A DNA stretch of 41,871 nucleotides, taken from the IMG/VR virus record IMGVR_UViG_3300004770_000039, positions 1 through 41,871 of that record, one strand, 5' to 3'. This DNA is from a virus. Positions within the stretch are counted from its first letter, which is position 1. Each line of letters begins with the position of its first letter. Positions 1-41,871 of the stretch are shown in pieces. The position numbers and the translations under genes were made by a program. The notes under the pieces were generated by a model. It searched no databases, was not told the DNA's origin, and saw only the letters and a program-made list of their open reading frames with translations.

Positions 1-225
1 CGCTGGTTGTTCACGATTAAAATAAACTTCTTCACCATCAATGTTTAATGTGCAAGTAGAACCATCAAGTGCGTATGACACTAATCTTGGTTCTGCTGGT
101 TGCTCTAGTGCTTCTTCACACGCATTGATTGCACCTTTCACCCATGCAGTTTCATATACTCTGTTGTTGTTTAAACAATTTAAAACTTTTAATGCTTTGT
201 GTATTGCTTCGTCTTTAGAGACCAT
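1..225 (-). CDS. Hypothetical phage protein, C-terminus cut by window edge
   Basis: The reading frame starts with ATG at 225 and stays open for 75 codons to position 1, so its 3' end lies outside the window. The protein begins MVSKDEAIHKALKVLN and looks soluble, with a helical N-terminal half and a Glu/Pro-rich 'EEALEQPAEP' linker of the sort common in unannotated phage early proteins. Its start overlaps the end of the ATP-grasp gene by 11 nt, so it is the last visible member of that operon. No function is recognised. Confidence 0.7.
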   Translation of the reverse strand, partial: MVSKDEAIHKALKVLNCLNNNRVYETAWVKGAINACEEALEQPAEPRLVSYALDGSTCTLNIDGEEVYFNREQPA

Positions 226-973
226 TTAAATACTCCTTAAAAGTATTGACATATTTGTCAAAAGTTGTTCCAACAAGACCTGGAGCAGTATTGACTTCGA
301 ACACAAAGATTTTACCATCTCGTTCACGATAACCAACATCAACCGCACCGAAATCTAGACCGAGCAAATTGACAGCAGAAACCGCTGATGATAGTAGTAA
401 CTCAGGAACAGAAACCTCTACCCTAGCATAAATATAACCATTGGAATGATTACGAATGCCACTACTGGGACCAGTATAATCCAAACGTCGTTTCTTTTGT
501 TGAACATCTATAACCTTTCCTTTGAACACATGAACACGAAACTCATGTTTATGTTTAGTTTGAATTGTATACAGTGGTGCATCAACTAACTCATAACTGT
601 TAGTAGCTATTACTATACCAGAACCAGAATGACCTGTCAAGCTTGTTCGACAATATACATTATGATTAGGGTATCCTGCCCATAGATTATATATCTCATA
701 TCTACTTGCACTCCAGATAGGTAGATGAGTAAACCCTGCAGCACTTAACGTTTCAAACGTTTTAAGTTTGTTACTTGCAATAGCAATAGCTTCATGCTTA
801 TTTAAATCTAGATGTGTCCTAATATAATTAACACAGCGACTATTACCCCAATTAATAATAACATCATTTCTCCTAGGTTCATATGTATTACGGACACGCT
901 TAACTCCCAGACCGTGAGCCAAAGCCTTGGCAGACTGAGAGCCTATCTTATATGGAAAGACTTTAAAACGCAT
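215..973 (-). CDS. RimK-type ATP-grasp ligase
   Basis: This 252-residue protein looks like an ATP-grasp carboxylate-amine ligase. Such enzymes use ATP to make an acyl-phosphate and join a carboxylate to an amine or peptide. Visible features are a 'KLKTFETLSAAGF' pre-ATP-grasp segment, a glycine-rich ATP loop 'GHSGSGIVIA' near residue 112, and the metal-binding 'VFEVNTAPGL' near residue 226 with its Glu and Asn. The ATG at 973 follows an AAAGG ribosome site and overlaps the preceding gene by 11 nt. It shares an operon with an amidoligase and a class II glutamine amidotransferase, which suggests a joint peptide or metabolite modification pathway. The substrate is unknown. The ATP-grasp assignment is good; the RimK-like subtype is likely. 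Confidence 0.85.
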   Translation of the reverse strand: MRFKVFPYKIGSQSAKALAHGLGVKRVRNTYEPRRNDVIINWGNSRCVNYIRTHLDLNKHEAIAIASNKLKTFETLSAAGFTHLPIWSASRYEIYNLWAGYPNHNVYCRTSLTGHSGSGIVIATNSYELVDAPLYTIQTKHKHEFRVHVFKGKVIDVQQKKRRLDYTGPSSGIRNHSNGYIYARVEVSVPELLLSSAVSAVNLLGLDFGAVDVGYRERDGKIFVFEVNTAPGLVGTTFDKYVNTFKEYLNGL

Positions 974-1277
974 AACCTTTATCCTTTCGTTTACATTGTA
1001 ACTGTTCTATCTTACGCAACACTTTATAGTAAGGATTATTTCTATCAATATTAGATGGTTCATTTATTAACTTTAAATCTTCAATAGTAATATCCCACTC
1101 ACGAGGATGTTCTCTTGTTAGTTCTCTACCATAAGTATTACTTGATAAATAATAAAAAGAAACTGAAGCAGTTTTACGAGCTTTATTTATAGATTTTATA
1201 ATTCCTTTAGAGCCAATGGTTGTATAAAAATATTCACCACTTACTATTTCTACTTCATCACCTGTTTCAAAAGGCAT
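963..1277 (-). CDS. Small SH3/KOW-like barrel protein (copy 1)
   Basis: The 104-residue protein starts 'MPFETGDEVEIVSGEYF' and continues with alternating short beta strands, the pattern of an SH3-like or KOW barrel. Its tail 'YYKVLRKIEQLQCKRKDKG' is clearly related to the tail of the next gene upstream, so the two are tandem paralogues. Start and stop overlap the neighbouring genes by 11 nt each, which implies translational coupling. A similar domain ends the amidotransferase two genes upstream. It may be a binding or scaffolding module for the modification enzymes; that is inference from context. Confidence 0.7.
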   Translation of the reverse strand: MPFETGDEVEIVSGEYFYTTIGSKGIIKSINKARKTASVSFYYLSSNTYGRELTREHPREWDITIEDLKLINEPSNIDRNNPYYKVLRKIEQLQCKRKDKGYAF

Positions 1278-1566
1278 AGCCAGCCTCCTTACGAATAGTT
1301 TGTAATGATTTTATCTTACGAATAACTTTATAGTGTGGTACACTAGTATCATAGGCAGGCTCTAAGCAATACTCAAACCATGTCCATCCATTATCTAAAG
1401 TATAAACTAATTCTCCATTACTAATCCTATGAACAGATCGTATTATTTTAATTTTACCATCATTAATACAATTCTCCATGTCAATAGCAAAATGTAAAGC
1501 TGAAGTATCAGGAAAACTTTTTACTACTACAACTTCATCACCCATTTTAAACTTAGTAGTCGGCAT
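1267..1566 (-). CDS. Small SH3/KOW-like barrel protein (copy 2)
   Basis: The 99-residue protein begins 'MPTTKFKMGDEVVVVKSF' and reads as a small beta barrel followed by the conserved tail 'HYKVIRKIKSLQTIRKEAG'. It is a diverged tandem copy of the gene downstream. Both genes end in codons for GYAF whose last 11 nt contain the next gene's start codon, so the duplication seems to have included the overlap junction. A strong AAGGAGG ribosome site lies inside the end of the amidotransferase gene. Function unknown, probably tied to the amidoligase operon. Confidence 0.7.
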   Translation of the reverse strand: MPTTKFKMGDEVVVVKSFPDTSALHFAIDMENCINDGKIKIIRSVHRISNGELVYTLDNGWTWFEYCLEPAYDTSVPHYKVIRKIKSLQTIRKEAGYAF

Positions 1567-2410
1567 ATTCCCAACCTCCTTTAGGTTGCCATTGACCTAC
1601 AGGTTCTGGATCATCCCACAAGTCAATGTCACTGAACTTAATGTTATAAATAAACTCAGCATTGTCATTCATTAGATCAACTGAATAGTCTTTGTTAACT
1701 GCTACGATTTCCCATACTGAATTACGAGCATAAGATTTCTTAGCATCACGATCATAATGACCCCAGCTTAACGTAACGATTTCACCAACAACCATATGTT
1801 CTTTTTTGTATTGCCACGATTTAGGATAATACTTATTATTCCAACTAGATTGAACAGCTGGAACAACTGGTGCAGGCTTTTTATAACCTGCGTTTGAATA
1901 CCAAACACCGTCATCCCAGTAACCTTTATCTTCGTTGAAAATCTTTGTATTGCCTTCATTGTCCATGAAAATTAACTTACTATAACCAATACGATTCTCA
2001 ATTAGTTTCTTAATTGGATCTTGAAACAGCTCAAGGTTACCCCACTTCTGAACGAACGGTTGAATTACATCTTCATTGAACAACCAAGTATCAGATTTAT
2101 CAGCAGCATTATAGCCACTGATGATACCATTATGAACAAATGCGAACTTATCATTAACCATATAAGGGTGGCAATTATCTTTATTGATTGGACCATGAGT
2201 CTTAATCCTAAAATGAATTACACATTCTTTCTTTTGATCACGTTTGTAACTACGCCAGAAATCATCGAATGCAAAGAAACCTTTCTTAATATATAACTGA
2301 TTGTTTTTATGGAACATATAGCCAGCACCGTCAGGATTTGTATTGTAACAACGTTGCAATGTATCCTTGTCAATGATTTTAGCTTCTGGTTTATAAATAG
2401 CGATACACAT
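1553..2410 (-). CDS. Class II glutamine amidotransferase with C-terminal SH3-like domain
   Basis: This 285-residue Ntn-hydrolase-type glutaminase would release ammonia from glutamine for a partner ligase. After removal of Met1, Cys2 becomes the N-terminal nucleophile ('MCIAIYKPEA'). Other family signatures are NPDGAGY (25-31), 'HFRIKTHG' with Arg68, HPY (81-83) and 'FVHNG' (91-95). Residues about 205-267 ('MVVGEIVTLSWGHYDRD' onward) form an added beta-rich SH3-like domain resembling the two small proteins encoded next. The start codon shares one base with the amidoligase stop (TAATG), so the two are likely made together. Confidence 0.88.
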   Translation of the reverse strand: MCIAIYKPEAKIIDKDTLQRCYNTNPDGAGYMFHKNNQLYIKKGFFAFDDFWRSYKRDQKKECVIHFRIKTHGPINKDNCHPYMVNDKFAFVHNGIISGYNAADKSDTWLFNEDVIQPFVQKWGNLELFQDPIKKLIENRIGYSKLIFMDNEGNTKIFNEDKGYWDDGVWYSNAGYKKPAPVVPAVQSSWNNKYYPKSWQYKKEHMVVGEIVTLSWGHYDRDAKKSYARNSVWEIVAVNKDYSVDLMNDNAEFIYNIKFSDIDLWDDPEPVGQWQPKGGWEYADY

Positions 2411-3981
2411 TATGCAAATCCTTTCAAGTGATTTGATAGCTCTGGATAGTCTTTGTGATGAGACTTAAGCCAGTTAATAAAAGAGGAATGATGAGTCATA
2501 TGCTTGAGACTTGTTGATGATTGAGCTGGTTGACAATAGTCAGTTAATGCTTGACAAAACTCAAGACGAGATGCAAATTGTTCCCAGTTAGTTGGAGTAC
2601 TAAAGATACGGAACTCAACTGTATCAGTTGGATTTAAGTTTAAAGCATTGTAACGTTCACCACCACGTTTATTAACTAATGGATAAGTTACAGTACGATG
2701 TTTATCTTGTTGAGCATAACTATTGTCAATACGACCTGCAACATAAGCAATGAAATTCTTATTGTCAAGTCGGTTAACGAACTCAGTCATTTTACCAATT
2801 GTAAATAGATTCAATGGCTTACGACTTACATGAACGTGCATGCCAGTGTTAGAAGCAGCAAACAATTCACCAGGAAGATTGTCATAGAACTTCTTGAACT
2901 CTTCACGATGAATCTCAAGTGTTGCTGGACAAGTTACAATCTCAAAGCCATTACGAATTGAACCATCAGATTTCATAATAGCATGACCAGCTAGTTGTTT
3001 ACCAACTTTAACACGAGCTACATCTTTATCACGAGTTTCATACTCAAGCTCGATACCTAGATATAACGTACTAGGTTTTACATTTTTAGCTTTGAATTTA
3101 AGTAAGCTAGGAGCTTTGGTTGAATAGCTGTGAATCTTATAACGATTTTGTAAACAATGCCAACAAACACCATCTTCAAAGCCCTCAGCAGGAGCATCTT
3201 GATCACACTCAGGACAATGTTGCATGACTAATGCATCACGTTGATAAGCTCTACCACGATACCAGATTTCAGTGTTGTGTAACCAAATATTATTACCATT
3301 GTCTTTTGTGTAAGCTGTATAATTAAATTCTCTAGGATCTAATTTGTAATGATAATATTTATATTCATTACTAAACGGATCTCTACGTAAGAACGTTTCC
3401 ATATATAGTTTGTTAGTTAAATGACATTCATAAAGCTTTTCAATGCCATAGTTACGACGTAAATAATCTGCTACGTCTTGGTTATTAAACGTTGGATTTA
3501 AACGTTTAGTTTCTTCAATAACAGTTTGAAGAAGTTTGTCAGTAAATGTACTATATTTTACAATACGAGATTTAACTCTACGTGCAACTTCTCGATAGAT
3601 ACCTTTACGTAGTTTACCATTAAGTAAACGTAATGTAGGAGGATTGCTTAAATAATATAAGGCGTCAATTGCACCTGTTGTTGCATCATAATCACGTTTA
3701 GTTACTAAGCCTGCCATTTGCATGAGATGACGATAGTCATCAACGATACGACCTGTTCGTTTGCTCATGACAATTAAGCTAAGCCATTCTTCTTCTCGAA
3801 CACTAAATCCTTCAGCTGTTAAGCCATTAGCTACACGAGATGTTTTTACTTGTAAATCAAATACGGTATAGTTTGCACCATCCCAATTCCTACGTTGTGC
3901 TTCTACAAATCTAAAGTCAGGATGAAGATTCGGTATATTAAAATCTATCTCCATCAACTGTTTTATGTTAAACGATTTCAT
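2410..3981 (-). CDS. Amidoligase (glutamine synthetase-like fold) with zinc ribbon
   Basis: This 523-residue protein carries a C-terminal amidoligase domain of the Amidoligase_2 type, distantly related to glutamine synthetase. Such domains are predicted to form amide or isopeptide bonds. Motifs are LGIELEYE (308-315), DGS (339-341), GFEIVTCP (345-352), GMHVHVS (380-386) and RYNALNLNPTDTVEFRIF (443-460). The first 250 residues are helical and unassigned. A C-x2-C-x13-C-x2-C zinc ribbon (Cys256, 259, 273, 276) lies between the halves. The ATG at 3981 follows an AGAGGA site. It leads the operon with the amidotransferase and ATP-grasp ligase. The target, whether host surface, a host protein or a small molecule, is not visible. 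Confidence 0.88.
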   Translation of the reverse strand: MKSFNIKQLMEIDFNIPNLHPDFRFVEAQRRNWDGANYTVFDLQVKTSRVANGLTAEGFSVREEEWLSLIVMSKRTGRIVDDYRHLMQMAGLVTKRDYDATTGAIDALYYLSNPPTLRLLNGKLRKGIYREVARRVKSRIVKYSTFTDKLLQTVIEETKRLNPTFNNQDVADYLRRNYGIEKLYECHLTNKLYMETFLRRDPFSNEYKYYHYKLDPREFNYTAYTKDNGNNIWLHNTEIWYRGRAYQRDALVMQHCPECDQDAPAEGFEDGVCWHCLQNRYKIHSYSTKAPSLLKFKAKNVKPSTLYLGIELEYETRDKDVARVKVGKQLAGHAIMKSDGSIRNGFEIVTCPATLEIHREEFKKFYDNLPGELFAASNTGMHVHVSRKPLNLFTIGKMTEFVNRLDNKNFIAYVAGRIDNSYAQQDKHRTVTYPLVNKRGGERYNALNLNPTDTVEFRIFSTPTNWEQFASRLEFCQALTDYCQPAQSSTSLKHMTHHSSFINWLKSHHKDYPELSNHLKGFA

Positions 3982-3994
3982 ATTAAAGTCCTCT

Positions 3995-4165
3995 TTAATT
4001 TAAGAATAATACACTTCCAATTGCTACAAATGCTAAGATTAAAGCTAAGCTTCCGATAATTACCTCCTTTGGTGATGGTTTAAGTTCAAGTGGATCATCC
4101 CAATACCCATATGGATTTGGATCTTGACGATGAAAATAATAATGCTTTGGATCATGCTGATTCAT
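3995..4165 (-). CDS. Small single-pass membrane protein
   Basis: A 56-codon frame: a polar, aromatic N-terminus (MNQHDPKHYYFHRQDPNPYG) and one transmembrane helix near the C-terminus ('VIIGSLALILAFVAIGSV'). The start lies inside the end of the preceding small gene (14-nt overlap) and the stop is 14 nt before the amidoligase start, so it fits the same operon. No homologue is recognised. Confidence 0.6.
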   Translation of the reverse strand: MNQHDPKHYYFHRQDPNPYGYWDDPLELKPSPKEVIIGSLALILAFVAIGSVLFLN

Positions 4166-4328
4166 TTTGACGTTCCTTTAAATTTAATAGTTTAATTTGC
4201 CAAATAAGTGCTTGTTTATTTGTTTGCATTTTACCAGCTTTTGGAAATGTATGATACACTTTATAGAATTTAAACGCATACATTTCTTGCAAAGATTCCA
4301 TGTTTAAATACTGTAAATCATAAGACAT
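4152..4328 (-). CDS. Small hypothetical protein
   Basis: A 58-residue frame starting MSYDLQYLNMESLQEMYAF, basic and probably helical, with an AAGGAA ribosome site before the ATG. It overlaps the next membrane-protein gene by 14 nt, which supports translation as part of the leftward operon. No function can be assigned. Confidence 0.55.
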   Translation of the reverse strand: MSYDLQYLNMESLQEMYAFKFYKVYHTFPKAGKMQTNKQALIWQIKLLNLKERQNESA

Positions 4329-4390
4329 AATAATTCCTTAAAAGTTTGACCCAATTTATAAGCCTAAGTGGCTGGGGGCGATGATAGTAG

Positions 4391-4573
4391 TTAGAAACCA
4401 TGTTGACGAATACTAACTTGACGTTTGTTTTCATCAAGCTGTAGATACTCATCACCGTTAATCCATTTGTGTTCTGATAAAATACGCCAACCTTCATTAA
4501 ATAGAAAGTCAGTTAACTCATCCATAATAAGAACTTTGGATGGTTCATTAGGATTGTAAAGTTTTAGATACAT
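4391..4573 (-). CDS. Small hypothetical protein
   Basis: The 60-residue protein begins MYLKLYNPNEPSKVLIMDEL. I chose the ATG at 4573 because AAAGG lies about nine bases upstream; an in-frame TTG at 4594 has no such site. The body is acidic-aromatic ('FLFNEGWRILSEHKWINGDE') and no family is recognised. A terminator lies just upstream, so this gene either has its own promoter or depends on read-through. Confidence 0.6.
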   Translation of the reverse strand: MYLKLYNPNEPSKVLIMDELTDFLFNEGWRILSEHKWINGDEYLQLDENKRQVSIRQHGF

Positions 4574-4594
4574 AACTAAGACCTTTGTGAACAA

Positions 4595-4638
4595 GAAAAA
4601 AAGGGAACTAGACTGGAGATGATAGCCTAATTCCCTTT
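4595..4638 (-). terminator. Rho-independent terminator
   Basis: On the minus strand an 8-bp stem (4631-4638 paired with 4600-4607, AAAGGGAA/TTCCCTTT) runs directly into a T-rich tract. It would end transcripts of the 121-residue gene before the following small genes. Confidence 0.75.
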
Positions 4639-4646
4639 ACAAATTG

Positions 4647-5012
4647 TTAAACTGTTTCTTTTGCATAGTCTCCAGAAGTTGTATGTTGAGTACCTTCTAC
4701 GTGAGCATTATCAATCTCACCTGAAGTTGTATTGTCTTTCTTAAGTGCTTCTTGATTAGCTTGACGAGATGCTAAGTATTTCTTGTTGTCATCACGTAGT
4801 TTCTTAGCTTGATCAACGATTGCAATGATCTCTGCTGAGAATGGACTGTTGAAACGACGCATTACTTTTTCTACTTCTTCAAGCTGTTGGATTGCTAAGA
4901 ATAAACGTAAGCCTGAATTAGCTTGATTCATAAGCATATTGTATGTATCAAAGTTAAAACCTGCTGAAACTTGCTTTTGTTGACCATTTACTACGATAGA
5001 TTGCGTTGTCAT
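4647..5012 (-). CDS. Hypothetical early protein
   Basis: The 121-residue protein starts MTTQSIVVNGQQKQVSAGFN after an AAGGAG site. Residues about 25-90 look helical with a charged coiled-coil flavour ('LEEVEKVMRRFN', 'DQAKKLRDDNKKYL'), and the last 30 residues are polar and likely disordered. It is flanked by terminators on both sides, so it is probably an independent unit. No known family is recognised. Confidence 0.7.
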   Translation of the reverse strand: MTTQSIVVNGQQKQVSAGFNFDTYNMLMNQANSGLRLFLAIQQLEEVEKVMRRFNSPFSAEIIAIVDQAKKLRDDNKKYLASRQANQEALKKDNTTSGEIDNAHVEGTQHTTSGDYAKETV

Positions 5013-5040
5013 TTGAAACTCCTTAAATTGTAACTAATAA

Positions 5041-5068
5041 ATAAATAAATAAAAGCGACGGAACGTCG
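5041..5068 (-). terminator. Rho-independent terminator
   Basis: Minus-strand hairpin CGACG-TTC-CGTCG (5068-5056) is followed by CTTTTATTTATTTATT. It ends the transcript of the two genes at 5084-5522. Confidence 0.65.
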
Positions 5069-5069
5069 A

Positions 5070-5092
5070 ATCCCGTCACGCCCCTAGCGGGC
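5070..5092 (-). repeat. Copy 1 of an inverted 23-nt hairpin element
   Basis: Read on the minus strand this matches 18 of 23 bases of the plus strand at 6180-6202. Twelve bases pair perfectly between the two sites (5074-5085 with 6187-6198). Each copy has a GCCC...GGGC hairpin followed by GTGACG. A stem GTCGAA/TTCGAC (5065-5070 with 5096-5101) encloses this copy. The role is unknown. Confidence 0.55.
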
Positions 5093-5344
5093 ATGTTCGA
5101 CAAGAATTGCCGATGCAACAGGCATGCCAACAGATTTACCGTTGGCGTGACTGGTGTTCTTCAGTGAGCTGTGGCAATTCCGAACTGCACGCCACGACGG
5201 GTTCGACTTCCTAGCTAAAGCTTGAGCTATGAGTTCTGATGTATTAAGCTTGAGAAATTCAACACATAAGTCATCGAACGCTTGTTCTGTTATAAGACCA
5301 TTGATTTGTGCTATTTTGTATTTAAATAGATCGTATGAGTTCAT
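5084..5344 (-). CDS. Hypothetical protein with basic, G+C-rich 3' half
   Basis: The 86-residue protein begins MNSYDLFKYKIAQINGL after a strong AAAGGAG site. The first 45 residues look helical; the rest is basic and low in structure ('ALARKSNPSWRAVRNCHSS'). The 3' third is visibly richer in G+C than neighbouring genes and overlaps the inverted hairpin element. The start lies just after the stop of the membrane-protein gene upstream, so the two are co-transcribed. No function is recognised. Confidence 0.6.
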   Translation of the reverse strand: MNSYDLFKYKIAQINGLITEQAFDDLCVEFLKLNTSELIAQALARKSNPSWRAVRNCHSSLKNTSHANGKSVGMPVASAILVEHAR

Positions 5345-5345
5345 G

Positions 5346-5522
5346 TTATTCTCCTTTAAGTTGTGGATCGAAGTGAATCATAGCAAACCAGAAGGCAGAG
5401 CCTAACAGTTGAACGATTGCTACGAATGTATAACCTGTAATGAATTGTTCAATAGCTAGTAAGAAGTGAAAGAAAGCCATAAGAACATATAAAACAATAC
5501 CGAATGTTTTTGAATCAATCAT
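5346..5522 (-). CDS. Small two-helix membrane protein
   Basis: A 58-residue frame with AGGAG before the ATG. Two hydrophobic segments ('FGIVLYVLMAFFHFLLAI' and 'FVAIVQLLGSAFWFAM') suggest an inner-membrane hairpin. It is the first gene of the leftward operon, about 55 nt downstream of the probable start point of the promoter at 5583-5611. Function unknown. Confidence 0.65.
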   Translation of the reverse strand: MIDSKTFGIVLYVLMAFFHFLLAIEQFITGYTFVAIVQLLGSAFWFAMIHFDPQLKGE

Positions 5523-5582
5523 GATATAACTCCTAATAAATTAAATGAATTATCACACGCAATAGTCTCGTGCTTGTGCCGT

Positions 5583-5611
5583 ATTAGCCTATAACGGAAC
5601 GGTTCTGTCAA
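5583..5611 (-). promoter_or_regulatory. Leftward sigma70-type promoter
   Basis: On the minus strand TTGACA (5611-5606), a 17-bp spacer and GCTAAT (5588-5583, four of six consensus bases) precede the leftward gene block. The -35 box lies within an inverted repeat, TGTC-AAT-GACA, at 5606-5616 that could be an operator. Confidence 0.5.
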
Positions 5612-5626
5612 TGACAAATTCATAAA

Positions 5627-6198
5627 CTAGAGCTTAGCAGGCTCTAGGTGCTTTAGCACCGTATGAGATGCTTAGCGAGCTTTATGCAATTTGCTTGTGC
5701 GTGCAATAAAGTCCAACTGATTATCGCCTACTGGCGATGTTGGGCTTTTTGCTCAGCTATCATTTACAGGTTCGTTACGTCAAGGCCTGCTTTAGGCCGT
5801 GCACAAGGCTTTTGTGTGTGTGTCTAGCAAGCAGACGACCACATTATGGTTTTATATAATGTCGGCTGCGTGGTTGTTCAGGCGATAGAGCCGTCTCTGT
5901 GTGGGTACATGAGGAGGGAGACCCGACGAACAATGGGTTACCAAGCACGACAGGATGTCGTATAGCACGCAGGGTTATCGTGTGCGAAAGAAAGCGTTAG
6001 GCACAGATGTGATTTGTTTCGAGTGGGATTGATCACGAGTGTAGTCGAGCAGGGTCGAGACTACCTAGCTTTTGACTTTGAACACAGCCATGACTGGAGG
6101 AGCTTCGTTCGTCTTTGACGAAGCGGGGGAGAGATTTTGACTTGGCAGTTGAATGGGTCCAGGATCATCCTGGTCGTGAGCCCCTCAGGGGCGTGACG
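5627..6198. ncRNA. Candidate large structured non-coding RNA (strand unresolved)
   Basis: This stretch has no ORF, is about 49% G+C by my count over 5641-6180, and is packed with hairpins. Paired arms: 5627-5633/5641-5647 (7 bp), 5647-5651/5656-5660, 5680-5688/5702-5711 (one bulge), 5709-5717/5739-5747 around 5723-5728/5733-5738, 5784-5788/5794-5798, 5841-5847/5856-5862, 5874-5879/5928-5933 closing a branched region, 5947-5952/5956-5961, 5965-5970/5980-5985, 6102-6108/6118-6124, 6159-6164/6168-6173 and 6180-6184/6188-6192. Phages are known to carry giant ornate RNAs (GOLLD, ROOL), so this class is plausible. I cannot match it to a named family. A replication-origin structure is the main alternative. 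Confidence 0.4.
5709..5750 (+). terminator. Terminator-like hairpin within the structured region
   Basis: A 9-bp stem (5709-5717 with 5739-5747, one G-U pair) encloses a 6-bp hairpin (5723-5728/5733-5738) and ends in a run of five T on the plus strand. No rightward gene lies upstream, so it would end a short plus-strand RNA, or it is simply part of the larger fold. Confidence 0.4.
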
Positions 6199-6202
6199 AA
6201 AT
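6180..6202 (+). repeat. Copy 2 of an inverted 23-nt hairpin element
   Basis: A GCCCC-TCA-GGGGC hairpin followed by GTGACG. It is the inverted partner of the element at 5070-5092, and the pair bounds a 1.1-kb segment holding two small genes and the structured region. Confidence 0.55.
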
Positions 6203-6614
6203 GGGGTGGTTTACTGTGGATAATATAGTGGATATATATGTGCTAAGTGACTGATTGTTTATGCTTGGTCTTAACACACTCTTTTAATACAACACCTGTG
6301 GTAAATATACAACATATTGTGGTAATATCATGGGGTTATTACCATTGTCACCTATACCCCTTAGGGGGGAAACTTCACTTGGGTTTGTTTTGGTGTTAGG
6401 CACTCTTCTATTTTTATATAGAAATTTGAGTATAGGTCTACTTGTAGAACAAGTCTCTAGGCCTAGTTAAGTATTAATCCTATACTGTGGTACTAGTTTT
6501 ATAAGATAATCGTTTCTAGGTACCTTTACGTTAGAATTAGAACTATGAATGTGGTCCTCGGAAAGACGACCTCGGACTCAACTCATTAGACGGATTAGTA
6601 ATGAACACTCTCTC
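6203..6614. other. Non-coding spacer with scattered hairpins
   Basis: I see no gene here. Local inverted repeats are present: 6321-6327/6337-6343 (7 bp), 6357-6360/6364-6367, 6406-6411/6418-6423, 6440-6444/6450-6454 and 6583-6588/6599-6604. It may be an extension of the structured RNA, part of an origin or leader DNA. Confidence 0.5.
6322..6351 (-). promoter_or_regulatory. Possible leftward promoter into the structured region
   Basis: Minus strand GTGACA (6351-6346), an 18-bp spacer and TATTAC with an upstream TG (extended -10 form). It is the best candidate I found to transcribe the structured region leftward, but both boxes are imperfect. Confidence 0.25.
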
Positions 6615-6732
6615 TATTATTAATTAATATATATTAATATTATTATAATATATTATATATAATAAATATAAATATAATAATATATATTATAATATATAAA
6701 TAAATATATATAATATTATAATAATTATATTA
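6615..6732. other. 118-bp pure A/T tract, candidate unwinding element of a replication origin
   Basis: Every base from 6615 to 6732 is A or T, mostly short TA/AAT repeats. It lies in the only large gene-free interval, between divergent transcription units. This fits a DNA-unwinding element, but no initiator gene or binding-site repeats are recognised, so the origin call is inference. Confidence 0.4.
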
Positions 6733-6826
6733 GACAATAATAAATCATGTAAGTTCACTCTTAAAGAAAATAAAACGAAGTGGAGCCGAATAAGGCGACA
6801 AAACAAGACCTGCTATCATATTTAAC

Positions 6827-6855
6827 TTGACAAGTCAATAGTTTTGTGTTATAAT
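6827..6855 (+). promoter_or_regulatory. Consensus sigma70 promoter for the virion operon
   Basis: TTGACA (6827-6832), a spacer of exactly 17 bp and TATAAT (6850-6855): both boxes match consensus fully. The start point would be near 6862, about 20 nt before the small terminase ATG. Confidence 0.88.
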
Positions 6856-6882
6856 ATTTAACATAGAGTGAAGGTTTGTAAA

Positions 6883-7563
6883 ATGATTCGAGACGAACTA
6901 CCAGGTAATACTAGTGAAGATAAACTGACTGGCTATAAGCTAGATGATCAGGAAATTATCCTATCTAAGAAACGTGGTCCAGGTTTTAAGTTCTCTAACC
7001 CTAACTACTACAACCTTGAACAGAAGACTGACGCTTGTGCTTTGTACTGTGTGTACGGAAACGTAGATGAAGTCTCTGACATGACTGGGATCCCTCCTAA
7101 AATTTTAAGGGAGTGGAAGGATGAGCCTTGGTGGGCTGAGATTCAAAAGAAAGTATTCGTTGAACAAAACGAGAAGCTTGCTAGTCGCATTAATGGTGTT
7201 CTGGATAAGTCCCTTGAACATCTGGTCGACAGACTCGACAACGGTGACTATCTATGGGATGTCAGGAAATCTAAACTTGTTCGTAAACCAGTTGATACTA
7301 AAGTTCTAGGTACACTCTTTAACAACCTTGTTCATCGTAGACAATTGATCCGTGGTGAACCAACCAACATTACAACTCAAGTAGCAGTTGATGATCGACT
7401 CAGACTACTAGCTTCACAGTTTGAGAAGTTTGCAGCAGCTAAAGAAATTACTCAGGAGAAAAGCAATGGTACAAATGACCTCATCCAATCCGAAAGCAAT
7501 ATCTGGCAAGAAGCCAACACCAACGAAGAGCAAACCAACATCGAAAGTGATCAAGGGCTCTAA
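6883..7563 (+). CDS. Terminase small subunit-like DNA-binding protein
   Basis: The 226-residue protein sits directly upstream of the HNH-like and large terminase genes. Residues about 42-85 ('KTDACALYCVYGNVDEVSDM' then 'TGIPPKILREWKD') form a helix-turn-helix like those that let small terminases recognise phage DNA. The remainder is helical, with an acidic Glu/Asn-rich tail. I chose the ATG at 6883, preceded by GAAGG at 8-nt spacing, over a GTG at 6868. It would form a ring that recruits the large subunit to the packaging site. Confidence 0.7.
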   Translation: MIRDELPGNTSEDKLTGYKLDDQEIILSKKRGPGFKFSNPNYYNLEQKTDACALYCVYGNVDEVSDMTGIPPKILREWKDEPWWAEIQKKVFVEQNEKLASRINGVLDKSLEHLVDRLDNGDYLWDVRKSKLVRKPVDTKVLGTLFNNLVHRRQLIRGEPTNITTQVAVDDRLRLLASQFEKFAAAKEITQEKSNGTNDLIQSESNIWQEANTNEEQTNIESDQGL

Positions 7564-7651
7564 CAAGAACTCTGGTGCTGGTTACTCTGAAGACGATGGT
7601 GGTTCAGCTCCAGTAGCTAAGAAAAAAGCTCCTGTTAAAAAGACTAAGTAA
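7466..7651 (+). CDS. Small basic disordered protein
   Basis: A 61-residue frame overlapping the end of the small terminase gene in another frame. The ATG at 7466 has AGGAG about seven bases upstream. It is rich in Lys, Ser and Pro, with the tail 'APVAKKKAPVKKTK', so probably an unstructured nucleic-acid-binding peptide. Its last base is the first base of the next gene's ATG (TAATG). Confidence 0.6.
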   Translation: MVQMTSSNPKAISGKKPTPTKSKPTSKVIKGSNKNSGAGYSEDDGGSAPVAKKKAPVKKTK

Positions 7652-7911
7652 TGCCATCAAGTCCTAATTACAAAAGAGATTACAAGGCTGAGTACAAAGA
7701 TCACCATGCTTCACCTGAAGCTAAGAAAGATAGGGCAGCTCGTAACAAAGCAGCTCGTGCTAAAGGTGAACCTGGTAAGGATGTAGATCACAAGAAGCCG
7801 TTACGATCTGGTGGATCTAAAGCTCTAAGCAATACTAGAGTTCGAGATCGCAGTTCTAACCGTTCAGATAACGGACACAAGCCTGGCGAGAAACAAAAGA
7901 AGAGTAAATGA
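7651..7911 (+). CDS. Small HNH-like protein beside terminase
   Basis: An 86-residue, very basic protein with 'DVDHKKPLRSGGSKALSNTR' and a following 'SSNRSDNGH'. The DH...N...N order resembles a minimal HNH (beta-beta-alpha metal) nuclease core. HNH proteins next to terminases often assist packaging cleavage, but the motif here is short and lacks zinc-binding Cys pairs, so catalytic activity is uncertain. It overlaps the large terminase start (ATGA). Confidence 0.65.
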   Translation: MPSSPNYKRDYKAEYKDHHASPEAKKDRAARNKAARAKGEPGKDVDHKKPLRSGGSKALSNTRVRDRSSNRSDNGHKPGEKQKKSK

Positions 7912-9416
7912 AAATAACTTCTGACATGATCCACGGATTCTCAGGAGCATGTTTAGCAAAAGATTACGACGGAACAACTCCCACTCCAAAATGCCACCTT
8001 GAATGGTGGGACCTTTGCTGTAGCGAGAATCCCCTTGTAGCAATAGCGGCACCTCGTAACCACGGGAAATCGACTGCTATAACCCACGCCTACACACTCG
8101 CTTCAGTTCTTTTTCGAGAACGTAGTTTTGTAGTACTAGTATCAGATACAGAAACTCAAGCTCAGATGTTCCTTAATGACATCAAACGAGAGCTGATTAA
8201 CAACGAAGACCTTATCCAGTTATTTGGAGTTAAGGGATTTATTAAAGATTCACAGACTGACATCATTGTAGAATTTGAAGATGGTGATCAGTTCCGTATT
8301 ATGGTTCGTGGTGCAGAACAACGAGTACGGGGTTTGAAGTGGAATTCTAAACGTCCTGATTTAATTATCTGTGATGACCTTGAGGGGGATGAACAGGTTC
8401 AATCTAAAGATCGACGTGAGAAGTTACACAAATGGTTCTATGCTGCGTTATTACCTTGTCGTTCTAAAGATGGTATTGTACGTATTGTAGGAACTGTTAT
8501 GCACATGGACAGCTTGCTTAATAAGTTAATGCCTCCAGACTATGATGGTGATCACACTATTGTAGAACCACTTAAGACTTATTCTAATCGTAAGAGAGTT
8601 GAATGGTTATCAGTTAGATACAGAGCTCATTCAGAAGACTTTAAACACGTCCTATGGGATACACGATACACTGCAGAGTACTTTAAAGATAAGCGTGATG
8701 ATATGACTAAACAGGGTATCCCTGAGGTCTACTCACAAGAGTACCTTAACTACCCTATCAATGAAGCTACAGCTTATTTTAAACGTAACGAGTTTATTGA
8801 GATACCCAAACATGCGCTTGACGCAATCACACACAAAGAAAAGAAACTGGTTTACTACGCTGCAGTTGACTTTGCTATCAGTACACGAGACCGCTCTGAC
8901 TACACTGTTATTGCTATTGGTGGTATTGACAGTGATGGCATTATGAACATCATAGACATTCGCAGGGGCCGCTGGGATGCTCTTGAGATTGTTGATGAGA
9001 TGTTTAGTGTTCAAAGAAAGTATGACCCTCAATGTATTGTTACTGAAAAGGGTGCTATTGAAAAGGCTATTGGTGCTATCCTACGTAGGGAGCAAATCAG
9101 TCGTCAAGTTTATATGAGCTTGAGACCCATGACTCCTACTAAAGATAAACAATCACGTGCTAGGTCTTTCCAAGCAAGATTTAAAGCAGGTGGTGTTAAG
9201 TTTAATAAAGGTGCTGAATGGTATCCTGAGCTAGAAGAGGAAATGGTTCGTTTCCCTAAAGCTAGACATGATGACCAAGTGGATGCTCTTAGTTGGCTAG
9301 GGTTGGTTGTAGACCAAGTTCACAATGCTGACACTCCCGAAGAAGAAGAAGAGTATGAATACCTATCAGCACTATCCTCTCAACAAGATGGACGTTCTGC
9401 TGTGTGTGGATACTAG
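7908..9416 (+). CDS. terL: Terminase large subunit
   Basis: This 502-residue DNA-packaging motor pumps DNA into the prohead and cuts it. The ATPase half shows a Walker A 'APRNHGKS' (48-55), a Walker B 'LIICDDLE' (152-159) and a coupling segment 'IVGTVMH' near 193-199. The nuclease half shows Asp321 in 'YAAVDFAISTRDRSDYT' and the late 'DDQVDALSWL' acidic motif. The length is normal for the family. The order small subunit, HNH-like protein, large subunit, portal is typical of tailed phages. Confidence 0.96.
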   Translation: MKITSDMIHGFSGACLAKDYDGTTPTPKCHLEWWDLCCSENPLVAIAAPRNHGKSTAITHAYTLASVLFRERSFVVLVSDTETQAQMFLNDIKRELINNEDLIQLFGVKGFIKDSQTDIIVEFEDGDQFRIMVRGAEQRVRGLKWNSKRPDLIICDDLEGDEQVQSKDRREKLHKWFYAALLPCRSKDGIVRIVGTVMHMDSLLNKLMPPDYDGDHTIVEPLKTYSNRKRVEWLSVRYRAHSEDFKHVLWDTRYTAEYFKDKRDDMTKQGIPEVYSQEYLNYPINEATAYFKRNEFIEIPKHALDAITHKEKKLVYYAAVDFAISTRDRSDYTVIAIGGIDSDGIMNIIDIRRGRWDALEIVDEMFSVQRKYDPQCIVTEKGAIEKAIGAILRREQISRQVYMSLRPMTPTKDKQSRARSFQARFKAGGVKFNKGAEWYPELEEEMVRFPKARHDDQVDALSWLGLVVDQVHNADTPEEEEEYEYLSALSSQQDGRSAVCGY

Positions 9417-9418
9417 AT

Positions 9419-9826
9419 ATGCCTACTGAAGAAGAATATAAACAATCTCTTTTAAATCGTAACATGCAATGGGCAGACCCTGCTTGGAAGATAACCACTT
9501 TTAAATCTGATAAAGATGAAGAAGAGTTTTTAAATTGGGTAAAGACTAATAATATTCCTTTTGACCCAGAAGACCCTAGACCTGACTATGATATGCGTGG
9601 TTACTACCAACAATTAAAGTCAGACCCAGAGGCAGCTAAAACAATGATTAATCCTAATGATGGTAAGCCACATTTTACGGATGAACATAAAACTCCTTAC
9701 CATGCTACATTTAGTAATGAGAGTAAGTTTGCAAGACCAGGTGCTCCATCATGGGATGAGCATGACCGATTAGTAACTCCTCAAGGACAAATCTTGTTCT
9801 CTGAGGTTGGTGGAATAGGTGGATAA
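9419..9826 (+). CDS. Conserved virion-module protein of unknown function
   Basis: A 135-residue acidic protein. I prefer the ATG at 9419, two bases after the terL stop, to an upstream GTG. The 'PDYDMRGYYQQLK' segment and the later 'HATFSNESKFARPGAPSWD' look like a small family repeatedly seen between terminase and portal genes of podoviruses. No biochemical role is known to me. Confidence 0.7.
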   Translation: MPTEEEYKQSLLNRNMQWADPAWKITTFKSDKDEEEFLNWVKTNNIPFDPEDPRPDYDMRGYYQQLKSDPEAAKTMINPNDGKPHFTDEHKTPYHATFSNESKFARPGAPSWDEHDRLVTPQGQILFSEVGGIGG

Positions 9827-9834
9827 GAAAAATA

Positions 9835-11898
9835 ATGGAACTAGACGTTAAAATTAAAATGGATAAGCTTCTTTCATCTCCAAACATAGCTGATATGTTA
9901 GATGATGAGTCTTTGCTTACAATTGGTGAACGAGTTGTTAATGAGTTTATCCTAGATAAAGAATCTCGTAGTCAATGGGAAAAGCGTGTAGAAGAAGCAA
10001 TGAAGTTAGCTCTTCAAGTCTCTGAGACTAAATCTTTTCCTTGGCCTAATGCTTCTAACATTAAGTTCCCGTTAGTTACTATGGCAGCTTTACAGTTCCA
10101 TAGTAGGGCTTACCCAGCTTTAGTACCTTCAGATAATCTAATTAAGATTGATACTGAAGTAGAACACATTCAAGACCCAGCACAACAAGCTATGGTTATG
10201 GCTAAGAACAAACGTGTTGAGAAACACATGTCTTACCAAATCCTTACAGAGGATGACAACTGGGAAAGTGAAATGGATAAAGTCCTTATCACAGTTCCTA
10301 TTGTTGGATGTGCTTTCAAAAAGACATACTGGGATTTTAATGAAGACCATCCTATCTCAGAAAACGTTTTAGCTAAAGACTTTGTTGTTTCATACTGGAC
10401 AAAGAACCTTAAAGACTGTACACGTCAGTCACACGTGTTATACTTATCCGTTAATGACGTTCTCTCTAGACAGAGAAGGGGTATATGGTCTGACATAGAC
10501 CTGCATCCTGTACACACTATACTAGGTGATGACTTATCATTAGCCCAAGATAAAGCACAAGGTACTAATGTACCTAACCAAGACCCTTCTACTCCTTATG
10601 AATTTATTGAACAACACCGCTGGGAAGATCTAGATGGTGATGGTTTCAAAGAGCCGTATGTTATTACAGTGCACCGTGAGTCACGTAAAGTAGTTCGTAT
10701 TGTTGCAAACTACTTTGAACGCTCTATCAAGAAGAATTCACAAGGTGAGATATTAAATATTAAACCTGAAAGTTACTTTACTAAGTACTCTTTCATTCCT
10801 TCTCCAGATGGTGGATTCTATGATATTGGCTTCGGCATTCTCCTTGGACCCCTCAATGAGTCTATTAATACGATTATTAACCAACTTGTTGATGCTGGTA
10901 CTATGGCTAATACTGCTGGTGGATTCCTTAGCAGAGGGATCAAAGTCAGAGGTGGCAATTATAACTTTGCTCCTCTTGAGTGGAAGCATGTGGATTCTAC
11001 TGGAGAAGATCTAGCTAAGGGTATTGTACCATTACCAGTTCGTGAACCTAATCAAGTTCTATTTACACTACTAGGCACTCTAGTTAACTATGGTGAGCGT
11101 ATCATTGGTGCTACAGACATCATGGTAGGTGAGAACGTAGGTCAGAACACTCCAGCAGCTACTAGCCGTACAATGGCTGAACAAGGTAACAAAGTATTTG
11201 CAGGTATCTTTAAACGTATCTATAGATCTCTAAGTGAAGAGGTTAAGAAGATCTATCGTTTAAATCAATTGTACTTAGCACAAGAAGTTGAATATGCAAA
11301 TGGTAACATTACATCAGAAGACTATCAAGGTAGTCCAGTAGACTTACGTCCAGCTGCAGATCCTCATGTAGTAACTGATGAACAACGAATTGTACAAGCA
11401 GAAGCCCTACGTCAAGCAGCAATGCAAACACCAGGGTTCAACCAATACAAAGTTATGCACCGCTATCTAGAAGCATTGAAGGTGCCTAACATTGAAGAGA
11501 TATTGCCTAACCCACAAGGACCAAATGCTATACCACCAGCACCAAATCCTAAACTACAGGTTGAGCAATTAAAAGCCGAAGAACGTAAGTTGTCATTACA
11601 AGTTAAGATGAAACTTGGCATGATGAAATTAGTTCAAGAGGCAGAGTTAAATAGAGCTAAGATAATGAAGTTAGAAGCCGAGGCAGTCAAGGCTATGGAA
11701 GAAGCAGGCGGTGTTAAGGAAGGTCATAAGATCGCAATGCTAGATGCACAGATTGGCGCAGCTAAAGCCCAGCAAGACGGATTTCTTCGCTCTATTGAGA
11801 TTATGATGAAAGCATCTGAAATGGAGAAAGTAGATGATTCTAACGGAGCAAGAGTTCCTGGATTGGAAGGAGCACCCGATAACAGCAGCCCTTTATAA
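9835..11898 (+). CDS. Portal protein (P22 gp1-like)
   Basis: The 687-residue size, position after terminase, and the early 'ETKSFPWPNASNIKFPLVT' segment fit the large P22-type portals that form the dodecameric DNA channel at one capsid vertex. The middle holds 'GFGILLGPLNESINTIINQL' and 'PVREPNQVLFTLL', typical of the stem and clip region. The last 130 residues are a charged helical barrel or coiled coil ('KLQVEQLKAEERKLSLQVKM'). It organises packaging on the outside and joins the tail adaptors encoded 9 kb downstream. Confidence 0.92.
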   Translation: MELDVKIKMDKLLSSPNIADMLDDESLLTIGERVVNEFILDKESRSQWEKRVEEAMKLALQVSETKSFPWPNASNIKFPLVTMAALQFHSRAYPALVPSDNLIKIDTEVEHIQDPAQQAMVMAKNKRVEKHMSYQILTEDDNWESEMDKVLITVPIVGCAFKKTYWDFNEDHPISENVLAKDFVVSYWTKNLKDCTRQSHVLYLSVNDVLSRQRRGIWSDIDLHPVHTILGDDLSLAQDKAQGTNVPNQDPSTPYEFIEQHRWEDLDGDGFKEPYVITVHRESRKVVRIVANYFERSIKKNSQGEILNIKPESYFTKYSFIPSPDGGFYDIGFGILLGPLNESINTIINQLVDAGTMANTAGGFLSRGIKVRGGNYNFAPLEWKHVDSTGEDLAKGIVPLPVREPNQVLFTLLGTLVNYGERIIGATDIMVGENVGQNTPAATSRTMAEQGNKVFAGIFKRIYRSLSEEVKKIYRLNQLYLAQEVEYANGNITSEDYQGSPVDLRPAADPHVVTDEQRIVQAEALRQAAMQTPGFNQYKVMHRYLEALKVPNIEEILPNPQGPNAIPPAPNPKLQVEQLKAEERKLSLQVKMKLGMMKLVQEAELNRAKIMKLEAEAVKAMEEAGGVKEGHKIAMLDAQIGAAKAQQDGFLRSIEIMMKASEMEKVDDSNGARVPGLEGAPDNSSPL

Positions 11899-12052
11899 GG
11901 CACTCAAGAAAGACCGAGAGTACATGAAGGAGCAGTTATGTCTTGGTAACGTAAGTAACGAAGACGAGTTAAGAGGAAGATGTAATGCAATTCTAAGTTT
12001 GTTATATTTAACATACGAAGATTTAGTAGAAGGACTAAGAGATGACAGCTAA
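11834..12052 (+). CDS. Small hypothetical protein overlapping portal
   Basis: The 72-residue frame begins MILTEQEFLDWKEHPITAAL inside the last 65 nt of the portal gene and ends inside the co-chaperonin gene. It is acidic and helical ('KALKKDREYMKEQL'). The double overlap and the matching late position support expression, but the function is unknown. Confidence 0.65.
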   Translation: MILTEQEFLDWKEHPITAALYKALKKDREYMKEQLCLGNVSNEDELRGRCNAILSLLYLTYEDLVEGLRDDS

Positions 12053-12368
12053 TACAAGTGGTATTACCCCAGTAGGACATCGTATTTTAATTAAGCCTTT
12101 AGTAACAGAACAGACAACAGAAAGTGGTATTGTTATCTCAGTAGGTGAAGCAGCAGACCGTGAAAGGTTAGCTCAGATTAAAGGTACTGTAGTTGAAGTA
12201 GGATCAACAGCTTACTCTGATCAACCAGAAGCTTGGTGTAAGGTAGGTGACGTAGTTACATTCGGTAAGTATTCAGGTCTTATTTACAAAGGTAAAGATA
12301 CATTAGATAATGAAGAGTACCGAGTAGTTAACGATTTAGATATAGTATGTATTCACAAGGAAGGCTAG
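12042..12368 (+). CDS. GroES-like co-chaperonin
   Basis: The 108-residue protein aligns by eye with bacterial GroES (Cpn10). It has a conserved N-terminal strand 'PVGHRILIKPL' (10-20), a mobile loop ending in the hydrophobic tripeptide IVI (30-32) that would dock onto GroEL, and 'KVGDVVTFGKYSGLIYKGKD' followed by the C-terminal strand 'YRVVNDLDIVCI'. It is probably a substitute lid for host GroEL that helps fold capsid proteins, as T4 gp31 does. Its place just before the scaffold and capsid genes supports this. Confidence 0.88.
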   Translation: MTANTSGITPVGHRILIKPLVTEQTTESGIVISVGEAADRERLAQIKGTVVEVGSTAYSDQPEAWCKVGDVVTFGKYSGLIYKGKDTLDNEEYRVVNDLDIVCIHKEG

Positions 12369-12371
12369 AAA

Positions 12372-13211
12372 ATGTCAGAAGAACAAGTGTTAGATAATAG
12401 TTCTCAAGTAGAACCTCAGGTTGAAAAAGAGGCCCGTATCTTCGGTTGGGTTCCTAAAGAGGAATTCCGTGGTAGTGATGAAGACTGGGTTGATGCTGAT
12501 ACCTTTGTTAAACGTGGTAAAGAGATTAATCCGATCCTTCGTAAGAACAATGAAACGTTACTTAAGAAGCTTGACGAGAAGTCTAAAGAGATTGATAGCA
12601 TTAAAGAGTCTGTAGAGGAATTTAAGAAGTTCCAGAAAGAGGCTTTTGAACGTAAACAAGCTCAGTATGAAGTAGAAATTGCTGAACTTAAATCACAAAA
12701 GAAAACTGCAATCGCTGAAGGTAATGGTGATCTAGTAGTTGACATTGATGATCGTATTGATGCTATTAAAGAAGAACAACGTGAAGCAAAGCAGGAAGCC
12801 AAGCAACCTGAGACTAAGCCAACAACAACAACTGACATTCCAAATGACCCAGAGCTACAATCATGGGTAGAACGTAATCCTTGGTTTGGACAAGATGGTA
12901 ACCAAGAGATGACTGATATGACCAATGGTCTAGGAGCTTCTATTCGTAGGCAGTTCCCTAACTTAGTAGGTCGTGCATTCTTAGATAAACTAGACGAACG
13001 AATTGCTGAGTACTTCCCAGCTAAAGTTGGTGGTAATAAAGCAAGAGGTAGTGCAGTAGACTCTACAGGTAATGTACGAGGCGGAGCTACTGGTGGTAAA
13101 AAGACTTATGACAGTTTACCAGCAGATGCTAAAGCTGCATGCGATAAGTTTGTTAAACAAGGTTTATTTAAATCACGTCAAGAATATGTTGACCTGTATG
13201 ACTGGTCTTAA
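12372..13211 (+). CDS. Capsid scaffolding protein
   Basis: The 279-residue, highly charged protein has a long central coiled coil ('LLKKLDEKSKEIDSIKESVE' and following to about residue 150), a Thr/Pro linker, then a small C-terminal domain ending 'KSRQEYVDLYDWS' that could bind the capsid protein. Composition, position between portal and capsid genes, and length fit internal scaffolds that guide procapsid assembly and then leave. It starts three bases after the co-chaperonin stop. Confidence 0.78.
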   Translation: MSEEQVLDNSSQVEPQVEKEARIFGWVPKEEFRGSDEDWVDADTFVKRGKEINPILRKNNETLLKKLDEKSKEIDSIKESVEEFKKFQKEAFERKQAQYEVEIAELKSQKKTAIAEGNGDLVVDIDDRIDAIKEEQREAKQEAKQPETKPTTTTDIPNDPELQSWVERNPWFGQDGNQEMTDMTNGLGASIRRQFPNLVGRAFLDKLDERIAEYFPAKVGGNKARGSAVDSTGNVRGGATGGKKTYDSLPADAKAACDKFVKQGLFKSRQEYVDLYDWS

Positions 13212-13222
13212 GGAGATAAGAA

Positions 13223-13711
13223 ATGCCAAAAGCACTAACAATTGAAGAGAAAATTGAACGAGCAACTCAAGTACGCACTACAGCAGAACGAGTTACTTCA
13301 GAGAGAAAACGTAATGTCTTTAACGGGACTGAAGGTAAATTAGCAGTAGATCACAAGATTGAAGGTTACCATTTACACATCTTAAATGATACCCCAGGTC
13401 GTATTCAACAAGCTATAGAAGGTGGTTATGAGTTTGTTAAACCTAGTGAACTACAAAGTGTAAAAGATAATGTTGTATCACGTAATACAGACGTGGGAGA
13501 TAAGGTACGTTTTCTTGTAAACCCTTCTGCTAAAGAAGGAGAGCAATACGCTTATTTAATGAAGATTAAACAAGAATGGTTTGATGAAGATCAACAAGCT
13601 CTACAAGAGAAAAACAATAAAACTGATGAAGCTATTCGTAATGGTCGTAACCTTAAAGGAAGTTCTGAAGGGTTCTATACGCCACGTGAAGGCATCAAAT
13701 ATCAAAACTAA
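13223..13711 (+). CDS. Conserved head-module protein
   Basis: The 162-residue protein has a basic helical start (MPKALTIEEKIERATQVRTT), then a small domain with 'YHLHILNDTPGRIQQAIEGG' and 'YEFVKPSEL', and 'YAYLMKIKQEWFDEDQQALQ' near the end. Similar proteins occur between scaffold and capsid genes in podoviruses; the role may be in head assembly. A GGAG ribosome site precedes it. Confidence 0.68.
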   Translation: MPKALTIEEKIERATQVRTTAERVTSERKRNVFNGTEGKLAVDHKIEGYHLHILNDTPGRIQQAIEGGYEFVKPSELQSVKDNVVSRNTDVGDKVRFLVNPSAKEGEQYAYLMKIKQEWFDEDQQALQEKNNKTDEAIRNGRNLKGSSEGFYTPREGIKYQN

Positions 13712-13729
13712 TTCTGAAAGGATTTAATT

Positions 13730-14353
13730 ATGGCGAACATTAACCGCCCTAAGGGACTTATCCCAACACAAAATGCAGATGGTAGTCCATGGTCACAAGG
13801 TGCTACACTATTCTACATTCCTAATGACGGCTCTAACTCATACGCTATTGGTGACATCGTTCAAGTAGCATCAGGTTCTGATACTCTTGGCGTTCCATCA
13901 ATTACTAAGTGGGCAGGTACTGTTGGGGCTTCTACATTGCCAGTTGGTGTTATCGTTGGTATCCGTGTAGCTGACCCTGGTGTATCTTTAGTTGGTAACT
14001 CACTAGCTTTGGAAAAAACATACCTACCAATTAACTCAGGTGCTCATTACGCTTATGTTGTAACCGACCCTTCAACAGTATTTGAATTGCAAGGTGACTC
14101 TACAGTCTGGGCTACTTCAAATGCAAACAACAACTGTAACGTAACTATCACTGCTAACCAAACAACTCTTGGTAACGGAGCTCCTTACTCTAATACAGTT
14201 GCTACAGGTCCAGCTACTACTAACTCATTGCCATTCCAAATTCAAGGTATTATCCAACGACCAGACAATGGTTATGGTGCTTATGCTGCCTTGCTAGTGC
14301 GTTTCAACGTACATGCGTTTATGGGTCAAGTAACAGGCCGTACTGGCGTTTAA
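13730..14353 (+). CDS. Probable capsid decoration or head protein
   Basis: The 207-residue protein starts MANINRPKGLIPTQNADGSP and is beta-rich with many Ser, Thr, Asn and Gly ('YIPNDGSNSYAIGDIVQVAS', 'VGVIVGIRVADPGV'). Proteins of this style lie immediately before the major capsid gene in many podoviruses and are taken to be decoration or head-stabilising proteins. That role is inferred from position and composition. Confidence 0.65.
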   Translation: MANINRPKGLIPTQNADGSPWSQGATLFYIPNDGSNSYAIGDIVQVASGSDTLGVPSITKWAGTVGASTLPVGVIVGIRVADPGVSLVGNSLALEKTYLPINSGAHYAYVVTDPSTVFELQGDSTVWATSNANNNCNVTITANQTTLGNGAPYSNTVATGPATTNSLPFQIQGIIQRPDNGYGAYAALLVRFNVHAFMGQVTGRTGV

Positions 14354-14374
14354 TTAAAAGAATAGGAGAATAAA

Positions 14375-15295
14375 ATGGCTGGTTTAATTACTACTGCAAG
14401 TCATCCAAAGGCCCTCTGGCCTGGTGTTAAACAATGGTGGGGTCAAACTTACGACGAACATCAAGTTGAATACACTGACTTGTTTGATTCAGAAACATCA
14501 AATCAAAACTATGAAGAAGATGTACAACTAACAGGCTTTGGTTTAGTTCAACAAAAACCTGAAGGTCAAGGCGTTCAGTACGATTCAGAAGTTCAAGGTT
14601 TCACAACTCGTTACACACATATCGCTTATGCTTCTGGTTACATTGTAACTAAAGAAGAATTGGATGATAACTTGTACGAGCAAGTAAGCCGTCGTCGTGC
14701 TGCTGCATTGGCTATGTCTTTCCGTCAAACAAAAGAAAACGTTGCAGCTAACGTTTACAACCGTGCATTCACTAACACTTACTCTGGTGGTGATGGTGTA
14801 TCATTGGCTAATACTGCCCACCCTAACACTTCAGGCGGCACTTGGGCTAACCGTCCAGCTGTTGATGCTGACTTGTCAGAAGCAGCTTTAGAAGATGCAG
14901 TTATTGCTATTATGGGTCTTCAAAACGACCGTGGTCTCTTGATCAACATTATGCCACGTACTTTGATCATCCCACGTCAACAAGTGTTCAATGCTCAACG
15001 TATCTTGCATAGCTCATACCAAACAGGTAACGGTAACAATGATATTAACGTTATCAAATCTGGTAACTACATTCCTGGTGGCTTCAAAGTTAACCATTAC
15101 CTAACAGCTCCAAATGCTTGGTTCTTACGTAACACAATCCCAGGCAAAACAGGTATGAAGTACTACGAGCGTGTTGGTATTCAGTTTGACCAAGACAATG
15201 ACTTCGATACAATGAACGTTAAGGCTAAAGGCTACGAGCGTTATTCATTTGGTTGGTCAGACCCACGTGCTATCTGGGGCGTTAACGGCCCGTAA
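14375..15295 (+). CDS. Major capsid protein
   Basis: The 306-residue protein has the features of an HK97-fold capsid subunit of the Mu gpT/N4-coat-like kind: a 'YTDLFDSETSNQNYEEDVQL' N-arm and E-loop region, 'GYIVTKEELDDNLYEQVSRR' spine helix, 'NRAFTNTYSGGDG' and the C-terminal 'KGYERYSFGWSDPRAIWGV'. It follows the scaffold and has a strong AGGAG site. Its codons look biased to a smaller set than its neighbours, as expected of the most expressed virion gene. No N-terminal protease domain is evident. Confidence 0.9.
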   Translation: MAGLITTASHPKALWPGVKQWWGQTYDEHQVEYTDLFDSETSNQNYEEDVQLTGFGLVQQKPEGQGVQYDSEVQGFTTRYTHIAYASGYIVTKEELDDNLYEQVSRRRAAALAMSFRQTKENVAANVYNRAFTNTYSGGDGVSLANTAHPNTSGGTWANRPAVDADLSEAALEDAVIAIMGLQNDRGLLINIMPRTLIIPRQQVFNAQRILHSSYQTGNGNNDINVIKSGNYIPGGFKVNHYLTAPNAWFLRNTIPGKTGMKYYERVGIQFDQDNDFDTMNVKAKGYERYSFGWSDPRAIWGVNGP

Positions 15296-15302
15296 TTAGG
15301 AC

Positions 15303-15331
15303 TTGACAAATCACTAGAAATAGTGTATAAT
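15303..15331 (+). promoter_or_regulatory. Consensus sigma70 promoter behind the capsid gene
   Basis: TTGACA (15303-15308), 17-bp spacer and TATAAT (15326-15331). Both boxes are perfect. It starts eight bases after the capsid stop and would drive the tail genes, or mainly the short RNA described next. Confidence 0.88.
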
Positions 15332-15335
15332 AGTT

Positions 15336-15381
15336 AGGTAGGCTGATAACTTAAAACGTTATTGTAAGTCCTACCTTTTTA
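15336..15381 (+). terminator. Terminator or attenuator hairpin directly after a promoter
   Basis: A 7-bp stem AGGTAGG/CCTACCT (15336-15342 with 15370-15376) encloses a second helix (15346-15350/15358-15362) and runs into TTTTTATATA. It can terminate the capsid transcript. It also lies within the first ~45 nt of transcripts from the promoter at 15303, so that promoter would make either a short hairpin RNA or an attenuated mRNA. Confidence 0.7.
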
Positions 15382-15396
15382 TATAAGGAAATCATC

Positions 15397-15462
15397 ATGG
15401 GCTTCGAACATGAAAAAGAAAAGGGCAAACGCCCTGACCCAGGTAAGACTCGTTCTTGCTAA
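15397..15462 (+). CDS. 21-residue micropeptide
   Basis: ATG at 15397 has AAGGAA six bases upstream, and the frame reads MGFEHEKEKGKRPDPGKTR then Ser-Cys and stop. The peptide is very charged. It may be a real micropeptide, a leader peptide for the downstream genes, or chance; the good ribosome site and its position favour translation. Confidence 0.45.
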   Translation: MGFEHEKEKGKRPDPGKTRSC

Positions 15463-15479
15463 TTTAGTTTTACTCTGCT

Positions 15480-15512
15480 GACGCCTTTAATTAGGCGTTG
15501 TCTAACAACGTC
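15480..15512 (+). other. Tandem hairpins before the beta-rich structural gene
   Basis: ACGCCT/AGGCGT (15481-15486 with 15493-15498) followed by GTTG-TCTAA-CAAC. There is no T run, so these are more likely mRNA-stabilising or translation-tuning structures than a terminator. Confidence 0.4.
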
Positions 15513-15526
15513 AAAGGAGATTTACA

Positions 15527-16237
15527 ATGTCAAATCCACAAAGATATTCAAGCGGTCTTTCTACTGCTTATCCAAACGAAACACTTTACTCATTTCCATT
15601 TCCAGATCCATTCCATACTGGAAGTACACAAGCATTAGGTAGCTCAGTTTACACTAATGACTTTAACACACTTATTGGTACAGACTATTCTGTAACAGGT
15701 ACTTCATCTACATTTGCATTAACTCCAGGTGTAGGTGGTGTTGCTATTCTTACTCCAGGTGGTACTACAACTGCATCATCTGCTTATAAGAATGGTCAGT
15801 TCTTCCAATTCCAAGCAGGTAATCGTGCATGGTTCTCAGCACGTGTTCAAGCTTCTGCAGTAGCAGGTAATGTATCATTCTATGTAGGTTTGCAAAACGG
15901 TTCTACAGCTACCGATGGCCTTTGGTTTGTTAAACCAGCAGCTTCAACTTCTATTAACTTAGTATCAACAGTTGGCTCAACAGCAACTACATTAGTGACA
16001 GGTGTTGCAACAGCAGCCGCTGCTACATGGGTTGATTTAGGTTTATACTACAATGGTACAGACTTAGAAGTGTTTGCTAATAACTCTAAAGTAGCTCGTG
16101 TAACAGCTCCTACAATTGGTTCAAGTGGTACAACACTAACTAACGCTATTTTAGGTCCAGTGTTCCAAATTACTCCTACAGCAACTGATACTCTATCTGC
16201 AGACTTTGTTTTAGCAGCCCAAGAACTTTCACGTTAA
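15527..16237 (+). CDS. Beta-rich virion protein, lectin-like jelly roll
   Basis: The 236-residue protein is rich in Ser, Thr, Gly and Ala. The segment 'GQFFQFQAGNRAWFSARVQA' with later 'WVDLGLYYNGTDLEVFANNS' reads like a concanavalin/LamG-type jelly roll, which often decorates phage capsids or binds glycans. It has a strong AAAGGAG site. It is the first sizeable gene after the promoter at 15303. The virion role is likely; the exact place in the particle is not known. Confidence 0.65.
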   Translation: MSNPQRYSSGLSTAYPNETLYSFPFPDPFHTGSTQALGSSVYTNDFNTLIGTDYSVTGTSSTFALTPGVGGVAILTPGGTTTASSAYKNGQFFQFQAGNRAWFSARVQASAVAGNVSFYVGLQNGSTATDGLWFVKPAASTSINLVSTVGSTATTLVTGVATAAAATWVDLGLYYNGTDLEVFANNSKVARVTAPTIGSSGTTLTNAILGPVFQITPTATDTLSADFVLAAQELSR

Positions 16238-16251
16238 TCTAGGGGTATATA

Positions 16252-16686
16252 ATGGCTAATACATCAAACATTCAGATTCTTGAGGACGGTCCTGCAAAGA
16301 CAATTCTTAAGTTAACTGGTAATGCAAATACAGCCGATTTTACTTCAGCAACTTTAGTAGACCCAGCAGCTCGCTCAACAGTAGACCCTACGGGGTCTGC
16401 TTATTTAAAAGCAGGTTGGTATCGTGTAGACAAGATTATTCACAACATTGAAGATGGTATTGTGGTTAATTTAGTTTGGGATGATTCCTCTGGTACAACA
16501 GTTATTGAACAATTAGCTGGTCGTGGTAAAGCTGATTATCATTTTATGGGTGGTATTCAAAATCCTAAGAACTCAGGATGGACTGGTAAGATAAATTGGT
16601 CTACTAGTACAGAGACTGGTACCTGGACTACTTCAGGTTATTCATTCTCAGTTATCTTAGAACTTACTAAAGGATGGACTCCTTAA
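16252..16686 (+). CDS. Hypothetical virion protein
   Basis: The 144-residue beta-rich protein (MANTSNIQILEDGPAKTILK) has segments 'GWYRVDKIIHNIEDGIVVNL' and 'GYSFSVILELTKGW'. It resembles small structural proteins found beside capsid and tail genes of cyanophages and podoviruses. Its stop overlaps the next start (TAATG). No detailed function is known. Confidence 0.62.
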   Translation: MANTSNIQILEDGPAKTILKLTGNANTADFTSATLVDPAARSTVDPTGSAYLKAGWYRVDKIIHNIEDGIVVNLVWDDSSGTTVIEQLAGRGKADYHFMGGIQNPKNSGWTGKINWSTSTETGTWTTSGYSFSVILELTKGWTP

Positions 16687-16841
16687 TGGAAGTGGTCTCT
16701 TCAAACGCTAAAGAGATAGTACTGTCTGCTCGTATCATTAGGGCAGATGGTTCTATTGAAGAGCTAGGGGCTATAGATTACTGGCATAAAAATCCTATTA
16801 AACGAATTATTTGGAGAATTAAACAATGGCTACACTTTTAG
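16686..16841 (+). CDS. Small conserved phage protein
   Basis: A 51-residue frame too short for many gene callers: 'EIVLSARIIRADGSIEELGA' followed by 'YWHKNPIKRIIWRIKQW'. A beta hairpin followed by a Trp-rich basic tail is a pattern I recognise from other phage virion modules. It starts at the previous stop and overlaps the next gene by 16 nt, which supports coupled translation. Confidence 0.68.
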   Translation: MEVVSSNAKEIVLSARIIRADGSIEELGAIDYWHKNPIKRIIWRIKQWLHF

Positions 16842-17191
16842 TCAATACAGGAAAGGCGGTTGTAACTAACCGTATCCAGGGCTCTGGTACTGCCCCACAG
16901 TACATTGCTTGGGGTACTGGTGCTGGTACTACTGCAGCTACTGATACAACATTATTTACTGAAACAGGTACTCGTGTATCTGGTACTCAATCACAAGTAA
17001 CAACTTCAGTTACCAATGATACATATCAAGTTGTAGGGACACAAACTGCAGGTGGTGCTTTAGCTATCACTAACGCTGGTTTATTTGATGCGTCTACATC
17101 TGGTAACTTGTTTGTTAAAGGTGACTTTAGTACTATTAACTTGTCAACTGGTGACAGTATTCAATTTACTTTCAAGACACAATTTAGTTAA
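16826..17191 (+). CDS. Hypothetical beta-rich virion protein
   Basis: A 121-residue protein (MATLLVNTGKAVVTNRIQGS) with repeated short strands and Thr/Gly/Ser turns, 'YIAWGTGAGTTAATDTTLFT' and 'ALAITNAGLFDAS'. The style matches small phage structural proteins of the tail or capsid surface. The start lies in the end of the 51-residue gene. Confidence 0.62.
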   Translation: MATLLVNTGKAVVTNRIQGSGTAPQYIAWGTGAGTTAATDTTLFTETGTRVSGTQSQVTTSVTNDTYQVVGTQTAGGALAITNAGLFDASTSGNLFVKGDFSTINLSTGDSIQFTFKTQFS

Positions 17192-17211
17192 TCTGATTGG
17201 GGGCCTGAGCT

Positions 17212-18720
17212 ATGGCTCTTAATCAAGCAGCAATTAACATAGAGGTTATTAATGGAGTTCCTCCTGCTAAACTCTATAATCAAGCAGTAACAGCTAGTTC
17301 TACTTCTACATCAAGCTTCTTAAAAAAAGCAGGTGCTATTAGAAGTGCATTAAGTACGTCAGCAGTTAATCTAGTTAGGGGTGTAGGTAAATTAGTTACT
17401 TATACTTCTACTAGTGCTGTCTCAATACTTAGAGCTATTACTCAAACAGCAAGAACAGTAACTAGTACTTCAACAGTTTCTATAACTAAAGCAGTTAATC
17501 ATTTATTCAGTACAATTACTTCTATAAGTAGTTCTACACTAGCAAGAGTAGCTGGTAAACTAGTAGTTGCAAGTGAAAGTACCGTAAACAGCATTTCTAG
17601 AGCCGTAGGTAAGTTTGTTGTTGCCTCTGAGGTCACAGTATCAAATATTTATAAACTGTTGCCTAAGACGTATTCTGCAAGCTCAACTTCGACTGCAAAT
17701 GTTTTAAAAACTGTTGGTAAGACTTTAGTAAGTGCTATTGAATATACAGTAGCTCTTATTGCAGAAAAAGCAAATCACTTTGTTACTTTATCTTACAATA
17801 GTGTTACTACAAGTTCAATAGCAAAATTAGTTAATAAATTAATAACTGATGTAGAAGTATCAATAGCAGTTATTTTAGAAGCAGCTAATCATCTTCTAAC
17901 ATTACTAGCTTATTCAACTTCAACAGTAAATATTAGTAAAGCAGTTTCACATACTGTTACAGCAATTAGTACTTCAATTGCTAATGTGTTTAAACAAGTT
18001 CAAAAGACGTTTATTACATTAGGTAATAAGTATGTAATGACAGGTGGTTTGAATGGCTCTGTATTTAACTTATTAGCCATTAATACTGATGCCCCTGTAT
18101 ATACAGAAACTACTGGAGTAACTTCTAACACTACTATATCTGTTAATTCTGTATACCATGTCCTTATAAGTATAGTGGAAGCTACAGTAAATAGTTTAAC
18201 AGCGTTTAGAATACTTCCTAGAACGTATACAGTAGTATCTACATCAATAGTAAATCTAGTTAAACAAGCTAATAAAACTTTATATAGTTACTTAGGAAGC
18301 ACTGTGAACTTATCTTATTTTATTAATAGACTAGTAGCTTTAACAGTATCAGTAGCAAGCACTGCGTCAGTTGTGTTAGCTAAGTTCTTCTATAAAACTT
18401 TAGCAGTTCTTTCTACAACTGTAACTACTTTAACAAAAACTGCAAATAAACTTTTGTTATCTTACTCTACAAATCAAGCTACGTTAGTTAAACAAGTTGG
18501 AAAAGTATTTACTGTTGTTTTAAGTAGTATTACTTCTATCCTTACTAATTTAATTAGCTTTACTAAATATGTAAATGGTAGATTGATTTATGTAGCTAAT
18601 AGAGTTACAACTGTAGCAACTACTAAAACAAGACAACTTTATATTTCAGCAGAAGCTTTACGAAGTGTTGCTGTCACTAAGATTAGAACATTATTCATCA
18701 CTAAGGATGACATTAAATGA
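17212..18720 (+). CDS. Virion protein built of about twenty 18-residue repeats
   Basis: The 502-residue protein is almost entirely an imperfect repeat with a period of 18-20 residues from about residue 27 to 455. Representative units are 'STSAVNLVRGVGKLVTYT', 'ESTVNSISRAVGKFVVAS' and 'STSTVNISKAVSHTVTAI'. The pattern is S/T-T-S-x-V-x-x-I/L-x-K-x-V/A-G/N-K/H-x-L, with one insertion around residues 282-310. Two short strands per 18 residues fit a beta-solenoid coil. The C-terminus differs ('ANRVTTVATTKTRQLYIS'). The position among tail genes suggests an elongated virion part. No named domain is recognised. Confidence 0.75.
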   Translation: MALNQAAINIEVINGVPPAKLYNQAVTASSTSTSSFLKKAGAIRSALSTSAVNLVRGVGKLVTYTSTSAVSILRAITQTARTVTSTSTVSITKAVNHLFSTITSISSSTLARVAGKLVVASESTVNSISRAVGKFVVASEVTVSNIYKLLPKTYSASSTSTANVLKTVGKTLVSAIEYTVALIAEKANHFVTLSYNSVTTSSIAKLVNKLITDVEVSIAVILEAANHLLTLLAYSTSTVNISKAVSHTVTAISTSIANVFKQVQKTFITLGNKYVMTGGLNGSVFNLLAINTDAPVYTETTGVTSNTTISVNSVYHVLISIVEATVNSLTAFRILPRTYTVVSTSIVNLVKQANKTLYSYLGSTVNLSYFINRLVALTVSVASTASVVLAKFFYKTLAVLSTTVTTLTKTANKLLLSYSTNQATLVKQVGKVFTVVLSSITSILTNLISFTKYVNGRLIYVANRVTTVATTKTRQLYISAEALRSVAVTKIRTLFITKDDIK

Positions 18721-19025
18721 GTAGTTTTTCTTATAAACTCACAACAGAGAACGAATTATTTACATTTGATTTCTCTAACATCATAGCTAGTGGTGAATCA
18801 ATCAGTTCTGCTAGTTTTGTAGTAGAAGTGGTACAAGGGTCTGATTCCTCTCCTTCTTCCATTATTGTAGGGACTCCTGCAATTAATGGTTCAAGGGTGG
18901 TTCAACGTATCCAAGGAGGTTTAGACCAAGTAACCTACCGCTTAGAAATGTCTGTAACAACTTCTCTTACTAATGTTTACACTTTAGTTGGAGACCTCCC
19001 TGTTTTATCACCTATGAGTTTATAA
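18717..19025 (+). CDS. Small tail-module protein, possible Ig-like or fibre adaptor
   Basis: The 102-residue protein overlaps the repeat protein by 4 nt (ATGA). Segments 'SGESISSASFVVEVVQGSDS' and 'RVVQRIQGGLDQVTYRLEMS' resemble a small Ig-like beta-sandwich family seen in many podovirus tail modules and sometimes labelled fibre-tail adaptor. A tail-adaptor role is inferred. Confidence 0.6.
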   Translation: MSSFSYKLTTENELFTFDFSNIIASGESISSASFVVEVVQGSDSSPSSIIVGTPAINGSRVVQRIQGGLDQVTYRLEMSVTTSLTNVYTLVGDLPVLSPMSL

Positions 19026-19375
19026 TGAGTTTCTTTAGTCGGTATGACAAAGGGGATTGGAACTCTATTTGTGATGTGTGTGGTCGTAAGTATAAAGCAT
19101 CACTTTTAAAACAACGTTGGGATGGGTTGATGTGTTGCCCTCAGGACTGGGAGATCCGCCAACCTCAAGACTTTGTTAGAGGTGTCCCAGACCCACAACT
19201 TGTACCTTGGGTAAGAGATGAACCTACAGATCAGTTTGTACCACTTCATTTTACATCTTGGTTATATGCTGCTTCAGGAGTAACCTCTGCAAGTCTTACT
19301 TTTAAATTTATACCATATAGTACTTCAAAACAAGAGATAGATGCTTCTTCAATTAATGTGAAACAAATAGGATAA
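19025..19375 (+). CDS. Zinc-ribbon tail-module protein
   Basis: The 116-residue protein has a Cys4-type zinc ribbon 'CDVCGRKYK' (16-24) with a later 'CCPQDWEIRQPQDFVRG', then a polar C-terminal half. This CDVCG...CPxDWE...PQDFVR layout is one I recognise from conserved phage proteins near tail genes; its role is not established. It shares a TAATG-type junction with the previous gene. Confidence 0.68.
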   Translation: MSFFSRYDKGDWNSICDVCGRKYKASLLKQRWDGLMCCPQDWEIRQPQDFVRGVPDPQLVPWVRDEPTDQFVPLHFTSWLYAASGVTSASLTFKFIPYSTSKQEIDASSINVKQIG

Positions 19376-19381
19376 TCAATT

Positions 19382-20218
19382 ATGTCAGGTTTAATGCTTT
19401 TTGCAAATAACGCTGCCACCACGCTAGCTTCAGGTATTACCAATACTGCTACTAGTTTGTCAGTGGCTTCAGGTACAGGAAGTTTATTTCCTAATCCTAC
19501 AGGTGGGCAATACTTCTACATGACACTTGCTAACACATCAGGTACTGTTGAAATTGTTAAATGTACTGCTCGTTCTACAGATACTTTTACAGTAACTCGT
19601 GGTCAAGATGGTACTTCAGCTGTTTCTTGGAACTCAGGTGATAAAGTAGAACAACGTGTAGTTGCTGCTGACCTTAACAACATGGGTCAACTAGACTCAA
19701 CTAATACTTGGGCAGCAGCTCAGACATTTAGTACACAACCAGTAATGACAAACCCGTTATCAGTAGGTAATGGTGGTTCTGGCACAACAACAGCCCAAGG
19801 CGCAATGAATGCTTTTGCTGGTGCAGTTACATCAGGCTCATATTTGCGTGGTAATGGTACTAACGTAGTAATGTCAACAATTCAAGCTGCTGACGTTCCT
19901 ACATTAAATCAAAATACTACTGGCTCATCAGCTTCATGTACCGGCAATGCTGCAACAGCCAGCAACGCTCTAGGCGTTGGTCAATCATGGCAAAATATGT
20001 CTGGAAGTAGAGCTGGAAATACAACATATACAAACAGCACTGGTAGAACAATTTTTGTTTGGGTTAATACAGATGGATCATCTAGATTTATTACATTAAG
20101 TGGTATTCAATCTCAAACGTTCGCATCATTTAATGCCGTATCGTTTGCTGTTCCTAATGGTGGAACGTATTTGGTATCTGGCGTTAATGGCGGCGTATTT
20201 TGGCTGGAGTTAAGATAA
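19382..20218 (+). CDS. Tail fibre or receptor-binding protein
   Basis: The 278-residue protein has an N-terminal domain with 'VEIVKCTARSTDTFTVTRGQ', a form often seen at the start of phage tail fibres. A short collagen-poor shaft with 'NPLSVGNGGSGTTTAQGAMN' and 'GNAATASNALGVG' follows, then a beta-rich tip of about 80 residues. The G+A-rich 3' end and the adjacent assembly-like gene fit a host-range module. It is short for a fibre, so it may sit on an adaptor. Confidence 0.75.
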   Translation: MSGLMLFANNAATTLASGITNTATSLSVASGTGSLFPNPTGGQYFYMTLANTSGTVEIVKCTARSTDTFTVTRGQDGTSAVSWNSGDKVEQRVVAADLNNMGQLDSTNTWAAAQTFSTQPVMTNPLSVGNGGSGTTTAQGAMNAFAGAVTSGSYLRGNGTNVVMSTIQAADVPTLNQNTTGSSASCTGNAATASNALGVGQSWQNMSGSRAGNTTYTNSTGRTIFVWVNTDGSSRFITLSGIQSQTFASFNAVSFAVPNGGTYLVSGVNGGVFWLELR

Positions 20219-20568
20219 TGAAAACATATAAAGACAAAAATAATAATTTATACGCTTATGAGGATGACGGCTCTCAAGATCATATAATTCCGTCTGATTA
20301 CATCAGAATTACAGATGAAGAAGCAGATCAATTAAGATATGCAAATATTACAGCAGACCAAAACAAAGCTACAGCATCAGCTCTTCTTTCTGCTACAGAT
20401 TGGTCAACTATTGCTGATGTAAGTAACCCTGCTACAGCAAATCCATATCTTGCTAATCAGGCTGACTTTATTGCATACCGTAATGCAGTTCGTCAATATG
20501 CAGTATATCCTGTAGCTGGAAATATTACTTGGCCTATTCTACCAACTGAAAATTGGGTGAAAGTATAA
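20218..20568 (+). CDS. Tail fibre assembly-like protein
   Basis: A 116-residue protein (MKTYKDKNNNLYAYEDDGSQ). Its C-terminal half, with 'LLSATDWSTIADVS', 'ANQADFIAYRNAVRQYAVYP' and 'WPILPTENW', has the layout of the small proteins that follow tail fibre genes and act as fibre chaperones or parts. I chose the ATG at 20218, which overlaps the fibre stop, over an upstream TTG. Confidence 0.72.
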   Translation: MKTYKDKNNNLYAYEDDGSQDHIIPSDYIRITDEEADQLRYANITADQNKATASALLSATDWSTIADVSNPATANPYLANQADFIAYRNAVRQYAVYPVAGNITWPILPTENWVKV

Positions 20569-20777
20569 TGGAACAAATACATGAACACATGTCAGAAGCC
20601 ACTAAGCATGTTATAGATGGTGTTTCAGCTCTTACAGTACTTGGTACACTAGCTCAAATACTTCCACCTCTTGCTGCGTTGTTTACGATTGTGTGGACAT
20701 GTATTCGTATCTATGAAACTAAAACTGTTCAGAAATGGCTAGGTTCTAATGATACTCAAACAACTGATAGTCAATAA
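20568..20777 (+). CDS. Holin-like membrane protein
   Basis: The 69-residue protein has a charged N-terminus, a hydrophobic stretch at about 22-50 ('VSALTVLGTLAQILPPLAAL' and 'FTIVWTCIRIYE') that can form one long or two short transmembrane helices, and a polar C-terminus. Size, topology and late position suit a class II or III holin that times lysis by opening the inner membrane for the lysozyme encoded 11 kb downstream. Confidence 0.65.
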   Translation: MEQIHEHMSEATKHVIDGVSALTVLGTLAQILPPLAALFTIVWTCIRIYETKTVQKWLGSNDTQTTDSQ

Positions 20778-20958
20778 TGAAGGTACTATTAGCCATTCTA
20801 AACTATGGTCTAATGTTGCTTATCTTGCAGGGACAATTAAATTCATAATGATACCAGCTCCTGATGCTGACATTTGGATGGCTTACCTTGGTATTGTAGG
20901 TGGTGCTGCTGTTGCTTCTAAACTTATACAAATGAAATACGGAGACTCTTCTAAATGA
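20749..20958 (+). CDS. Second small membrane protein, possible holin partner
   Basis: A 69-residue frame overlapping the holin-like gene by 29 nt. 'GTISHSKLWSNVAYLAGTIK' and 'DIWMAYLGIVGGAAVASKLI' form two membrane helices. This small family often sits by holin genes in podoviruses. It could be a second holin, an antiholin or an unrelated membrane protein. The stop overlaps the next start. Confidence 0.65.
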   Translation: MILKQLIVNNEGTISHSKLWSNVAYLAGTIKFIMIPAPDADIWMAYLGIVGGAAVASKLIQMKYGDSSK

Positions 20959-21701
20959 GTACGTCAGGTGTAACTAATTTTACCGTCACTAGAGATCAAG
21001 TTATTCAAGCTGCTCTACGTGGTTTATCAGTTCTTGAAGAAGGGGCTGAGCCTACAGCGGCTGCTACCTCTAATGCTTCGTTTGCTCTTAATCTTATTAT
21101 TAAGAACTGGCAAAAAGATGGTATTAAACTTTGGACCATTGATAATCTTGAAGTACCATTAGTAGCTAATCAAACTGTTTATAACATTGGACCTGACTCC
21201 TCTAATGATATAGTATCAGATCGTCCTCTAAGAGTTATCCAAGGGTTCTTACGTAACGTAGAAGCTAGTCCTCCTATTGACATTCCTTTACAACCTTTGT
21301 CTCGTCAAGAGTATAACATCTTAGGTTCTAAGTTTTCTCCTGGAGTTATGAATAGTTATTTCTATAATCCTAAACCTACCTTTGGTCAGTTGACTGTATA
21401 CTTAACACCTGATACTAACTCACAAACTAATTACGTTCTATACGTTATTGTGCAACGTCCAATCATGGACATGGTTAAACCTACAGATAACTTTGACTTT
21501 CCTAACGAGTGGTTCCTTGCACTTAAATGGGCATTGATGGCTGAGCTTGCTCCTGAGTATGATAAATCTCTTCCAGATCGTGGCTACTATGATGCTAGAG
21601 CTGTAGCTTTAAAGAAAGCACTTGAAGACTGGGATGTTGAAAATGCAAGTATGTTCTTCCAACCTGATGTTAGAATGGGGATGAACAGGAGCTTTAGATA
21701 A
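20955..21701 (+). CDS. Tail accessory / head-tail adaptor (P22 gp4-like)
   Basis: The 248-residue protein has a helical bundle start ('RDQVIQAALRGLSVLEEGAE', 'ALNLIIKNWQKDGIKLWTI') and a late helical part 'FPNEWFLALKWALMAELAPE'. This matches the family of ring proteins that bind below the portal and stabilise packaged DNA. It lies directly before the gp10-like hub gene, the same order as in P22-like tails. Confidence 0.78.
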   Translation: MSTSGVTNFTVTRDQVIQAALRGLSVLEEGAEPTAAATSNASFALNLIIKNWQKDGIKLWTIDNLEVPLVANQTVYNIGPDSSNDIVSDRPLRVIQGFLRNVEASPPIDIPLQPLSRQEYNILGSKFSPGVMNSYFYNPKPTFGQLTVYLTPDTNSQTNYVLYVIVQRPIMDMVKPTDNFDFPNEWFLALKWALMAELAPEYDKSLPDRGYYDARAVALKKALEDWDVENASMFFQPDVRMGMNRSFR

Positions 21702-23347
21702 TGCCTAAAGCTAATCTCCCTTTAACACCTCCTTTAAATCAAAGAACAAATGACATCACTAAAGATGCTAAGATGGTTAATTGTTTTAAAGAAACCATTG
21801 ATGGTAAACCTTGGTTAGTTAAACGTCCTGGTAAGAATGTATACACTGTTACTCCAGCTTTGCCTGCCTTAGGACAAGGTCTATGGGTCTATAATAATAA
21901 TCTATATGCGGTGGCTAATGGTACACTATATCAAGTCACTGGTGGTACAAGGGTTACAAAGGGTACTGGTCTTAACACTACTAATAATATTAGCTGGGCT
22001 AACACTGCTACTACTACCAGTCCCCATCCTTATATGGTACTTCATGACAAAGTAAATGGATACTATCTAGATGCTACAGGAAATTGGGTTTTAATTAATG
22101 GACAAGTACAAACAGTATCTGTATCTAATGGTGGTCTAGGCTATCCATCTACAGGTACTTTTACTATTACAGGTACAACTGGTTCAGGAGCAGCTGGTAC
22201 TTACATAGCAGACCTTTCAGGTACTATTACATCAGCTACTCTTACATCTAGAGGTACTAATTACTCTGGTACTCTTACAGTAAATTTTAGTGGTACCCCT
22301 TCAACAGCAGCTACAGCTAGTGCAGCTTTAAATTCATTTCCTGCTAATCCAGTAAGTGGTTTACCTTACCTTGACGGTTATGTCTTTGCTATGGATGATC
22401 TAGGAGTTATCTGGCAATGTGATGAAGAAGATCCTACTTCTTGGAATCCTTTAAATTACATTACTGCTAATGCAGAGCCTGATAAAGGTATTGGTATTGT
22501 TAAACACCTTAACTACCTTGTAGCTTTTAAACAGTGGACTACAGAATTTTATTATGATAATGCTAATCCTACTGGAAGTGTTCTTGCTTGTAATACTACA
22601 GCTACTTTAGAAGTAGGTTGTGCTTCAGGGGATTCTATTCAATCCTTTGAAGAGATTGTTATTTGGATGGCTAACAACCGTGAAGGTGGTCGTACTATTA
22701 ACGTTCTCTCAGGACAAACTCCACAAGTTATATCTAATAAAGCTGTAGAGAACTTTCTTAATGCTAGTGATCTTTCTACAGTATATAGCTGGGTATACAA
22801 AATTGCAGGTCATACATTCTATGGCTTAGTACTAGCTGATCAAGATGTAACTATGGTCTACGATCTTAATGAAAAAGACTGGCACTTCTGGACTACAAGT
22901 AAAGCTTTTATTGGAGGTAGAGAGGGTTACTTTGAATGTACTTTTGTTCAAACATTCCCTGCTAACACAAAGAATAATTATGTACTTGACGCAGTGACAG
23001 GAAACGTGTATAATATAAGTGTAGAGAACTATGTTGACCCGTTTGGTCCTATCACAGTTAGAGTAGTTACTCCTAGGGAAACCTTTGGAACCACTAAACA
23101 AAAAAGTAATAGTGAGTTAGTTATTCTTGGTGATGAGCTTAATGATGTAGTTAATGTTCGTCATACAGACGATGACTATAATACTTGGTCTAATTACAGA
23201 CCTGTTGATTTAAGTTTAGACAGACCTGTACTATATAACTTAGGTAGATTTAGACGTAGGGCACATGAGATTCTCTATACAGGGTTTCAACCTTTAAGGC
23301 TTGAAGTCATGGAACTTAAACTCTCAGGAGAGGCCGCTACAGAATGA
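21701..23347 (+). CDS. Packaged-DNA stabilisation / tail hub protein (P22 gp10-like) with inserted domain
   Basis: The 548-residue protein starts 'LNQRTNDITKDAKMVNCFKE' and continues with beta-propeller-like repeats ('GQGLWVYNNNLYAVANGTLY', 'VVIWMANN'-style blades) typical of the P22 gp10 tail hub. Residues about 135-211 look inserted: two half-repeats with 'SVSNGGLGYPSTGTFTITG' and 'SRGTNYSGTLTVNFSG', a Gly/Thr-rich motif common in adhesive phage proteins. It contains a good promoter at 22986-23014 and overlaps the next gene by 4 nt. Confidence 0.8.
   Translation: MPKANLPLTPPLNQRTNDITKDAKMVNCFKETIDGKPWLVKRPGKNVYTVTPALPALGQGLWVYNNNLYAVANGTLYQVTGGTRVTKGTGLNTTNNISWANTATTTSPHPYMVLHDKVNGYYLDATGNWVLINGQVQTVSVSNGGLGYPSTGTFTITGTTGSGAAGTYIADLSGTITSATLTSRGTNYSGTLTVNFSGTPSTAATASAALNSFPANPVSGLPYLDGYVFAMDDLGVIWQCDEEDPTSWNPLNYITANAEPDKGIGIVKHLNYLVAFKQWTTEFYYDNANPTGSVLACNTTATLEVGCASGDSIQSFEEIVIWMANNREGGRTINVLSGQTPQVISNKAVENFLNASDLSTVYSWVYKIAGHTFYGLVLADQDVTMVYDLNEKDWHFWTTSKAFIGGREGYFECTFVQTFPANTKNNYVLDAVTGNVYNISVENYVDPFGPITVRVVTPRETFGTTKQKSNSELVILGDELNDVVNVRHTDDDYNTWSNYRPVDLSLDRPVLYNLGRFRRRAHEILYTGFQPLRLEVMELKLSGEAATE
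22986..23014 (+). promoter_or_regulatory. Internal sigma70 promoter for ejection-protein genes
   Basis: TTGACG (22986-22991), 17-bp spacer, TATAAT (23009-23014), on the sense strand inside the tail hub gene. It would boost the downstream GNAT, ejection, ATP-grasp and lysozyme genes. Confidence 0.65.
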
Positions 23348-23802
23348 TTACTTACCAGATAGAACAACTCCCAGACATTATTGAAGACATTAAAAGACTA
23401 GGACCTATTCATTGGGCAGAAGTATCACCTTTTAGAGATGTAAGACCTTTTAATCCTAATTGGGAACTCTATCTAGATCAGTATAGAAAAGGTGGTGTTT
23501 TTTCTTTTACTGCAAGGGATGGTAATGAATTGGTAGGGTATTGTTTCTTTACATTTATTACTATGTCTCATTACAAACACATTACCTTAGCTATTAATGA
23601 TACTCTTTATTTAAAACCAGAGTATAGAAAAGGTATGACTGGTTATAAACTAATAACTAAAGCTGAAGAAGAAGTTAAAAAGCTTAATGTTCAAGAGATA
23701 ATGTGGCGTACTAAATTAGGGGATAGTAACTTTGGAAAGCTTTTAGAAAGGCTTGGTTACTTTCCTGAAGAAGTATCTTATACAAAGATGGTAAATATTT
23801 AG
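23344..23802 (+). CDS. GNAT-fold acetyltransferase-like protein (T7 gp13 position)
   Basis: The 152-residue protein reads as a GNAT fold: a central strand 'GNELVGYCFFTFITM', a motif A-like 'NDTLYLKPEYRKGMTGYKLI' and 'GDSNFGKLLERLGYFPEE'. In T7-like phages a GNAT-like protein occupies the same place before the internal virion proteins and acts in virion assembly rather than clearly as an enzyme. The R/Q-x-x-G-x-G acetyl-CoA loop is degenerate here (YRKGMTG), so activity is uncertain. Confidence 0.75.
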   Translation: MITYQIEQLPDIIEDIKRLGPIHWAEVSPFRDVRPFNPNWELYLDQYRKGGVFSFTARDGNELVGYCFFTFITMSHYKHITLAINDTLYLKPEYRKGMTGYKLITKAEEEVKKLNVQEIMWRTKLGDSNFGKLLERLGYFPEEVSYTKMVNI

Positions 23803-23812
23803 AGGATTAATT

Positions 23813-24451
23813 ATGGGTATTGGGGCTGTATTAGGTGGAGTGGCTAGTGCTGTAGGCATTACCAGTGGTGTTAGTCAATTGGCTGGGGGAGGCTCTTCAG
23901 GAGCTGGTAACGTAGCTGGAGGAGCTTACTACGATCCTTTTGCTAACTATCGTACAGGCTATGCTAGTCTTTTAAATAATTTAATGGCTAATCCAGGAGC
24001 CGTAACATCACTTCCAGGATATCAATTTAATCTTCAACAAGGTCAAGAAGGTTTAAATAGACAGGCTGCTCAGACAGGACAACAAGCTTCTGGAGCTCAA
24101 CAAATAGCTTTACAAAACTATAATCAGAACTTTTCTAATTCTTATTTAAATACACAACTAAGTCAACTTTCACAATTGTCTGGTGCTTCTCAAAATCCAT
24201 TAAGTGTTGTAGGTCAAAATCAACTTAACGCCCAACAACAACAACAAAGCCTTTCTAATATTGTTGGTGGTCTAAATGGCCTTTCTAGTTCTAGTTTATT
24301 TACTAATAATTCTCCAAATTCTGGGTATGCTCCAGGATATGTAGGAGGGTATACACCTACTAACACTTCTGGTTCTGGCGGTAATAATCCATTTGGATAT
24401 ACAGGTACTGACCCTAATATGGGTGGTGGTACTATTGGACCTAGTTTCTAA
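23813..24451 (+). CDS. Ejection / internal virion protein (gp14- or P22 gp7-like)
   Basis: The 212-residue protein has a Gly/Ala-rich hydrophobic start ('GAVLGGVASAVGITSGVSQL'), 'YDPFANYRTGYASLLNNLMA' and 'PGYQFNLQQGQEGLNRQAAQ', then Gln/Ser/Asn-rich sequence. This matches the small ejected proteins that insert into the outer membrane ahead of DNA entry. It is followed by the two larger ejection proteins in standard order. Confidence 0.78.
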   Translation: MGIGAVLGGVASAVGITSGVSQLAGGGSSGAGNVAGGAYYDPFANYRTGYASLLNNLMANPGAVTSLPGYQFNLQQGQEGLNRQAAQTGQQASGAQQIALQNYNQNFSNSYLNTQLSQLSQLSGASQNPLSVVGQNQLNAQQQQQSLSNIVGGLNGLSSSSLFTNNSPNSGYAPGYVGGYTPTNTSGSGGNNPFGYTGTDPNMGGGTIGPSF

Positions 24452-24464
24452 TTAAGGATTAATA

Positions 24465-26084
24465 ATGGAATCATTACAAGACGTTTACAACCGTGGTACA
24501 ATAGATCAACAAACTATTAAAGATAATAAGATTGTTTTAGAAGGTAAACAAATTGCTTTAGATCAACTTAAACAATCTCTATCTGATAAGTCTTATGAAG
24601 ATGCTACTTTAAAGAGTGCTGCTCAAGAGGCTTTTAAAGATCAGCCTGATGTAATGGATACAGCTGCTACTTTACCTGATACTGGTAAAAAACCAGCACC
24701 TACTATGCCAGGAGTTAATGCTCCTAAAGATGGTCTACTTGGCCTTGGAGGTATGCAACAAGGTATTACTGGTGTAGAGCAACCAGCTGAACCTACAAAA
24801 ACTACTACAGTTCAAGCTCTTCAAACTAGTGCTAACAAAGTTGATCAATCTCAAAAGCTAGTTACTATGTATCAAAAGTCTATTGAAGCTGCCGCTAAAG
24901 CTGGTAAGAGTTCCATTGTAGCTGATCTATCTAAGAAGCTTAGTACTGAACAAGAGAATTATAATAAGAACCAAAAAGACCATTTAGAGAACACTCTTAA
25001 AACTTATGATATAGTAGGTCGTGTAGGAACTGGTTACCTTAACTCAGCTAAAACAGATGCTGACTGGGCTTTAGCTAAGATGGAATTAACTAAAGACGGT
25101 TTTGATATTAATGCTCTTAACAATGCTAATACTCCTGAACAACGTGAGTCTCTTGCTAAACAAGCTCAAGGCATGTCCGAGAAAAGTGGTGATGTTATCC
25201 GTGAACAGATTGCACAGCTTAATGCTAAACGTGTTGCAGATAAAGAAGCTGCTCTTCAAGCTTGGCGTGAAAAGAACTATCTCTATAAAGAGAAAAATGA
25301 CGCTGCTAATCGTGAGCTTAAAAAAGAAGAGTTTGCAATGACTAGGGGTGACAAGTTAGGTAAAGAACACTTTGATCAACTAAAAGATATTGTAGAGTCT
25401 CAACAAAAGACCGTTACTGAGATTGATGGTCAAATCAAACAACTTGAAACTCAGAAGTCTAACCTTGCTAGTCTTAAAGATATTATTAATACTAAGACAA
25501 ATAAAGCTTATACTCCTGAAGAAATGAAACAACAAAGTGATGTTCTTGATGCAGAGATTTCAGAACTACGAAATACTAAATCAGAAGCTTTAGATCATAT
25601 TGCAACAGGTCAAGCTTACATGAAAGAAGCTGGTTTGAAACCAACTGCTGCTCCTAAAGCTGATACTACACCTGCTAAAGAAACTACTGCAAAACCTACA
25701 GAAGCTACTCCTAAGTATGACTCTTTAGATACTAATCAAAAGGGTTGGGTAGATCGAGCTTTAGCAGCTAATCCTGGTATGTCTAAGGAAGATGTAATTG
25801 CTCAAGGAGTTCAACTTGGTAAGATTGGTTCTAAGGCTCCTGCTGCAACCACAACAAATACTGAGTCTGAGGCTGTTAAGTTTATTAACTCTCCAGCTGA
25901 TTTAGATCGTGCTATTAAACTTAAACTATTAAAACCTGAAGAAATTAAACAGGCTAAAGAAAAGCTTAAGCAGATAGCTGAACGTAATAAAGAAACTAAA
26001 GCATCTAAAGCAGATGAAGATCGTATTAGTAAACTTCAAGCTTTATCTATTAAGAGTGGTCCTCTTTCTCCATTCACTCTATAG
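24465..26084 (+). CDS. Ejection / internal virion protein, coiled coil (gp15-like position)
   Basis: The 539-residue protein is mostly helical, with long charged coiled coils ('REQIAQLNAKRVADKEAALQ', 'SQQKTVTEIDGQIKQLETQK') and Ala/Pro/Thr linkers around residues 70-120 and 385-430. No enzyme motif is visible. Its position between the small ejection protein and the transglycosylase-bearing giant suggests the periplasmic tube component made after adsorption. Confidence 0.72.
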   Translation: MESLQDVYNRGTIDQQTIKDNKIVLEGKQIALDQLKQSLSDKSYEDATLKSAAQEAFKDQPDVMDTAATLPDTGKKPAPTMPGVNAPKDGLLGLGGMQQGITGVEQPAEPTKTTTVQALQTSANKVDQSQKLVTMYQKSIEAAAKAGKSSIVADLSKKLSTEQENYNKNQKDHLENTLKTYDIVGRVGTGYLNSAKTDADWALAKMELTKDGFDINALNNANTPEQRESLAKQAQGMSEKSGDVIREQIAQLNAKRVADKEAALQAWREKNYLYKEKNDAANRELKKEEFAMTRGDKLGKEHFDQLKDIVESQQKTVTEIDGQIKQLETQKSNLASLKDIINTKTNKAYTPEEMKQQSDVLDAEISELRNTKSEALDHIATGQAYMKEAGLKPTAAPKADTTPAKETTAKPTEATPKYDSLDTNQKGWVDRALAANPGMSKEDVIAQGVQLGKIGSKAPAATTTNTESEAVKFINSPADLDRAIKLKLLKPEEIKQAKEKLKQIAERNKETKASKADEDRISKLQALSIKSGPLSPFTL

Positions 26085-26099
26085 TTACAGGAGAGCCTA

Positions 26100-29000
26100 A
26101 TGGCTTTTGTAGATCCAGATTCGTACAGTAATGTACAGCTAGACCCTGACTTTCAAAACAAAATACTACCTATTGAAGGTGGAATAGATAAGTCAGGTAA
26201 GTTCCTTACATCTAAAGCAGGTGCAATTGGTCCTGCTCAAGTAATGCCTAGCACTGCTAAAGAGGCTGCTGAGGCTGCTAATCTTCCTTATAGCGAACAT
26301 CTTTATAAAACAGATAAAGATTATAACGCTGCTCTAGGTAATGCTTACTATAAAAAACTTGTCAATGTATTTAAAGGTGATACTGAAAAGGCAGCTGCTG
26401 CTTATAATGCTGGTCCTGGAGCTGTTAAAAGTATTCTTGAGAAGCATGGTGAAAACTGGCGTGAGCATCTTCCTGAAGAGACTAAAGGTTATGTTCAAAA
26501 GTTTGTTGCTAAGTCTAAACCTAGCACTGGCTTTGTAGATCCAGATGCTCCTACTAAGTCTAAAGGCTTTGTAGATCCAGATGCTGCAACTACTACAAGT
26601 AAACCTGAAGCAACCTTTAGAGATGTATCTGCTCCTGAAGCCTTTGCTGAACATACAATAGCTGGTATCCCAGTATCTGCTGGTGCTTATGCAGGTATGA
26701 CTGGTGGTGCTGTGCTTGGTGAAGAAGTTGGTTTGTATTTGGCCCCTGTTACTGGTGGTATCTCTACAGTAGCTGGCCCTATTATTGGTGGAGCTATTGG
26801 TATGTTTGGTGCTGGTTATGGTGCTGACAAACTAATGAGAGCTGTACAACCTAAGGCAGTCAATGACCTTCTTGATCAAGGTACTAAACAACATCCTCTT
26901 GCAGCTTTTGCTGGTGATATAGCTTCTTATGCTCCTGTGAGTGGTGTAGGTATTCCTAAGACTATTGTAACTGAATCTGGTAAAACAATCAGTGCAGCTA
27001 GACAAATAGCATTACTTACAACAGGTGGTGCTGGTCTTGAAACTGGTCGTGAATTAGCTACAGGTGAAACTATTGATCCTGCTAAGATTGCTATTAATGC
27101 TCTTGCTACGCCTTTGATGGCAGGTGAACCTACTAGACTGGGTAAAGCTGTTACCTTTGAAGGTATACGTAAAACAGAGTCTAAAGAGATGCTTTCTGAT
27201 CTTCAAGACAAATTACATGGTACTACCTATGAAGAGAAGCTTAACAACCATATAGCTGAACAACAAAAGATGGAAACCTTTGAAGACTACAAACATAAAG
27301 AGTCTATTCAAGGTAGCCTATTTGAAGATCCATCTCTTAAAAAGACTGATGCTCAGCTTAAAGAAGAGTACGATAATCGTATTAGAACTAGAGCTGAAGA
27401 AGCTTTCTTATCTGAACATCCAGAAGTAGATCGTCCTAATGTTAACTTAGCTAAAGCTCCTACTAATGATGCAGAAGCTCGTGACTTCTTTTTTAACTTC
27501 GCAGGTGCTAAGACTCAAGATAATATCATAGCTAATCATATATTACGTTTAGCTCGTAAAGCTGGATTAAGTTCTGAGTCTCGTGAAAAGTTTAGATACT
27601 ACTCTGAGGGTGCTAATGTAGATACTCCTAGACTTCGATTTGAGATTGAAGATCATACAATTGATATTAGACAAATTAAAGATAGTATCAGTAAAGAATA
27701 TACTGAAAGAGACTTTTCAAAAGGTTCTAGTAATAGGCTTAAGTATGATCAACTTCTTAAGAAAGAAAACAAAACAGCTGAAGAGCAAGCTTTTGTTGAT
27801 GATCATAAAGCTTTCCTTAAAAGTGTAGCTGAACGTTATGAAAAAGTAACTGATCTTGAGGGCAAAATTAAAGCTAAAGAAGAGGAGATGAAACAGCGTA
27901 CTCAGCTTTCTTCTGAAGAACAAAAGATATGGGATGACTACTATAAACAGTCTTTAACTACTCTTAAACAAAACCTTAAGTATCTAATGGACAAAGGGTT
28001 AATTGCTAAAACAGGTTTAGAGTCTGATTTCTTTCCTCGTATGCTTAATCCTTTAGATAGGCAAACTCTTGAACGGTTACGTAAAGAAGGTCTTATTGAT
28101 GAAGAGCCTAGTTTATGGGGCTCTATTAAAGAGAAGCTAGGTGGTCGTGACTTTGGTGCTCAAGATGTACAGATGCCTAAAAGTGCTGCACAAGAGCGTG
28201 CTTTATTTACTTTAGAGTCTCCTAATGGTCGTCGTGAAGTTATTCATGTAACTAAGAATAATAAAATTATTGTATGGAGTGAAGGTAGAGGTAGAGTCTT
28301 AGCAGATGATGCTAGAAGTTTAACTGACTCTGGTACTATTAAATCAGGAGATAAGATTTTAGGTGGTACTGTTAAAGAAGGGTCTATTGAAGAGATTGAA
28401 CAACACTCTCCTTATAGATACAATAAAGATTCTTTAGCTGTCCTTCTTAATAAGCTTAATGAGTCGCGTGAAATGGTACGTGCTCATGCTATGATTGAAG
28501 ACCTTAAGAACACTGATTACTTTAAGAATAGTTCTCACAAGATTGAATCTGGTGTTGAAATGCCAGAGGGTTATGTACGTCCTAAATACTTAGATAGGTT
28601 ACCTGCTTTAGAAGGTTATGCTTTTCCTGCTCGTACTGCTTGGTTAATTGAAGACTTTGCACGTGTTCGTAATCCTAACCTAATGACTGAGATGTCTGGT
28701 ATGATTGTTAAGAACATGATGCTTAACCCTTTACCTCACATCTTTAACGAAGCAATGCACTTATACAATGCTCGTGGTCTAACTGGTTGGGTAACTCCTG
28801 CAGGTATTAAACGTTTTGCTACAGGTGTTCCAGAGGCTTTACGAAGTGTTCTTACTCAAGATCCGTTTTATCAAGATACTCTTAAGTATAATGGAACCTT
28901 ATTAGCTCCAAGTACTAGAGCTAGTGCCCTTGAAGAAGCTATTGGTAGAAAGACTCTTAATGAGTTTGCACAAGGTGGTGGTCTTAAAGAGTTAGCTCGT

Positions 29001-29885
29001 TATTTTGGTAGATCAGCTCTTGATATGTATGATGGTATTTCAAAAGCTTCTAATAAAGCTATGTGGATTGCTCGTGATACTATGTATATGCAATATGTTA
29101 AAGAGCTTATGAATACCAAAGGTCTTTCTCATGAAGAAGCCATTAAACATGCTGAACGTCATATGCCTAACTATCGTATACCTGAGACTGTTGGTGATAG
29201 TGTTCTAGGTGCTAAGATGGGTCGTGTATTAAGTGAGACTTTACAAAACCCTAATGTATCAGTCTTTAGTCGTTATCATTATGGTATGCTTAAATCTATT
29301 ATGGAAACTATGAAAGACGTAGGAGCTATCCGTAAAGGTGCTGAAGGTATGCAGGAGTTTAAAGAAGGTGTAGACACTCTTGCTGCTACTGTATTAGCGT
29401 TGTCAGCCTTGTACCCATTAATGGATATGCTAGCTCAACAGCTAACAGGGGATCCTAATGCTAAACAACGTAGAGCTGGTCCTTACCATTTAGCTCATGC
29501 TATCTCAGAAGTAGCAGATGGTTCTAAAGATCCACAGGCTGTTCTTAGTGCTGTGTTTACTTTTAATCCTGCACTACTTGGACTTGTACAACTAGGCTTA
29601 GATCGTAATCTTTATAACGGTCAACACATCTACAATCCTATGAGTAGTCCTGACGTTATTGCTATGGATGTAGGTAAGTATGCTGCAGGTCAAATGCCTA
29701 TGGGTAATCAGTTTATGAAAGCAGAAAACGACCAAGGAGATTCAGGCTGGGCTTCACTATTAGCTAGACAAGCTGATATTGAATCTAAAGGATCTCTTAA
29801 AGATACTAAACAAAAGAAGATGATTAACAAGCTTGAAAAAGAAGCTATGAAGTATGATATTAAACGACGTGAAGGACTCAAATGA
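26100..29885 (+). CDS. Large ejection protein with N-terminal lytic transglycosylase (gp16-like)
   Basis: The 1261-residue protein is the largest in the window. Residues about 20-140 form an SLT domain: 'KILPIEGG' with catalytic Glu26, 'AGAIGPAQVMPSTA' and 'AAAAYNAGPGAVK'. It would thin peptidoglycan during DNA entry. Next come two close 'GFVDPDA' repeats that echo the N-terminal 'MAFVDPD', a Gly-rich membrane-prone part ('GAIGMFGAGYGADKLMRAVQ'), and a long helical body. It ends one overlap (ATGA) before the PurD-like gene. Confidence 0.85.
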   Translation: MAFVDPDSYSNVQLDPDFQNKILPIEGGIDKSGKFLTSKAGAIGPAQVMPSTAKEAAEAANLPYSEHLYKTDKDYNAALGNAYYKKLVNVFKGDTEKAAAAYNAGPGAVKSILEKHGENWREHLPEETKGYVQKFVAKSKPSTGFVDPDAPTKSKGFVDPDAATTTSKPEATFRDVSAPEAFAEHTIAGIPVSAGAYAGMTGGAVLGEEVGLYLAPVTGGISTVAGPIIGGAIGMFGAGYGADKLMRAVQPKAVNDLLDQGTKQHPLAAFAGDIASYAPVSGVGIPKTIVTESGKTISAARQIALLTTGGAGLETGRELATGETIDPAKIAINALATPLMAGEPTRLGKAVTFEGIRKTESKEMLSDLQDKLHGTTYEEKLNNHIAEQQKMETFEDYKHKESIQGSLFEDPSLKKTDAQLKEEYDNRIRTRAEEAFLSEHPEVDRPNVNLAKAPTNDAEARDFFFNFAGAKTQDNIIANHILRLARKAGLSSESREKFRYYSEGANVDTPRLRFEIEDHTIDIRQIKDSISKEYTERDFSKGSSNRLKYDQLLKKENKTAEEQAFVDDHKAFLKSVAERYEKVTDLEGKIKAKEEEMKQRTQLSSEEQKIWDDYYKQSLTTLKQNLKYLMDKGLIAKTGLESDFFPRMLNPLDRQTLERLRKEGLIDEEPSLWGSIKEKLGGRDFGAQDVQMPKSAAQERALFTLESPNGRREVIHVTKNNKIIVWSEGRGRVLADDARSLTDSGTIKSGDKILGGTVKEGSIEEIEQHSPYRYNKDSLAVLLNKLNESREMVRAHAMIEDLKNTDYFKNSSHKIESGVEMPEGYVRPKYLDRLPALEGYAFPARTAWLIEDFARVRNPNLMTEMSGMIVKNMMLNPLPHIFNEAMHLYNARGLTGWVTPAGIKRFATGVPEALRSVLTQDPFYQDTLKYNGTLLAPSTRASALEEAIGRKTLNEFAQGGGLKELARYFGRSALDMYDGISKASNKAMWIARDTMYMQYVKELMNTKGLSHEEAIKHAERHMPNYRIPETVGDSVLGAKMGRVLSETLQNPNVSVFSRYHYGMLKSIMETMKDVGAIRKGAEGMQEFKEGVDTLAATVLALSALYPLMDMLAQQLTGDPNAKQRRAGPYHLAHAISEVADGSKDPQAVLSAVFTFNPALLGLVQLGLDRNLYNGQHIYNPMSSPDVIAMDVGKYAAGQMPMGNQFMKAENDQGDSGWASLLARQADIESKGSLKDTKQKKMINKLEKEAMKYDIKRREGLK

Positions 29886-31201
29886 AAGTACTCTTATTAG
29901 ATCCAGCTGGAGCATTTACTGACTTTGCTATCCGTCTTATGGATGCTGGTCATGAAGTAAAGCAATGGCAGAAGAAACACCTAGATGGTTCACAGTCTAA
30001 AATTGGTAATGGTATAGTTCCAAAGGTACTTAATTGGCAAGCCTTTATGAAATGGGCTGATATCATTGTTCTATCTGATAACGCATATCAAATGCAGTTC
30101 CTTGAGAAGTATCACAACCAAGGTTACCCTATTGTGGGTGCCTGTTTAGACTCTTCTTACTTGGAGTTACGACGTGGGCAAGGTCAGGATGTTTTAGAAG
30201 CAGCTGGTCTTGATGTAATTCCAGGTAAGGAATTTAATAACTATGCTGATGCTATTGCTTATGTTAAAGCTAATCCTAAACGTTATGTATCTAAACCAAG
30301 TGGTGATGCAGACAAAGCCCTAAGCTACGTATCTAAGTCTCCTGCAGATATGCTTTACATGCTTGAACGCTGGAAGAGTAAAGGCAAAAACAAGATGCCT
30401 TTTATCATGCAAGAGTTTGTTCCTGGCATTGAAGTAGCTGTTGGTGGTTGGATGGGTAAGCACGGCTTTTGTAAATTAAAGTGTGAGAACTTTGAATTCA
30501 AGAAACTAATGCCATCTAACTTTGGTGTTAACACAGGTGAAATGGGTACTGTTCTTAAGTATACAGAAGACTCTAAACTCTTTGATGACACTCTAGGTAA
30601 ACTAGAAGGTTACTTAAAGATGATTGGCTATGTAGGTTATGTAGACTTAGCTTTTATCATTGATGATAAGGGCTCTCCTCGCCCATTAGAATGGACTACT
30701 CGTCCAGGTTGGCCTTTGTTTAATATTCAAGCAGCTTTACATAAAGGTGATCCTATTCAATGGATGTGTGATCTACTAGAAGGTAAAGACACTCTTAAAG
30801 CCTCAGACAAGACTGCTGTAGGTCATGTAGTAGCTATTCCAGACTTTCCATTTACTAGGTCTACAGGACGAGATCCAAGTGGTTTTCCTATTTATGGTCT
30901 AGATAAATGTAAGAAAGATTCTATTCATTTATGTGAAGTAATGGCAGGGAAAGGACCCGTTTACAAAGATGGTAAGTTTAGTGAAGAACCTATGCTTGTT
31001 ACCGCTGGTGATTACGTTCTTGTTACTAGTGCAACCGCAGGTACTATTAAGGAAGCTGCAGAGAAGTCCATGGAAGTTGTCAAGAAAGTAGAAATCCCTA
31101 GTGCTATGATTGTACGTGATGACATTGGTGAACGTTTAGAAAAAGAACTTCCTATTCTAAATAGCTATGGTTATTGTACTAACTTTGACTACGGAGATTA
31201 A
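29882..31201 (+). CDS. PurD-like ATP-grasp enzyme
   Basis: The 439-residue protein resembles phosphoribosylamine-glycine ligase. An N-terminal Rossmann-like part 'MKVLLLDPAGAFTDFAIRLM' is followed by an ATP-grasp core with 'KRYVSKPSGDADKALSYVSK' and 'FIMQEFVPGIEVAVGGW', a metal-site region 'YVGYVDLAFIIDD' and 'PLEWTTRPGWPLFNIQ', and a PurD-like C-terminal part with 'AGDYVLVTSATAGTIKEAAE'. The canonical GARS substrate residues cannot be confirmed by eye. It overlaps the ejection protein gene by 4 nt, so it is made late with virion proteins, which is odd for a purine enzyme. It may modify a virion or host component. Confidence 0.8.
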   Translation: MKVLLLDPAGAFTDFAIRLMDAGHEVKQWQKKHLDGSQSKIGNGIVPKVLNWQAFMKWADIIVLSDNAYQMQFLEKYHNQGYPIVGACLDSSYLELRRGQGQDVLEAAGLDVIPGKEFNNYADAIAYVKANPKRYVSKPSGDADKALSYVSKSPADMLYMLERWKSKGKNKMPFIMQEFVPGIEVAVGGWMGKHGFCKLKCENFEFKKLMPSNFGVNTGEMGTVLKYTEDSKLFDDTLGKLEGYLKMIGYVGYVDLAFIIDDKGSPRPLEWTTRPGWPLFNIQAALHKGDPIQWMCDLLEGKDTLKASDKTAVGHVVAIPDFPFTRSTGRDPSGFPIYGLDKCKKDSIHLCEVMAGKGPVYKDGKFSEEPMLVTAGDYVLVTSATAGTIKEAAEKSMEVVKKVEIPSAMIVRDDIGERLEKELPILNSYGYCTNFDYGD

Positions 31202-31203
31202 TA

Positions 31204-31593
31204 ATGGGGTTACCTTTACCACCACCTCCTAATAACCCTGTCTCTAATAGCTTTGAATGGAGAGAGTGGTTCTTTAAACTATGGACAAAAACTACAGCTG
31301 CCTCTGGAATTAGTTTTACTTCTTTAGACTTTTCAGATAGTAATATTGATTCTATTGTAACAAGAGACCATAACACCCTTACTAATATTCAAGGTGGGGA
31401 TAGTCTTAATAGATATCATCTTACTCAATCTCAATATAATCAAGTAGCAACGCTTCCTACCTTTGGTACTATTGTAACTCAAAACTTAGGATTATCAGCT
31501 ACTATTACTACAGCTAAATTAACTACTAGTGGTACTAATGGTAGTATGACTTTTGTTAATGGCATTCTTACTGCTCAAACACAGGCTACTTAA
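31204..31593 (+). CDS. Small virion protein, tail or fibre-associated
   Basis: The 129-residue protein has a Pro-rich start (MGLPLPPPPNNPVSNSFEWR), a 'RDHNTLTNIQGGDSLNRYHL' motif widely seen in phage tail and fibre-associated proteins, and a repetitive Thr-rich end. A structural role is likely. It runs directly into the lysozyme gene (TAATG). Confidence 0.65.
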   Translation: MGLPLPPPPNNPVSNSFEWREWFFKLWTKTTAASGISFTSLDFSDSNIDSIVTRDHNTLTNIQGGDSLNRYHLTQSQYNQVATLPTFGTIVTQNLGLSATITTAKLTTSGTNGSMTFVNGILTAQTQAT

Positions 31594-32033
31594 TGAATAT
31601 ATCAAACAATGGAATCGAACTCATCAAAAAGTTTGAGGGATTTAGTGCTGTCCCTTATAAAGATGTTGCTGGTTATCCTACAATCGGTTTTGGGCACAAG
31701 ATCGTAGCAGGAGAAGTATTTGGCTCTATAGGTTCTATGGAAGCTACTTCTCTTCTTATGAAAGATGTTCAATGGGCTGTTACTATAATTAACACTGCAG
31801 TGCATGTAATGTTAAATCAGAACCAATTTGATGCTCTGTGTTCTTTTACTTATAATGTAGGGGCTCATGCTTTTGCTACATCAACTTTACTTAAACTTCT
31901 TAATGAAGAAAAGTATGGTGAAGCTGCTAATGAGTTCTTAAAATGGGCAAATGCAGGTGGAATTCGTAGTGAAGCTTTGTATAGACGTCGTAGAGATGAA
32001 CGAGAGTTCTTTTTGACAGGTAAAACACTCTAA
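31593..32033 (+). CDS. Endolysin, T4-type lysozyme (GH24)
   Basis: The 146-residue muramidase has the catalytic triad spacing of T4 lysozyme: Glu15 in 'KKFEGFSAVPYKD', Asp24, and Thr30 in 'GYPTIGFGHK'. Further family marks are 'NQFDALCSFTYNVGAHAF' and 'SEALYRRRRDEREFFLTG'. There is no signal peptide or SAR helix, so it needs a holin to reach the cell wall. It is the last gene of the rightward block. Confidence 0.93.
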   Translation: MNISNNGIELIKKFEGFSAVPYKDVAGYPTIGFGHKIVAGEVFGSIGSMEATSLLMKDVQWAVTIINTAVHVMLNQNQFDALCSFTYNVGAHAFATSTLLKLLNEEKYGEAANEFLKWANAGGIRSEALYRRRRDEREFFLTGKTL

Positions 32034-32092
32034 AATAGGGTCAATGCCTTTAGAACGCACACAATCGCTCTATAACACATTTTAGATAAAAT

Positions 32093-32118
32093 AAAGGGCC
32101 CAATTAAGGGCCCCTTTT
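32093..32118. terminator. Bidirectional terminator between convergent blocks
   Basis: GGGCCC (32096-32101) pairs with GGGCCC (32108-32113), flanked by AAA and TTTT. It has a T-rich tail on both strands. It ends the rightward virion transcript and the leftward transcript that meets it. Confidence 0.8.
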
Positions 32119-32132
32119 GTTTGTAAGTTATA

Positions 32133-32155
32133 GCCTCATTGCAGAGGCCATTTTT
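32133..32155 (+). terminator. Second terminator hairpin
   Basis: GCCTC/GAGGC (32133-32137 with 32144-32148) followed by CATTTTT. It backs up the terminator just before it for rightward transcripts. Confidence 0.55.
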
Positions 32156-32156
32156 C

Positions 32157-32327
32157 TTATACTGATGCTAAAGTTACCTTAGCTGGTGCTAAGAATGCTA
32201 AAACGTCATCAAAGCTGATAAAAACTTGTACTGTTTGTTCAGGACGTGGGTCACCAAAGATAACTTTAGTTGTTGACACAATATAACCGTTATCTGCTTT
32301 GTTAATTTGAACTTGATTGAAATCCAT
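32157..32327 (-). CDS. Small hypothetical protein
   Basis: A 56-residue frame: 'MDFNQVQINKADNGYIVST' and 'TVQVFISFDDVLAFLAPAK'. The alternating strands followed by a helix look like a small alpha-beta domain. It has a good AAGGAG site and lies two bases from the terminator hairpin, so it is the last gene of the leftward block. No function is known. Confidence 0.65.
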   Translation of the reverse strand: MDFNQVQINKADNGYIVSTTKVIFGDPRPEQTVQVFISFDDVLAFLAPAKVTLASV

Positions 32328-32338
32328 ACTTATCTCCT

Positions 32339-32479
32339 TTAGAAACTAAATGTAAAACGAACAATAAATAAATCTAATACTACAAATGTAATGTCTTCTT
32401 CCCAACCTTCAAGATCATTACTACTTACAATTTCAAAGCCTAACATAAAGCCACTGATAAAATTAAGAGCAATGTGCAT
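32339..32479 (-). CDS. Very small hypothetical protein
   Basis: A 46-residue frame whose ATG overlaps the reductase stop (TAATG). It is partly hydrophobic ('IALNFISGFMLGFEIVS', 'VVLDLFIVRFTFSF') and may be membrane-associated. Coupling to the reductase supports translation; the function is unknown. Confidence 0.5.
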   Translation of the reverse strand: MHIALNFISGFMLGFEIVSSNDLEGWEEDITFVVLDLFIVRFTFSF

Positions 32480-34362
32480 TATGCGACTCCTACTATTTCA
32501 CAAACCCCAGCAGTACAACTAAGCTCTTGAGTACCTGTTGTTGTATCTTCCTCTTCTTTAAGGTTAGACCAATCAATAACTGGAAACTCTTTTACTAAAG
32601 TATGATACTCTTCTTCTGTGATCTCTTGATATGGTGCTTGTTTATAAACGTGATCAGAGTGTGGTAATAATGACACACCAGATACTCCATCAAAGTTATT
32701 ATAAATCCATGCACCTACTTCCATAAACTCATCATCTTTATAGTACACAGTGATTGATGGATTATGTTCTGTCCAATACTTTTGATAAATACTATATAGT
32801 TTAAGTTGCTCTAAAGCATTAGTCTCATTACGTGTTACACCTGATTGGCTTCCTTGTTGTGGGAAACTGAACACTGTAATGTCGCTTGGCTTTGTAACGT
32901 CGGGCTCACTAGGCACCCCTGAATCTTTAAAGAACTTGGTGAGTGGATCTTTGTTATCCATTCGTACAGTCCTAATATAATGTTTACTGTAAGCAGGATG
33001 AATGCCAGAACTGCAACCAACCAACTGACTAACAGTCCCTGAAGGCTTAACAGTAGTGATAGCAGCAGACTGAGGTATGCCAAGCTTAGTAGACCATTCC
33101 TTATTGACTTCAATTGCATATTCACGTAACTCCGTTAACCATGTTGCACACTCTGTAGTAGGTTTACTTAGTACTGGATGATCCATAATACCTGTCATAC
33201 TAACACCAAGCAAACGTTCCTCTTCTTGATTCTTTCTCCACTCAGCCCTTAGGTATCTAAAGTTTGTAAGGGTGGATTGGAATGTACCGATAATGGTTGC
33301 GATGCGGATCTTTTCTTTGAGGTCAGCAAGGGTATCATTCTCCCTGATGACAACTTCACTGAGATTACACAACCCCTTAGATCGCAGGATAATTTCTCCG
33401 CAAGGGTTTGTACCATACTCAAAGCCGTCAACATCTCGTCTTCCGTTAGAGATTGCTTTCTTAGTAGCTGCAACTCTATTGAATATTCCTCGTTCTCCAC
33501 TCTTCGACTCATATAACGTACCCCACTCTTTTAAGAAGATACCTACATCAGGTTTCTCTGTATATGCTACTGAGTTATTGGCAAGAGCCCGTTGCACATT
33601 ACCTTCCCACCAAGCTCCGTTCTTTGCGTTACGCATTCTGTCGTCAGTGAGGTTTGACAAGCTAATAAGAGCACTACGACGCACACCACCAACAATGACA
33701 ATATCAGCAACTTTACATACGAGATCATGACACTCCAAACTATTTAGTTTTCGTCCAGCAGCCTTTTTAAAAGTATGGACCGTGAATTCGAACAATTCCT
33801 CAAGAGGTTTCGGGCCAGATGCTCTACCTCCAAAAGTTTTGAGTCTAGTTCCTGCACTTCGGACTCCTGATACATCCCATTTCGGAACTCTTCCAGAATA
33901 GAGTAAGCTAATAAGCTCACGGTAACTTGAAGCCCAACCAATTCTCGAATCTTTGACTCTAATTGTTGTATCGGTGTCATGGAATTCCTCAGCAATGACA
34001 GGTAAATTGTTTGTAAATTGTCGTTCTACAGAGAAGCCTACACCAGTACCACACATTAGAACATACATTACTTCATCAAATGCTTTAGCATTATCAATAG
34101 CAATAAAGCTACAGTTATAACCAGCAATTTCATCACGTTCTAAAGCAGGACCTGCAGTCATAAGACAACGCATAGAAGGCATTACTTTTAATTCACGAAT
34201 AGCTTTGTTTACATCTTTATCAGGAAACTCAGGAAAGCGTCCTTTAAAGAAGTCAGTATATCGTGTTACTGTTTCTTCCCATGTTTCTCGACGACCTTCT
34301 GTTGGAATCCAACGTGCATATCGTGAGGCATGGATAAATCTTTGATACTCAGTTAAAGCCAT
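32479..34362 (-). CDS. nrdJ: Class II (B12-dependent) ribonucleotide reductase
   Basis: The 627-residue protein fits the monomeric adenosylcobalamin-dependent reductase that makes deoxyribonucleotides with or without oxygen. Active-site marks: Cys84 in 'GYNCSFI', Cys321 and Glu323 in 'TNPCGEI', Cys332 in 'GLCNLSEV', a phosphate-binding 'TTVKPSGTVSQL', and the C-terminal redox pair 'CTAGVCE'. It is shorter than the Lactobacillus enzyme (about 740), as phage versions often are. The start overlaps the upstream small gene. It would supply dNTPs for the replication genes in the same block, relying on host cobalamin. Confidence 0.93.
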   Translation of the reverse strand: MALTEYQRFIHASRYARWIPTEGRRETWEETVTRYTDFFKGRFPEFPDKDVNKAIRELKVMPSMRCLMTAGPALERDEIAGYNCSFIAIDNAKAFDEVMYVLMCGTGVGFSVERQFTNNLPVIAEEFHDTDTTIRVKDSRIGWASSYRELISLLYSGRVPKWDVSGVRSAGTRLKTFGGRASGPKPLEELFEFTVHTFKKAAGRKLNSLECHDLVCKVADIVIVGGVRRSALISLSNLTDDRMRNAKNGAWWEGNVQRALANNSVAYTEKPDVGIFLKEWGTLYESKSGERGIFNRVAATKKAISNGRRDVDGFEYGTNPCGEIILRSKGLCNLSEVVIRENDTLADLKEKIRIATIIGTFQSTLTNFRYLRAEWRKNQEEERLLGVSMTGIMDHPVLSKPTTECATWLTELREYAIEVNKEWSTKLGIPQSAAITTVKPSGTVSQLVGCSSGIHPAYSKHYIRTVRMDNKDPLTKFFKDSGVPSEPDVTKPSDITVFSFPQQGSQSGVTRNETNALEQLKLYSIYQKYWTEHNPSITVYYKDDEFMEVGAWIYNNFDGVSGVSLLPHSDHVYKQAPYQEITEEEYHTLVKEFPVIDWSNLKEEEDTTTGTQELSCTAGVCEIVGVA

Positions 34363-34535
34363 TAGTAATCCTCATCTGTTGTAAGCTCTTTATTAAAGTA
34401 ATCATACTTTTCTTCTATACGATCAAAGAAAGCCTCTACTAAATCAAATGAATCAATATTCAGAATCTCTAGTAGAGTAATTTCATCATATTGTTCTGCT
34501 AGCTTTTTAGTTATTTCCTGCAGAGTCAATGTCAT
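34362..34535 (-). CDS. Small acidic hypothetical protein
   Basis: A 57-residue frame (MTLTLQEITKKLAEQYDEIT), very acidic, with 'FFDRIEEKYDYFNKELTTDE'. It begins inside the end of the inner spanin gene (29-nt overlap) and ends on the reductase ATG. Its helical acidic nature is all that can be said. Confidence 0.62.
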   Translation of the reverse strand: MTLTLQEITKKLAEQYDEITLLEILNIDSFDLVEAFFDRIEEKYDYFNKELTTDEDY

Positions 34536-35031
34536 GCCATGCTTCCTTATCCCACTTAATAATTGCTTCTATTTGTTGTCTAAAGCCATTACATATTTCA
34601 TCATTCTTCAATTTGTTTTCGAAGACGTCGTCGATAGTAACGGTACTGGGGGAGCTGGTGGTTTCAGTAACTCTTGCGGAATTCTCGGGCACTGGGCTGA
34701 AGAGACCTTTACTGGAGTCATCCCACAACTTGATACCATCAGCAGTAATATTACACTTACTAGTATATATTTTAACATGTTTTAACTCCTCTGTCAATTT
34801 CTGATACGTATTATCTTTTGTAGCAATAATTTGTTGATATTCACTAATGGCTTTTCGTGCTTGTAAGTCATTTTGTTGTATCGTTTGAACAAGTTTAGCA
34901 TACTCTTGTGCCTCTTTAGCCTTATCAAACTTACCTTTAACATAATAACCTCCTATAAAGCTACCAATCACCATCACTAAAATTAAGACCCATTTGTACG
35001 GGTTTAACATCGTCATCAAATTTGTTAGCAT
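34507..35031 (-). CDS. Inner-membrane spanin (Rz-like)
   Basis: The 174-residue protein has one N-terminal transmembrane helix ('WVLILVMVIGSFIGGYYV', about 14-31), a periplasmic coiled coil ('GKFDKAKEAQEYAKLVQT' to about residue 85), then 'ADGIKLWDDSSKG', which recalls Rz proteins. It would fuse inner and outer membranes at lysis with the lipoprotein nested in its own gene. The ATG at 35031 follows GGAGA inside the DUF3310 gene (71-nt overlap). A spanin in the leftward replication block, far from holin and lysozyme, is unusual. Confidence 0.82.
   Translation of the reverse strand: MLTNLMTMLNPYKWVLILVMVIGSFIGGYYVKGKFDKAKEAQEYAKLVQTIQQNDLQARKAISEYQQIIATKDNTYQKLTEELKHVKIYTSKCNITADGIKLWDDSSKGLFSPVPENSARVTETTSSPSTVTIDDVFENKLKNDEICNGFRQQIEAIIKWDKEAWHDIDSAGNN
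34608..34778 (-). CDS. Outer-membrane spanin lipoprotein (Rz1-like), nested
   Basis: A 56-residue frame wholly inside the inner spanin gene in another frame. The ATG at 34778 follows GAGGAG. 'MLKYILVSVILLLMVSSC' is a lipoprotein signal with a lipobox ending at Cys18. The mature part is short and Pro-rich ('CPRIPQELLKPPAPPVP'), the hallmark of Rz1. Nesting of Rz1 in Rz is classic lambda-type architecture. Confidence 0.88.
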   Translation of the reverse strand: MLKYILVSVILLLMVSSCGMTPVKVSSAQCPRIPQELLKPPAPPVPLLSTTSSKTN

Positions 35032-35269
35032 AAATTGTCTCCATTTGAATTAATATGTCAATAAAGTGTTTAGCCTTTTGTAAGTCTTGGATACCACCTT
35101 TATTGCGCCATCTACATAAATACTTAATAGCAGTAGCTTCTAAGTACGGAATATTGTTTCTAAAGCAGAATTCTACTGGTTGGATTTCGAACTCTTTGTA
35201 ATGATCACCACCAACTTGCACATCTAATGCAGAAAGTGATGATAGTAGTAAGTCATCTTTATTGCCCAT
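34961..35269 (-). CDS. DUF3310 protein
   Basis: The 102-residue protein has the DUF3310 signature: 'VGGDHYKEFEIQPVEF' and 'EATAIKYLCRWRNKGGIQDL' followed by 'KAKHFIDILI'. This family is common in phages and sometimes labelled nucleotide kinase, though it lacks a Walker motif. A role in phage nucleotide metabolism or replication is likely but unproven. Its start overlaps the phosphoesterase gene by 11 nt. Confidence 0.85.
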   Translation of the reverse strand: MGNKDDLLLSSLSALDVQVGGDHYKEFEIQPVEFCFRNNIPYLEATAIKYLCRWRNKGGIQDLQKAKHFIDILIQMETIYANKFDDDVKPVQMGLNFSDGDW

Positions 35270-36026
35270 ATGTTCTCCGTAAGTAATCTAATGAAACTGC
35301 CATTTCATCAAAGGAACCGTCACTAACTTCGTGGAGCATGTAAAACCCCCGCCAATGTTCATTTCCTTGAGGACCCATGTAACCTTCATTATGTTCATAA
35401 CAACTCCCTGCAATAATAGCTGTCATCTCTTTGCCATCAGCACGACGTGCATAAGCAATCTGTCTACCCTGTTGGTGCCCTGCAAAGCAGGACATATGCT
35501 TTTTAGTTAACAACATTTGAGCACTGATTACAGGGCGTCCCATGACACCAGAAGTAAAATAGTGAGAATAAGCAACACCATCAATCACCACCACTTCAAG
35601 GAATGGATGAACTTCCCAACCAAAAGTTTCATAAGCAAGATCCTTAATGCCAATGAGTCCATCAAGTTTGCGATCATACTCTATAGCCCTTTCAATACGT
35701 TCTTCGTGGTTACCTAATGTAAGAACCAATCTAGGGTTCCATCGTTGTTTGTGGTTAGCTTTAAGCTTCTCTTGTTCTTCAAGGATAGGTTTCATTAATG
35801 CTCGCATCCCTTTACGGGCTGCCTTAATGTCAGCAGTATATGTTCTACCTTCAAAAGACTTCTTACCAATATCATAGCTAGATAGAGACGGCATGTCAGC
35901 AAAGTCCCCAATGCAGACAATCACATCAGGTTTTTTCTCCGCTGCATACTGACCAATCCAACTTAGATATTCCACACTATGACCAGGCTTTACTTGGCAA
36001 TCAGGAATAACTAAGTGTTTACTCAT
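35259..36026 (-). CDS. Calcineurin-like metallophosphoesterase
   Basis: The 255-residue protein has the metal ligands of the family in order: 'LVIPDCQV' (Asp9), 'CIGDFAD' (38-44), 'TLGNHEERIE' near residue 105, His in 'YSHYF', and 'FAGHQQGR'. Such phage enzymes hydrolyse phosphodiesters or nucleotides; the substrate cannot be read here. I chose the ATG at 36026 (MSKHLVIPDCQ), which has an AGAGGA site and overlaps the preceding stop by 4 nt, over an upstream start. Confidence 0.88.
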   Translation of the reverse strand: MSKHLVIPDCQVKPGHSVEYLSWIGQYAAEKKPDVIVCIGDFADMPSLSSYDIGKKSFEGRTYTADIKAARKGMRALMKPILEEQEKLKANHKQRWNPRLVLTLGNHEERIERAIEYDRKLDGLIGIKDLAYETFGWEVHPFLEVVVIDGVAYSHYFTSGVMGRPVISAQMLLTKKHMSCFAGHQQGRQIAYARRADGKEMTAIIAGSCYEHNEGYMGPQGNEHWRGFYMLHEVSDGSFDEMAVSLDYLRRTYGQ

Positions 36027-36184
36027 TTTGTATCCTCTTTCATACATTTTAAAGACCAGAAAGCTACCCAAAAAACACTAAGTAGTTGCCACATTGCTGG
36101 AATCATAGGTCCTTGAAAAGTAAATATACAACCAATAAGTAATATTAAAACTCCTAAAATATTTCCTATAGCAAATTTACTCAT
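36023..36184 (-). CDS. Small membrane protein
   Basis: A 53-residue frame with two hydrophobic segments ('IGNILGVLILLIGCIFTF', 'MWQLLSVFWVAFWSLKCM'). I chose the ATG at 36184, preceded by GAGAGAGA; an earlier ATG at 36235 would add 17 polar residues. It is joined to the phosphoesterase by a 4-nt overlap. Unknown function. Confidence 0.55.
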   Translation of the reverse strand: MSKFAIGNILGVLILLIGCIFTFQGPMIPAMWQLLSVFWVAFWSLKCMKEDTK

Positions 36185-36269
36185 TTGTATCTCTCTCTCA
36201 TTTAACATTGCATCTGCTATTTTATAAGACAACATAGCTAACACATCAGGTTCAATTACTTTAGTTGGG

Positions 36270-36398
36270 TCATTCGGAATTTGTTTTATTGCGAGCTAAT
36301 CGTTCTTTATCCAATTTCATTTGCATACTAATACAAATCACGCCTAGGATAATTATTATTAATCCCACGCCCAATGCTATGTAATTTTCAATCGGCAT
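36270..36398 (-). CDS. Small single-pass membrane protein
   Basis: A 42-residue frame starting after an AGGTGG site: 'YIALGVGLIIIILGVICISM' forms one membrane helix, followed by a charged tail 'QMKLDKERLARNKTNSE'. Many such mini membrane proteins lie in phage early regions. Function unknown. Confidence 0.55.
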   Translation of the reverse strand: MPIENYIALGVGLIIIILGVICISMQMKLDKERLARNKTNSE

Positions 36399-36411
36399 GA
36401 TCCACCTCTAC

Positions 36412-36606
36412 TCATGATACTAACCCACCCATTTCTTTAAACAAATCTAACTCTTGTTCTACTTGATCTGCTGCAATTGTATATACACCTCGACGAACCA
36501 ATTCTTTAATACTAAAGTCCATTAAGAACGCAGCTTCATTCTGGTCTACATGAAAGTTAAAGTCTAAAGAACCATCTTCATTTTGAACACAATCTGATAT
36601 AATCAC
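36412..36606 (-). CDS. Small conserved phage protein
   Basis: A 64-residue protein read from GTG at 36606, with AAGGA eight bases upstream. 'QNEDGSLDFNFHVDQNEAAF' and 'LMDFSIKELVRRGVYTI' resemble a small phage family with a beta hairpin and one helix. It overlaps the end of the junction endonuclease gene by 29 nt. No role is known. Confidence 0.62.
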   Translation of the reverse strand: MIISDCVQNEDGSLDFNFHVDQNEAAFLMDFSIKELVRRGVYTIAADQVEQELDLFKEMGGLVS

Positions 36607-36961
36607 TGAGCCAATCCTTTCTATAGTCCAACCAAGGGAACCCGTTAGCTTCCGCCCACATCCAATAGGTTGTCTTACTCCGTTTAGTTATCTTGTTATC
36701 TGGATTCATAAACAGAAAGATCACAGTTACGTCAGGGTTATCCTGCTTGAACCATACCATTTTCTGTCTTGTATCTAAGTCTAACTTACCTTTTGCTTCT
36801 AGATAAATCTTCTTACGCCCAGTCTTAAAGTCAGGTATATACTTTCTATCCTTAGCAGGCTGAGTGTAGTTGAACTTATCAGGTTCATACTTCGTCGATG
36901 GAAATCGGTCCTTCAAGATCTTCCAGACTTGTTCCTCCAACTTGCTTTTGAATAATGGCAT
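36578..36961 (-). CDS. Holliday-junction endonuclease (T7 endonuclease I-like)
   Basis: The 127-residue protein matches T7 gp3: 'LEEQVWKILK' with an early Glu, 'YIPDF' (Asp44), 'IYLEAKG' (Glu55, Lys57) and 'KITKRSKTTYWMWAEANGFP'. It cuts branched DNA before packaging and may help degrade host DNA. The ATG at 36961 (MPLFKSKLEE) is preferred to one at 37018 because it gives the family's usual N-terminus and has GGAAAG upstream. It overlaps the exonuclease gene by 77 nt. Confidence 0.9.
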   Translation of the reverse strand: MPLFKSKLEEQVWKILKDRFPSTKYEPDKFNYTQPAKDRKYIPDFKTGRKKIYLEAKGKLDLDTRQKMVWFKQDNPDVTVIFLFMNPDNKITKRSKTTYWMWAEANGFPWLDYRKDWLSDYIRLCSK

Positions 36962-37619
36962 TGTATATATCTTTCCAATCTTCACCAGGGTTACGTCTAA
37001 TCCAAAGGACTCGACCATTCATTAGAAACTCTTCATCGTTACTATACGCATAGCGTACTGCATTAAACATTGCTTGGTCTGTAACACAACCACTGAGAAT
37101 GCTTTCTGCTTTCTTTGGACCAATTCCAGGGATACCTTTGATGTTATCGCTGCGATCACCTGTAAGACATTGCATGTAGAAATGCTTTAGTCCTTGTAAG
37201 TACTCAACACGTTGAAACTCTTTCTTAACAAAGTTATAATGTTCACCAGGGATCATTAGTAAATCTTTATCAATAGTACAAATGATTGTCTCTTCTGTTT
37301 GGTTAATACCAAGAGCGTCATCTGCTTCTTGACCATCACATATCTCTGCGTTGAACTCTTTAACTAAGTAGTCTCTAATCTTTTGTAACCAGAATGGTTT
37401 CTCTTTAGGTCTGTGAGCCTTGTACTCTGGGTAGATAGCGTAACGGAAGTTATCTTTACCTGTTAGAAATACTCGGTACTCATCTGCATAGGTATTAAAG
37501 AGGATGTCATCAATTATGTCTTCGACCTTACTGAAGACCCAATCTTCTGAATCATCCTCTTCACATACACAAGCAGCCCTATAAGCAACGATATCACCGT
37601 CAATTAGGGCTTGAACCAT
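36885..37619 (-). CDS. 5'-3' exonuclease (FEN / T7 gp6-like)
   Basis: The 244-residue protein has the metal-binding series of flap nucleases: 'ALIDGDIVAYRA' (Asp7, Asp9), 'YKAHRPKEK', 'CDGQEADDALG', 'CTIDKDLLMIPG', and 'CLTGDRSDNIKGIPGIGPKK', a helix-hairpin-helix. It would remove RNA primers and supply nucleotides from host DNA. The start shares a TAATG with the ssDNA-binding gene. Confidence 0.92.
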   Translation of the reverse strand: MVQALIDGDIVAYRAACVCEEDDSEDWVFSKVEDIIDDILFNTYADEYRVFLTGKDNFRYAIYPEYKAHRPKEKPFWLQKIRDYLVKEFNAEICDGQEADDALGINQTEETIICTIDKDLLMIPGEHYNFVKKEFQRVEYLQGLKHFYMQCLTGDRSDNIKGIPGIGPKKAESILSGCVTDQAMFNAVRYAYSNDEEFLMNGRVLWIRRNPGEDWKDIYNAIIQKQVGGTSLEDLEGPISIDEV

Positions 37620-38164
37620 TATAGAATCACATCATCTTGCATGTCATCAAAGTCTAATGAAGGAGACTTAGCTTCTTCTTTCTTCTGATCAAACACATAA
37701 GCTTCAAACTCTTTAGCTAAGGCAATGATGCTATCAGCTGGTAGTGCTGACTTTGCACCGACAGACAGAGCTCCGATTGCTGCTGACAAAGAGGATTGAC
37801 GCACAATGTACACTTGACGTGCTGCTCGTTCTTCTTTTGTTTCGTAGTTAGATCCTGTAACTCGTCCTGTACTTGCTGCATTAGTTGTTGGAGCTTTTTC
37901 TTGTACGGCTCCGCCTCCGTCTGCTCCGATTGCTGTCCATTGCCAGTAACCATTGTCATCCTTTGTTGTTGTTACATTTACTTGATCACCCTTTGTTAGA
38001 CCCTTAATGTGATTGAACACACTTGGATTACTAAACGACATTAACTTTTTAGTAGCTGTTTGACCGTTGTCACCTTTGTATGTGACTTCGATTGACTGGT
38101 AACTGCGACCATTCTTAGCTGCGTGAGTATTAGGTGTACCTACATCAATAATATTAATTAGCAT
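37619..38164 (-). CDS. Single-stranded DNA-binding protein
   Basis: The 181-residue protein has an OB-fold-like N-terminal 90 residues ('GRSYQSIEVTYKGDNGQTAT', 'GDQVNVTTTKDDNGYWQWTA'), a Thr/Ala/Ser linker, a helix and an acidic tail 'LDFDDMQDDVIL' typical of SSB partner-recruiting tips. Its place between polymerase and exonuclease genes supports a replication role. The start overlaps the polymerase stop by 11 nt. Confidence 0.8.
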   Translation of the reverse strand: MLINIIDVGTPNTHAAKNGRSYQSIEVTYKGDNGQTATKKLMSFSNPSVFNHIKGLTKGDQVNVTTTKDDNGYWQWTAIGADGGGAVQEKAPTTNAASTGRVTGSNYETKEERAARQVYIVRQSSLSAAIGALSVGAKSALPADSIIALAKEFEAYVFDQKKEEAKSPSLDFDDMQDDVIL

Positions 38165-38872
38165 TAACTATCTCCATATTGCCCCAATTAGGTCCAACTT
38201 GACATTCAACCCGCATAGGTAGATTAAATTTAACTCCGAACAACTTCTCAAAGTTAGCTGGTATATCAGTGAAACACTTATCAACTAATTTAACCATACT
38301 TATATTATCGCATACTTGATCATCTATGTCAAGGATAATAGAATCGTGTACGGTATTAATTAGTTTTACTCCTTGTACTCCTTTAAGTCTGTTGGATAAG
38401 CTAACTCGTGCGATGGACATGAGGTCCGCTCCAAGCCCTTGTACAGGGTAGTTAAGGATTTTGGTCCTGGGCCACTTGACTTTTCCATAGGCAACTTCTG
38501 GTTCGTAGTTGTAGATGCGGCCTGTTGGCATAATGAGCTTTCGATCTTTTTTAACTTGGTCGACAATCTTTGTATGCCATTTGCCAAGCCCATCGTATTT
38601 ACTATAGAACTCTCCAATGACTCGCTCCCAGAATTGTTCTCCGCCAATGTCTTTAAAGTTAGGATCATTAGCATAAGAGTATGCAGATCCTCCGTAGATA
38701 AGACGGAATACGAACGTTTTAGCAACGAGTCTACTTGGTAGACCAAACCGCTTTTGGTTGTCTGTGTGTTGATCGACATTGTCCCATATCTCCTTAATAG
38801 CTGTTTGATCTTGACTTAAGAAGGTAGCACATACCCACTCAAGTGCTTTGCGTCTGCTTGTATTAATGACAT
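38154..38872 (-). CDS. polA: DNA polymerase I, C-terminal fragment (separately started, apparent frameshift)
   Basis: This piece holds the rest of a family A polymerase. ATG at 38872 follows AAGGAGG and reads 'MSLIQADAK', which is motif A with its catalytic Asp. Then the frame is lost: the continuation 'ALEWVCATFLSQDQ' lies in the -1 frame, and one more A in the run at 38847-38849 would restore it. After that come the O-helix 'RLVAKTFVFRLIYGGSAYSY' (motif B) and 'INTVHDSIILDI' (motif C). Repaired length is 239 residues. Either the base is a sequencing error, or a programmed slip is used, or the gene is damaged. Confidence 0.82.
38304..38332 (-). promoter_or_regulatory. Internal leftward sigma70 promoter
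   Basis: Minus strand TTGACA (38332-38327), 17-bp spacer, GATAAT (38309-38304). It lies within the polymerase C-terminal fragment and would drive the ssDNA-binding, exonuclease and endonuclease genes. Confidence 0.65.
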
Positions 38873-38876
38873 TTAG

Positions 38877-39305
38877 CTACCCTCCTTCAAGGACTGAATT
38901 ACAAAATTGAATGAGTTCTTCCTTAGTAGAATCCCATTTCATACTATTTGCTAAGGAACTAATAACCCTAATATTATCTTTAGTATAACCTTTACTTGGA
39001 TCTATTCTATCAATAGAAGGTCTATATCTTTTAGATGTCATAGGTTGTTTCATAATAGGACATAAGTCAGGAATAATAATATCACTTTCAACTAAAGAAA
39101 ATTCTAAACCTTTTTTAATTGCTCTAGCTTTAGCATATTTTAATAGGTATTTAATATTGTTTTCATTTTTAGTTTTATGGTAATACTCTCGTCCTAGTTT
39201 TTGTTTATGTTCTTTATTAGTTTCTCTCCATTTTTTATTAGCAGCTAGATCTCTTTCTTTATTTTTAAGATAGTCTGCCCTACGTTTGTTGGAATCATAT
39301 GCCAT
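38877..39305 (-). CDS. HNH homing endonuclease inserted in the polymerase gene
   Basis: The 142-residue protein has a basic helical DNA-binding start ('RADYLKNKERDLAANKKWRE') and an HNH core: 'PDLCPIMKQPM', 'SIDRIDPSKGYTKDNIRVIS' and 'LANSMKWDSTKEEL'. Free-standing HNH enzymes of this type cut intact copies of the target gene and spread by repair. It lies exactly where the polymerase is interrupted and has its own promoter. Its end provides the ribosome site for the polymerase C-terminal fragment. Confidence 0.9.
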   Translation of the reverse strand: MAYDSNKRRADYLKNKERDLAANKKWRETNKEHKQKLGREYYHKTKNENNIKYLLKYAKARAIKKGLEFSLVESDIIIPDLCPIMKQPMTSKRYRPSIDRIDPSKGYTKDNIRVISSLANSMKWDSTKEELIQFCNSVLEGG

Positions 39306-39334
39306 ATGTATACCCTTTCTTAGTATATGTATAT

Positions 39335-39363
39335 ATTATAACATACAATTCCATTCTTGTTAA
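39335..39363 (-). promoter_or_regulatory. Promoter of the homing endonuclease
   Basis: Minus strand TTAACA (39363-39358), 17-bp spacer, TATAAT (39340-39335). The start point is about 20 nt before the HNH ATG. It would also transcribe the polymerase C-terminal fragment. Confidence 0.68.
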
Positions 39364-39513
39364 CTATTTCTTGCCTGCAATAAGCTCATTTACATCCTCA
39401 ATCTGTTCTTGTAATTTAATGTTGTTAAACTTTTCTTCTGCACTGTACTCATCAAACTCACGTGCATAGTCTAAATCTGTTTGACCGTATACATCATTAA
39501 ATTCTTTAGCCAT
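39364..39513 (-). CDS. Small acidic protein in the polymerase interruption
   Basis: A 49-residue frame starting MAKEFNDVYGQTDLDYAREF after a GGGAG site that lies in the last codons of the polymerase N-terminal piece (8-nt overlap). It is acidic and helical ('EEKFNNIKLQEQIEDVNELI'). It may have come with the homing endonuclease or been a neighbouring phage gene. Function unknown. Confidence 0.55.
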   Translation of the reverse strand: MAKEFNDVYGQTDLDYAREFDEYSAEEKFNNIKLQEQIEDVNELIAGKK

Positions 39514-40666
39514 ATCTACTCCCGAATAATTGTTTAATTTCGCCATCAAAGTTTTGTAAGTTTGGTTTGCTTGAACTAAGTCTACCTGTTCGAGCCACAC
39601 ATTGGTTAAGGACTCCGTGTAATTTTCCTTCACTCCATTTCATCTCCTTTCTTAACTTAACTAAACCAACATAATAAGCAGTAAGTCTTTTCTCTAGAAC
39701 AGCTCTGTGTAATAATAACTCAATTAGTTCTTTAACTTTCTTACTGCCTTTTAAGTTCTTTAATGTTTGATCATCTGTTCGATAGTAACCTTCCTTCTCT
39801 AACTCAGATCCTTTAAGTGGTGTAACCATCTTAGGATAATCAAATGAATATTCTATCCACCTTTCTTTGGGCTCACCAGCTCTAGCCCCCGTTTTAAATA
39901 CACCAACAACTTCTTTACGCTTAATCTTAATAGTCCCACCGTATAGTAAAGTACTAAGGTGCTCACCGCTACTAGGGTTGAACTCAGGAAGATTATGATA
40001 GCTATACATAAGCTCATCCAGCCTACGAACGTCTGCTTCAAGTTCGATGCCCAGGCGCACACACTCTGCTTCATTGAATAGAATGCCATTGTATTCCATC
40101 TCCTCTAATACCATTAAGTCTTGATTATGTAAACTGATCAGCCGTTGTAATTGTGGGCTTGATGCTTTTACTTCTTCAAGTTGTTTAAGATACACTTGAT
40201 GAGTTAACTCTAAATCTTTTTGTAGATAGTCTCTAAGTATATCTTCTGGAACGTCTGGTGTATCTATCCCGTTCTTCCAATACTCAGTGCTAACCACATC
40301 AAGCTTGCTATCCAAACCGTAGTGAGCAGCCACCCCATTGAGACTAGGATACGACTGGGACTGCCCAGTAAGAATAAAATGTACAAGCTGGCAATCCCAT
40401 ACACGCTTAGTGCTATAATGAATTCCATATCTTCTTATCCAATGCAAATCAAATTTAAGATTAAAGCCAATGATTAGTTCGCAAGCATCAACGCTAGCCT
40501 GAACATCAGCAAGAACATTACCATAAGGCTCAGAGCCATACTCAATGCTATGAAGAACAGAAACGTTACCATCATAGCATCCCACATAACACAACTTATT
40601 TGTTTCATCAAAGGGATTACCTTTGTTGCTAATAGTTGTTTCAACATCTAGTACCAACCCTTTCAT
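39506..40666 (-). CDS. polA: DNA polymerase I, N-terminal fragment (3'-5' exonuclease and thumb)
   Basis: The 386-residue protein has the proofreading exonuclease motifs: Asp7 and Glu9 in 'LVLDVETTIS', Asp73 in 'IIGFNLKFDLHW', and 'DYLQKDLELT' (Tyr147, Asp151). Then come the thumb and the start of the palm, 'ARTGRLSSSKPNLQNFDGEI'. It stops at 'LFGSRYG', a few residues before motif A would begin. The missing part follows downstream after the HNH gene. The ATG at 40666 has AAGGA upstream. The two pieces may associate to give an active enzyme, as in known split phage polymerases. Confidence 0.9.
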   Translation of the reverse strand: MKGLVLDVETTISNKGNPFDETNKLCYVGCYDGNVSVLHSIEYGSEPYGNVLADVQASVDACELIIGFNLKFDLHWIRRYGIHYSTKRVWDCQLVHFILTGQSQSYPSLNGVAAHYGLDSKLDVVSTEYWKNGIDTPDVPEDILRDYLQKDLELTHQVYLKQLEEVKASSPQLQRLISLHNQDLMVLEEMEYNGILFNEAECVRLGIELEADVRRLDELMYSYHNLPEFNPSSGEHLSTLLYGGTIKIKRKEVVGVFKTGARAGEPKERWIEYSFDYPKMVTPLKGSELEKEGYYRTDDQTLKNLKGSKKVKELIELLLHRAVLEKRLTAYYVGLVKLRKEMKWSEGKLHGVLNQCVARTGRLSSSKPNLQNFDGEIKQLFGSRYG

Positions 40667-40769
40667 CTCGTTTCCTTAAGTAGTGTTGTATAGTTAATAC
40701 AGTAATCATTCCAAGCCCAAAGGCTTGGTAGTAACACTGAATGTAATATATTATATCAGATATCTTCAT
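40641..40769 (-). CDS. Small membrane-associated protein
   Basis: A 42-residue frame whose ATG lies in the last codons of the helicase gene (TATGAAGATATCTGA junction), with GAGG upstream. 'DIIYYIQCYYQAFGLGMITV' is a probable membrane helix and the tail is basic. It ends inside the polymerase N-terminal gene. Evidence is the double overlap and composition only. Confidence 0.45.
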   Translation of the reverse strand: MKISDIIYYIQCYYQAFGLGMITVLTIQHYLRKRDERVGTRC

Positions 40770-41871
40770 AGCGTGCAACCTCTGGTTTAATTAGAACCTG
40801 AACAGAACCATGTCGTAGGTCTGGCATAGTGTCTTGATCACCAATGAGTTTGTTCTTAACGATGTTAAAGTAACGTGTGCGACTTGTATTGTCTTGTTCT
40901 TTACCAATGCCTAAGATCCAATCTGCTTCGCCTTGCTTTGCTGTCTTAGAGCCATCTACCATATCCATTGTAAGATAGAGTTTACCTTCCGCCTCACCGC
41001 TGGCTTGGCTAACAGCAATGACAGGTGCATAAGTTTTAGCGATCTCACGAGCCCATTGGTAGATCTGTTTGAGTTCCAAATCATTTCGTTCTCCTTTAAA
41101 CCCTTTGATCTTATCAATCTGATCGAAGATAATTAATGCAGGGTTACTTGCTTTAATAATAGATTCAATACGTGCTTTGTTGTGCGAGTCTTCAAAGTCA
41201 AAGATCTTAATACGATCACCAGTTGCTGCTACGTACTGACGTTGCCTACGTTCCTTATCATCCCATAGAAAGTCTAATGGTAAACCAAGTGCAGCTTGGA
41301 AACATCTGATACCTACTTTTGATCCTTGCTCCTCATTGTTAAACCATAGTACGTTTCCCTCAGTCTGAGAGACCATGTGAGTAATTTCCGACGCCAGAAA
41401 AGTAGTCTTGCCTGTTTCTGGTCTGGCGAATATAAAGCCAAAGTCACCTTTACGCAGCGATCCAAGAGCTTTATTAAGCCAATCAACACGCCAGCGAAGA
41501 CCAGGCGTAGCAACTTGAGTATCATATAAGTCCTCCAGATTCATTACAACAGGTTTAGGTTCATCAAGTTCTATTTCTTGGTGTTCAAACTTACTCATTA
41601 AGTCTAACAGGTCTTGTACAGACTTCTTACCTTCTTCAACAGCCAAGGCTGTATGAACCAATTCACCTGCCACTGCACGGTGCCTATGCTCATCGAGGAG
41701 GCTGATAAGAGCCTCACGGTTAGTAATGTCTTGAGCATATATATCATCTAGAAGAGTCTTTAGTTCTTTTCTTTCTTGATCTTTAAGAATTGGATATTCA
41801 CTTAAGAACATTGTTTCTAAATCATTAATATTAATATTATTATAATCTATATATTTATTATAATAGTTATT
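40756..41871 (-). CDS. Replicative DnaB-type helicase, N-terminus beyond window edge
   Basis: The frame is open from 40756 to the right edge, at least 371 residues. Numbered from Met at 41811, it has 'FIFARPETGKTTFLA' (Walker A, 129-136), 'PALIIFDQIDK' (Walker B), 'VIAVSQASGEAEGK' and 'DMVDGSKTAKQGEADWILGI', the RecA-like motor of hexameric DnaB helicases. It would unwind DNA ahead of the polymerase. The Met at 41811 has no ribosome site and the 20 codons before it are in frame, including 'INDLETMFLSEYP', so I infer the true start lies outside. No primase zinc domain is visible. Confidence 0.9.
   Translation of the reverse strand, partial: NNYYNKYIDYNNININDLETMFLSEYPILKDQERKELKTLLDDIYAQDITNREALISLLDEHRHRAVAGELVHTALAVEEGKKSVQDLLDLMSKFEHQEIELDEPKPVVMNLEDLYDTQVATPGLRWRVDWLNKALGSLRKGDFGFIFARPETGKTTFLASEITHMVSQTEGNVLWFNNEEQGSKVGIRCFQAALGLPLDFLWDDKERRQRQYVAATGDRIKIFDFEDSHNKARIESIIKASNPALIIFDQIDKIKGFKGERNDLELKQIYQWAREIAKTYAPVIAVSQASGEAEGKLYLTMDMVDGSKTAKQGEADWILGIGKEQDNTSRTRYFNIVKNKLIGDQDTMPDLRHGSVQVLIKPEVARYEDI

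Follow-up and report, generated by a model that had tools for sequence, protein, structure and literature searches.

Amidoligase cassettes of phages

Cassettes encoding amidoligases and ATP-grasp ligases are widespread in phages, and no report of a tested function for them was found. A 'peptidoglycan modification' cassette has been described in phiEco32, LUZ24 and Zobellviridae phages, including CW02, CVT22, K4, QDWS535 and Pseudoalteromonas phages (PMC5498523, PMC3890496). The operon type that unites an amidoligase, an ATP-grasp ligase and a class II glutamine amidotransferase (GAT-II) was described by Iyer, Aravind and colleagues; PMC10580990 cites Iyer 2009 for exactly this type, and PMC5498523 contains a discussion of the cassette. 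Another arrangement, a zinc-ribbon amidoligase followed by a short GAT-II, is found in the OM43 (Methylophilales) phages MEP401/402 and their relatives (PMC10580990) and as gp105/gp106 of mycobacteriophage Marvin.

The window analysed here, 41,871 nucleotides of DNA from an uncultivated bacteriophage, carries an operon that the initial annotation had assigned to the type of Iyer, Aravind and colleagues, and this assignment stands. The operon does not, however, match the canonical cassette of phiEco32 and Zobellviridae. Judged from sequence comparisons, its conserved core is the amidoligase/GAT-II pair, a near-obligate unit to which the ATP-grasp ligase is an optional addition.

Organisation of the operon

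The operon lies beside the replication module, and its five tightly overlapping genes were confirmed where the initial annotation had placed them, all on the minus strand (Table 1). The overlaps among these five ORFs are 1, 14, 11 and 11 nt. A fifth overlap, also of 11 nt (215-225), had been counted among them; it is present, but it involves the ATP-grasp gene and a sixth ORF, relatives of which lie after the ATP-grasp gene at the loci L002 and L003 and at others. Every start in the operon is preceded by a Shine-Dalgarno-like AGGA/GGAGG sequence.

Table 1. Overlapping ORFs of the operon, with the evidence for each assignment
Feature	Position	Strand	Evidence
ATP-grasp ligase, RimK-like, 252 aa	215..973	-	phrog_2599, RimK structures, invariant residues
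Small SH3/KOW-like protein 2, 104 aa, basic helix-like C-terminal stretch	963..1277	-	KOW E 0.017 (below cut-off); family of protein 1
Small SH3/KOW-like protein 1, 99 aa, basic helix-like C-terminal stretch	1267..1566	-	Small-protein family; fold assignment sub-threshold
GAT-II, 285 aa: Cys2 Ntn glutaminase (2-180) and SH3-like region (~200-266)	1553..2410	-	GlmS profiles, AF2 fold
Amidoligase, 523 aa: N-terminal region (~1-300) with zinc-ribbon-like motif and GS-fold region (~300-523)	2410..3981	-	Amidoligase_2, AF2 fold
Sixth ORF of the overlapping series, cut off at the left (record) end, 75 aa visible	1..225	-	ORF call; relatives 3' of ATP-grasp elsewhere

Rough dN/dS values of 0.15-0.3 for the enzyme genes (~0.25 for the amidoligase) indicate purifying selection, and the catalytic residues are invariant in 38/38 (amidoligase), 34/34 (GAT-II) and 19/19 (ATP-grasp) relatives. 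A failure of profile searches to find the domains, or a loss of catalytic residues in relatives, had been named as grounds for abandoning the annotation; the domains were found and the residues are retained. The enzyme set is a compact, actively maintained and conserved operon, probably active and amide-forming; its products are likely to add nitrogen or amino acids to a molecule of the host, at an early stage of infection.

Enzymes and small proteins

The proposed zinc-ribbon amidoligase was recovered. It matches Amidoligase_2 (Pfam) above the cut-off (E 3.9e-5, 24.1 versus 22 bits), and in its AlphaFold (AF2) model (mean pLDDT 89.7) residues 300-523 are predicted to adopt the glutamine-synthetase (GS) fold (Z 12.0 against YbdK and 10-11.7 against glutamine synthetases). 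The closest solved folds include YbdK and gamma-glutamylmethylamide synthetase, with PafA and Dop as weaker matches. This domain carries the motifs GIELE, KSDGS, GFE, GMHVHVS and TVEFR, and the conserved ExE, DGS, HxHxS and ExR residues, together with profile and fold, place the protein in the Amidoligase_2/glutamine-synthetase superfamily. The N-terminal region holds a four-Cys zinc-ribbon-like motif (C256-C259-C273-C276) whose cysteines are kept in 33 of the 38 relatives; this CxxC...CxxC arrangement ahead of the GS domain, with an adjoining short GAT-II, assigns the two genes to the pair type of MEP401/402 and Marvin.

For GAT-II, profiles assign the class weakly: the match to GATase_4 (Pfam) is below the cut-off (E 8.3e-4), while GlmS models match at 1.8e-8 and the family profile finds GlmS glutaminase structures with E 2.5e-8. 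In the AF2 model (mean pLDDT 86.8), residues 2-180 form a GlmS/EgtC-type Ntn glutaminase fold (GlmS, Z 14.8; EgtC, Z 13.9). A Cys directly follows Met1, the R/T/HNG/D glutamine-binding residues are present, and C2, R68, T71, N94, G95 and D107 are invariant, so that the class II designation of the initial annotation is upheld. That reading had missed residues 200-266, which match SH3/Tudor-type folds with Z 7.4-8.8 and an rmsd as low as 1.4 A.

It is for this GAT-II tail that an SH3-like fold is well supported; for the two small proteins, which had been called SH3-like, the fold is plausible and the matches are sub-threshold (besides the KOW match in protein 2, SH3_12 is matched at E 1.1e-5 in a relative). 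Homology between the small proteins and the GAT-II tail was not shown by hhalign (probability 2.6%). Both belong to one family, whose members lie between GAT-II and ATP-grasp and also elsewhere in related genomes, outside the cassette. Their shared '(K)GYAF' ending was considered as a tag or ligase substrate and rejected: the tails (YAF, YDF, YEF, YAI, HDF) track the 11-nt overlap with the next start, and family members with other gene spacing mostly lack a YAF-type tail. In such an overlap the codons of the tail also serve as the start codon and the Shine-Dalgarno sequence; the shared 'YAF' is a by-product of this arrangement.

The RimK-type ATP-grasp ligase was likewise recovered. It matches phrog_2599 with E 2.8e-72, and its family profile finds RimK structures at E 9.4e-7, RimK being the nearest solved relative. 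Residues K69, R109, G117, G119, E144, R146, K160, R174, D212, E226 and N228 are invariant. Profile, metal-binding D/E/N residues and ExR motif thus agree with a RimK-like ATP-grasp of phrog_2599; such residues and an ExR pair have been described for the peptide-ligase ATP-grasp assemblage (PMC4431377), and the window protein keeps both. For the R2K clade of ATP-grasps (Burroughs 2015), which is marked by a pair of conserved RAGNYA-domain lysines, the scores of R2K_2 (18.3 bits) and R2K_3 (16.3 bits) are below the Pfam cut-off. Relatives were found in 310 of 50,697 GenBank phage records.

The amidoligase/GAT-II pair

In each of the 77 viral loci that extend far enough to hold it, GAT-II adjoins the amidoligase (75 downstream, 2 upstream; three loci without GAT-II are cut at a contig end and were left out), with the two genes mostly overlapping or no more than 40 nt apart. 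Of 18 clusters formed at 50% identity, 17 show the pairing; it is seen in Marvin, MEP401/402, Acinetobacter phage 313 and MW202733, as well as in two bacterial-genome contigs (L112 and L113). Of the five-gene unit first proposed, the near-obligate part is this pair: the ATP-grasp gene accompanies it in 17/77 relatives and is missing from complete genomes, MEP401/402 among them, and the small proteins also occur outside the cassette. A stop-start overlap of 1 nt in the window, together with short overlaps in relatives, suggests coupled synthesis of the pair.

Beside more distant GenBank phage amidoligases (C. difficile AR1086-1, a Microcoleus phage) no recognisable GAT-II was found, and no natural amidoligase-GAT-II or ATP-grasp fusions occur among the ORFs examined. 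A pattern-limited scan of 84,980 bacterial and archaeal species returned only three weak relatives. One related contig of 50.8 kb, with one terL and one helicase, holds two complete, diverged cassettes, each of amidoligase, GAT-II, small protein(s) and ATP-grasp. The structural relative ct2os315 (terL 75%) is without the cassette, which is hence accessory; in ct2os315 an anti-restriction gene, ArdC, lies between primase and terminase.

That the cluster is a coincidence of unrelated or decaying genes, as mosaic phage early regions and the sub-threshold GATase match might suggest, is scarcely credible given the selection and residue conservation described above and the two complete copies in one relative, and for the amidoligase/GAT-II pair it is refuted by the 77/77 adjacency.

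Proposed function and alternatives

We give an even chance to the reading that the operon is a phage-made, early-region amide-forming modification system with a two-gene glutamine-dependent amidoligase as its core and amino-acid addition by the ATP-grasp. GAT-II would hydrolyse glutamine at its N-terminal cysteine and pass ammonia to the neighbouring amidoligase; ammonia is a substrate of GS-fold ligases such as glutamine synthetase. The amidoligase would activate a target carboxylate with ATP, as an acyl phosphate, and then amidate it. The target may be held, or the complex kept together, by the N-terminal region of this enzyme with its zinc ribbon, by the SH3-like GAT-II tail and by the two small SH3-like proteins. 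The RimK-like ATP-grasp, which this lineage would have acquired from the canonical Zobellviridae cassette or have in common with it, and which is translated with the pair, could add an amino acid to that target or to a related one (RimK adds glutamate). What we infer in this scheme is that expression is early, that ammonia is transferred, that the reaction is an amidation and in which order the steps run; candidate targets are a peptidoglycan precursor, a host protein or a small metabolite. Exclusion of competitors and evasion of defence, which the initial annotation suggested as purposes, are likewise conjectural.

More specifically, and tentatively enough that we would sooner doubt than assert it, the pair may be a mainly virus-borne glutamine-dependent amidotransferase built on a GS fold, in which a GlmS-type glutaminase feeds a GS-fold ligase, and with which phages amidate a molecule of the host, either by the pair itself or jointly with a RimK-like ligase. 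To our knowledge, no characterised enzyme pairs these two components. Separating this core from the optional ATP-grasp step reduces the problem to two-protein biochemistry and predicts which nitrogen enters the product.

Two alternatives concern the target. Modification of the host envelope (peptidoglycan) for superinfection exclusion, which fits either chemistry considered here, is unlikely on present evidence, though well worth keeping in view. In bacteria, glutamine-dependent enzymes (MurT-GatD, mDAP amidotransferases) are established to amidate peptidoglycan precursors, a reaction that takes place in the cytoplasm. Published work has put forward superinfection exclusion by envelope modification for the cassettes of phiEco32 and of Pseudoalteromonas phages (PMC5498523; PMC10580990, citing Iyer 2009). 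However, no envelope-targeting gene was recognised in the operon, and the pair also occurs in mycobacteriophages, whose host wall differs.

Tagging of a host or defence protein by the ligases deserves the same limited credence. RimK, the nearest solved relative of the ATP-grasp, glutamylates S6, and PafA, which with Dop is among the weaker structural matches of the amidoligase, ligates Pup. The ArdC gene in the accessory stretch of ct2os315 would fit counter-defence, and for the R2K ATP-grasps of phages a possible role in modifying host proteins has been argued (PMC4431377). Yet the ArdC case is a single one, and no PADLOC match linked the operon to known defence systems.

A different chemistry is rather unlikely, in our judgement: the amidoligase would join glutamate or another carboxylate to a target amine, as do YbdK, GCS and gamma-glutamylmethylamide synthetase, an EgtC-like GAT-II would trim or recycle the group, and the ATP-grasp would add a further amino acid. 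Since EgtC, a gamma-glutamyl amide hydrolase, matches about as well as GlmS, GAT-II may cleave gamma-glutamyl bonds rather than feed ammonia; two such ligases are among the closest folds of the amidoligase, and the canonical cassette has other gamma-glutamyl-type enzymes (Peptidase_C26 and gamma-glutamyl cyclotransferase). Against this, the cyclotransferase is missing in the window and its near relatives, the operon has no C26 protein, and one would sooner expect an enzyme to be co-translated with its ammonia source than a writer with its eraser. Hypermodification of DNA bases by amino-acid adducts is very improbable: the genes adjoin the replication module, and SH3/KOW-like domains and a zinc ribbon could touch nucleic acid, but no base hydroxylase, hydroxymethylase or base glycosyltransferase was present among the subset of window ORFs scanned.

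Comparison with known systems

With the canonical cassette the window shares a close ATP-grasp (phrog_2599; 37-46% identical to those of CVT22, CW02 and K4), an amidoligase of the same superfamily, a GAT-II and a site upstream of primase/helicase. The canonical cassette has in addition a second ligase (PF14395), a ~190-aa partner, a short amidoligase, a long GAT-II (GATase_6), often a gamma-glutamyl cyclotransferase and, in CVT22, a Peptidase_C26 protein, none of which was found in the window. COOH-NH2_lig (PF14395) is present in the controls K4 and CVT22 and absent from the window, a record that lacks part of the genome between its two ends, and from the two nearest contigs (G001 and G002). 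The window GAT-II scores 14.2 bits for GATase_6 against a cut-off of 27 (CVT22, 55 bits). The cyclotransferase (PF06094) is absent from the genomes G000-G007 and present in CW02, QDWS535 and UKE3; as K4 and CVT22 also lack it, it does not strictly define the canonical cassette.

The MEP-type and Marvin pairs have the catalytic residues of the window pair, with identities to it of 30-31% and 28%, respectively, for the amidoligase and 44-46% and 24% for GAT-II. The MEP phages also have the replication module in common with the window (helicase 63-64%), whereas the MEP-type and Marvin genomes have no ATP-grasp ligase anywhere and no members of the small SH3-like family were found in them. Among characterised enzymes, glutamine synthetase, YbdK and gamma-glutamylmethylamide synthetase resemble amidoligase residues 300-523 in fold and active-site motifs; the window enzyme differs from them in its extra 300-residue N-terminal region with the zinc ribbon and in its linked glutaminase gene. 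RimK, the ribosomal protein S6 glutamate ligase, is only distantly related to the window ATP-grasp, which is shorter (252 versus ~300 aa). By sequence, the window lineage combines the amidoligase/GAT-II pair with a canonical-type ATP-grasp, and its operon is a slimmed-down, new form of a cassette known from many phages.

Operon organisation and genomic context

At the left end of the window, an IMG/VR virus record of 41,871 nt, lie five minus-strand ORFs, with coordinates (within 215-3981) and overlaps as given in the initial annotation; the last of these overlaps, 11 nt long, involves a sixth ORF, which runs off the record. A Shine-Dalgarno-like sequence occurs 5' of every start, inside the upstream gene where genes overlap. 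The record is that of a tailed phage and encodes a terminase, portal protein, ribonucleotide reductase (RNR), DnaB-type helicase and DNA polymerase. Its terminase shares 84% identity with that of one uncultivated contig and 75% with that of the structural relative ct2os315; the nearest annotated phages carrying the cassette are classified as Zobellviridae.

Positions of the operon genes and of features between the early and late units
Feature	Position	Strand
Amidoligase gene	2410-3981	-
GAT-II gene	1553-2410	-
Small-protein gene	1267-1566	-
Small-protein gene	963-1277	-
ATP-grasp gene	215-973	-
Region lacking convincing ORFs	5523-6600	
Predicted RNA fold	5560-6240	+
AT-rich palindromic stretch	6616-6860	
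Sigma-70 promoter	6827-6855	+

The primase-terminase stretch of ct2os315 (15863-17411) holds genes for two proteins, one of the ArdC anti-restriction type and one from the GP88 family, with no cassette between primase and terminase; this single case hints that the stretch is a site for host-conflict genes.

In the window, approximately 1 kb lacking convincing ORFs separates the divergent early and late units. Local GC content reaches 0.53 (38% for the phage) with strong G skew, and plus-strand RNA is predicted to fold strongly (-241.8 kcal/mol; z -3.4 relative to 20 shuffled sequences). No match was found in Rfam, no relative in GenBank phages or related records, and none in viral contigs searched with one 18-mer; the region is a candidate structured non-coding RNA. 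The adjacent AT-rich stretch (14% GC), similar to AT-rich DNA in two related loci (L002 and L003), is followed by a promoter with 12/12 consensus positions and an extended -10, just 5' of the gene at 6868, and is a possible origin and late promoter.

A conserved amidoligase and GAT-II pair

Eighty viral loci carrying an amidoligase of the window's type were collected, three of which are truncated by the contig end. In all of the remaining 77 a GAT-II gene adjoins it (75 downstream, two upstream); most of these genes overlap or lie no more than 40 nt apart, and the pair is present in 17 of 18 groups after clustering at 50% identity. It was also found in OM43 phages MEP401 and MEP402, MW202733, Acinetobacter phage 313, mycobacteriophage Marvin and two contigs from bacterial genomes. 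One of these two, an 8.3-kb contig binned as Flavobacteriaceae bacterium UBA6231, which may be of phage origin, carries GAT-II, amidoligase and ATP-grasp genes together. Pairing is not universal among amidoligases: among GenBank relatives, two that are more distant (C. difficile AR1086-1 and a Microcoleus phage) have no recognisable GAT-II gene adjoining theirs.

The ATP-grasp gene is present in 17 of the 77 loci, and was not found in the complete records of MEP401, MEP402 and Marvin, nor in others. The amidoligase and GAT-II genes thus form the core, whereas ATP-grasp is an addition of some lineages, including that of the window. With the system reduced to two near-obligate genes, its function becomes directly testable.

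The small proteins, which weakly match profiles of KOW/SH3-type folds, form a variable family, usually with one or two and up to four copies between GAT-II and ATP-grasp. Extra copies lie 3' of the ATP-grasp gene in three loci (L002, L034 and L035), and phage CVT22 encodes a relative outside its cassette. They share 'YAF' ends because their genes overlap the following start by 11 nt, and are best regarded as accessory partners instead of defining components.

Contig IMGVR_UViG_3300011115_000265 (50.8 kb), which has just one terminase and one helicase, carries two complete, diverged amidoligase/GAT-II/ATP-grasp cassettes (L003 and L034). The two apparently lie in tandem if this genome is circularly permuted. 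Provided that the assembly is correct, their presence supports the cassette working as a unit in the window's lineage.

Enzyme identities and predicted activity

The amidoligase scores above the Pfam Amidoligase_2 cut-off. In an AlphaFold model based on an alignment of 38 viral sequences (mean pLDDT 89.7, pTM 0.61), its C-terminal domain has a predicted GS-fold, matching YbdK (Z 12.0, rmsd 3.9, 210 residues) and glutamine synthetases (Z 10-11.7); Foldseek also matched gamma-glutamylmethylamide synthetase, PafA and Dop. GAT-II falls below its Pfam cut-off, groups with the GlmS glutaminase by profile and predicted model, and has a predicted SH3-like barrel at residues 200-266. The ATP-grasp protein belongs to phrog_2599 by profile, and RimK ligases are the closest solved relatives of its family.

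Loss of catalytic residues from retained genes, proposed initially as grounds for rejecting the operon's function, was not observed. Invariant positions are ExE, DGS, E347, HxHxS, R417, N448 and ExR in 38 amidoligases (four cysteines present in 33), Cys2, R68, T71, HNG and D107 in 34 GAT-II proteins, and K69, R109, G117, G119, ExR, K160, D212, E226 and N228 in 19 ATP-grasp proteins. Rough dN/dS values of 0.15-0.3 were obtained for all three enzyme genes against the two nearest relatives. The operon is real, conserved and probably active.

Most simply, a GS-fold ligase made beside a class II glutaminase would constitute a glutamine-dependent amidating enzyme, and the RimK-like ATP-grasp would then attach an amino acid. 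The leading alternative involves gamma-glutamyl chemistry and a hydrolase resembling EgtC. Structure comparison of GAT-II gave Z 14.8 for GlmS and 13.9 for EgtC, a tie within the method's margin that does not distinguish the two chemistries. As to the target, cell-wall modification against superinfection has been hypothesised (PMC10580990, citing earlier work; PMC5498523), as has protein modification by phage ATP-grasps (PMC4431377).

Relation to the Zobellviridae cassette

The window's ATP-grasp shares 37-46% identity with those of Zobellviridae cassettes. There it is accompanied by another ligase (PF14395), an amidoligase of shorter length, a GAT-II of the long type and often a gamma-glutamyl cyclotransferase, with a Peptidase_C26 protein in CVT22. 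Neither PF14395 nor the cyclotransferase was found in the window, a record without the stretch between its two ends, or in the nearest relative spanning that stretch (L002, on contig G001). A cluster in Stenotrophomonas phage StenR_269 apparently combines two adjacent ligase/glutaminase modules: a short GAT-II adjoins a protein annotated as glutamine synthetase, and the cluster also has an ATP-grasp, an amidoligase accompanied by a further GAT-II, and a gamma-glutamyl cyclotransferase. Given the related ATP-grasp and the absence of PF14395 and the cyclotransferase, the window's operon is classed as a compact hybrid of a MEP/Marvin-type pair and a Zobellviridae-type ATP-grasp. The gene set is already in the literature, and this operon is a new form of a known cassette type.

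Follow-up and report, generated by a model that had tools for sequence, protein, structure and literature searches.

Comparison of this locus with its relatives shows that a mobile HNH cassette has invaded the C-terminal gene of a family A DNA polymerase whose split is ancestral, entering at the codon for the catalytic aspartate of motif A. Besides the HNH gene and its promoter, the cassette brings a Shine-Dalgarno sequence, located in the last HNH codons, and a replacement start for the C-terminal gene that ends in DAK or DAKxL, followed by a short indel that breaks the reading frame or adds a stop codon. That such a cassette would impose obligatory recoding within motif A is well supported by the comparison. 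The overall best explanation, to which we give a probability of about three in four, is that ribosomes would initiate at the replacement start and slip by −1, giving an intact motif A, and that the indel would be kept as protection of the nuclease target. The window referred to below is the whole virus record of 41,871 bp, and everything concerning the polymerase lies on its minus strand (Table 1).

Table 1. Features of the split polymerase locus, in 5' to 3' order along the minus strand. A slash marks the cassette boundary.
Feature	Coordinates	Strand	Remarks
DNA polymerase A N-terminal fragment	39506..40666	-	386 aa, exonuclease/thumb part, ends FGSRYG-stop
49-codon ORF	39364..39513	-	overlaps end of N-terminal fragment
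Vestige of original C-gene start	39360..39389	-	ATG AGC TTA TTG CAG GC/..., MSLLQA/RNS-stop
Promoter-like sigma70 sequence	39335..39363	-	TTAACA-17 bp-TATAAT, ahead of HNH gene
HNH/endonuclease VII-like homing endonuclease gene	38877..39305	-	142 aa
Shine-Dalgarno sequence	38880..38888	-	GAAGGAGGG, within last HNH codons (LEGG)
Zero-frame start of C gene, cassette-supplied	38816..38872	-	reads MSLIQADAKHLSGYVLPS-stop, 18 codons
Proposed −1 shift site	38844..38851	-	GCA_AAG_CA, A_AAG type
Lys slip codon	38846..38848	-	reading would resume at GCA 38846
DNA polymerase A C-terminal fragment	38154..38846	-	−1 frame, 230 aa, ALEWVCATFL...VNAN-stop

The polymerase was split before the HNH gene arrived

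The N-terminal fragment matches Pfam DNA_pol_A 52-132 and phrog_17 671-1003, and the C-terminal fragment, which contains the palm and fingers with motifs B and C, matches Pfam DNA_pol_A 168-380. An N-terminal piece closing on LFGSRYG with a normal stop, and a 49-codon ORF, a promoter and an HNH gene between the pieces, had all been described in the original prediction, and each was located. The HNH product was identified by its PHROG matches (phrog_3322, E 8e-29; phrog_1035; phrog_3118); it has no Pfam match, and no PDB match was found by sequence. The 49-codon ORF has no match in Pfam or PHROG family searches, and is the counterpart of small ORFs lying between the pieces in the HNH-free relatives L003-L013. 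The original prediction had named a second intact polymerase gene as the finding that would count against it; no other family A polymerase occurs elsewhere in the 41,871-bp record.

Eighty close relatives of the C-terminal piece were retrieved for comparison, and in nearly all of these the N- and C-terminal parts are separate genes, cut in the same loop. Their junctions are either an ATG overlap (gap 40), a TAATG (gap 47), or a spacer, mostly of 74–173 nt, in which a small ORF may or may not be present. Nearly all of approximately 130 HNH-free relatives have the same cut site just before motif A. Among isolates, the OM43 phages MEP401 and MEP402 and Alcaligenes phage QDWS535 are also split. 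In most of the more distant relatives L297-L314 (36–40% identity) the polymerase is intact, reading ...VFVSRFNGGKILEADFAQLEFR. The window belongs to the split family A polymerases of the MEP401 type, and its pieces are 53% (N) and 66–67% (C) identical to the MEP401/402-type relatives, which share its cut site and the small ORF between the pieces. MEP401/402 (L164) differ from the window in having neither an HNH cassette nor a frame break.

The split polymerase is thus real and already known, having been published for MEP401/402 (PMC10580990). HNH-free relatives are cut at the same point, so the HNH gene was not the cause of the split; judged from this distribution, the split predates the nuclease, which is a later insertion. 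The proposal that a homing endonuclease split the gene at motif A therefore holds as to place, as the cut is at or just before motif A and an HNH gene lies between the pieces, but not as to cause. Alignment with homologues, which had been suggested as a check, confirmed the split and brought out its occurrence without an HNH gene.

Anatomy of the HNH cassette

The site is occupied by the HNH gene in the window and in L008 and L014, and is empty in the near relatives L003, L004 and L013; HNH genes 48–85% identical occupy the same site in other phages. The left boundary of the cassette is marked by a vestige of the original start of the C-terminal gene, interrupted at the motif A aspartate codon. 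The same boundary is present in L008 and L014 (MSLIQA/ETS-stop), and analogous vestiges are found in L083 (MILNCDA/T), L085 (MLIQCD/S-stop), L088 (MLVNADV/G) and L316 (MLVNCDA/RS). Most HNH-containing loci in fact keep the original C start 5' of the HNH gene, cut in or near the aspartate codon. The promoter-like sequence ahead of the HNH gene has a counterpart in L008 (TTGACA-17-TATAAT). At the right-hand side of the HNH-containing loci, the last HNH codons encode a Shine-Dalgarno sequence, after which come a further start codon and another copy of the beginning of motif A; several relatives have TTG or GTG as this cassette start, and it overlaps the stop codon of the HNH gene.

The reading frame is broken within motif A

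The C-terminal piece had been thought to restart as an ordinary ORF with its own ribosome site and ATG at MSLIQADAK. The Shine-Dalgarno sequence and the ATG do exist, but the frame that they open stops after 18 codons, and the motif A aspartate codon (38854-38852) falls within this short ORF. The conserved C-terminal piece sits in the −1 frame relative to ATG 38872, so an intact motif A would require −1 recoding. This break went unnoticed in the original prediction. Although open from 38876 onwards, the −1 frame has no ATG, GTG or TTG ahead of the conserved region, and its direct reading is SRRKALEW, in which the motif A aspartate is missing. One −1 slip at GAC GCA AAG (AAG to AAA) gives MSLIQADAK-ALEWVCATFL, in a register identical to that of the HNH-free relatives. 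The same −1 break recurs in two further metagenome contigs, L008 and L014.

A_AAG is a documented −1 shift site, as in IS1222 (G_CGA_AAG; PMC5009743), which the C_GCA_AAG of the window resembles, albeit that in IS1222 it lies in a transposase gene. Shifting at A_AAG is usually inefficient, and the window site is the least spectacular of the recoding types encountered here. A 3' hairpin (−12 kcal/mol) begins only some 2 nt past the proposed slip codon; it occurs equally in the majority of the HNH-free relatives that were checked and is not special to HNH-containing loci.

Frame breaks in relatives accompany the HNH gene

Breaks after DAK or DAKxL differ in size between lineages. In addition to the −1 of the window, L008 and L014, there are breaks of +1 (L166, where no HNH gene is left), +2 (L083, L316), +4 (L084, L168, L170, L395), +6 (L169, L088, L172, L085, L281), +7 (L283, whose gap holds a different HNH type) and +8 (L171, L086). 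Seven of these loci (L083, L316, L169, L088, L172, L085, L281) have a stop as the following zero-frame codon. A single slip or hop per locus restores a motif A that aligns without gaps to the HNH-free homologues in all 18 of the broken loci examined.

We surveyed 156 unique loci for the association between cassette and break. Motif A is broken in 15 of 17 loci with this HNH family, the two with an intact frame being L111 and L318. Where no nuclease was detected, 132 loci are intact and three were scored as broken, one of them (L012) at a contig edge; with L012 set aside, the comparison is 15/17 against 2/134 (Fisher p = 1e-16). To allow for shared descent among the relatives, we used a tree of the C-terminal piece, a FastTree topology with several long branches, on which the broken state changes 15 times. 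Of seven independent well-supported pairs, an average of 6.6 are concordant for HNH presence and break (sign test, median p = 0.016). In L247, L254 and L284, HNH_3-type genes lie in the gap and motif A is intact, so a nuclease at this site does not always break the frame. A scan of genome contigs returned six loci only and no new cassette.

Take-off and landing codons and RNA structure

In most loci the take-off and landing codons share their first two bases. Matched codons flank a stop in L169 (CTG TAA CTG), L172 (CTT TAG CTA) and L088 (CTT TAG CTC), and are also seen in L084 and L168 (CTT N CTT), L316 (CTC/CTA), L171 (CTT/CTC) and L086 (CAA/CAG); landing codons are imperfect in L085 and L281 (CTT to CCC) and in L083 (CTT to TTA). 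Features of a hop of the T4 type are full in L088, L169, L172 and L316, partial in L084, L168, L086 and L171, and absent from L085, L281 and L083. The sister cassettes L168 and L169 have different breaks, with matched codons in both. The matching of leucine codons could stem in part from a junction at which a leucine codon is duplicated.

In the cassettes, the 50 nt ahead of the proposed shift fold more stably than the corresponding stretch of HNH-free loci, of which 117 were compared (mean z −1.29 versus 0.31, p = 2e-8). The majority of hop-type loci have a predicted hairpin that joins the region of the start codon to the segment closed by the take-off codon, a pairing that is significant overall (combined p = 3e-9) and strongest in L171, L086, L281, L088 and L085; the hairpin is found in 8–9 lineages. 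It was searched for in L168-L170 as well as in the window group, and is absent from these. Across six alignable loci an 8-bp stem shows compensatory changes at five of its eight pairs, with a covariation of 0.442 compared to at most 0.22 when the partner is slid, and the U-G pairs that it contains point weakly to an RNA structure rather than a DNA cruciform. A nascent-peptide signal like that of T4 was considered and rejected, as merely 8–11 codons precede the shift.

Alternative explanations

The rival with most to be said for it is that insertion of the HNH gene killed motif A, leaving a non-functional polymerase and a phage reliant on that of its host; no start codon yields motif A in frame, and direct reading lacks the aspartate. 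We nevertheless consider this unlikely, given that the break recurs in many lineages, each correctable by one small shift, that this is the sole family A polymerase of the record, and that the dN/dS of the C frame is 0.11–0.13 in most HNH-containing pairs, equal to HNH-free controls (0.09–0.16). Such purifying selection implies that the C-terminal piece is translated and in use. A related proposal keeps the subunit alive through a non-standard start (ATT, for example) in the −1 frame, which is open from 38876, with the aspartate either dispensable or supplied by a separate short peptide. The motif A aspartate is needed for catalysis in family A polymerases. It is invariant among the HNH-free relatives, and several relatives lack any start between the stop and the conserved block, so that this proposal is most improbable.

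Slightly less credible again is a self-splicing intron joining the pieces at the RNA level, as has been proposed in print for MEP401/402 (PMC10580990). Phage DNA polymerases often carry group I introns with HNH genes, as stated in the same source. However, the non-coding sequence flanking the HNH gene amounts to only some 125 nt, the genes overlap or touch in HNH-free relatives, and joining the left vestige to the right copy keeps the indel or stop or drops the aspartate codon, so that the frame is not restored. No Rfam match to a group I or II intron was obtained with cmscan at gathering or loose thresholds in the window and ten cassette loci. Two further readings we regard as barely tenable. 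A plain split, in which insertion of the HNH gene left two ordinary polymerase ORFs, the second read from ATG 38872, can point to the start signals there and to known polymerases and reductases split with such genes (PMC2988022), but it is contradicted both by the early end of that frame and by the HNH-free relatives that are split already. Loss of one base through an assembly or sequencing error, in or near the short A run that adjoins the break, is hard to reconcile with the identical break in three independent contigs, all of them HNH-containing, or with other full-cassette lineages that are broken differently at the same spot while the 132 HNH-free loci are unbroken.

A model for recoding

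Under initiation at the replacement start followed by recoding, ribosomes would begin at ATG 38872 and translate MSLIQADAK, at which point tRNA-Lys would slip by −1 on A_AAG, from AAG to AAA, and continue into ALEWVCATFL. The predicted product is a C subunit of 239 aa in which motif A is intact and which may assemble with the N subunit. In relatives the shift would be a forward slip or hop of 1–8 nt, usually from leucine to leucine codon and often across a stop codon, with the peptidyl-tRNA releasing after 8–11 codons and re-pairing on a near or identical codon; in the hop types, the mRNA may be drawn forward by a hairpin that folds again behind the ribosome. The indel would be retained because the copied start otherwise re-creates the HNH target, which the indel would make uncleavable, the same reasoning as has been put forward for the bypass of T4 gene 60 beside mobA. 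More broadly, we lean towards the view that HNH cassettes have repeatedly built short bypass sites in motif A, comprising natural stop-hops and hops of 1–8 nt driven by hairpins, the −1 slip of the window being one of several solutions that protect the copied target and yet allow the enzyme to be produced.

Comparison with known systems

The closest parallel is T4 39-mobA-60, where a topoisomerase gene is split by a homing endonuclease and the second piece contains a 50-nt ribosomal bypass, thought to protect against the adjacent mobA nuclease (PMC5009743, PMC2988022). Both systems have a split essential replication gene, an HNH-type gene between the pieces, and an early break or stop in the second piece, with a recoding site, putative in the present case, soon after its start; several relatives also have a stop after the take-off codon and matched take-off and landing codons. 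They differ in that the target here is DNA polymerase A, the gap is −1 to +8 nt rather than 50, the 8–11 codons before the shift leave no long nascent-peptide signal, and the split is older than the HNH insertion. The shift sites here also vary by lineage, and the window would use a −1 site, not a hop. The CTT TAG CTA and CTG TAA CTG of the relatives resemble stop-hops with matched flanking codons made in synthetic reporter constructs, for which no natural case was known by 2016 (PMC5009743).

Other HNH genes also target family A polymerase genes. I-HmuI and I-HmuII of SPO1 and SP82 and I-BasI of Bastille are described as lying in group I introns that splice out (PMC10580990, PMC2988022), whereas the window has no detectable intron. 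The HNH ORF at gene 5 of Salmonella phage Vi06 gave a weak HNH match only, and gene 5 is annotated as joined. Two-polypeptide enzymes with a homing endonuclease nearby are also represented by the split gene 43 of Aeromonas phage 25 and the split nrdA of phage Aeh1, whose pieces have been shown to assemble; these are a family B polymerase and a reductase, with no recoding site described (PMC2988022). Within the open-access literature, our searches turned up no account of a split phage polymerase with recoding.

HNH cassettes with recoding in motif A are likely to be a new natural family of recoding like that of T4 gene 60. To our knowledge, very few natural cases of translational bypassing have been described, namely T4 gene 60 and the yeast mitochondrial byps. 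The loci described here would add a family of independent, short and differently built bypass candidates in an essential gene, most of which adjoin the selfish gene that would account for them. They also account for annotation in which the catalytic motif is truncated or missing, as in MW202697 (L166), where the C gene is annotated from 3' of motif A. Two questions are thereby made testable: whether homing endonucleases give rise to recoding sites as a by-product of shielding the copy that they occupy, and which features of an mRNA are the minimum for a bacterial ribosome to hop.

Nuclease genes and the motif A frame in relatives

Nuclease genes of other types also lie between the N- and C-terminal pieces of split polymerases in relatives. 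At locus L283 this is an AP2-like HNH gene, and motif A is broken there too (a proposed ribosome shift of +7 nt would restore its frame); the combination suggests, from sequence, that the same arrangement arose a second time. HNH_3-type nuclease genes lie between the pieces at L247, L254 and L284, and the motif A frame is intact there. It is likewise intact at L111, where an HNH gene precedes the C-piece start and a second insert, which may be an intron, splits the C piece after 'VFRKLL'. The final codons of the HNH genes, that of the window among them (EGG, KEG, QGG), form the Shine-Dalgarno sequence of the next polymerase piece.

At L281 and L166 the frame is broken and no HNH gene was detectable. 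Both read as if the nuclease had been lost, with a putative recoding site left over.

Other genes in the window

A 502-aa ORF consists of degenerate Ser/Thr/Val-rich repeats (STSTVNILK...). The minus-strand cluster and the further ATP-grasp-like ORF resemble a set of genes for modifying peptides or the cell wall.

Coordinates of features in the window and in related split-polymerase loci
Locus	Positions	Strand	Feature
Window	215-3981	minus	ATP-grasp-like, class II glutamine amidotransferase-like and Amidoligase_2 proteins
Window	2413-3981	minus	Amidoligase_2 (Pfam match)
Window	17212-18720		502-aa ORF
Window	29882-31201		Further ATP-grasp-like ORF
Window	38888-38880		HNH 3' end serving as Shine-Dalgarno (example)
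L111	6100-6770		Second insert, with another HNH-like ORF
L166 (MW202697)	4300-4394		Motif A break, GCAAAAAGC, +1
L281	3880-4001		Motif A break, CTT TAG CCC GAA
L283	1580-2141		AP2-like HNH
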